Origin: an uncultured Chloroflexales bacterium
GTDB lineage: Bacteria > Chloroflexota > Chloroflexia > Chloroflexales > Chloroflexaceae
Reading direction: 5' to 3'
Length of the DNA stretch: 34,304 nt
Assembly (NCBI GenBank): GCA_937925925.1
Contig: CALANA010000063.1
Span: 1-34,304 of the forward strand
Every line of letters starts with the position of its first letter. The stretch's first letter is position 1. Below, piece by piece: positions 1 to 34,304 of the stretch. Made by a program: the position numbers and the translations under genes. The notes beneath the pieces were generated by a model. That model had not been told where the DNA came from. It did not search any database and worked only from the letters and a program-made list of their open reading frames with translations.

Positions 1-500
1 ATGCATGTTCCCACACCGCACGCGGCTTGTCAACTTGCGCCTGGGAGGGCGGGCGTCCCGCCCTCATTGCCTCCTCGGCGCGGGCACGATGCCCTCGCTC
101 CCAGGCTGCATATCCTGCCCGCCATTGCGCCTGGGAGGAAGGGCGGGACGCCCTCATTGCCTCTTCGTCGCGGGCACGATGCCCTCGCTCCCAGGCGTGC
201 CTGTCCCGCCTGCGACACGGCCTGGGAGCGCGGGCGTCCCGCCATCCGCGCCTGCGCGGGCGTCCCGCCCTCATTGCCTCTTCGTCGCGGGCACGATGCC
301 CTCGCTCCCAGGCGTGCCTGTCCCGCCCGTGACACGGCCTGGGAGCGCGGGCGTCCCGCCATCCGCGCCTGCGCGGGCGTCCCGCCCTCATTGCCTCCTC
401 GGCGAGGGCACGATGCCCTCGCTCCCAGGCGTGCCTGTCCCGCCCGTGACACGGCCTGGGAGGGAGGGCGGGACGCCCTCCGCTGAGGGTGAACAGGTAT
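1..500. repeat. M1 mobile repeat, copy 1, with internal tandem units
   Basis: A GC-rich non-coding block. Its right end GTGAACAGGTAT (489-500) matches the inverted terminus of the M1 elements at 8428-8540 and 28402-28576; its left end (ATGCATGTTCCC, 1-12) is a degraded version and may run off the window. Inside, the palindromic pair GCCTGGGAG ... CTCCCAGGC recurs, and a roughly 116-bp unit is duplicated in tandem (about 221-336 and 337-452). The motif GGGCACGATGCCCTCGCTCC occurs four times, at about 82, 172, 289 and 405. Several frames stay open only because the GC-rich repeat lacks stops; no gene is supported here. The left target duplication cannot be seen. Confidence 0.7.
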
Positions 501-550
501 GTCCCAACAATGTTGTGCTGCGGAATGCGGGTCGGGGAAAAAATGACACA

Positions 551-593
551 AAAGCGGGTTGTTCGTCAGTTATTTTGACGAACAACCCGCTTT
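551..593 (-). terminator. Rho-independent terminator of the tRNA-Glu/Asp unit
   Basis: A perfect 18-bp stem (551-568 with 576-593) and a 7-nt loop. Read leftward, the stem is followed by a T-rich tail (TTTTGTGTCATTTTTT), as expected for an intrinsic terminator. It lies 17 bp beyond the CCA end of tRNA-Asp. Confidence 0.9.
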
Positions 594-609
594 GTTGGTG
601 CTACGCATA

Positions 610-686
610 TGGCGGGGACGACGGGATTCGAACCCGCGGTCTCAACCTTGACAGGGTTGCATGTTAGGCCTCTACACCACGTCCCC
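610..686 (-). tRNA. tRNA-Asp(GTC)
   Basis: The reverse strand gives a full cloverleaf: acceptor GGGGACG paired with CGTCCCC, discriminator G, encoded CCA (610-612), T-arm GGTTCGAATCC, and an anticodon loop CTGTCAA with anticodon GTC. It lies 4 bp downstream of tRNA-Glu and is probably co-transcribed with it from the promoter at 789-817. Confidence 0.95.
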
Positions 687-690
687 GAAC

Positions 691-767
691 TGGTGACCCC
701 AGCGGGATTCGAACCCGCGGTCTCCACCTTGAGAGGGTGGCGTCCTGGACCGCTAGACGATGGGGCC
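691..767 (-). tRNA. tRNA-Glu(CTC)
   Basis: The reverse strand gives acceptor GGCCCCA paired with TGGGGTC (one G-T pair), discriminator A, encoded CCA (691-693), T-arm GGTTCGAATCC, and anticodon loop CTCTCAA with anticodon CTC. It is the first gene of a two-tRNA unit with tRNA-Asp. Confidence 0.95.
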
Positions 768-788
768 GTCTTGTTCCGTACCTGGCTG

Positions 789-817
789 ATTATAACACAC
801 TTCAACCGGTGCGGCAA
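789..817 (-). promoter_or_regulatory. Sigma70-type promoter of the tRNA-Glu/Asp unit
   Basis: Read leftward: TTGCCG (817-812), a 17-bp spacer, then TATAAT (794-789). It ends about 22 bp before the 5' end of tRNA-Glu. Spacing and position fit a housekeeping promoter. Confidence 0.65.
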
Positions 818-1097
818 ATATGAGCCATAGCGTCCCTGTTCCCATCTGGGGGGTAGAGCTTTGGTCGTCAGCGTGCATGTGCGAGTGAGCAGATACGCCA
901 TATCAGGGTAAGCATCAGCCGAACTGGCTAGACCGATGCCCATACTCCCGCATGGGCATCAGGCTGTCGCTTTGATTTGCCCCTTTTGAGTGTCACGATG
1001 CCCACGCTCCCGCATGGGCATCAGGCTGGAACATCGGCAATCTCACTCAGTGTCACGCCTGGACACCTGCCAACGCGGGCTTTGCCGATCGTCTCGG
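818..1097. repeat. Intergenic stretch with two copies of a short hairpin
   Basis: No gene is supported. The stretch holds two near-identical units, each GATGCCCA, a 10-nt loop, then TGGGCATC followed by AGGCTG (935-960 and 997-1022), about 62 bp apart. They can form 8-bp hairpins. They lie just beyond the 3' end of the small leftward gene at 1098-1511 and might help end its transcript, although no T-run follows. Confidence 0.55.
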
Positions 1098-1511
1098 TTA
1101 GCCTTCACGGTTAATCCGATCACGTACCTGAGCCGTCAATCGTTCTAACTCGCGATTCACCACATACTGCCATTCTTCCGCCTCTCGATCGTCCAGTGCC
1201 CCCCCCCCATACTTCAACTCCATCGCCAGATCCCAGCCGCGCCGGAGGGCAAACCGCTCCAGTTCTTTCTGCCGACTGGGCGGCCAGCGCCGTTTAATAA
1301 ACTCCTGAAACGCCTTTTCCATGCGTTTAGAGCCATCAGGATTGAGCGATGGCAGTGGGAACCAGGGATCATTGTCCCTGGGATCTGGCCGGGCAGCACT
1401 CGTAAAATAGACCGTCTTGTGGGTCACCGAATAGCGATATTCGCCAGGGCCATCATAGCGAGCCGGGTTGGAGGCAATGGCGCCTACCAGCATTCGATCG
1501 CTTACCGTCAT
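1098..1511 (-). CDS. Hypothetical protein, 137 aa
   Basis: I do not recognise this family. The start at 1511 (MTVSDRML) is chosen because GAGGTG lies about 5 nt upstream; an ATG six codons earlier (1529) has no such site. The protein is soluble, with no signal peptide or membrane segment. The middle is rich in Asp, Pro and Trp (PDPRDNDPWFPLPS) and the C-terminal half is a charged helical stretch (EKAFQEFIKRRWPPSRQKE, then EWQYVVNRELERLTAQ). A good promoter lies 96 bp upstream (1607-1635), so it is probably a single-gene transcript separate from the large gene behind it. Function unknown. Confidence 0.75.
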   Translation of the reverse strand: MTVSDRMLVGAIASNPARYDGPGEYRYSVTHKTVYFTSAARPDPRDNDPWFPLPSLNPDGSKRMEKAFQEFIKRRWPPSRQKELERFALRRGWDLAMELKYGGGALDDREAEEWQYVVNRELERLTAQVRDRINREG

Positions 1512-1606
1512 TACACACCTCAACAACAAACAACGTATTCCTGCGTGGAACCATGCTGCTCACGGTCACCGCGAGGTTGAACAGCAGTGTTCTGGTATGA
1601 TGCTAC

Positions 1607-1635
1607 AGTATAATGCGGCCTGAGCCTGATTGCAA
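1607..1635 (-). promoter_or_regulatory. Predicted promoter of the 1098-1511 gene
   Basis: Read leftward: TTGCAA (1635-1630), a 17-bp spacer, TATACT (1612-1607). This would give a 5' leader of about 90 nt before the ATG at 1511. It sits between the stop codon of the large TPM-domain gene and the small gene. Confidence 0.5.
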
Positions 1636-1655
1636 CGTTTTGATGATGATAGCGA

Positions 1656-4600
1656 TCACCATCCACCGCCGCTCCGCCGACCGCCACTGCGACTGCTGCT
1701 GCCCCAACTGCCACCACTACGACTACCACCGCCCCAACTGCCGCCACTACGACTGCCGCTACTGCGACTGCCCGCACTACGCGCACCGGCACTGGGACTG
1801 CGGCCAGTATTATTGCGTCCGGATTTGCTCCTACCGGTGTTGCCACCAGCACTCCATCTGCCACTCCCGCCCCAACCACTGTGACGCCGTGTACCTGATG
1901 AGCCAAGCATGCTGCCAATAAGCATACCCTCCACAAAATCGCCCATCCCCCCACCGCTTCCGCGCTGCGGTGGGCGGCGGTAGGAGCGGATGATCTCATT
2001 CTCGGCCTCGCGTGCATCATCGTGAATGGCCCGTGCCAGACGTAGCGCCTCTTGCAGGTTCTCTTCCCCTGCAATCGGCAAGCGGATTTGCTCAAAGCGC
2101 CGGTGCGCCTCGCGCAACTTACGTACCGGTGGCCCATCATAGGGCACAGCAATACCATACTGTGTCAACGTACGTTCGGCGCTGGCGAGCGCGTTGCGGG
2201 CACGGGCTAACTCGTCGTTCACCGTGGTGCGCAATTGCTCAAGTTGTTGAAAGTCGTTGTACACCATGTTATACACCTGCTCGGCATCGGTCTGCAGACG
2301 TGTATAGCTGGCATAGGCCTGCTGCAAGGCGGCGCGACGTTGCTCCTCCACGGTCTGTTCAGCCTGCTGCAACAGCGTGTAGGCATGTTGCACCTGCTGC
2401 TGGATCAGCGCAATCGATTGCTGGCTGCCGGGCTGAATGTCTTGACGATGCACACCGGCAAACTGGACGATTTTTTGCACTTCGGCAGTGGCGAGTTTCC
2501 GCGCATGCTCTGTCTTTGTGCGCAATTTTTGCATCTCTTCCACTTCCGAGCGGGCACCAGTCAACGCTTCGTCGGCCAGGTTGTTGGCGGCCTGTGCCTG
2601 TCGTACCAGGTGCAACCAGTCCGGCTTCTCCTTCTGCATCTCGTCGCGTGCGAGTGCCAGCGATTGCTCGGCATGCTTGAGTTGTAATTCCGGGGCTTTG
2701 CCTACATCGGGATCATGAGTCCGCACAAACTCCCAGCCACGGGCAATATCGGTGGCTGCCGCTTCGAGTTCGGCGCGGGCAATGGCTCGCGCTGCTTGCA
2801 GATCTTCCAGGCGCTGCGTAATAGCGTCTAGCAACGAACGGGCATACGCCAGCTCCGCCGCTGCCGCATCAAGATCTTCACGCGCAGCCGCAAATTCCTG
2901 CACCTGCATGGTGTTTCTGGTGCGTGCGCTGAACCAGTGTTCCTGCGCACGGTTGGCAGCCGCCTCGGCCTCACTGCCATTGCCGCGAATATCGCTCCAG
3001 GTACTTTCGGCAAATTCGTCAACCAGATCAAAGGTTTCATGTCCAGTCGTAATCAACTGCGCGACCTCGGCCCCCAGTTGTTCTATCTCTGCCAGGCGTT
3101 GTTCATTTTCAGTGCGCAGCGTCACCAACCCCCGACCTTGCGCCACTGCCGTCGCCAGTGCCGTCTGTGCCACTTCCAGTGCGGTTTGAGCGGGTGTGAT
3201 ACCCTGTCGCTGTAAGATCTGAGCGGTGGTGGTCAACTCCTTGCGTGCCTGATCCAGCGCGGCATGGCTGGCATTGACGCGATACCCCTCGTTAGCCAGC
3301 GCTTCAGCCTCCTGGCGTGCCTGCACAATGCCGGTGCGAATGGTGGTATAGGTTGCCAGCATATCTGCCAGGGTTGCGGTGGTTTCTAGCGCGGTTTCAG
3401 CCAGTGTTATCGCCTGGTGTGTGTCGTGGATGGCCTGATATTGCTCGGCCTGAGCGATGATCTGCTGCACTGGCGACAGGACGGCGGCGGTATCTGGGAT
3501 TTCCCCTCGTAACGGCTCCAGGCACTCAACAACATCACTCATTTTTTTTTTGGCACGGTCAATGGTTTCAGCCGCCTGGTTTGCCAGGTGATCTAGTTCC
3601 ACGCGCCGGGCGTTGAGTTGTTCAAGTTGCTCGTGCAGGGCGGTCACCAGTTGCTGCACCTCGGTATAGCCCTGCTGTGCCTGATCATAGTCTGCCAGCG
3701 TAGGAGACGCCTGTTGTGCCAGCGTATCGCCGACTTGCGTGAAACGGGCCTGTACTGCAACAAACTGCTGCTGAACCTGCTGCTGCATCTCGGACAGGCG
3801 CTGGACATCAGCCGGCGTGTATGAAAGCCGGTCAAACTGCGCCTTTTCATCGGCCATACGCAGCAGACGCCCACTATCGGCCAGGGCAACCCCCACATCA
3901 CGACGCTGATCGTCGGTCTGCTGGCGAGCAGCGCTCAAGACCTGAGCGGCGGCGCGGCGACGGCGAAATACGCTCCAGCCTCCAAACAGGCCCAGCAGCC
4001 CCAGCAGCCCCAGCACGACCAGCGCCATCGGCGCAAAAAAGTTGGGCCTGGCCGTTGGGCCTGGAGCTGACGCTGTCGGGCTGGCAAGCGCCTGATCAAA
4101 AGCGCGTAGGGCATTCACAAAGCCATCGCTAAAATTTCCGGCAACCAGGTCAGGATTCAACTGTGTTTCGCGTATCACCTCCAGATCATATGCGCCAGTC
4201 AGGGCCGAATCCCAGCGGGAACCAGCCGCAAGTTCACTATAGCCGCCTTCTGCGTTCAGTGCTACATAAATGGCGATCACGTTGTCGTCCAGCCGTCCAT
4301 TGCGCTCCAGTTCGGCTGCCCTGAGTCGCCGCGTAAAATCGGCCTGACCACCATTGGCGACCATATAGACCGCCACCACTGCGCCACGGTCAAGCAGCGG
4401 TTGAGCTGCCTGCGCGATCTGCTCCTGGTCGATCAATCCCGCATCATCGACAACAACCAGGCGGCCCTGAGCCAGTGCCGTTGTCACTGTCAACAGCAGG
4501 CAGAGCGCTGCCAGCAGGCCAGCCATGGCACCACGATACGTTGATCGGAACCATTCAGGTGAGGTGGTCTGGCAGGGTTGTACCGCTCCAGGAGGTTCTT

Positions 4601-4757
4601 GTTCGATCCGTTGTGGCAGTAAAGCCGCCACAACGGGCCGATGGGCGGAGTTTATAGGGGCCGAAGGCCCCGGCAAACTTCGCTGGCGAAGGTTCCCCTG
4701 AACGGGTACCTTTGATTTGTTCATGATTTTTTGTTCTCGTACATTACGTATGCTCAT
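1656..4757 (-). CDS. TPM-domain membrane protein with long coiled coil and Gly/Ser/Arg tail
   Basis: The longest frame is 1033 aa. The order is: N-terminal extension (1-77); hydrophobic signal core (about 78-96, MAGLLAALCLLLTVTTALAQ); a TPM (YgcG/psb32-type) domain (about 100-220) with VVVDDAGLIDQEQIAQAAQP at its front; a second hydrophobic segment (about 242-262); a basic RRRR stop; about 650 residues of Gln/Ala/Glu-rich helix likely to form coiled coil; and a tail from about 930 rich in Gly, Ser, Arg and Trp (SRSGGSWGG repeats). The TPM domain is probably exported and the coiled coil cytoplasmic. TPM proteins are linked to membrane-protein or photosystem maintenance, but the role here is unknown. 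Residues 17-70 are encoded by an inserted M2 repeat (4548-4709), so the true start is uncertain: ATG at 4757, 4724 or 4526. No start has a strong ribosome-binding site. It follows the phosphotransferase gene by 21 bp. Confidence 0.8.
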   Translation of the reverse strand: MSIRNVREQKIMNKSKVPVQGNLRQRSLPGPSAPINSAHRPVVAALLPQRIEQEPPGAVQPCQTTSPEWFRSTYRGAMAGLLAALCLLLTVTTALAQGRLVVVDDAGLIDQEQIAQAAQPLLDRGAVVAVYMVANGGQADFTRRLRAAELERNGRLDDNVIAIYVALNAEGGYSELAAGSRWDSALTGAYDLEVIRETQLNPDLVAGNFSDGFVNALRAFDQALASPTASAPGPTARPNFFAPMALVVLGLLGLLGLFGGWSVFRRRRAAAQVLSAARQQTDDQRRDVGVALADSGRLLRMADEKAQFDRLSYTPADVQRLSEMQQQVQQQFVAVQARFTQVGDTLAQQASPTLADYDQAQQGYTEVQQLVTALHEQLEQLNARRVELDHLANQAAETIDRAKKKMSDVVECLEPLRGEIPDTAAVLSPVQQIIAQAEQYQAIHDTHQAITLAETALETTATLADMLATYTTIRTGIVQARQEAEALANEGYRVNASHAALDQARKELTTTAQILQRQGITPAQTALEVAQTALATAVAQGRGLVTLRTENEQRLAEIEQLGAEVAQLITTGHETFDLVDEFAESTWSDIRGNGSEAEAAANRAQEHWFSARTRNTMQVQEFAAAREDLDAAAAELAYARSLLDAITQRLEDLQAARAIARAELEAAATDIARGWEFVRTHDPDVGKAPELQLKHAEQSLALARDEMQKEKPDWLHLVRQAQAANNLADEALTGARSEVEEMQKLRTKTEHARKLATAEVQKIVQFAGVHRQDIQPGSQQSIALIQQQVQHAYTLLQQAEQTVEEQRRAALQQAYASYTRLQTDAEQVYNMVYNDFQQLEQLRTTVNDELARARNALASAERTLTQYGIAVPYDGPPVRKLREAHRRFEQIRLPIAGEENLQEALRLARAIHDDAREAENEIIRSYRRPPQRGSGGGMGDFVEGMLIGSMLGSSGTRRHSGWGGSGRWSAGGNTGRSKSGRNNTGRSPSAGARSAGSRSSGSRSGGSWGGGSRSGGSWGSSSRSGGRRSGGGW
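4548..4709. repeat. M2 mobile repeat inserted in frame in the TPM-domain gene
   Basis: A 162-bp copy of the M2 family (others at 14222-14338 and 23310-23429). The left terminus GAACCATTCAGG and right terminus CCTGAACGGGTAC are imperfect inverted repeats. The internal CTCCAGGAGGTTC, GGGGCCGAAGGCCCC and CGCTGGCGAAGGTTCCCC segments match the other copies. The element covers codons 17-70 of the host reading frame exactly. Flanks CGTTGATCG and CTTTGATTT agree at 6 of 9 positions, consistent with a decayed 9-bp target duplication. Confidence 0.75.
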
Positions 4758-4778
4758 GCTTGTTCGACCATTCCTTTT

Positions 4779-5717
4779 TCATCGACCAGCCTCCAGAATA
4801 TCAATGATCATCCCGCGATGATAGGCCAGCATCCGGGGATCACTTTGATAGGACTGACAGATCACGTTGCACAGTGTCAGGTGATAGATCAGGCGATAGA
4901 CCAGGCTGCGTTGCTCCCAACCGGATACCAGCCTGCGCCGCTGGCGATAGCCCAGCAAAAATGGGGACGCCAGTGGGTTCACCTCATCCGGTTCAACCAG
5001 AAGCCCCGTGGCAAACTCATATTCCGGGTCTGCCGCCAGTGCCCACTCAAAATTCAGCAGACCACTAAGGTTCCAGGTAGCATCATGGCGCATAATCAAG
5101 GCATTATGCAAGCCATAGTCACCATGCACGACCACCGCAGGCGGAGTGGACGGAAGATAGGAATGCAGGATATATTCCTCGGCAGCTTCCAGGAGTGGCA
5201 ACGGCAATGCGGCATACTGCCATAACTCCACCATTACCTGCGCGGTCTTGTCCAGCAGATAGAGCTGCCAATCGGTGGCGACTCCCAGGGTACCAGTTTG
5301 CACATTCAAGCCGCCATAGCCAGCACAGGCGACACTGTGCAATGCGGCCAGCGCCTGGCCGAGATCATGCGAGACGTGCCACTGCGCGGCAGGATCAAGT
5401 TGCCGCCAGACATCCAGGGCAATCATTCCGGGCGGGTTTTTCAAGATCAACACATCATAGGGCAGAATGGTCTGAGAAGTATCGAACACCAGGACTCTGG
5501 GTAGCGGCAGATCCGTCTCCCGCTGCAGGCGGTGATAGAGCGCGACCTCCTTTTGGAAGGTAAGGCTACTGGCTTCACATGTATAAAACCGTAGCACCAG
5601 TGTATTGTTGATCAGAATGGTCGGGTGAATACTGTCACGCCAGATGCGGTGCCAACTCCAGAGTTGTCCCAGGCGATGTACTGCCATCAGTGCCTTAATC
5701 TGTGCTTCGGTAAGCAT
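4779..5717 (-). CDS. APH/choline-kinase-like phosphotransferase family protein
   Basis: A 312-aa protein of the aminoglycoside phosphotransferase/protein-kinase-like fold. A catalytic loop VVHGDYGLHNAL lies at about 196-207, with catalytic Asp200 and metal-ligand Asn205. The following LNFEWALAADPEYEFA (221-236) matches the usual metal-binding DFEWA motif but has Asn222 where Asp is normal. The N-terminal lobe (VLRFYTCEASSLTFQKEVAL) fits the ATP-binding sheet with Lys/Glu, and LPLPRVLVFD is typical of the family. The start at 5717 (MLTEAQIK) is preferred, because the frame open upstream to 5897 encodes unrelated sequence that overlaps the trpD end. It lies between trpD and the TPM-domain gene, all leftward. 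Substrate unknown; small-molecule phosphorylation is likely, antibiotic resistance is not implied. Confidence 0.8.
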   Translation of the reverse strand: MLTEAQIKALMAVHRLGQLWSWHRIWRDSIHPTILINNTLVLRFYTCEASSLTFQKEVALYHRLQRETDLPLPRVLVFDTSQTILPYDVLILKNPPGMIALDVWRQLDPAAQWHVSHDLGQALAALHSVACAGYGGLNVQTGTLGVATDWQLYLLDKTAQVMVELWQYAALPLPLLEAAEEYILHSYLPSTPPAVVVHGDYGLHNALIMRHDATWNLSGLLNFEWALAADPEYEFATGLLVEPDEVNPLASPFLLGYRQRRRLVSGWEQRSLVYRLIYHLTLCNVICQSYQSDPRMLAYHRGMIIDILEAGR

Positions 5718-5889
5718 CGAGTTCAGATATCTGGAGGTTACGAGTGCGAGCTGTACCGCGCATTGCGTCTTCTGATGAGCCGTATTCCTATGCTTGCCCT
5801 GAGCGCAGTTGAAGGGGGCAAACGACCCCCCACCACTGCGTATATTCGGTGCATCCTCTCGATCACATAGATCAAAGGTCAACCCGGCT

Positions 5890-6918
5890 TCAGGCATGCT
5901 TCACCGCGTGACTGGTGGTGACCAGTCGTTGCAGGCGATCAAGCGCATGGCCGGCATCCAGGCTGGCGCGGGCCATACTCAGCCCCGCTGACAGGTTCGG
6001 CGCAGCATTGCCGGCCACCAGCGCCGCAGCGGCATTGAGCAGCACTACATCACGCTGCGGCCCATGTGTGCGCCCTTCCAGAATCCCTTGCGTAATTGCC
6101 ACGTTGTCGGCCACAGTGCCGCCCCGCAGGGCTGCGCGTGGTGCCAGATCAAGCCCCAGATCGGTTGGATTGATGATCGTGCGTACAGGAGCGTGACCGC
6201 CGCGTACATCAAACATCACACTCGGCCCACTGAGCGTCAGTTCATCGGTATTGCCATCACCACATACCACCAGCGCCCGCGTCGTTTCCAGCCGGGCCAG
6301 CGCAGCCGCCAGTTTAGCCGCCAGTTGTTCGTTGGCAACCCCCAGCACCTGATGACGTGCGCCAGCCGGATTGGTGAGCGGCCCCAGCAGATTAAACGCC
6401 GTGCGGATGCCAATTTCGCGGCGCACCGGGCCAGCAAAGCGCATCGCCGGGTGGAACTTGGGGGCAAACATAAACCCGATGCCCGCCGCGTGCAAGCAGT
6501 GCGCCACGCCCGCAGCATCCAGTTCGATGTTGACTCCCAGCCCTTCCAATACATCGGCACTCCCACAGGCACTGGACATGGCCCGATTGCCATGTTTGGC
6601 CACCGTCAATCCGGCCCCGGCCACAACAAACGCGGCGGTGGTACTGATATTAAAGGTATGCGAGCCATCGCCACCGGTACCACAGGTGTCAACCACCGTG
6701 CCATCAAAGACCACCGGCGTTGCTTTTGTGCGCATCACCATCGCCATTCCGGCAATCTCGCCATCGGTCTCACCCTTGAGGTGCAATGCTGTCAGAAAAG
6801 CGGCGATCTGCGCCGGAGTCGCCGTACCCGACATTATTTCTTCCATCACCGCTGCGGCTTCGATCTGGCTCAAATCCCTACCACCCGTTACCGCAATGAT
6901 TGCATCCCGAATATTCAC
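5890..6918 (-). CDS. trpD: Anthranilate phosphoribosyltransferase
   Basis: A 342-aa cytoplasmic enzyme of tryptophan synthesis that transfers the phosphoribosyl group of PRPP to anthranilate. The diagnostic PRPP/magnesium loop GTGGDGSHTFNIST lies at about 80-93, with KHGNRAMSSACGSADVLEGL at 108-127 and KFHPAMRFAGPVRREIGIRT further on. Length matches the family. The start is GTG at 6918, supported by AAGGAG 8 nt upstream. No trpE, trpG or trpC is present nearby, so tryptophan genes are not clustered here. The next gene leftward starts about 170 bp away. Confidence 0.95.
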   Translation of the reverse strand: MNIRDAIIAVTGGRDLSQIEAAAVMEEIMSGTATPAQIAAFLTALHLKGETDGEIAGMAMVMRTKATPVVFDGTVVDTCGTGGDGSHTFNISTTAAFVVAGAGLTVAKHGNRAMSSACGSADVLEGLGVNIELDAAGVAHCLHAAGIGFMFAPKFHPAMRFAGPVRREIGIRTAFNLLGPLTNPAGARHQVLGVANEQLAAKLAAALARLETTRALVVCGDGNTDELTLSGPSVMFDVRGGHAPVRTIINPTDLGLDLAPRAALRGGTVADNVAITQGILEGRTHGPQRDVVLLNAAAALVAGNAAPNLSAGLSMARASLDAGHALDRLQRLVTTSHAVKHA

Positions 6919-7062
6919 CGCTGGTACTCCTTGTGTGCCTGGCTAACCACGAAGCTGTTGCTGTAAATTGTACCATACTGCTGACCTGTGCTGTTACGGC
7001 TGGTATGTCACACATAGGTCAACCTGGTCTTGCCGATGTAGCCGATGGGATCAGGGAGAGTA

Positions 7063-7106
7063 CCGCCTATTCGGGCATGCGTGGTCATATTCGTGGACGG
7101 CTGACT
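7063..7106 (-). repeat. Dispersed 44-bp repeat, copy 1
   Basis: The reverse complement closely matches 17073-17116 (shared blocks AGCCGTCCACGAATA, CCACG and CGAATAGG). The two copies lie in opposite orientations. This one sits in the 430-bp gap between the divergent trpD and phnD genes; nothing else coding is visible in that gap. Confidence 0.6.
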
Positions 7107-7235
7107 TCCCACTGATTCGTGGTGCGGTTCCACGATTCCGCTCCGCTCTTGACCTGTTGTACACCTCCAGTCGCAGGCAGGCCGGACTCAGAAACATAAG
7201 TTCGTGACAGGGGTGATTGGCTGACATCCGACGTA

Positions 7236-7299
7236 CTTTAACATAGCTTAATCGAAACTTCACCTTTAGATAACAGAATCATAAACAAACTTCTATACT
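7236..7299 (+). promoter_or_regulatory. Possible Pho box and -10 element upstream of phnD
   Basis: Three direct repeats with an 11-bp period, CTTTAACA (7236), CTTAATCG (7247) and CTTCACCT (7258), resemble the CTTAACCT-type Pho-box units known from cyanobacteria. A TATACT hexamer follows at 7294-7299, 53 bp before the phnD ATG. The box is farther from the -10 than in classic PhoB promoters, so this is suggestive only. Phosphate-starvation control would suit a phosphonate transporter. Confidence 0.35.
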
Positions 7300-7351
7300 C
7301 TGAAACTGTCCAAAGTAGAGATCTCATATGAACGAGGAGGATCGAGAACCT

Positions 7352-8389
7352 ATGCAACTACGTTTGCGCGCGTTTGTGTTGTTGCTGCTGGCAATGTTCG
7401 CTCTGGCGGCATGTGGAACGCCAACCGGTGGCCCGACCACGGAGGCCCCCGCAGCGCCAGTGGCCGACGCCCCTGTTAGCACGACAGATGACTGCCCACG
7501 TCCACCCGAAATGGATGCCCGTTTCTGTGACGAAGATGGCGACCTCATTCCCGACCCACCCAAAGATTCAGCACAATGGGTTAATCCCGATACGCTGATC
7601 TTTGCCTACACCCCGGTCGAAGATCCGGCAGTGTACCGCGATGTGTGGTCGGATTTTCTGACCCATATGGAAGCAGTCACGGGCAAGCGTGTCGAGTTCT
7701 TTCCCGTCGACTCAAACGCGGCCCAACTTGAAGCGATGCGTGCCGGGCGACTGCATGTGGCCGGGTTTAATACCGGTTCTGTTCCCTTTGCAGTCAACTT
7801 TGCTGGTTTCCGGCCTTTTGCGATGATGGCCGCTGAAGATGGCTCGTATGGCTATGAGATGGAGATCATCGTCCCGGCTAACAGCGACATACAGCAGATC
7901 GAAGATCTGCGAGGCCGACAGATTGCGTTTACCGCGCAAACCTCTAACTCTGGCTTCAAAGCACCATCGGCGCTGCTAGAATCCCAGTTTGATCTGATCG
8001 AGGGGCGCGACTTTGAAGCAACTTTCTCTGGTGGTCACGACAATTCAATCCTGGGAGTTGCCAATGAAGACTACGATGCAGCGGCCATTGCCAACTCGGT
8101 TCTTACCCGTATGATTGCACGTGGTACAGTGCAAAAAGACCAGTTCCGAACGATCTATACCTCAGAGACGTTCCCTACCACTGGCTATGGCTATGTCTAC
8201 AATCTTGACCCGGAATTGGCCGAAAAGGTCCAGGAGGCCTTTTTCACCTTTGAGTGGGCCGGGTCATCACTGGAAGCTGAATTCAAGCAGTCAGGCGAAG
8301 CCCAGTTTCTGCCCATCACCTATCAGGAATACTGGGCGGTGATCCGCGAAGTTGACAAGACGATGGGGGTGGATTACACCCAGCCCTGA
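7352..8389 (+). CDS. phnD: Phosphonate/phosphite ABC transporter, substrate-binding lipoprotein
   Basis: A 345-aa periplasmic-binding-type lipoprotein that would capture phosphonate, phosphite or a related oxyanion for the PhnC/PhnE transporter. The start at 7352 (MQLRLRAF) gives a clean lipoprotein signal with lipobox LAAC (Cys21), and GAGGAGG lies 11 nt upstream; the ATG at 7328 would add eight charged residues before the signal. A Pro/Ala/Thr linker follows Cys21. The PhnD core is visible in LIFAYTPVEDPAVYRDVW, LEAMRAGRLHVAGFNTGS, DLRGRQIAFTAQTSNSGFKA and SGGHDNSILGVANEDYDAAA. It is the first gene of the phn group, but a 641-bp gap separates it from phnC. Exact substrate cannot be told from sequence. 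Confidence 0.9.
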   Translation: MQLRLRAFVLLLLAMFALAACGTPTGGPTTEAPAAPVADAPVSTTDDCPRPPEMDARFCDEDGDLIPDPPKDSAQWVNPDTLIFAYTPVEDPAVYRDVWSDFLTHMEAVTGKRVEFFPVDSNAAQLEAMRAGRLHVAGFNTGSVPFAVNFAGFRPFAMMAAEDGSYGYEMEIIVPANSDIQQIEDLRGRQIAFTAQTSNSGFKAPSALLESQFDLIEGRDFEATFSGGHDNSILGVANEDYDAAAIANSVLTRMIARGTVQKDQFRTIYTSETFPTTGYGYVYNLDPELAEKVQEAFFTFEWAGSSLEAEFKQSGEAQFLPITYQEYWAVIREVDKTMGVDYTQP

Positions 8390-8415
8390 TCACCTCTTCC
8401 AACAAGAGCGTATGG

Positions 8416-8565
8416 ACACGCTTGAGCGTACATGTTCACCCTTCCCCTGGGAGCGAGGGCATCTTGCCCTCGTGTGCCCGATGGAGTGGGCCCCGCTCTC
8501 GCGCCCAGGGGTGCGTGGTACCCCAAGTGTGAACAGGTACGCTTGAGCTATACGCTCAAGCGTGT
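8416..8565 (+). terminator. Hairpin after phnD, interrupted by an M1 repeat
   Basis: ACACGCTTGAGC (8416-8427) and GCTCAAGCGTGT (8554-8565) are perfect 12-bp complements separated by TATAC and the inserted M1 element. Removing the element and one copy of its 8-bp target duplication restores a 12-bp stem with a 5-nt loop, 26 bp after the phnD stop. The duplicated arm at 8539-8548 still forms a 10-bp hairpin with 8554-8563. It may act as a terminator or a transcript stabiliser. Confidence 0.65.
8428..8540. mobile_element. M1 mobile repeat, copy 2 (113 bp, complete)
   Basis: Terminal inverted repeats GTACATGTTCAC (8428-8439) and GTGAACAGGTAC (8529-8540) match at 11 of 12 positions. They are flanked by a perfect 8-bp target duplication GCTTGAGC (8420-8427 and 8541-8548). 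The interior holds the CCTGGGAGCG ... CGCCCAGGG palindrome shared with copy 1. It has no coding capacity, so it is a MITE-like passenger needing a transposase from elsewhere. Between its end and phnC (8566-9030) I see no further gene or clear repeat. Confidence 0.85.
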
Positions 8566-9030
8566 TATGTGTCTGTATATCCACCATTGCGCCAGTCTAA
8601 AAAAGTTCTGGTGCGCAGGATCGGGGCGTCTGCATGTCGTAGCGACCCAGAACATTGCTCTTACGCTGGCCTGCTCTCTTCGTGTGCGGCAGCCTGGAAG
8701 GGACAGCTCGCCCCCAGACTCTTCGCCGAAGACAAAAAGTTTCGGGGAAAGAAAAGGAACTGACCGCGCTGCCGCAGGCGAAACCCATGCGGGGGATGAA
8801 CGACCGTATACCGCGTGTTCAAAACACGAACATGCAGAAAGGTCACGTCGAAACGGTATGATTTCTGTTATGTCGCAGATGAACGATCATTGACGATCCG
8901 CAAGGCAGTACCAGACAATCAGGCAGTGATGCAGATATGTTTTGCCCGAAGGTGGCGTCATTGTTGTTTTGATGCAAAGATGCATGTATACAATCAATGT
9001 ACGTTTGTCATTGCAAAGAAAGAGTTAGAC

Positions 9031-9858
9031 ATGTTACGTATCGAGCAACTTACCAAACGTTATCCCACCGGCGATCTGGCACTCAATGGTGTCGATCTGG
9101 AAGTGCCTGAGCGACAGGTGGTAGCGCTGATTGGGCCATCTGGGGCAGGGAAGAGTACCTTAATCCGGTGTATCAATCGCCTGGTTGAGCCAACGGAAGG
9201 ACGCATCTGGCTCAAAGATCTCGAAATTACCAGGCTACACGCTAGTGGGTTACGTCGTGCGCGACGCCGCATCGGGATGATTTTCCAGGAGTACGCACTG
9301 GTCGAACGGTTGACGGTGATGGAAAATGTGCTGTCGGGACGGCTGGGCTATGTTGGCTTCTGGCAGAGCTGGTTTCGTCGCTATCCTCAGTCGGATATTG
9401 ATGCTGCGTTCAACTTGCTGGAACGCGTTGGGCTGGTCGATTATGTTGATAAACGCGCTGATGCACTTTCGGGCGGGCAGCGGCAGCGGGTCGGGATTGC
9501 GCGGGCACTGTTGCAGAACCCGGATCTGTTGCTGGTCGATGAACCAACTGCCAGCCTTGACCCGAAAACCTCACGCCAGATCATGCGGCTGATCACCGAA
9601 CTGGCTCGTGAACATGGCTTACCAGTGGTCATTAATATTCACGACGTGCCCCTGGCGCGCATGTTCGCCCAGCGCATCGTCGGTCTGCGGAGTGGCGTGA
9701 TCGTGTATGATGGCCCGCCCGAAGCGCTGGTGGCCGATACGCTGACCACGATCTATGGTGAAGAGGACTGGACAGATAGCCAGCGAGCAGATGAACCGGA
9801 TGAGCCTGTCGAGCAAGAGTTACATCTTCCCCAACAGGCACTCACGGCCAGTGGGTAA
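9031..9858 (+). CDS. phnC: Phosphonate/phosphite ABC transporter, ATP-binding subunit
   Basis: A 275-aa cytoplasmic ATPase that drives the PhnE permeases. Motifs are complete: Walker [10 protein letters not shown] (35-43), a Q-loop in [11 protein letters not shown], the signature [15 protein letters not shown], Walker [13 protein letters not shown], and the H-loop His in [11 protein letters not shown]. The start at 9031 ([18 protein letters not shown]) is chosen because it is the usual PhnC N-terminus and a purine-rich AAAGAAAGAG lies just upstream; the frame remains open upstream to 8815 but that part is not protein-like. The C-terminal 30 residues are acidic and variable. phnE follows after 223 bp of REP-like repeats. 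Confidence 0.93.
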
Positions 9859-9879
9859 TATAGTCAGCTCATACCAATG

Positions 9880-10050
9880 GTACAGCGGAGTCCCGGCTTG
9901 AGCCTGGTTCCATGCCGATAGTCTCGGCATACCCGCCATTTGCCATACCAATGGTACGGCGGAGTCCCGGCTTGAGCCTGGACGGAAAGCTCCCCTGGCT
10001 CAAGCCGGGACTCCAGGTTTTCACAACTGATGTAGGATTGCTATAGGTAG
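9880..10050. repeat. REP-like palindromic repeats between phnC and phnE
   Basis: Two direct copies of CATACCAATGGTAC followed by a CGGAGTCCCGGCTTGAGCC core (from about 9879 and about 9943), then an inverted core CTCAAGCCGGGACTCC (9998-10013). The right end, read in reverse, is CTATAGCAATCCT followed by CATCAGTTGTGAA, which matches the left end of the repeat at 23631-23800. The cores can form long stem-loops. They fill the gap in an otherwise contiguous transporter operon. Confidence 0.75.
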
Positions 10051-10081
10051 CACGCAGTAGTAGGCACAGGATAAACAGATT

Positions 10082-10894
10082 ATGACAACTCCTTCGGCTC
10101 TTCCTCGTCAGCGGCGCTGGTCGCCACCGCCGTTGATCCGCGATCCATGGCGCCGCTGGGCCGTGATCATACTCAGCATCGGCTATCTCATGGTTGGGCT
10201 GAGTACGCTGAATATCAACTGGGCTCGTGTGCAACGTGGTGCCATTCGTTTCCAGCGCATGCTGGCCGAGTTTTTACAACCCGATTTTGTCTCGCGTTGG
10301 GGCGATATCCAGGCCGGCATTCTGGAGAGTCTGACAATGACGGTGGTAGCAACCGTGATTGGTATCATTCTCTCCGTTCCGATCGGGTTTGGTGGAGCGC
10401 GCAACCTGGCACCGCTGCCAATCTATCTCTTCTGTCGGGGATTGATCACGCTGTCGCGTACGTTTCAAGAGGTCATTATTGCGATCGTGTTTGTGATTAT
10501 GTTTGGCTTCGGGCCGCTGGCAGGGGTCTGTACCCTCAGCTTTGCCTCGATCGGATTTCTTGCCAAACTGCTGGCTGAGGATATTGAAGAGATTGACCCG
10601 GCGCAGGTCGAGGCCATTCGTGCCACAGGTGCCTCGTGGCTCAAAATGGTATCCTACGCGGTCGTTCCCCAGGTATCGCCACGGCTGGTGGGATTAAGCA
10701 TCTACCGCTTCGACATCAACTTGCGCGAGTCGGCGATTGTGGGCGTCGTGGGCGCGGGCGGGATTGGCGCGACCCTGCAGACGGCCTTTAGTCGCTATGA
10801 TTTCGATGTTGCAGGAGCCATTTTGATCATCATCATCGTTCTGGTCATGATCACCGAGTTCATCTCAAGCTACATTCGACGGAGGTTGCAATAA
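10082..10894 (+). CDS. phnE: Phosphonate/phosphite ABC transporter permease 1
   Basis: A 270-aa integral membrane protein of the PhnE family. A cytoplasmic basic N-terminus (RQRRWSPPPLIRDPWRRW) leads into several membrane segments, starting with AVIILSIGYLMVGL. The coupling (EAA) loop that docks on PhnC is clear: EAIRATGASWLKMVSYAVVP, then PQVSPRLVG. The following RESAIVGVVGAGGIG is typical of PhnE. AGGA lies about 10 nt before the ATG. The stop overlaps the next ATG by one base (TAATG), so the two permeases are translationally coupled and probably form a heterodimeric channel. Confidence 0.93.
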   Translation: MTTPSALPRQRRWSPPPLIRDPWRRWAVIILSIGYLMVGLSTLNINWARVQRGAIRFQRMLAEFLQPDFVSRWGDIQAGILESLTMTVVATVIGIILSVPIGFGGARNLAPLPIYLFCRGLITLSRTFQEVIIAIVFVIMFGFGPLAGVCTLSFASIGFLAKLLAEDIEEIDPAQVEAIRATGASWLKMVSYAVVPQVSPRLVGLSIYRFDINLRESAIVGVVGAGGIGATLQTAFSRYDFDVAGAILIIIIVLVMITEFISSYIRRRLQ

Positions 10895-11706
10895 TGCCGG
10901 TACGCATATCAAACGGAGTAAAAACCTGGCAGCGCTATGATCGCGCCAGCGTCCTGAAGCAGTGGGCTGGCTGGCTGGCAACAACGGTGGTGGTTCTCTT
11001 CTGCTGGCAGCTTATTGCCGGGGCCACACGCTGGGAGTTTGTGGCCGACGCCCCCCAACAACTGGCACAATTCTTGTCACGCGCTTTTCCGCCGCGCTGG
11101 AGTTATATGAACCAGCTCTGGCGACCACTGTGGGATACGGTGAATATTGCGACCCTGGGCACGATTATCGGCGTCGCGGTGGCTTTCCCAACGGCGTTCC
11201 TGGCAGCGCGCAATACCACTCCGCACCCGATCATTCGCCCGCTGGCCCTGCTGATTATCGTGGTCTCGCGTTCGGTGAACTCGTTGATCTGGGCTTTGCT
11301 GCTGGTGGCCCTGCTGGGGCCAGGCATTCTGGCGGGGGTGATTGCGATTGGCCTGCGCTCAATTGGCTTTGTAGGCAAGCTCTTTTACGAGGCGATTGAG
11401 GAGACCAGCATTGAGCCGGTCGAGGCGATCCGGGCTACCGGTGCCAGTGGTATGCAGGTCTTGAGTTATGCCATTCTGCCCCAGGTATTGCCCTCGTTTG
11501 CCGGTGTGACCGTCTTTCGTTGGGACATTAATATTCGAGAATCGACAGTCATCGGGTTGGTAGGCGCGGGCGGGATCGGGCTGAACCTGGATGCAGCGAT
11601 CAATGCCTTGCAGTGGAGCCGTGCCGGGATGATCTTTATCAGCATCTTTGTGATCGTTCTCCTCAGTGAGTGGATCTCGGCCCGGGTGCGTAAGGCGATT
11701 ATCTGA
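10894..11706 (+). CDS. phnE: Phosphonate/phosphite ABC transporter permease 2
   Basis: A second 270-aa PhnE-type permease, a paralogue of the preceding gene. The coupling loop EAIRATGASGMQVLSYAILP and the segment RESTVIGLVGAGGIG align directly with permease 1. GGAGG lies 7 nt upstream of the ATG, inside the end of the first permease gene. It is the last gene of the transporter group and is followed by a hairpin at 11718-11755. No C-P lyase, phosphonatase or phosphite dehydrogenase is in the window, so how the imported compound is used is unknown. Confidence 0.92.
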   Translation: MPVRISNGVKTWQRYDRASVLKQWAGWLATTVVVLFCWQLIAGATRWEFVADAPQQLAQFLSRAFPPRWSYMNQLWRPLWDTVNIATLGTIIGVAVAFPTAFLAARNTTPHPIIRPLALLIIVVSRSVNSLIWALLLVALLGPGILAGVIAIGLRSIGFVGKLFYEAIEETSIEPVEAIRATGASGMQVLSYAILPQVLPSFAGVTVFRWDINIRESTVIGLVGAGGIGLNLDAAINALQWSRAGMIFISIFVIVLLSEWISARVRKAII

Positions 11707-11717
11707 CACGGCGTGTT

Positions 11718-11755
11718 CGCGTTGAAACGTTGAAATGTTGGAACGTTTTAACGCG
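11718..11755 (+). terminator. Hairpin after the phn genes
   Basis: CGCGTTGAAACG (11718-11729) pairs with CGTTTTAACGCG (11744-11755), with one G-T pair and a 14-nt loop, 12 bp after the phnE stop. No T-run follows, so it may end transcription inefficiently or protect the mRNA 3' end. Confidence 0.5.
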
Positions 11756-11886
11756 AGGACGTACCGCACACTTCGCGCACCGCGCAATCATGTCAGACAC
11801 ATCCCCAAAATCCGGCTCAGGATAGGTAGCCCATGCTATAATGCCATGCTATCTTGAACGATGCTGATCTGACGAAAGGAGCCGGT

Positions 11887-12369
11887 GTGGAACAACTGAC
11901 GCCCGGTGCGGTGTTTGAAGCCGCTCATATGACAATACAGACCGCCGATTATAGCTTTTTGACCACGCTCAACCCCGCTGGATATGCCAGTTCACGCCTG
12001 ATGCAACACTTTGCGCCAGAGGCCGATCTGACGATCTGGTTTGGTACCAGTCCTGTATCGCGCAAAGTTCGTGAAATTCAGCATAACCCACGGGCAACCG
12101 TGAGCTTTCTGCCAGCCACTGAACCAGCCTATGTCACGCTCGTCGGTACCGCGCAGATCGAGACAGACCTCGCCTTGCGCCAGCACTACTGGCGTGATGA
12201 CTGGATCGCCTTCTGGCCGGCCGGCGCTCAGGGTGACGATTATATTTTGATCAAGTTTGTACCAACTCGCATCGAAGTCATGAATTTTACCCAGGAAGTC
12301 GCACCTGATCCCTATGGGCTAAAGCCGGCTATTATCATCTGGAATGGTACCGCCTGGGATTTTGAATGA
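11887..12369 (+). CDS. Pyridoxamine 5'-phosphate oxidase-like FMN-binding protein
   Basis: A 160-aa protein of the split-barrel flavin family. TADYSFLTTLNPAGYASSRL resembles the first strands of general-stress PNPOx proteins, followed by DLTIWFGTSPVSRKVREIQH, NPRATVSFLPATEPAYVTLV and GTAQIETD, the usual order. The start is GTG at 11887, chosen because GAAAGGAG lies a few bases upstream; a TTG 11 codons earlier has none. These proteins bind FMN or F420 in the cytoplasm as dimers, and the subgroup and substrate cannot be set from sequence. It is too short for pdxH itself. Probably a single-gene unit: the next gene runs the other way. Confidence 0.82.
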   Translation: MEQLTPGAVFEAAHMTIQTADYSFLTTLNPAGYASSRLMQHFAPEADLTIWFGTSPVSRKVREIQHNPRATVSFLPATEPAYVTLVGTAQIETDLALRQHYWRDDWIAFWPAGAQGDDYILIKFVPTRIEVMNFTQEVAPDPYGLKPAIIIWNGTAWDFE

Positions 12370-12447
12370 GGTAATGATGAATCGGCACATCGCCAGGCAA
12401 CATAAAACCAGACCCTAAACCAACGACGAACGTCATCACTACGGGGA

Positions 12448-13272
12448 TCACGTCAAAACCGGACATTGCTTGCGGCACAGCGTAATCGTCTCATCGGGCA
12501 TCAGTGCATAGCGTTGAATCTGTGCTGGTGGCAGGGTGTGTACAAAAGCATCGCGGGTCACCGCAAATCCCGCTTGTTCCAGGCGCTCATAGTAGTCCAT
12601 GCCATACACCCGCACATGATCGGCCTGCCCAAACAGGCGTAGGCGTTCGGCAGGCGATTGCACGCACGGATCTTCAAAGGTCGTCTGGCGGTGGATGGGC
12701 ACCTGGAGGATCGCCCACCCGCCTACCTTCAGCACCCGATACAACTCCTGCATTGCCTGCCGATCATCGGGCACATGTTCCAGCACATGCAAACACAGGA
12801 TCGCGTCAAAGCTGTTGGCGGCAAACGGCAGGTGCTGGAGATCGCAACGGGTACGAACACCGGCCTGATCCAGGTCAACGGTAATTGAGATAACGTGTGG
12901 AAAGCGCCGTAAGTTAGCCCTCAAAATCGGCTCCGGTGCCACATGCAACAGATACCGCACCTGTTGCAGCAGCGCCGGTCGTTGCTGCAGATACAACCAG
13001 AGCAGCCGATGCCGTTCCAGCGCACCGCAATGCGGGCACAGCGCGTTACGGCGCGGTGGCTGGCCGAAGTTCAAAAAGCGCCGGTAGCAGCGCCCGCAAC
13101 AGGGACACTCTACCTGGTTACCCCCTAGCAAACTACCTTTCAACCGTCGCGCTACTAGTCGTAATTGCTGCCGCTGGGCGACCGTCGTTCTGGTTTTGAC
13201 CATGCGCTGTATTGCTGTTGTGATTGCTTTTCGGTTTTGTGGTACGATGATCATGGTTCCAGTATGTTCCAT
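12448..13272 (-). CDS. SAM-dependent methyltransferase with N-terminal zinc ribbon
   Basis: A 274-aa protein. Paired cysteines CPCCGRC (56-62) and CPHCGALERHR (79-89) look like a zinc ribbon and are common at the front of this type-11 methyltransferase group. The Rossmann part follows, with the degenerate motif I LLHVAPEP (108-115), the acidic strand-2 residue in ITVDLDQ, DLQHLPFAANSFDAILCLHV (144-163) and LEHVPDDRQAMQELYRVLKV (164-183). That fits a class I methyltransferase, and the LHVAPE variant is usual for it. Substrate unknown. The start at 13272 and an ATG six codons later are both possible; neither has a strong ribosome-binding site. It diverges from the CDGSH gene with a 36-bp shared gap. 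Confidence 0.82.
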   Translation of the reverse strand: MEHTGTMIIVPQNRKAITTAIQRMVKTRTTVAQRQQLRLVARRLKGSLLGGNQVECPCCGRCYRRFLNFGQPPRRNALCPHCGALERHRLLWLYLQQRPALLQQVRYLLHVAPEPILRANLRRFPHVISITVDLDQAGVRTRCDLQHLPFAANSFDAILCLHVLEHVPDDRQAMQELYRVLKVGGWAILQVPIHRQTTFEDPCVQSPAERLRLFGQADHVRVYGMDYYERLEQAGFAVTRDAFVHTLPPAQIQRYALMPDETITLCRKQCPVLT

Positions 13273-13308
13273 GGTTCAACCATCATAACACTGTAAAAGG
13301 AGTCTCCT

Positions 13309-13965
13309 ATGAGCGACCGTGGCCGTGCCTATCCCGGTCAGACGATTGTTGTCCAGTATGACGTGAAGCGTTGTATCCATGCAGCCGAGTGTGCGAAGGG
13401 CCTGCCCGCCGTGTTTGATCCCAACCGCCAGCCGTGGATCGATCCCGATGCTGCCAGTCCCGATGACATTGCTGCCATTGTGATGCGCTGCCCCACCGGT
13501 GCGTTACACTTCGAGCGCACAGACGGCGGCGCAGCCGAGCCGGTTCCTGATCGTAATCGTACCACGCTTAGCGCCGATGGGCCACTCTATCTGCGCGGGC
13601 AGATCGAGATTGCCCGCATGGACGGTACGGTGCTGCTGCACGATACGCGGGTGGCGCTGTGCCGCTGTGGGGCCTCGCAGAACAAGCCGTTCTGTGATGG
13701 CAATCATGCGATGGCTGGCTTTACCGATCCCGGTCAACTGGGAACGAATCAGCTCAAGCCGGTTGATCCGATGGCAGCGGGTGCCCTGCGGGTCACGCTG
13801 GCCCCGAACGGCCCGCTGCTGGTCGACGGCCCGTTCGAGCTATGCGCTGCCACTGGCGCAGAGTGCTATGCGGGCAGCAGTGGTGCGCTGTGCCGCTGTG
13901 GGGCCTCGCAAAACAAGCCGTTCTGCGATGGCAGTCACAAGGCGATTGGCTTCGTGGCGGAGTAA
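13309..13965 (+). CDS. Iron-sulfur protein: divergent ferredoxin domain plus two CDGSH domains
   Basis: A 218-aa protein with three predicted cluster sites. Residues 1-70 form a small mono-cluster ferredoxin-like domain (RCIHAAEC at 21-28, RCPTGALHF at 60-68). Two CDGSH (mitoNEET-type) domains follow: CRCGASQNKPFCDGNH (118-133) and CRCGASQNKPFCDGSH (195-210). Each has the 3-Cys/1-His ligand set (C118, C120, C129, H133; C195, C197, C206, H210) that binds a labile 2Fe-2S cluster. The family is thought to act in electron or cluster transfer. AAAAGGAG lies 6 nt before the ATG, a strong start, and a terminator follows at 13987. Confidence 0.92.
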   Translation: MSDRGRAYPGQTIVVQYDVKRCIHAAECAKGLPAVFDPNRQPWIDPDAASPDDIAAIVMRCPTGALHFERTDGGAAEPVPDRNRTTLSADGPLYLRGQIEIARMDGTVLLHDTRVALCRCGASQNKPFCDGNHAMAGFTDPGQLGTNQLKPVDPMAAGALRVTLAPNGPLLVDGPFELCAATGAECYAGSSGALCRCGASQNKPFCDGSHKAIGFVAE

Positions 13966-13986
13966 GTGTTGGGGGACAGAGGATCT

Positions 13987-14010
13987 ATGGGGGCAGTGCC
14001 TTGCCCCCAT
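13987..14010 (+). terminator. Terminator after the CDGSH gene
   Basis: ATGGGGGCA pairs perfectly with TGCCCCCAT (9 bp) around a 6-nt loop, followed by CTTTCCCC. It starts 22 bp after the stop. From here to the M2 repeat at 14214 there is no gene; one imperfect inverted repeat (TGCATTCCGCAG with CCTGCGAATGCA, about 14043-14072) is visible. Confidence 0.6.
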
Positions 14011-14221
14011 CTTTCCCCAGCGGATCTTGATAACCCAACTACGTGCATTCCGCAGCCCGGCCCTGCGAATGCAAATTCTCCAGCCTGTTGCTGAAAGCGA
14101 CGAGGAGCAATGCTGTTGTTAAAAAGCCAGAAATCCGCACAAACGCCACATCCGGGACACAACCAATTTCCCGGTTCTGCTGCAAGTACTCCTTGCTAGC
14201 TCTCGCGCTCATACCTCTTGA

Positions 14222-14338
14222 GTAACCGTTCAGGGGGACTTTCGCCAGCGGGGGTGGCGGGGGCCTGCGGCCCCCGCGCAATCCCCAGGAACCTCCGGGG
14301 GGGTCATGCCCCGCCCAACCACCCCACCTGAACAGTTC
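14222..14338. mobile_element. M2 mobile repeat, copy 2
   Basis: The left terminus GTAACCGTTCAGG and right terminus CCTGAACAGTTC are inverted repeats; the right end appears to have lost one base. The flanks carry a perfect 8-bp target duplication CCTCTTGA (14214-14221 and 14339-14346). The interior has the palindrome GGGGGCCTGCGGCCCCC and the CGCCAGCGGGGG segment shared with the other copies. It has no coding capacity. It lies 120 bp before the broken methyltransferase gene. Confidence 0.85.
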
Positions 14339-14465
14339 CCTCTTGATATTTACACAGAATAGATTAAAATGGGTTCTAGCATGTCCGTTTCGCTTGTTCC
14401 GACAGTACTAGCATGCTACCATTACCGAAGTTTCGAGGCTGCGTGACTCTAGCTTGAGGTTCAAC

Positions 14466-14788
14466 ATGACTTCTACGATAGCGCAGGCACCTATTGCCCT
14501 CTCTTTGTTTTCTGGTGCCGGTGGGATGGATATTGGCATTCGTAAAGCCGGGTTTTCAGTGCTGGCTTGTGTAGAGCGCGACCGTTTTTGTTGTGAAACT
14601 CCGTTTTTGTTGTGAAACTCTACGCGCAAATATCACTAGAGAACGGCTTGAGACGAGGGTCATTGAAGAAGATATTCGCAATGTTGATCCCCTGACTTTT
14701 ATGAAGGAGTTGGGGTTAGCGCCGGGTAAGCTAGATTTGTTGTTTGGCGGCCCACCATGCCAGGCATTTTCGCAAAAAGGAGGTCACA
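14466..14788 (+). pseudogene. C5 cytosine DNA methyltransferase fragment, frameshifted and truncated
   Basis: The N-terminal third of a C5 DNA methyltransferase. The first part reads MTSTIAQAPIALSLFSGAGG, then MDIGIRKAGFSVLACVERD (motif I, SAM binding), and stops at 14613-14615. The frame resumes with FCCETLRANITRERLETRVI and reaches the catalytic motif IV FGGPPCQAFSQKGG near 14740-14785. The break is caused by a 19-bp tandem duplication (14583-14620); removing one copy restores a continuous frame. Everything after motif IV, including motifs VI-X and the target-recognition domain, is missing, and the sequence passes directly into the caspase-like gene. The start has GAGGTT 4 nt upstream. It is a dead remnant of a modification or defence gene; no partner nuclease is visible. 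Confidence 0.88.
14583..14620 (+). repeat. 19-bp tandem duplication that breaks the methyltransferase frame
   Basis: CGTTTTTGTTGTGAAACTC occurs twice in direct succession (14583-14601 and 14602-14620) with no mismatch. Nineteen bases shift the frame by one. With a single copy the codons read D-R-F-C-C-E-T-L-R without interruption. The perfect identity suggests a recent event. Confidence 0.95.
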
Positions 14789-14789
14789 T

Positions 14790-16541
14790 ATGCCCTTTCC
14801 CCAGGCCCACGCCCTACTCATCGGTGTTGGTACTTACATCCACGCCTCGCGCTATAACGTGCCTACCACGGCTGCCGACGCGCAGGCGTTGGCGGCGCTG
14901 GTGCAGGATGCGCAGTTCTGCGGTTATCCGCCCGATCAGGTGACGCTGTTGACCGACGCGCAAGCTACCCGCGCCGACATTCTGGCCGCGCTTGAGCGCC
15001 TGGCGCAGACCAGTGCGGACGATACGGTGCTGCTGTTTTATAGCGGGCATGGCGAGTATGATCGCAGTAGCAACTACACGCTGACCACCCACGATACACA
15101 GTGGCAGGATGGACGGGTTGTGACCGGCACGGGTATTAGCCAGGCCGAGTTGTTGACGAAACTGCGGGCCATTCCTGCCAGCCGTGTGCTGCTGATCTTC
15201 AATGCCTGCCACGCCGGACACCTCTCGCCCACGCTCGGCGACGAGGCCCCGCCCACTGGTCATGCCCTACCCGAACAGACGGCGAATGCGCTGCTGGCAA
15301 CCGGCAGCGGGCGCGTCGTGATCACCGCCTGCCGCGAGAACCAGGTGGCGTTCGTTGGCAGCGGCGAACACACGCTGTTTGCCCAGGCGCTGCTGGAGGG
15401 GCTGCGCGGCGGTGGGGAGGTCTACAACCGCAACGGCTATATCAGCGTGTTCGATCTGTATACGCACCTCTACTACACACTGGACGAGGCGGTGCCGCGC
15501 CTGGTGCCGCAGTTCGTCCGCGACCAGTATGGCAGCAAGCAGGAGCCGGAGTTGACCATCCTCAAGGGCGTGGGGCCGTTCGCGGTGGCCCGCTATCGCG
15601 GAGCGACAACGCTGGGCGATTTTCCCGCCGACCAGTCGCCGTTGGATCGAGAGACCGCCGTGCGCGAGGTAGCGCCAGGCCGCAGCCAGCGGGCGTTCCA
15701 GAACATCAGCAGCACGGTGACGATTCAGGGCGACAACTCCGGGCAGAGTGTGGGCATCAACTATGGCACACTGTCCCAGAACCAGCAGACGATCAACAAC
15801 CAGGCCCCAAACCAGGGTGCGCAGGGTAACTTCCAGGGGCCGGTCACGTTCAATCAGTCTGGCACGACCTTTGACCAGCGTGGGCAGCAGATCCGTGGCG
15901 ATCAGTACAACGCCAGCCGCGACATTGTTCAGGCTGGCCGCGATGTGACGCAGGTGCGCGGCGACTATGTTCACGGCGACAAGGTTCGTGGCGATAAGGT
16001 GGGCGGTGACCAGATCCGGGGCGACATTACGATCGGCGACGTTTCCGGCGCGGGCATTGCCATCGGGCACAAGGCGCACAGTAGTGGGCGCAATGTCGCT
16101 ACCAGCGGCGGTGATTATGCCGGGGGCAACATTGATAAGCGAGCGGGAACCGTTGTGAGCGGTGATCAATTCACCATGTCGGGCACCTTCAGCGGCGCAA
16201 TGCTAAACATCAAGTCAACGTTGAGCAACGTTGCGCAGCGCATTGGTGCTGCGCCCCACGGCGATGCGGCAACAAAGGCACAACTGCAGGCGCTGATCAC
16301 GCAACTGAGCGCCGAATTGCAGCAGGTGCCAGCGGAGCATGCCCGTGATGCCGAGGCCGTCGCGGAGACCGCGAAGGTGGTGGTTGAGCAGGCAACGAAG
16401 GCGCAGCCGAACAAGCAATTGGTGCAGATCAGCGCGGAAGGGTTGAAGCAGGCGGCACAGAACCTGGCGGCCGTGTTGCCAACGGTGCTGCCACTGGCGC
16501 AGAAAATTGCTGAAGCCCTGCGGACGGTAGCTATAAGCTGA
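14790..16541 (+). CDS. Caspase-like (C14/orthocaspase) protein with Gly-Asp repeat and helical C-terminus
   Basis: A 583-aa protein. Residues 1-240 are a caspase-fold protease domain: ALLIGVGTY at the front, catalytic His87 in LLFYSGHGEYD and catalytic Cys140 in LLIFNACHAGH. A linker leads to about 300-460, a Gly/Asn/Asp/Gln-rich region of short repeats (RGDQYNASRDIVQAGRDV, HGDKVRGDKVGGDQIRGD) likely to fold as a beta-solenoid. A helical domain closes the protein (about 470-583, KAQLQALITQLSAELQQV and following). No signal peptide or membrane segment. The start at 14790 (MPFPQAHALL) has the very strong AAAGGAGGT 6 nt upstream, which lies in methyltransferase motif IV coding sequence. Related multi-domain caspases occur in bacterial conflict and programmed-death systems; that role is an inference. 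Target unknown. Confidence 0.85.
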   Translation: MPFPQAHALLIGVGTYIHASRYNVPTTAADAQALAALVQDAQFCGYPPDQVTLLTDAQATRADILAALERLAQTSADDTVLLFYSGHGEYDRSSNYTLTTHDTQWQDGRVVTGTGISQAELLTKLRAIPASRVLLIFNACHAGHLSPTLGDEAPPTGHALPEQTANALLATGSGRVVITACRENQVAFVGSGEHTLFAQALLEGLRGGGEVYNRNGYISVFDLYTHLYYTLDEAVPRLVPQFVRDQYGSKQEPELTILKGVGPFAVARYRGATTLGDFPADQSPLDRETAVREVAPGRSQRAFQNISSTVTIQGDNSGQSVGINYGTLSQNQQTINNQAPNQGAQGNFQGPVTFNQSGTTFDQRGQQIRGDQYNASRDIVQAGRDVTQVRGDYVHGDKVRGDKVGGDQIRGDITIGDVSGAGIAIGHKAHSSGRNVATSGGDYAGGNIDKRAGTVVSGDQFTMSGTFSGAMLNIKSTLSNVAQRIGAAPHGDAATKAQLQALITQLSAELQQVPAEHARDAEAVAETAKVVVEQATKAQPNKQLVQISAEGLKQAAQNLAAVLPTVLPLAQKIAEALRTVAIS

Positions 16542-16803
16542 GGTATAGGCGGGCCGTGCTTTGTCGAATTGGTGCCAACGTTGCGCGTCTGCGCGTCGCG
16601 TGTGGCGTATCTTTTCGCACAACCCGCCGTTGTGTAGGCAGTGCCTGGTTGGAAACTGTGTCGCTCTATTCCCATTTCGGACGAGAGGTTGACGAGACTC
16701 CTGTTTCGATTATACTTAGTAGCGTGCGTGGCGTGGCCGATTGGCAGCAAAATAGGCAGCAAACGGGCAGTATTGAACAACGTAGCGTGGTTTTGAGGCA
16801 TAT
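16542..16803 (+). promoter_or_regulatory. Gap between caspase gene and tRNA-Arg, with predicted tRNA promoter
   Basis: No gene is supported in these 262 bp. A promoter fits TTGACG (16689-16694), a 16-bp spacer and TATACT (16711-16716), about 85 bp before tRNA-Arg. The open frame from 16556 has no family resemblance. Confidence 0.45.
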
Positions 16804-16880
16804 GGGGCTGTAGCTCAGGTGGATAGAGCAGCAACCTTCTAAGTTGACGGTCGGGGGTTCGAGTCCCTCCAGCCCCGCCA
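16804..16880 (+). tRNA. tRNA-Arg(TCT)
   Basis: Acceptor GGGGCTG pairs with CAGCCCC, discriminator G, encoded CCA (16878-16880), D-arm AGCTCAGGTGGATAGAGC, anticodon loop CTTCTAA with anticodon TCT, and T-arm GGGTTCGAGTCCC. One mismatch closes the anticodon stem. No duplicated 3' end was seen downstream, so it does not mark an obvious integrated element. Confidence 0.95.
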
Positions 16881-16994
16881 TAGGCCCACTTGCCGGTTTT
16901 CAGAAATTCCTCGCAGAAGAGAGTGTTATGCTATGCATCGCCGCTTCACGTGCCCGCGAATAGAGGTCGTTCCACCAATGCCCTCTTTAATGTT

Positions 16995-17256
16995 TTGCTG
17001 ACGTAGGAAGCATCTCGCTGCAAGCCAGTGCGGATTCAGCGCGATGGTTCGACGGCGCTCACTATGACATGGAGTAAGCCGTCCACGAATAAGGCCACGA
17101 ATGCACGAATAGGCCGTTGCTTCTCTTCCCATGACATGGTTTTTTCATGGAAGGCGTAGGGCGGCGATGCCCCATTGCCGCGCCAGCGCCCCGTCTATGT
17201 CTTGCTGACGTAGGAAGCATCTCGCTGCAAGCCGGTGCAGATTCAGCGCGATGGTT
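16995..17256. repeat. Pair of 55-bp direct repeats plus dispersed repeat, before the MFS gene
   Basis: 16995-17049 and 17202-17256 are direct repeats (TTGCTGACGTAGGAAGCATC at the front, ending CGCGATGGTT) with two mismatches. Between them, 17073-17116 is the second copy of the 44-bp dispersed repeat also found inverted at 7063-7106. No gene is supported in 16881-17412; the open frames here have no protein character. Confidence 0.75.
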
Positions 17257-17412
17257 GGCCTATGCTACCTATAACATAGGTGGCTCATAGATGATGTATG
17301 ACGTCTACCAACAGATTGGTAGACCCGGTTACCGATCGTCAGCGCCCGCTCGGTTTCATGGAAGAGACATGGCGTCCACTAATGCATTCGACTGGATCAC
17401 GAGAAGGAAGCT

Positions 17413-18606
17413 ATGATGGATGCGCCAAATATTGACATGGCTGACACAACACTGCGCAGCCGCGCCCTGACCTTTGTGGTACTGATTGGCGTAGTCAGCT
17501 TGCTGGCAGACATGGTTTACGAAGGTGGCCGCAGTATCAGTGGGCCGTATCTCGCGCTACTTGGGGCCAGCGGCACCGTTGTCGGGCTTATGGCGGGTAT
17601 GGGGGAACTGGTCGCTTACGGTCTACGATCCCTGTTCGGCTACCTCAGTGACCGCACCCGGCGCTACTGGGCATTTACCATTGCCGGGTATGCCATCACA
17701 GCGCTAGCAGTGCCGGCGCTAGCACTGGCTGGCAACTGGCAGATCGCGGTTCTGTTGCTGACCCTCGAGCGGGTCAGCAAAGCGATTCGCACTCCCGCCA
17801 AGGATACCCTGCTCTCTTATGCAGCGACCTCGATTGGCCACGGCAAGGGCTTTGGTCTGCACGAGGCGCTCGACCAGATCGGTGCCATTGCCGCCCCGCT
17901 CACGCTGGCCGCCATCCTCGCATGGCAGGAGAGCTATCAACTGGCGTTTGCGCTGCTGCTTATTCCCGGTGGGTTGACGATACTTGTCCTCCTGCTCGCA
18001 CGGGCGCGCTTTCCTCAACCGCTGGATCTTATGGGTTCCACGCCAGCCATCATTACCCACGGCTTTACCCGCAGCTTCTGGCTCTATCTCACCGCGGTTG
18101 GTTTGATTGCCGCCGGCTTTGCTGACTTTCCGCTCGTTGCGTTCCATCTGGAGCGGCAGTCCGTATTCGCAACGGCATGGATTCCAGTGCTGTATGCGCT
18201 GGCGATGGCGGTTGATGCGGTGGCGGCGCTGCTTTTTGGTCTGCTCTTCGACCGCATCGGTTATGGAGCGCTCATGCTGGCCGCACTCCTCTCGGCAGGC
18301 TTTGCACCGCTGGCTTTCTCGTTGAGCGCACCGCTCGTGGTGATCGGCATGCTGCTCTGGGGCATTGGACTCGGAGCACAAGAATCTATCCTGCGGGCAG
18401 CGGTTGCAACGATGGTGCCCGTTGAACGCCGTGGCACCGCCTACGGCCTCTTCAATGCCTGGTATGGCCTGGCCTGGTTTGCTGGCAGCGCCGTGCTTGG
18501 CGTGCTGTATGACCTCTGGCTGCCAGGACTAATCGCCGTGTCGGTTGGGCTTCAGGTTCTGGCTGTCGGCATCCTGATCAGCATCACCCGCCAGCACACG
18601 ACGTAG
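17413..18606 (+). CDS. MFS-type transporter
   Basis: A 397-aa integral membrane protein with about 12 predicted helices. Features of the major facilitator superfamily are visible: the loop 2-3 region YLSDRTRRYWAF, the helix-4 region LERVSKAIRTPAKDTLLSYA, and the second-half counterpart LLFGLLFDRIGYGALMLAAL. The N-terminal helix runs FVVLIGVVSLLADMVYEGG. The start at 17413 has AGAAGGAAG just upstream; a second ATG follows directly. It could export drugs or metabolites, and the DMVYEGGRSISGPYLALLG segment is common in uncharacterised MFS proteins of Chloroflexi and actinobacteria. Substrate unknown. It appears to be a single-gene unit between two repeat-rich gaps. Confidence 0.87.
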   Translation: MMDAPNIDMADTTLRSRALTFVVLIGVVSLLADMVYEGGRSISGPYLALLGASGTVVGLMAGMGELVAYGLRSLFGYLSDRTRRYWAFTIAGYAITALAVPALALAGNWQIAVLLLTLERVSKAIRTPAKDTLLSYAATSIGHGKGFGLHEALDQIGAIAAPLTLAAILAWQESYQLAFALLLIPGGLTILVLLLARARFPQPLDLMGSTPAIITHGFTRSFWLYLTAVGLIAAGFADFPLVAFHLERQSVFATAWIPVLYALAMAVDAVAALLFGLLFDRIGYGALMLAALLSAGFAPLAFSLSAPLVVIGMLLWGIGLGAQESILRAAVATMVPVERRGTAYGLFNAWYGLAWFAGSAVLGVLYDLWLPGLIAVSVGLQVLAVGILISITRQHTT

Positions 18607-18631
18607 ATCTGGCCCGGTGTGCATCGCAACC

Positions 18632-19585
18632 CATGAGGTTTGAGTCGCTGCGGCGCTGATCGGGCTGATGCCGCTGAGGTGCGTGTCGGGCGGGTGGGCG
18701 GGTAGGGCGGCCCGGCTGAAGCCGGGACTGCGGGTGCGTGCGGCCCGGCGAAAGCCGGGACTCCGGGTGCGTGCCGGGTGCGTGGTGGGTGGACGGGTAG
18801 CGTCCCCATCACACTGGTCTGCCTCCGCGATTCACCCCCTCTCGTGCCACGTGCAGCGTCATCAGTAGTTCAGCGGTTCAGCGGTTCTAACCCCTTCATA
18901 GCGGGCTATTGTGTCAATCGGCGCTATCACCGTTGTGGGGTGCACGCCACCTGGCGGGTAGGTGACGGTCACCCCCGCAGGTTCAGGTTCTCAACCCTTC
19001 AGCGTTGCGGGGGGTGACCGTCACCTGGGTTCCAAATAGCGGGCCAATGGGGTCAACCTATCCAGGCCTGGATGCGGGCTATTGTGTCAATCGGCGCTAT
19101 CACCGTTGTGGGGTGCAAGCCATCTGGCGGGTAGGTGACGGTCACCCCCGCAGGTTCCGGTTCTCAACCCTTCAGCGTTGCGGGGGGTGACCGTCACCTG
19201 GGTTCCAAATAGCGGGCCAATGGGGTCAACCTATCCAGGCCTGGATGCGGTAACCATGTCCTTTAGGTTTCAAAACCTCGGCGATGAGTGGGAGGGCCAT
19301 TCCTTGCTGACATGAGGTTTGAGTCGCTGCGGCGCTGATCGGGCTGATGCCGCTGAGGTGCGTGTCGGGCGGGTGGGCAGGTAGCGCGGCCCGGCTGAAG
19401 CCGGGACTGCGGATGCGTGCGGCCCGGCTGAAGCCGGGACTGCGAGTGCGTGCCGGTTGCGTGTCAGGTGGGTGGGCGGCGTCCCCATCACACTGGTCTG
19501 CCTCCGCGATACCCCCCTCTCGTGCCACGTGCAGCGTCATCAGTAGTTCAGCGGTTCAGCGGTTCTAACCCCTTCATAGCGGGCC
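18632..19585. repeat. Composite repeat block: 270-bp direct repeats flanking a 173-bp tandem pair
   Basis: The outer units 18632-18904 and 19311-19585 are direct repeats, nearly identical, each containing two REP-like cores (CCCGGCTGAAGCCGGGACT). Between them lies a 173-bp unit in tandem (18901-19073 and 19074-19246). Each inner unit can fold into a stem of about 20 bp: AGGTGACGGTCACCCCCGCA (18960-18979) with 19006-19026, and 19133-19152 with 19179-19199. The stem contains the self-complementary GGTGACGGTCACC. No open frame has protein character. The block fills the whole gap between the MFS gene and bioD. Confidence 0.9.
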
Positions 19586-19627
19586 AATGGTGTCCATTCC
19601 CGTCAGCACGACTGCTCACGGACTATC

Positions 19628-20332
19628 CTAGACGGCAGTGAGTGCTGCCAACAGCCGATCCAGATCGATCTGAGTACCGAGCATGCGCAGTACATCCAGG
19701 TCAAAGCGGGCGGTGTAGGGCAACCGACCAAGCAGAGGTGCCCGACCCCAACGCTCCAGCGCAGTCGCGTTTGTCTGCTCGGCTGGATGCACGGTCGGAT
19801 TGAGATCGTTCAGCACAACTCCCACGACCGGCAGCGTCAACTGTGCGACCGTTACCGTTAGCGCCGTATGGTTGATGACACCCAGAATATTGCGAGCCAC
19901 AATCAGCAGCGGTAATTGCAGGCGAGTCGCCAGATCATGCATGCTCAGGTGGGCGGTCAGAGGGGCCAGCAACCCGCCTGCGCCTTCGACCAGCACCAGA
20001 TCGTGGTCGGCAGCCAGGCGAGCATAGCAGGCGCAGATATGTTCCATGTCAATCGTGCTGCCCACTTGCTCAGCGGCCAGGGCGGGCGTTAATGGTTGCT
20101 CGAACCTATAAGGGTTAATCAGCTCCAGCGGTGCCGTACAATTCGCTGCCGCCCGTAAAAAGAGGGCATCGGCTGGCTGTAGTTGACCATGGTCGAGCAG
20201 ACAGCCACTCTCCACTGGCTTCATCACCCCGATCTGCATGCCACGTGCGTGCAAAGCCGCTGCCAGCGCCGCTGTTACAATCGTTTTACCCACACCGGTA
20301 TCGGTGCCGGTGACAAACAGGCCGCCGCTCAT
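19628..20332 (-). CDS. bioD: Dethiobiotin synthetase
   Basis: A 234-aa ATP-dependent enzyme that closes the ureido ring of dethiobiotin from 7,8-diaminopelargonic acid and CO2. The P-loop GTDTGVGKT (9-17) lies at the N-terminus as usual, followed by GVMKPVESGC (substrate-binding Lys and Ser). VLVEGAGGLLAPL is the conserved Glu/Gly segment, and VGVVLNDLNP carries the base-recognition Asn. Its ATG overlaps the bioA stop by four bases (ATGA), which suggests coupled translation with bioA. It is the last gene of the leftward bioF-bioA-bioD set. Confidence 0.95.
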   Translation of the reverse strand: MSGGLFVTGTDTGVGKTIVTAALAAALHARGMQIGVMKPVESGCLLDHGQLQPADALFLRAAANCTAPLELINPYRFEQPLTPALAAEQVGSTIDMEHICACYARLAADHDLVLVEGAGGLLAPLTAHLSMHDLATRLQLPLLIVARNILGVINHTALTVTVAQLTLPVVGVVLNDLNPTVHPAEQTNATALERWGRAPLLGRLPYTARFDLDVLRMLGTQIDLDRLLAALTAV

Positions 20333-21657
20333 GGCAATACCTCGGCCACGGCCTGGATCGCGGCATACACCGCATCCAGGAGGTATGCCAGTTCATCGCT
20401 GCTGATAGCGAGGGGTGGCATCAACACCAGCGTATCCGCAAGCGGGCGAATAATCACCCCACGTTGCCGAGCAGCCCGAATAACCTGGGCTGCGACGCGC
20501 ATGTGCAGCGGGAAGGGCGTCTTGTGAGCGCGATCCTGCAGTAACTCAATACCGACCATAAAGCCACACTGCCGGATGTCACCAACCAGCGGTAGCTCCC
20601 AGAAGCGCTGCAAGCCCTGCCGCAACTGCACAATTTTGTCTGCCAGGTGTTCCAGCGTGTGATCGCGCTCAAACAGATCGAGACTCGCCAGTGCGGCTGC
20701 ACACACTACCGGGTTACCGGTGTAAGTGTGGCCGTGATAGAAGGTGCGAAACTGATCGACATTGCCCAGAAAAGCGCGATAGATCTCTTCAGTAGCCAGT
20801 GTTGCCGCCAGTGGCAAGTAGCCACCACTGATACCCTTGCCTAGCGCCATCAAGTCAGGTGCGATGTCCTCGTGTTCGCAGGCAAACATTGTACCGGTGC
20901 GCCCAAAGCCGGTGGCGACTTCATCAACGATAAACAGGACATTATGACGCTGCGCAATCTCCCACACGGCGCGGGTAAAACCGGGTGGATAGACCAGGAT
21001 GCCGGCTGCACCCTGCACCAGTGGCTCCATCACCACCGCCGCCAGTTCGTCAGCATGGGTGGCAATCACACGCTCGATCTCGACCAGGTCATAGCCAGCC
21101 GTGAGGGTCGGAAAAAACAAGGGATGATAGATCTGAAAGAATAGATCGATTCCGCCCACACTCATCGCGCCCACGGTGTCGCCGTGGTAGTCGTTGCGCA
21201 ACGAGAAAAAGCGTGTCTTTTGCGGGCACGGGTCTGGGCATTGTCTCCAGTATTGAAACGCCATTTTCAGCGCGATCTCCACCGCCGCCGCCCCGGTATC
21301 GGAGTAGAAAACGCGCTGGAGCTGGCCGGGAGCAATCTCGATCAGCCGCCGCGCCAGATGAATGCCGGGGGGGTGGGTTAATCCCAGGAAGGTCGAGTGG
21401 GCCACCCGCTGGAGCTGGGCGTTGATCGCCTGGTTGATCTCTGGTCGGCAGTGCCCATGCACATTCACCCATAGTGAGGATACGCCATCAAGATAACGGT
21501 TGCCATCAATATCGATCAGATAGCTGCCTTCGGCCCGCTCAATAATCAACTGTGGCTCAGCTTCCCAGTCTTGCTGCTGCGTGAAGGGATGCCATAGATA
21601 CCGTTTATCGTCCTGTTCAAGGTTGATAGAAAGTGATATATTCATGGTGTGGTTCAT
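20329..21657 (-). CDS. bioA: Adenosylmethionine-8-amino-7-oxononanoate aminotransferase
   Basis: A 442-aa PLP enzyme (class III aminotransferase) that converts KAPA to 7,8-diaminopelargonic acid, normally with SAM as amino donor. WHPFTQQQDW near the N-terminus and the DGVSSLWVNVHGH segment are typical of BioA. The PLP site is visible as IVDEVATGFGRTG (Asp245) and ALGKGISGGY (Schiff-base Lys274). FYSDTGAAAVEIALKMA and HGHTYTGNPVVCAAALAS also match. The start at 21657 has GGAG 8 nt upstream, inside the end of the Rpn remnant, and overlaps that frame's stop by one base. Confidence 0.95.
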   Translation of the reverse strand: MNHTMNISLSINLEQDDKRYLWHPFTQQQDWEAEPQLIIERAEGSYLIDIDGNRYLDGVSSLWVNVHGHCRPEINQAINAQLQRVAHSTFLGLTHPPGIHLARRLIEIAPGQLQRVFYSDTGAAAVEIALKMAFQYWRQCPDPCPQKTRFFSLRNDYHGDTVGAMSVGGIDLFFQIYHPLFFPTLTAGYDLVEIERVIATHADELAAVVMEPLVQGAAGILVYPPGFTRAVWEIAQRHNVLFIVDEVATGFGRTGTMFACEHEDIAPDLMALGKGISGGYLPLAATLATEEIYRAFLGNVDQFRTFYHGHTYTGNPVVCAAALASLDLFERDHTLEHLADKIVQLRQGLQRFWELPLVGDIRQCGFMVGIELLQDRAHKTPFPLHMRVAAQVIRAARQRGVIIRPLADTLVLMPPLAISSDELAYLLDAVYAAIQAVAEVLP

Positions 21658-21983
21658 TATTTGCGCTCCAACCGGCGCAGCACTATGCTTTCTTGTCCTT
21701 TCTGGATACCCTTTTCAATACCCCTGGCGCGCAATTCCTCTCTGACATACTCTTCGTAACTGGTAGTATAGGTCACAGTTCGTTCCTCCTCATAGTGACG
21801 TATATAGTGGCGAAAACGGCGCTCGCCCTCCTCCGTCTCCCCGGGTGGGAGCAGTTGCTGGAACTCTTTGTAGAGCATCTCAATGCCGCGCTCCCAATCA
21901 ATGCTGGTGTGCAAATCAGGCAGAAAGAAGGCGATAAAGGAATCGGATATGCTGATCCAGCACTTCTTTCCATGGCCCATCAA
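21657..21983 (-). pseudogene. Rpn/YhgA-like nuclease-transposase remnant
   Basis: A 108-aa frame. SFIAFFLPDLHTSIDWERG and IEMLYKEFQQL resemble the N-terminal part of Rpn (PD-(D/E)XK recombination-promoting) proteins, and VTYTTSYEEYVREELRARGI with EKGIQKGQE resembles their C-terminal tail. The nuclease core that normally lies between (about 150 residues) is missing, so this looks like an internally deleted copy. It may still be expressed as a small protein. It sits inside the biotin operon, and its last codons carry the bioA ribosome-binding site. Confidence 0.6.
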
Positions 21984-22090
21984 CTGTGTCGCAGGTAGAC
22001 GTAGCGTTCCTTCCGGCGCAACAGGTCGTACAGATAGGGATAGTATAGCATATGGCTGCGATAGAGCGATGGCGTTGTAGGGGACTGTGT

Positions 22091-23290
22091 TCAGGCAATC
22101 AGCCCCAACCGGCGGCCAACGGCACCAAAGGCATCAATCGCAAATACCAGATCCTCCTCGGTGTGCGACGCCATCACGCTGGCCCGCACCCGCGCTGCAC
22201 CGAGCGGTACGGTTGGTGGACGGATTGCTACTGCAAACACGCCGGCCTGCTGCAAAGCCGATGCCATTTCCAGCGCCCGCGCCGAGTCACCTACCAGTAC
22301 GGGCACAATATGGGTGGCCGAGGCCAGGGTGTTAAAACCCAGTTGCTGCAAGCCCTGCCGCAAGAAGGTACCCAGTGCTTGCAGGCGTTCCACCCGTTGC
22401 GGTTCACGCTCGAGTACATCCAGCGCCGCCAATGCCGCTGCGACCACCGTTGGTGGCAACGCGGTGGTAAAAATAAAGCTGCGAGCAACATTGAGGACAT
22501 ACTCGATCACGAGTTGATCAGCGGTAATAAACGCGCCAGCGTTGCCCAGTGCCTTACTCAACGTACTCATCGCCACGGTGACCTGCTCTTTAACCCCGGT
22601 CGCGGCCACCAATCCGCGCCCGCCGGGGCCAAGACAACCCGTAGCATGCGCTTCATCGACATACAGCAGCGCGTCGTACTGCTGACAGAGCGCAGCAATG
22701 TCGGCCAGCGGCGCGAGGTCGCCATCCATGCTAAAGACGGTATCGGTGACAACCAGGCATTGCCCCTGTGGGCCGCTTGTCCGGGCCTGGGCCAGATGTT
22801 GCTCCAGCGCGGTCACATTCGTGTGCGGGTACGTCTGATAGGTGGCGCGGCTCAGGCGGCACCCGTCGATCAGGCTGGCGTGATTCAGTTCGTCGCCTAG
22901 CACGAGATCGCCCGGCCCGACAAGCGCCGGAATAACGCCGATATTTGCCATATAGCCGCTACTGAAGAGCAGCGCAGCCTCGGCCTGCTTAAAATGCGCC
23001 AGCCGCGTTTCCAATGTTATCTGCAAAACACTGGTACCGGCAATCAACCGCGAAGCGCCTGCACCACATCCCAGTTCAGACGCCGCTGCGGCTGCCGCCG
23101 CTTTTACGTCGGGATGTCCAGCCAGCCCCAGATAGCTGTTGGAGCTAAGATTGAGCAGACGCTGACCGTCACGCTCGAGCCACGGGTCGCACCCCGCCGC
23201 GACAACGTGCAGTTGACGATAGAGATGGCGTTTATGCAAAGCCTCCAGGCGTCGCTGCATAAAGCGCTCTGGCCGGTTCTTTTTATCCAT
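22091..23290 (-). CDS. bioF: 8-amino-7-oxononanoate synthase
   Basis: A 399-aa PLP enzyme of the alpha-oxoamine synthase family, which joins pimeloyl-thioester and alanine to give KAPA, the first ring-forming step of biotin synthesis. Motifs: LLNLSSNSYLGLAGHPDVK, GAGASRLIAGTS, DELNHASLIDGCRLS, YVDEAHATGCLGPGGRG (Asp212) and STLSKALGN with Schiff-base Lys246. AGGAA lies just upstream of the ATG. Related enzymes (Kbl, serine palmitoyltransferase) share the fold, but the bio neighbourhood favours BioF. Its upstream region is occupied by an M2 repeat (23310-23429). Confidence 0.93.
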   Translation of the reverse strand: MDKKNRPERFMQRRLEALHKRHLYRQLHVVAAGCDPWLERDGQRLLNLSSNSYLGLAGHPDVKAAAAAAASELGCGAGASRLIAGTSVLQITLETRLAHFKQAEAALLFSSGYMANIGVIPALVGPGDLVLGDELNHASLIDGCRLSRATYQTYPHTNVTALEQHLAQARTSGPQGQCLVVTDTVFSMDGDLAPLADIAALCQQYDALLYVDEAHATGCLGPGGRGLVAATGVKEQVTVAMSTLSKALGNAGAFITADQLVIEYVLNVARSFIFTTALPPTVVAAALAALDVLEREPQRVERLQALGTFLRQGLQQLGFNTLASATHIVPVLVGDSARALEMASALQQAGVFAVAIRPPTVPLGAARVRASVMASHTEEDLVFAIDAFGAVGRRLGLIA

Positions 23291-23309
23291 AGTGTTCCTA
23301 TCAGCTTGC

Positions 23310-23429
23310 GTAACCGTTCAGGTGGGTTAGTTTGGAGGGGCAGTGCCCCTCTCCAGGAGGTTCCCGGGGTTTCGCGGGGGCCGCAGGCCCCCACAACCCC
23401 CGCTGGCGAACGTTCCCCTGAACGGTTAC
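23310..23429. mobile_element. M2 mobile repeat, copy 3 (120 bp, best preserved ends)
   Basis: Perfect 13-bp terminal inverted repeats GTAACCGTTCAGG (23310-23322) and CCTGAACGGTTAC (23417-23429). The flanks TCAGCTTGC (23301-23309) and TCAGCTTAC (23430-23438) match at 8 of 9 positions, a likely target duplication. The interior has CTCCAGGAGGTTCCCGGGG and the palindrome GGGGGCCGCAGGCCCCC. It lies 20 bp upstream of bioF, where the bioF promoter would be expected. Confidence 0.88.
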
Positions 23430-23630
23430 TCAGCTTACACCAGTTGATGTGGGGTGCATGAAACCACAGGTAGCGCTACATTGCAAGTGTCCCGGGCGAG
23501 AAAAACAATCCACTTCCTTTTTAATGCTATAATAACGCAGATCAGCGACGACATCATTCAGATTCAGGTCTTGCCGCAGAGAGTATACGATGCTCTTCGG
23601 CTCATTTTGTGGAGTGTGTGCGTGCGTTAT

Positions 23631-23800
23631 ATAGCAATCCTCCATCAGTTGTGAAGACCGGAGTGCCGGCTTGAGCAATTGTGAAGACCGGAGTCCTGGC
23701 TTGAGCCGGGTCTCGCTCCGTCCGAGCTGTAGCCGGGACTCGACGGTGACGATAGTAAGTTCGGCAGACCGGAGTCCCGGCTTGGGCCGGGTCTCGCTTT
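23631..23800. repeat. REP-like repeat cluster upstream of bioY
   Basis: Starts with TATAGCAATCCT then CATCAGTTGTGAA, the same end as the repeat at 9880-10050 in the other orientation. Three cores of the type CCGGAGTCCCGGCTTGAGCC follow (about 23659, 23688 and 23769), with an inverted one between. The preceding 23439-23630 has no gene; a TATAAT at 23528-23533 lacks a good -35. Confidence 0.7.
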
Positions 23801-23914
23801 GTGTATCCAACTGGCGACGATTGGCACCCTATGTGGCAAGCTAGCCTGGATTGTCAGCGCTGGTCAATATTCGGTATCCAGATCAGGATAGTTGTTGTTA
23901 AGGAGGTCAATCGT

Positions 23915-24532
23915 ATGGCGTTGATAAGTACTTCTCAATCAGACACACTGGCGCAACGGCTTGTGCCGCAGCAGGGCATATTGGCAAACAAGGCGCTGCA
24001 AAATACGGCTCTGGTCATTGTGGGCTGTCTCTTGACCGCGTTGCTGGCCCGGATTCGCATCTATCTACCGTTTACCCCGGTGCCAATAGTCGGTTCAACC
24101 CTGGGCGTGTTGCTAACCGGGAGTTTGCTGGGCAGCCGGCTCGGTTTCGCCTCGATGCTGCTGTATCTGGCGCTGGGTGCGATTGGTCTACCGGTATTCA
24201 CTGCGGGCAATAGCGGGATTGTCTATATGCAGGGCGCAACGCTGGGCTATCTGGTGGCCTTCCCGATTGTTGCAGCGGTGATGGGGTGGTTTGCCGAGCG
24301 TGGTTGGGATCGTCACGTGGGTACGTATGCCGCAGCGCTGGTGTTCGGTAGCCTGATCTTCTATGTGCTGGGCGCGGGCTGGATGGCGTTTGGCCTGGGG
24401 ATGGGCCTGGGTACCGCGCTGCTGCAAGGAGTGGTGCCCTTTATTATTGGTGATGCGCTCAAGGTGCTGATCGCCGTTGGGGTGCTGCCCGGTGGCTGGA
24501 AGCTGCTTGGTACCAACAAAGAGCGTCATTAA
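23915..24532 (+). CDS. bioY: Biotin transporter BioY (ECF S-component)
   Basis: A 205-aa membrane protein that binds biotin as the substrate-specific S-component of an ECF transporter. The start at 23915 (MALISTSQSDT) is fixed by AAGGAGG 8 nt upstream, although the frame is open to 23801. About six helices are visible. PFTPVPIVGSTLGVLLTGSL is the family signature, followed by GSRLGFASMLLYLALGAIGL and PVFTAGNSGIVYMQGATLGY. No energising genes (ecfA/bioM, ecfT/bioN) are in the window, so it either works alone, as some BioY proteins do, or shares a module encoded elsewhere. A terminator hairpin follows the stop. Confidence 0.95.
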   Translation: MALISTSQSDTLAQRLVPQQGILANKALQNTALVIVGCLLTALLARIRIYLPFTPVPIVGSTLGVLLTGSLLGSRLGFASMLLYLALGAIGLPVFTAGNSGIVYMQGATLGYLVAFPIVAAVMGWFAERGWDRHVGTYAAALVFGSLIFYVLGAGWMAFGLGMGLGTALLQGVVPFIIGDALKVLIAVGVLPGGWKLLGTNKERH

Positions 24533-24538
24533 ATCCTT

Positions 24539-24572
24539 GGAACGGTGGAATGGTGGAACATTCCACCGTTCC
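24539..24572. terminator. Bidirectional hairpin between bioY and bioB
   Basis: GGAACGGTGGAATG (24539-24552) pairs perfectly with CATTCCACCGTTCC (24559-24572), a 14-bp stem with a 6-nt loop. It lies 6 bp after the bioY stop and between two convergent genes, so it could end both transcripts. No T-run is present on either side. Confidence 0.65.
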
Positions 24573-24619
24573 ACTCCTCACGCCCGCCACCCCGCACGGT
24601 TGCCACGCCTCTTCATGAC

Positions 24620-25645
24620 TTACCCCGCCACCGTCTCAGCATCCGAACGCTCACACTCGTGCGTCTCAGCCGCCGTATACTCGTCGATCTCGAAGCCCAG
24701 GTCGGCAATCATCTGCCAGGTCTCCTGATAGTCCTGTCCATCGCTGGTCAGATAACCCGACACAAACACCGAGTTGGCCGGATAGAGCGCCAGTGGTTGG
24801 AGTGAGCGGATGTGCGCCTCCCGGCCAGCCGACACCCGAATCTCCTGGCCGGGATTCAAAAAGCGCATCAGGCACAGGATGCGCAGGCAGTCCTGTGGTT
24901 TCAGGTAGTTCATGCCCGCAAGCGGAGTGCCTTCCATCGCAATCAAGAAGTTGACCGGGATCGACTGCGGGTCAAGATCGCGCAGTGCCAGTGCTACATC
25001 AATAATATCATCCTCGGTCTCGCCCTGGCCGAAAATCGCCCCGGTACACAGCGTCAACCCGACGCGGCGTGCGGACAACAGCGTGTTGACCCGATCTTGA
25101 TAGGTGTGCGTTGTACAGATCTCCGGGTAGTAGCGCTCACTTGTGTTCAGGTTGTGATTCAGTTGCTCTACCCCGGCCTCATATAGTCGCCGTGCCTTCT
25201 CTTCAGAAATAATCCCGACCGTGCAGCAAATTGCGATATCCACCTCTTCCTTAATGCGACGTACCGCATTCGCCAGATAATCAATCTCACGGTCAACAGC
25301 ACCACGGGTACTGATCGCAATGCAGTAGCGCAGGCTACGCGCTGCTTTCGCCTGGCGCGCACCCTCCAGCAGCCGATCCATACTCACCATCGGGTAGCGC
25401 TCGATATCGGCGGTTGAAATTTTGGACTGTGAACAGTAGTGGCAATCTTCCGGGCAGAGGCCACTCTTGGCGTTGATCAGCATATGCAGATGGACACGGT
25501 TGCCACAAAAGTGGTAGCGTACCTTATAGGCCGCGTCCAGCACTTCCAGGATGCGTTCATTCGGGCTGCGCAGCACAGCGCGACATTCATCGCGGGTGAG
25601 CGTTCCTCCGGCTATCGACTTATCCGCCAGCGTGTGGAAGTTCAT
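24620..25645 (-). CDS. bioB: Biotin synthase
   Basis: A 341-aa radical-SAM enzyme that inserts sulfur into dethiobiotin, the last step of the pathway. The radical-SAM cluster motif is CPEDCHYC (Cys64, Cys68, Cys71). GIISEEKARRLYEAGVEQLN and HNLNTSERYYPEI belong to the substrate and auxiliary 2Fe-2S region. NFLIAMEGTPLAG and RVSAGREAHIRSLQPLAL (2Fe-2S ligand Arg) also match BioB. The start at 25645 has GGAGGAAA about 9 nt upstream and gives the usual N-terminus; an ATG 13 codons earlier does not. It runs leftward from the operator region at 25777-25825. Confidence 0.95.
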   Translation of the reverse strand: MNFHTLADKSIAGGTLTRDECRAVLRSPNERILEVLDAAYKVRYHFCGNRVHLHMLINAKSGLCPEDCHYCSQSKISTADIERYPMVSMDRLLEGARQAKAARSLRYCIAISTRGAVDREIDYLANAVRRIKEEVDIAICCTVGIISEEKARRLYEAGVEQLNHNLNTSERYYPEICTTHTYQDRVNTLLSARRVGLTLCTGAIFGQGETEDDIIDVALALRDLDPQSIPVNFLIAMEGTPLAGMNYLKPQDCLRILCLMRFLNPGQEIRVSAGREAHIRSLQPLALYPANSVFVSGYLTSDGQDYQETWQMIADLGFEIDEYTAAETHECERSDAETVAG

Positions 25646-25776
25646 GCAGTTATTTCCTCCATACAAACCATCAATGGTTTGCAAGCACTATGTGTGGCTT
25701 TCAAACATACACCAGCTTGAACAGGCCGCATTACACCACAATCAGGCCAGAAATGCAAATCGCCCCGGATTGCCGC

Positions 25777-25825
25777 TTGACATAGTGTCTATTATACACT
25801 ATAATCTTAGTGTCGATTGTACACT
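25777..25825 (+). promoter_or_regulatory. Consensus promoter overlaid by two AGTGT-N7-ACACT operators
   Basis: Rightward promoter TTGACA (25777-25782), a 17-bp spacer, TATAAT (25800-25805), a perfect consensus. Two palindromes of identical type lie on it: AGTGTCTATTATACACT (25784-25800, filling the spacer) and AGTGTCGATTGTACACT (25809-25825, over the expected start site). Their centres are 25 bp apart. This is the layout of a repressed promoter. The site lies almost midway between bioB (139 bp) and the vWA-like gene (136 bp). The matching repressor is not in the window; a biotin repressor is possible for bioB, but the palindrome does not look like the classic BirA operator. No good leftward promoter is seen. 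Confidence 0.75.
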
Positions 25826-25960
25826 AAATGGTATCTCCGGTGTCGTTGCACGACAGACGAAAATAGGAAACAGGCAACTAGAGGCCAGGCCAACCAGCCG
25901 GATCATCTGTCACCTGTCACCTAAAGCTGCCGGGCAATCTCATCCTGAAAGGAAATTACG

Positions 25961-26908
25961 ATGGGCTTTTCATCTTGGAGCGACAGCGTCTATCATTCGC
26001 GGCAAAATGGGCGGCGTGCCAGGCGTCAGACGGCGTTTACCTATGATCAATATGTGCGTGAGAGCGGTGTGGTTCGTGTTCACGAGCAGATGAATCCCTT
26101 TGGTGTCACGCGTGAGAGCCGCGATAGTGACCAGCATCCCGCCTCGGTCGCCATCGCGGTTATATTCGATGTCACTGGCTCAATGGATACGGTGCCACGT
26201 GTACTGCAAACCCGGCTGGGGGCGTTGATGCGCGTGTTGCTGCACAAGGGGTATATTGCGCATCCGCAGATCCTGTTTGGGGCGGTGGGCGATGCCTATT
26301 GCGACCGGGTGCCGCTGCAGATCGGCCAGTTTGAGTCGGGGTTGGAGATGGACGATGATCTGGGGAAGATCTACCTGGAAGGCGGCGGGGGTGGGCAGGT
26401 GCATGAATCGTATGAACTGGCGCTCTATTTTTGTGCTTACCACACATCTATCGACTGTTATGAGCGGCGGGGGCGTAAAGGCTACCTCTTCACGATTGGC
26501 GATGAGCATCCCTATCCAGTCCTGCGGCGCGAACATGTTCGGCAGTACATTGGCGATGTCCTGGAGAGGCATATTCCGGTTGAACAGATTGTGGCCGAGG
26601 TACAACGGCAATACGAGTACTTCCATATCGTTCCCACCAACACCTCTCACGGGCGGAACAGAGATGTGCAGGCGGTCTGGAAAAACCTGCTGGGTGAGCG
26701 CACGCTGTTTCTGGAGGAGGAGACAGCCGTATGCGAGACGATCGCGCTGGCGATCGGCCTATGTGAAGGTACAATCTTTGATCTGGGTCGCGGTGCGGAT
26801 GATCTGGTGCATGCCGGGCATGACCCGCACGCCGCCGCAACAGCCGTTACGGCCCTGACGCGCTATGCCGCCGTGCGTCTACCAGTACTGCCGGATCGGA
26901 TATGGTGA
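25961..26908 (+). CDS. vWA-like domain protein, 315 aa
   Basis: A soluble protein with a von Willebrand factor A-type fold. The metal-ion site is visible as IAVIFDVTGSMDTVPR, with Asp70, Thr72 and Ser74 as the D-x-T-x-S ligands; FGAVGDAYCDRVPLQIGQFE and LFTIGDEHPYPVLRREHV carry further conserved acidic residues. The N-terminus (GFSSWSDSVYHSRQNGRRAR) is basic and polar, and no signal peptide or membrane segment is present. AAGGAA lies 7 nt before the ATG. The strong repressible promoter at 25777 points at it. The next gene, 162 bp on, is the PurA paralogue in the same direction, so the two may be co-expressed. The biological role is unknown; no MoxR-type ATPase, the common partner of bacterial vWA proteins, is nearby. 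Confidence 0.78.
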   Translation: MGFSSWSDSVYHSRQNGRRARRQTAFTYDQYVRESGVVRVHEQMNPFGVTRESRDSDQHPASVAIAVIFDVTGSMDTVPRVLQTRLGALMRVLLHKGYIAHPQILFGAVGDAYCDRVPLQIGQFESGLEMDDDLGKIYLEGGGGGQVHESYELALYFCAYHTSIDCYERRGRKGYLFTIGDEHPYPVLRREHVRQYIGDVLERHIPVEQIVAEVQRQYEYFHIVPTNTSHGRNRDVQAVWKNLLGERTLFLEEETAVCETIALAIGLCEGTIFDLGRGADDLVHAGHDPHAAATAVTALTRYAAVRLPVLPDRIW

Positions 26909-26932
26909 GGTGTAACGCACAGAGGCACAGGG

Positions 26933-27048
26933 GCAAAGACGCCCGGATTTTGATTGTCTGGTTGTACTGTACAGGGTGTCTTTGCGTTGGCCTGTTCTAA
27001 AATTGGGATGCGCCAACGGGCCAACGGGCTAACGCGAGGACACCCTGT
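26933..27048 (+). promoter_or_regulatory. Leader of the PurA-like gene with mutually exclusive hairpins
   Basis: Segment 1 GCAAAGACGCCC (26933-26944) can pair with segment 2 GGGTGTCTTTGC (26974-26985) with one mismatch. Segment 2, as ACAGGGTGTC (26971-26980), can instead pair perfectly with segment 3 GACACCCTGT (27039-27048). The two pairings exclude each other. Segment 3 lies just before the purine-rich ribosome-binding site (27052-27060) and the ATG at 27071. This could be an attenuator or riboswitch-like control, or chance pairing in a repeat-prone gap. Confidence 0.35.
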
Positions 27049-27070
27049 TGCTGAAGAAAGAAACCATGCT

Positions 27071-28405
27071 ATGCAACAGGCATTTTTGACCGTTGATCTC
27101 GGCTTTGGTGATGCGGGCAAGGGGTCGATTGTTGACTTTCTGACCCGCGCCTATGACGCACACACGGTAGTGCGCTACAATGGCGGAGCGCAGGCCGGGC
27201 ATCGTGTGGTAACGTCCGGCACACCACCCAGGGAACATGTCTTCTCGCAGTTCGGCAGTGGGACGCTGGCCGGTGCGGCCACGCATCTTAGCCAGTACAT
27301 GCTCATTGATCCGCTGGCCATGCAGGCCGAAGCAGAGCATCTACAGACGCTGGGCATTGCTGATCCGTTTGCACACACGACTATCGACGAGCGGGCGCTG
27401 ATCGTCACACCCTTTCAGCGGGCGGCCAATCGCCTGCAGGAACTGGCGCGAGGTGATCAGCGCCACGGTAGCTGCGGTATGGGTATCGGCGAAACCATGG
27501 CCGACTATCTACAGTATGGTGACGCGGTGCTGTTTGTCAGGCACGTGCGTAACCCCGCCACATTACGCACGCGGCTGGAATGGCTGCGCACGCTGAACCA
27601 GGCCAAAGTCGCCGCGTTGCGCCCGTCGCTGCCCCAGACCGAGCAAGCTGACTACGCGTGGGCCATGCTGACCGATCCTGACTGGCTGGAGTGGCTGTTT
27701 GATGCCTATAGCGACTTTGCCGCCCGGGCGCGGATTGTGCCAGACAACTACCTACCACACATATTGCAACGCACTGGCACGGTGATCTTTGAAGGTGCCC
27801 AGGGTGTACTCCTCGACGAGTGGCATGGCTTTCACCCCCATACTACCTGGAGTACCACCACCCTGGCGCACGCTGACCGGTTGCTGGCGGCAGCAGATTA
27901 TGCGGGGCATGTTGTACGCATCGGCATCACCCGTGCCTATGCCACACGCCACGGGGCCGGGCCGTTCGTCACCGAAGATGCCACGCTGACCTGTGCGCTC
28001 CCTGATGCATGCAATGGCACCAATGACTGGCAACAGGGCTTCCGCGTTGGCTGGTTGGATCTGGTCATGCTGCGCTATGCACTGGAAGTCGTTGGCCCGC
28101 TTGATTACCTGGCGCTAACCTGTCTGGATCGCCTGTCCGCATTGCCGACAGCGCAGATCTGCCGCCGCTATCACTATCATACCTTCATCGTCGAGCGCCT
28201 GACCCGCGCCAGCCACGGCCAGGGAGCAGACATGCTGACCTATCAAGAACAGCTCACTCACAACCTGGCTCGGTGTCGGCCCTACTTCGAACCGCTGGTA
28301 CACCCGTCAGACCTGCCTGACATCCTGGCGGCTGATCTGGGGGTGCCGGTAGGCCTGATCTCTACCGGGCCAACGGCGGCAGATAAGCGATTGGTGGAGG
28401 GGTAA
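27071..28405 (+). CDS. Divergent adenylosuccinate synthetase (PurA) paralogue
   Basis: A 444-aa protein of the PurA fold. The P-loop-like front VDLGFGDAGKGSIVDFLTR keeps the catalytic Asp14 and Lys17, and VRYNGGAQAGHRVV keeps His44. VIFEGAQGVLLDEWHGFHPH, RIGITRAYATRHGAGPF and the C-terminal STGPTAADKR match PurA in order. It differs at places that bind IMP and GTP: the canonical QWGDEGKGK is changed, and the IMP loop reads SCGMGIGETMADY. It may act on a different nucleotide and amino acid. The start at 27071 is set by the PurA N-terminus; the frame is open upstream to 26954. The last codons are replaced by an M1 repeat that supplies the TAA stop. Not likely to be the housekeeping purA. Confidence 0.82.
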   Translation: MQQAFLTVDLGFGDAGKGSIVDFLTRAYDAHTVVRYNGGAQAGHRVVTSGTPPREHVFSQFGSGTLAGAATHLSQYMLIDPLAMQAEAEHLQTLGIADPFAHTTIDERALIVTPFQRAANRLQELARGDQRHGSCGMGIGETMADYLQYGDAVLFVRHVRNPATLRTRLEWLRTLNQAKVAALRPSLPQTEQADYAWAMLTDPDWLEWLFDAYSDFAARARIVPDNYLPHILQRTGTVIFEGAQGVLLDEWHGFHPHTTWSTTTLAHADRLLAAADYAGHVVRIGITRAYATRHGAGPFVTEDATLTCALPDACNGTNDWQQGFRVGWLDLVMLRYALEVVGPLDYLALTCLDRLSALPTAQICRRYHYHTFIVERLTRASHGQGADMLTYQEQLTHNLARCRPYFEPLVHPSDLPDILAADLGVPVGLISTGPTAADKRLVEG

Positions 28406-28576
28406 GTGTTCACTTTGCGCCTGGGAGCGTGGGCAGTTTGACCGCGCATGCGCAACTGAGGGCGGGACTGACGCTGGAAGAAGCTAGACCAGCGTCAAGC
28501 CGCCCGCGCATGCGCGACTGAGGACGGGACGCCCGCGCTCCCAGGCGTGCGCGTTCGCCCGCGTGTGAGCAGTTAC
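28402..28576. mobile_element. M1 mobile repeat, copy 3 (175 bp), ending the PurA-like gene
   Basis: Terminal inverted repeats GTAAGTGTTCAC (28402-28413) and GTGAGCAGTTAC (28565-28576) are flanked by a perfect 8-bp target duplication GTGGAGGG (28394-28401 and 28577-28584). The interior has GCGCCTGGGAGCG ... CGCTCCCAGGCG palindrome arms as in the other copies. Bases 2-4 of the element (TAA) form the stop codon of the PurA-like gene. Without the insertion the frame continues as G-N-L-L-L and ends at a TAA around 28597. Confidence 0.9.
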
Positions 28577-28639
28577 GTGGAGGGTAACCTGCTGCTGTAA
28601 TGCTGTTTCGACGTGAATCTTTCGCATGTGTTTGCCATT

Positions 28640-28824
28640 CGTCCTCCAATGAGACTACGTCGCGGCGGGGGGGCCGGGGCCTGCGGCCCCGGCCCATGTT
28701 CCTTTGCTGGTGCAGCGCGGTGAAGCCGCGCCGCACCAGCAAGGGGATGTCGCTGGTGCGGCGTTGCATGCAACGCCGCTCCGTCCCGCGCAATCTCTTT
28801 CCAGGGGCAGTTTCGTTCTCGTAT
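28640..28824. repeat. M3 palindrome-rich repeat, copy 1
   Basis: Contains three strong stems: GGGCCGGGGCC with GGCCCCGGCCC (28671-28695, 3-nt loop); a hairpin around GCTGGTGC and GCACCAGC (about 28704-28742); and a perfect 22-bp palindrome at 28758-28779 centred on TGCATGCA. Its right end CAGTTTCGTTCTCGTA resembles the end AAGTTTCGTTGTCGTA of the repeat at about 31750. A second, decayed copy lies at about 31612-31757. No gene is supported in 28585-29300. Confidence 0.65.
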
Positions 28825-28906
28825 GCGCAAGCATAAGACGGATCAAAGTATGTGGAAGGTCGAAGTCACATTGATATAATATTCGCCATTAGCGGTACTT
28901 TTCCTG

Positions 28907-28953
28907 TTTTTTGCCCCAAATTTTCGCCGTAGGCGAAAATTTGGGGCAAAAAA
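28907..28953. terminator. Perfect 22-bp inverted repeat with T-runs, bidirectional terminator-like
   Basis: The arms 28907-28928 and 28932-28953 are exactly complementary around a 3-nt loop (GTA). The outer six bases are T on one side and A on the other, so either transcript would end its hairpin in a U-run. The core is GCCCCAAATTTTCGCC. A decayed relative lies at about 30940-31010. It could stop the rightward PurA-like transcript and leftward transcripts from the SufBD side. Confidence 0.6.
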
Positions 28954-29001
28954 GCGTTTCTTCCACGCTGCCCCCTTCGGCTTCGTTCAGAGCCTGCCCT
29001 G

Positions 29002-29039
29002 TTCGACTGCGCTCAGAGCAAGCTCTGAGCGTAGTCGAA
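29002..29039. repeat. 18-bp hairpin and 34-bp tandem duplication before the SufBD gene
   Basis: TTCGACTGCGCTCAGAGC (29002-29019) pairs with 29022-29039 with one G-T pair and a 2-nt loop. Further on, a 34-bp unit beginning GAGGTGGGAGATTCTTCGCT is present twice in tandem (29174-29207 and 29208-29241). Nothing coding is seen between 28954 and 29300. Confidence 0.7.
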
Positions 29040-29300
29040 GGAACGTGAGCTTCAAGTAACTGCGTAAGTCCTGATAGAGCAAGAAACCTGATACGAATTT
29101 GCCCTGAATGCGGCAAAAAATGGGCAGATGGTACCTGGAACGAAGCGCAGCGTTATGAAGAGTCTCAGGCTCTGAGGTGGGAGATTCTTCGCTCCACTGC
29201 GTTCCGCGAGGTGGGAGATTCTTCGCTCCACTGCGTTCCGCTCAGAATGGCATGGGCAGGGTACACGTTGCCTCTTTGAATCCAGACTGGTATGATACAG

Positions 29301-30302
29301 CTACGCCAACATCTCCTGCATCAGCATATCGAGCGCCGTATCTGCATCCAATCCCTGCGCCACCAGGCGTTCCAGTTCACACTGGTTCACTCGGCCAACT
29401 GTGGCCGTCTGCGTGATCCGCGCCTGGCTGTGGTGGATCACCACCCGTGGCACGTTTTCGGCCATGGCCTGCCCATGAATGATCGAGGTGCAGTCGATAT
29501 GCCCGCATGCGCCCGCCGCATGCCCCACCATCGTGGTGTAAACGCGGCTATGTGCGTGATCACGAGCCGCAATGTGGGTATTGAGCATCCCTCGTGCCCC
29601 ACTGCCATTCAAATGGACATTCTTTTGCACCCGGATATCGTCATGATCGGTGCCATAGATCCGGGTGGTCAAGTTGACCAGACCCTGATTACCTACATTC
29701 GCATGGTATTCTAGCTTGAAATGCCCGGCATTTCCTTGATTTAAACTAAATGTGCCAACATACTGACCACGCTCGGCCACATGGATTTGTATCTGCGGAA
29801 CCGCCCGTATACCACCGGTAGAACCGTGATAATGGGTTTCCGTATATATCAGCGTAGCGTCGGGGCCAATATGCATGGAGCTATCGGCGATGTGGTCTAC
29901 CTTCTGTGCATGGGGAAAAAGCCAGTATACCAGGGCAGCCACCCGTGCATGGGCACCAATGTCATACCTGGTGGTTATGTACTGTACTCCTTCGGCATCT
30001 AGCATCCCCAGGCATAGATAGAGTGGTTGATCAACCACCGTGTATGGATCAACCGAAATATGCACAGCAACTCCTATGCGTTGGCGCTCGACCGTCAGAT
30101 GGACACCCGGAACGCTATGCATTTCGAGTACCTGCTCGCCGTTCATAATCAGGCTAGCGAGATAGGGTGATTGCAAGACCGCCGCAATGCCCCCTGCTTG
30201 CTCATAGGCCTCGAGCAGCGCTTGATAGGTTTGCTCCGAATGCTCGTCGACCCCATTACTAACCTGCGAAATCGGTGGTGCAAGTGTTGTTAATGTATTC
30301 AT
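29301..30302 (-). CDS. SufB/SufD-core domain protein
   Basis: A 333-aa protein with the right-handed beta-helix core of SufB/SufD, scaffold proteins of iron-sulfur cluster assembly. The core shows as VPQIQIHVAERGQYVGTFSL, HANVGNQGLVNLTTRIYGTD and NGSGARGMLNTHIAARDHAH. HIDCTSIIHGQAMAENVPRV is close to the conserved C-terminal segment of SufB and SufD, and VGRVNQCELERLVAQGLD matches the C-terminal helical end. It is shorter than typical SufB (about 480) or SufD (about 430), lacking much of the N-terminal region. No SufC ATPase, SufS or SufU is adjacent, so it may be a stand-alone member with a special role or partner with SufC encoded elsewhere. GGAG lies 8 nt before the ATG. Confidence 0.85.
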   Translation of the reverse strand: MNTLTTLAPPISQVSNGVDEHSEQTYQALLEAYEQAGGIAAVLQSPYLASLIMNGEQVLEMHSVPGVHLTVERQRIGVAVHISVDPYTVVDQPLYLCLGMLDAEGVQYITTRYDIGAHARVAALVYWLFPHAQKVDHIADSSMHIGPDATLIYTETHYHGSTGGIRAVPQIQIHVAERGQYVGTFSLNQGNAGHFKLEYHANVGNQGLVNLTTRIYGTDHDDIRVQKNVHLNGSGARGMLNTHIAARDHAHSRVYTTMVGHAAGACGHIDCTSIIHGQAMAENVPRVVIHHSQARITQTATVGRVNQCELERLVAQGLDADTALDMLMQEMLA

Positions 30303-30424
30303 AATTTTCGCTCCGTTTTTTAAGATGCACAGAAGCCTGGCACGGGATAGTTCCCTGCTGCCAGGCTTCCAGATACGTACGGCGGCAGATACGGCCAGGC
30401 CTTGAGTTAACGACTGGCCGTATT

Positions 30425-30862
30425 CTATAATACAACGTTGGCTTGCAATCCGACCGTACCAAACTGCTGCATCATCATCAGGCGATCATACACGATCCAC
30501 GACTCCACTGCTTTGCCATTCACAAACCGGCTGATAGTCATACCCGCCATCACCACCGGGTGACTCAGGGTGGACATAAAGCGCGGATCACTCTTGCGTG
30601 TGCCGTGAAATGTCCAACGGGTTACGACCTTATCGCCTTCAGCTAGCTGATCATCAATGGTATAATGAGCATCGAGAAAGTTCTTGCGTAGATCCAGCAC
30701 ATGTTCTTTCAGACTGGACAGGCCGTGTGTTCCCTCGGGGCGAGCAGGATCATAGCAGACGTGTTTCGGAGCAAACAATTCATCGATCAGCGCCAGATTA
30801 CCCTGATTAACTACCTCTTCAAAATAACGTCGGGCCTGGAATTTATTATCTGAATGTGACAT
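30425..30862 (-). CDS. SnoaL-like (NTF2-fold) protein 1
   Basis: A 145-aa protein of the SnoaL/ester-cyclase group. ARRYFEEVVNQGNLALIDEL and FAPKHVCYDP are the usual first helix and turn; VVTRWTFHGTRKSD and VVMAGMTISRFVNGKAVESW follow in the expected order. These small cone-shaped proteins include polyketide cyclases and limonene-epoxide-hydrolase relatives as well as many of unknown role. GAGG lies 7 nt before the ATG. It is a paralogue of the next gene (31056-31514) and runs in the same direction as the SufBD gene. No polyketide genes are nearby, so a biosynthetic role is not implied. Confidence 0.85.
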   Translation of the reverse strand: MSHSDNKFQARRYFEEVVNQGNLALIDELFAPKHVCYDPARPEGTHGLSSLKEHVLDLRKNFLDAHYTIDDQLAEGDKVVTRWTFHGTRKSDPRFMSTLSHPVVMAGMTISRFVNGKAVESWIVYDRLMMMQQFGTVGLQANVVL

Positions 30863-31055
30863 TCAATAACCTCTTTACCTTTATTACACGAGTTACGTGG
30901 TTGCTTATTACCACTGTTTCGCCTTCGGCAGAGCAGTACTGTGTGCGTTTTTTTCCATATCTTCATCTTTGGCGAAAATGCGGAAAGAAAGAGTATCTCT
31001 TCCACATTGCTACAGGCGAAAAGTGCATAGGCGTCAAGCCGCCGCCTCTATCCGG

Positions 31056-31514
31056 TTAATTATATGATGGACAGACAATAACATGCTCATACGATTGGGC
31101 CTGCACCGAGAGCGCCCCCAGTTGCCACATCATCCCTACCGTGTCATAGTTCACCCACCCTCTGGTTATTTTGCCGTCCACCAGGTGATACATACTCATA
31201 CCCGTAAACATCATCGTTTGCTGCGAGGCGGACAACCCATGGTATTCTCCTAGATGTGTGCCGCGGACTGTCCAACGCAATGCAATTTTGGTGTCAGATT
31301 CAATCACATCATGAATCGTAATGCGGAGATCCGGAAATGCAGATTGCATTGCCATGAGCCATTTTTTATAGGAGGCCAGGTCGTGGATTTCGGGATAGTT
31401 GGGGTCGTGGTGAATATAATCAGGGGCAAACAGTTCAGGGATTAACCCAGGATTACCTGTGTTCCAGAGTTCCTCAATTTTTTGCCGGATCGTAGTCATT
31501 ACTGCTTTCATCAT
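31056..31514 (-). CDS. SnoaL-like (NTF2-fold) protein 2
   Basis: A 152-aa protein like its neighbour: EELWNTGNPGLIPELFAPDY, IHHDPNYPEIHDL, KIALRWTVRGTHLGEYHG, MMFTGMSMYHLVDGKITRGW and VNYDTVGMMWQLG. AAAGGAG lies 7 nt before the first ATG (31514); a second ATG follows at once. The two SnoaL genes probably arose by duplication. They are 193 bp apart, with a decayed relative of the 28907 palindrome between them. Substrate unknown. Confidence 0.85.
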   Translation of the reverse strand: MMKAVMTTIRQKIEELWNTGNPGLIPELFAPDYIHHDPNYPEIHDLASYKKWLMAMQSAFPDLRITIHDVIESDTKIALRWTVRGTHLGEYHGLSASQQTMMFTGMSMYHLVDGKITRGWVNYDTVGMMWQLGALSVQAQSYEHVIVCPSYN

Positions 31515-31604
31515 CGAAATACTCCTTTGTTTGTTATCTATGTTCGCTCATAGAATACGCTCAAATCGTGTCAACTGTGTGCTACCTTGCGTGAATTGGA
31601 TACA

Positions 31605-31825
31605 GCAATCCTCATACCACAACGAGACATCGTCTCGGTGGGGTGTGAAGGCCGCAGGCCCCCTGCACGTGTTCCCTCAAGAGATTTCAACGGCGGGGCG
31701 TTGCATGGCACCCTCGAAATTTCTATCCAGGCGAAGTTTCGTTGTCGTACTATCATGAGCTGTGAATACCGGATTCCAGACTTGAGCCTGGATTCCAGGT
31801 TTACGATGACAATAGGATTGCTATG
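31605..31825. repeat. Nested repeat: AGCAATCCT ends around an M3 copy and a REP core
   Basis: AGCAATCCT (31608-31616) and AGGATTGCT (about 31813-31821) are inverted ends of the family also seen at 9880-10050 and 23631-23800. Inside are a decayed M3 copy (ACAACGAGAC near 31622, GTTTCGTTGTCGTA near 31737-31750) and a REP-like core (CCAGACTTGAGCCTGGATTC). This suggests stacked insertions. Confidence 0.55.
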
Positions 31826-31910
31826 CTTTAGATATACCTTTTTTTGTATCAAATGTCATCGTTCAGGTGATGAACTTTGCTCCACAAAATGTGGGTTTGT
31901 GTCGCTATCT

Positions 31911-31955
31911 GATGTACAACATTTGTTGCTGATTTAGCAACAAATGTTGTACATC
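31911..31955. repeat. Perfect 20-bp inverted repeat with 5-nt loop
   Basis: The arms 31911-31930 and 31936-31955 are exactly complementary. The core TGTACAACATTTGTTGCT is unlike the GC-rich repeats around it. It could be a transcript end, a protein-binding palindrome or a relic of a mobile element. No T-run follows on either strand. It lies in a 1.1-kb gap without genes (31515-32629). Confidence 0.8.
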
Positions 31956-32072
31956 GAGCAACTTCTACGTCTTTTGCGCCTGCGACAGCGTGGAAGAGAC
32001 CCAAACAACACCGAACGTAGCGAGCGTACCACACTGTCTCCTTTAGTCGATGAGCGTTCGCAGTGAACGGCG

Positions 32073-32432
32073 AAGTCCCCCCTTGAGGCGGGCAGGCCCG
32101 GCTCAAGCCGGGACTCTGGGTGGGCGCGGGGTGTCCCGCTTTGGCCCGGCTCAAGCCGGGACGCCGGGTGGGCGCTGAGTGTCCCGTCCACAGGCGGACA
32201 GGCCCGGCGGCTCATTGGATTTCTAATGATAGTTCTGAGGAGTCCCGTCTACAGGCGGACAGGCCCGGCAATCGAGCTTTTTCCCATTCACGCTTGATGC
32301 ACGTCCCGTCTACAGGCGGACAGGCCCGGCTCAAGCCGGGACTCTGGGTGGCATGGCGGTGTCTCGCTCTGGCCCGGCTCAAGCCGGGACGCCGGGTAGT
32401 ATGGCGGAGTCTCGCCTTGAGGCGGACGGACT
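32073..32432. repeat. Array of REP-like cores
   Basis: At least four CCCGGCTCAAGCCGGGAC palindromes (about 32097, 32145, 32327 and 32372) alternate with three copies of CCCGTCTACAGGCGGACAGG or a close variant (about 32183, 32243 and 32304). They are separated by short TCTGGGTGG or GCCGGGTGG linkers. No coding capacity. Related cores occur at 9.9, 18.7, 19.4 and 23.7 kb. Confidence 0.85.
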
Positions 32433-32534
32433 GGCAGGTGTAACGACGAGTCGCCCATAGCACCGCGTCTGTCCTGACCTCAAGAAGGTGCAGTGGTACA
32501 TGTAATCTCCATTCGTATTCTCCTGACTGCCCGG

Positions 32535-32562
32535 TTGCTCCCTGTCTGGAATAGGGTATACT
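32535..32562 (+). promoter_or_regulatory. Predicted promoter of the 32630 gene
   Basis: TTGCTC (32535-32540), a 16-bp spacer and TATACT (32557-32562), 67 bp before the ATG at 32630. Spacing is acceptable and the -35 is weak. Confidence 0.45.
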
Positions 32563-32629
32563 GACAGAAACGAGAATGATCAACTGATCGCTAATGGCCC
32601 TGTACCCTACAGATTGGAGAGAGGACGCG

Positions 32630-33985
32630 ATGAATGATCCACGATATGAACCGTATAGCACACCATCGGACATGTCTGACCCACAGCAGCGCAAAACCTT
32701 GCTATGGATAGTGCTGGGCGTCGGTGGCCTGATAGGGGTGATGATCTGCTCCCTGAGCGCATTGCTGGCCTTTGTGTTGCTCAATACCTCCCCCCGTATG
32801 CCAGCGTTCCTTCAACCTGAACCTGACTTGCCACCACCACCTGAAGCACCGCGTGCCGCTGATGCTGCACCGACCATTGGTCTGGTACTGATTGAGGAGG
32901 ATTTTGCGCAGGCAACCAATCGCTGGGATCAATCCTTAAGCCGGGTGGTTGATGGTGCCTACGAACTGCGGGTAGATATTCCTAACTATGATCGTTATGG
33001 CCTGTTTCTCAGCGATGGAGCGGTTGCCAATTTTGATATGGCGGTCGATGTGCAGCAGGTCGCGGGCGACTTGACCGCCGAGTATGGAATTCGCTTCCGC
33101 CAGAGTGGGCCAGGTAATTACCTGATGTTCTCCATCAGCGGCTCAGGCTATTATCGCCTGGTGCGGGTGAGCGCCAATACCTACCAGTCGATTGTCCCCT
33201 GGACGTTTGACCAGCGTATCGCAACTGGATCCGCAGCGGTCAACCGGCTGCGCGTGATTGCCCGTGGCGCAAATATTACTGCTTTTCTCAACGATGTCCA
33301 GGTGATTACTACGACTGACGACATTGCCACCAGTGGTCAGTTGACAGTAGGAGTCACCACCTTTGATCAGGGTGGCCTGGTGGTGCGCTTCGACAACATT
33401 GCGGGCCAGGCCGAGGGACAGAGTTTACAGGAGGACTTTAGTAACGCCGAAACAACGCGCTGGAGCATTGGGGGTGCAACCATTCGTGATGGTGCCTATG
33501 AACTATTTGCCGGTGGCGGTATTCAATCCTGGCAGCAGCCATTGCCGGTCGGATCTTCACGTGTCAACGATTTCGTCCTCGAAGTTGAGGCCGAATTAAT
33601 GAGCGGCGCTGATGAGAACATTGCGTATGGGGTGATGTTTGGTGATGGTGGTTCGTTCGATTTCTATAGCCTGTTCATTTTTCCGGATGGCAGCATGACG
33701 TTGCTCCTTTCCGATGGCGAAGGCGGGTTGCTGCCACTCATCCCACGTATGGAAGTTCCAGCTATCAAGTCTGGTCGTAATCAGATTAACACTATTCGGG
33801 TTGAAGTACGCTCAAATGTTATTCGTCTTACGATCAATGATACGCCCCTGCCCGACATTGAAAGCCTGTTTCCGATTGAGGGCGAAGTGGGCATGATTGT
33901 GAGCAGTGGGCGTACCGGTAGCGTCCAGGCTCGTTTTCATCGCTTTCATTTGCGAGAGTTGCCAAAAGGTGGACAGCAGGTGTAG
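32630..33985 (+). CDS. Membrane-anchored protein with two lectin-like (LamG/DUF1080-type) domains
   Basis: A 451-aa protein. A short cytoplasmic N-terminus is followed by one membrane helix (about 24-51, LLWIVLGVGGLIGVMICSLS and on), a Pro-rich linker (PEPDLPPPPEAPR) and two repeats of a concanavalin-A-like jelly-roll domain. The repeats start IEEDFAQATNRWDQS and LQEDFSNAETTRWSIG and both contain DGAYEL, so they arose by duplication. They end in the typical strands NRLRVIARGANITAFLNDVQ and NTIRVEVRSNVIRLTINDTP. The domains face outward and may bind sugars or surface polymers; no catalytic motif is seen. The start at 32630 has AGAGAGG 5 nt upstream; the frame is open 12 codons further. Common in Chloroflexi; role unknown. 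Confidence 0.8.
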   Translation: MNDPRYEPYSTPSDMSDPQQRKTLLWIVLGVGGLIGVMICSLSALLAFVLLNTSPRMPAFLQPEPDLPPPPEAPRAADAAPTIGLVLIEEDFAQATNRWDQSLSRVVDGAYELRVDIPNYDRYGLFLSDGAVANFDMAVDVQQVAGDLTAEYGIRFRQSGPGNYLMFSISGSGYYRLVRVSANTYQSIVPWTFDQRIATGSAAVNRLRVIARGANITAFLNDVQVITTTDDIATSGQLTVGVTTFDQGGLVVRFDNIAGQAEGQSLQEDFSNAETTRWSIGGATIRDGAYELFAGGGIQSWQQPLPVGSSRVNDFVLEVEAELMSGADENIAYGVMFGDGGSFDFYSLFIFPDGSMTLLLSDGEGGLLPLIPRMEVPAIKSGRNQINTIRVEVRSNVIRLTINDTPLPDIESLFPIEGEVGMIVSSGRTGSVQARFHRFHLRELPKGGQQV

Positions 33986-34013
33986 TCCGATATGCTCATA
34001 CAAGCGGTCAGAG

Positions 34014-34205
34014 CGCTTGAACGCTTGAACGCTTGAACGCTCGAACGCTCGAACGCTTGAACGCTCGAACGCTCGAACGCTTCACCGCTTCACCGCTTCA
34101 CCGCTCCACCGCTCCACCGCTTCACCGCTTCACCGCTTCACCGCTTCACCGCTTCACCGCTTCACCGCTTCACCGCTTCACCGCTTCACCGCTCCACCGC
34201 TTCAC
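34014..34205. repeat. 24-unit octamer tandem array
   Basis: Eight units of CGCTTGAA or CGCTCGAA (34014-34077) followed without a break by sixteen units of CGCTTCAC or CGCTCCAC (34078-34205). The 8-bp period is exact throughout, and only the T/C at position 5 and the last three bases vary. It lies between the end of the lectin-like gene and the stop codon of a leftward gene. An open frame across it is a by-product of the repeat. Confidence 0.95.
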
Positions 34206-34212
34206 CGCTTCT

Positions 34213-34304
34213 TTACACCACCTCAACCCGATGCTCGCCCAGGATTTCCTGGAGTTGCGCTATCAAGACGGTTGAGAGTTGCACGCGATAGCGCGGACGC
34301 AAAA
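34213..34304 (-). CDS. 3' end of an unidentified leftward gene (partial)
   Basis: The reverse strand encodes the last 29 or so residues of a protein: LRPRYRVQLSTVLIAQLQEI followed by LGEHRVEVV and a TAA stop at 34215-34213. The rest lies beyond the window. I do not recognise the family. Codon use looks like the neighbours and the frame is open to the edge, so a real gene is likely. Confidence 0.5.
   Translation of the reverse strand, partial: LRPRYRVQLSTVLIAQLQEILGEHRVEVV

Follow-up and report, generated by a model that had tools for sequence, protein, structure and literature searches.

An in-frame MITE insertion at the front of a predicted secreted membrane protein gene in a Chloroflexaceae bacterium

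The question raised by the locus

How a bacterial gene fares when mobile DNA lands at its very front is a question raised by a long open reading frame in the window, by which we mean the whole 34,304-nucleotide stretch of DNA that was analysed. A sequence-only reading of this stretch proposed that a mobile repeat had inserted in frame between the start codon and the signal core of a secreted membrane protein and had there been domesticated. We therefore asked whether the repeat is a genuine transposon, whether relatives lack it, which start codon the gene is likely to use and whether the added residues show signs of selection. The features on which the analysis turns are as follows.

1656..4757, minus strand: host open reading frame, 1033 codons from the ATG at 4757, 1022 from that at 4724 and 956 from that at 4526
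4755..4757, minus strand: second candidate start, an ATG further upstream, separated by 21 nt from the stop codon of an APH-family gene
4722..4724, minus strand: favoured start ATG (MNKSK...) in an AT-rich, unstructured context; probable pre-insertion start
4710..4717: target-site duplication, gene-start-proximal copy, CTTTGATT, 6/8 match to 4539-4546
4547..4709: long-form MITE copy, 163 bp, with terminal inverted repeats (TIRs) GGAACCATTCAGG (4547-4559) and GTACCCGTTCAGG (4697-4709, minus strand), delimited by TIR alignment
4539..4546: target-site duplication, gene-start-distal copy, CGTTGATC, 6/8 match to 4710-4717
4524..4526, minus strand: ATG internal to the gene, heading the hydrophobic core, with no Shine-Dalgarno, a structured context and no basic residue preceding that core
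4467..4526, minus strand: hydrophobic core of the signal peptide together with its AQ site, MAGLLAALCLLLTVTTALAQ; it aligns with the signal peptides of 29 orthologous loci

The positions that the earlier reading gave for the three starts, and for the signal core at residue 78, are correct. The predicted protein begins with a signal peptide and a TPM domain (PF04536), continues through a transmembrane segment into a long coiled coil and ends in a Gly/Ser-rich tail. All but the TPM domain were read by us from the sequence, and the domain itself is a marginal match, the N-terminal 175 residues scoring 22.9 bits against a curated cut-off of 22.1. In its signal peptide, TPM domain, transmembrane segment and Gly/Ser-rich tail the protein resembles other TPM-domain secreted membrane proteins, from which it differs in its very long coiled coil and in an N-terminus extended by a MITE in this genome only. 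By trpD the genome's named relatives are Chloroflexus and Oscillochloris (73-76%). A whole-protein search of the genome contigs returned no orthologues, whereas a search of whole genomes of the family found them, with tblastn alignments of approximately 650 codons at 42-44%.

The repeat is a MITE of a large family

The ends of the segment at 4547-4709 match the inverted repeat GTAACCGTTCAGG with two and one mismatches, and the segment itself has 61 matches in its own genome. Searching the genome with the TIR pattern GTAACCGTTCAGGGG and allowing at most two mismatches, we obtained 402 matches (212+190), compared to 6 (5+1) for a reversed-pattern control; these roughly 400 ends therefore correspond to about 200 copies in this Chloroflexus-like genome. 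We sampled 93 distinct complete elements, most of them either a short form of ~118 bp or a long form of ~162 bp, and found that 69 of the 91 copies testable for duplications have flanking duplications of 8 or 9 bp that differ at no more than two positions, against 0.9% of mismatched flank pairs. With TIRs of 13 bp, target duplications, a high copy number and a length too short to hold a transposase gene of their own, these elements are MITEs. The copy in the host gene is a confirmed transposon insertion, and both the mobile identity proposed for the repeat and the abundance of other copies in the genome are borne out by these statistics. Its target duplication has decayed (8 bp, 6/8 identical), and element and duplication together make a net insertion of 171 bp, or 57 codons, without a stop in the host frame. 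The earlier division into 162 bp plus a 9-bp duplication gave the same total, a multiple of three; TIR alignment places the boundary at 163 plus 8, which is the same alignment shifted by one base.

The MITE is probably IS66-related and moved by an IS66-family transposase, because IS66-type elements in relatives from the same bacterial family end in GTATCCGTTCAGG and are flanked by 9-bp duplications. Three such 1.5-kb elements (L161, L162 and L172) carry IS66-domain genes between these TIRs, with perfect duplications. GTATCCGTTCAGG is identical to the MITE end at 12 of 13 positions, the left end of L162 differing at one more base, so that the MITE shares TIR and duplication length with these elements and departs from them by one or two mismatches per 13-bp end. 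TIRs starting GTA...CCGTTCAGG, duplications of 8-9 bp and near-identical ends within the family are likewise shared with IS66-family insertion sequences and MITEs derived from them. By contrast, this genome yielded no autonomous partner ending in exactly GTAACC; it is a draft of 316 contigs in which a search for an intact or autonomous IS66 transposase returned only scraps at C127 and C142, the latter without TIRs.

Two further properties of the family deserve mention. Long-form copies contain an internal hairpin (at about 4605-4650 in this copy) in which paired positions change in a compensatory manner between copies, one pair being G-C in 14 and U-A in 10 of 27 long copies, as though the hairpin were being conserved in its own right. 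We found no description of a ~200-copy MITE family with a covarying internal hairpin in the literature searched. In addition, copies at L112 (1219-1359) and L186 (904-1021) lie just upstream of genes that by eye, and with no family search, appear permease-like and dihydroorotate-dehydrogenase-like, respectively, and each has an accidental open frame into its gene. We rejected both as further coding insertions, each gene having its own start after the element, and a long open reading frame running through the copy at L079 was discarded with no evidence of a gene.

Relatives preserve the empty site

None of the 29 orthologous loci that we examined carries the insert, not even L023, which is from the same genus, and the prediction that orthologues, distant ones included, would lack the extra codons was thereby upheld. 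In every one of these loci, 23-27 residues separate the likely start from the AQ site, and at least two of the first 12 residues are basic. When the flanks of the insert are joined (MNRSTYRGAMAGLLAALCLLLTVTTALAQG / MNRSTYRGAMAGLLAALCLLL...ALAQG), the result, MNRSTYRGAMAGLLAALCLLLTVTTALAQGRL, aligns with the orthologous signal peptides and has the same architecture, in line with the proposal that removing the segment would leave a normal short basic n-region. Together, the orthologues without the segment and the joined flanks that align with them provide strong evidence that the segment was inserted into the n-region codons of a signal peptide. The APH gene precedes the TPM gene at L023 as well; a glyoxalase-like gene (L023 about 780-1230) sits between the two there and is missing at the corresponding position in the window.

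Start codon use and the survival of the gene

We consider it probable that the locus records an old, in-frame MITE insertion whose 57 residues are translated from 4724 or 4757, are neutral and leave the mature protein unchanged. A non-autonomous MITE, probably moved by an IS66 transposase, would long ago have entered the n-region codons with an 8-bp target duplication, and the gene would have survived because the 171 bp added were in frame and open. Translation would most likely still begin at ATG 4724 (or 4757), so that 57 neutral inserted residues precede a signal core that is itself intact, and Sec and signal peptidase would process the extended signal peptide such that the mature protein is unaltered.

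The earlier reading had left two outcomes side by side, an N-terminal extension or a start at the internal ATG 4526. None of the candidate starts has a good Shine-Dalgarno at good spacing: anti-Shine-Dalgarno energies are -1.1 kcal/mol at 4526, -3.0 at 4724 and -4.1 at 4757, the last with long spacing, whereas the likely starts of the orthologues have clear Shine-Dalgarno sequences of about -5 to -10 kcal/mol. ATG 4724 lies in the most open context, with an unpaired fraction of 0.63-0.67 and a GC content of 0.33, compared to 0.31-0.39 and 0.62 at 4526. Initiation at 4724 or 4757, and hence translation of the extension, is thus favoured by a moderate margin over initiation at 4526, which lacks a Shine-Dalgarno, is GC-rich and structured and would leave the core without a preceding basic residue.

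These same observations weigh on the strongest competing explanation, that the MITE now serves as an untranslated 5' leader of a gene starting at ATG 4526 and that its open frame is coincidental. MAGLLAALCLLL is by itself a hydrophobic core, chance would leave the insert open with P~0.26 and in frame with a probability of ~1/3, and the copies at L112 and L186 likewise lie upstream of genes with a chance-open frame. However, a signal peptide begun at 4526 would differ from all 29 orthologues in having no basic residue, and the true start behind the L112 copy has a strong Shine-Dalgarno (-9.3), a contrast that is only partial given the weak one (-2.6) at L186. We regard this explanation as unlikely. 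No sigma-70-like promoter was found inside the insert.

Export could suffer from an n-region of ~75 residues, and a bleaker outcome is that this length, or the strong internal hairpin, abolishes export or expression and that the protein is heading to loss. The lack of any strong start signal would fit such a crippled gene. Against it, the 956 codons past the insert are still open and alignable despite substantial divergence of the insert itself, and because of this the host gene is probably still needed; we judge its loss of function to be distinctly improbable, and return to a translated, neutral insertion as the preferred account.

The inserted codons show no sign of selection

The insert is among the most diverged copies of its family, differing from the consensus at 38 of 162 sites, a figure that bounds its age only loosely, part of the divergence perhaps predating insertion; its closest copy among the matches listed is 77% identical. 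The decayed duplication suggests that the insertion is old. The insert is common to no close relative, and selection was gauged via the family consensus rather than directly. Its differences fall evenly over the host codon positions (14/13/11), and single-step changes in the host frame comprise 27 nonsynonymous and 10 synonymous, compared to a neutral expectation of 26.5:10.9 obtained by placing the identical changes at random along the insert. Since the observed ratio matches the neutral one and codon positions are evenly affected, there is no sign of selection on the encoded residues, nor that the added segment has been put to use; the comparison concerns a single sequence and has little power to reveal constraint that is very recent or local. 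The absence of stops was correctly described, but we rejected it as significant, given that in 19 of 27 long copies the frame beginning at the same end is likewise free of stops. That the residues were domesticated for a selected function, such as export tuning or retention, draws slight support from the open frame and, in the face of neutral ratios, is very hard to credit.

Relation to known in-frame repeats

Insertion of repeats in frame into proteins is an already known kind of event, and Rickettsia palindromic elements in protein genes were reportedly described by Ogata et al. in 2000. These small (~150 bp) repeats, reviewed in PMC10969869, lie in frame in unrelated host protein genes and add tens of residues, much as the MITE does here. 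Unlike them, the MITE has no conserved peptide, whereas the Rickettsia elements enter many genes and encode a shared one, and its insert falls within a signal-peptide n-region, where it is removable by cleavage. Of the 93 copies that we sampled, this is the only one to read into gene coding sequence, and we therefore rejected recurrent gene invasion of the Rickettsia type: this is a single event, not the element's habit. The locus, with an empty site that can be reconstructed and target duplications that have decayed, offers a clean case in which transposon DNA has come to encode protein at no evident cost. Tentatively, and with more doubt than confidence, we suggest that translation includes the 57 residues, that they are tolerated as a Sec n-region of exceptional length, and that n-regions may be safe landing sites in which coding sequence from mobile DNA is later cleaved off, a simple reason why some such insertions could be neutral.

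A frameshift-like site in relatives of the host gene

In 19 relatives from several genera, the TPM/coiled-coil gene is split after about 300-325 codons at an A7 run (L016, L012, L030, L034, L035, L037, L029, L018, L028, L026, L038, L020, L036, L019, L015, L017, L011, L021 and L022). The site reads GCA AAA AAA (CTA AAA AAA in L012), after which the zero frame has one more codon and then terminates. Homology carries on in the -1 frame, usually with no start codon close by, and an SD-like motif, GGGGAG/GGAGG, precedes the run by about 10-14 nt. Eight Chloroflexus-like loci (L010, L013, L014, L024, L025 and L031-L033) keep the A7 run and SD in the same phase, yet there it is the zero frame that stays open and would give the long product, the -1 frame reaching a stop after six codons. 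The window itself has an A10 run at 3542-3551 (minus strand), with the zero frame open and no SD. We interpret the A7 run as a conserved -1 frameshift-like site, and both arrangements could give a short and a long product. An A7 site with an upstream SD is reminiscent of dnaX, a likeness known here from sequence alone, and a general survey of A-rich sites reports about 10% frameshifting at A_AAA_AAA (PMC3711429). Our literature search found no paper combining a TPM domain with a frameshift, and this site may outweigh the insertion in importance. Elsewhere, the window carries an 8-bp tandem array at 33982-34245 and a 117-bp tandem repeat at 141-491.
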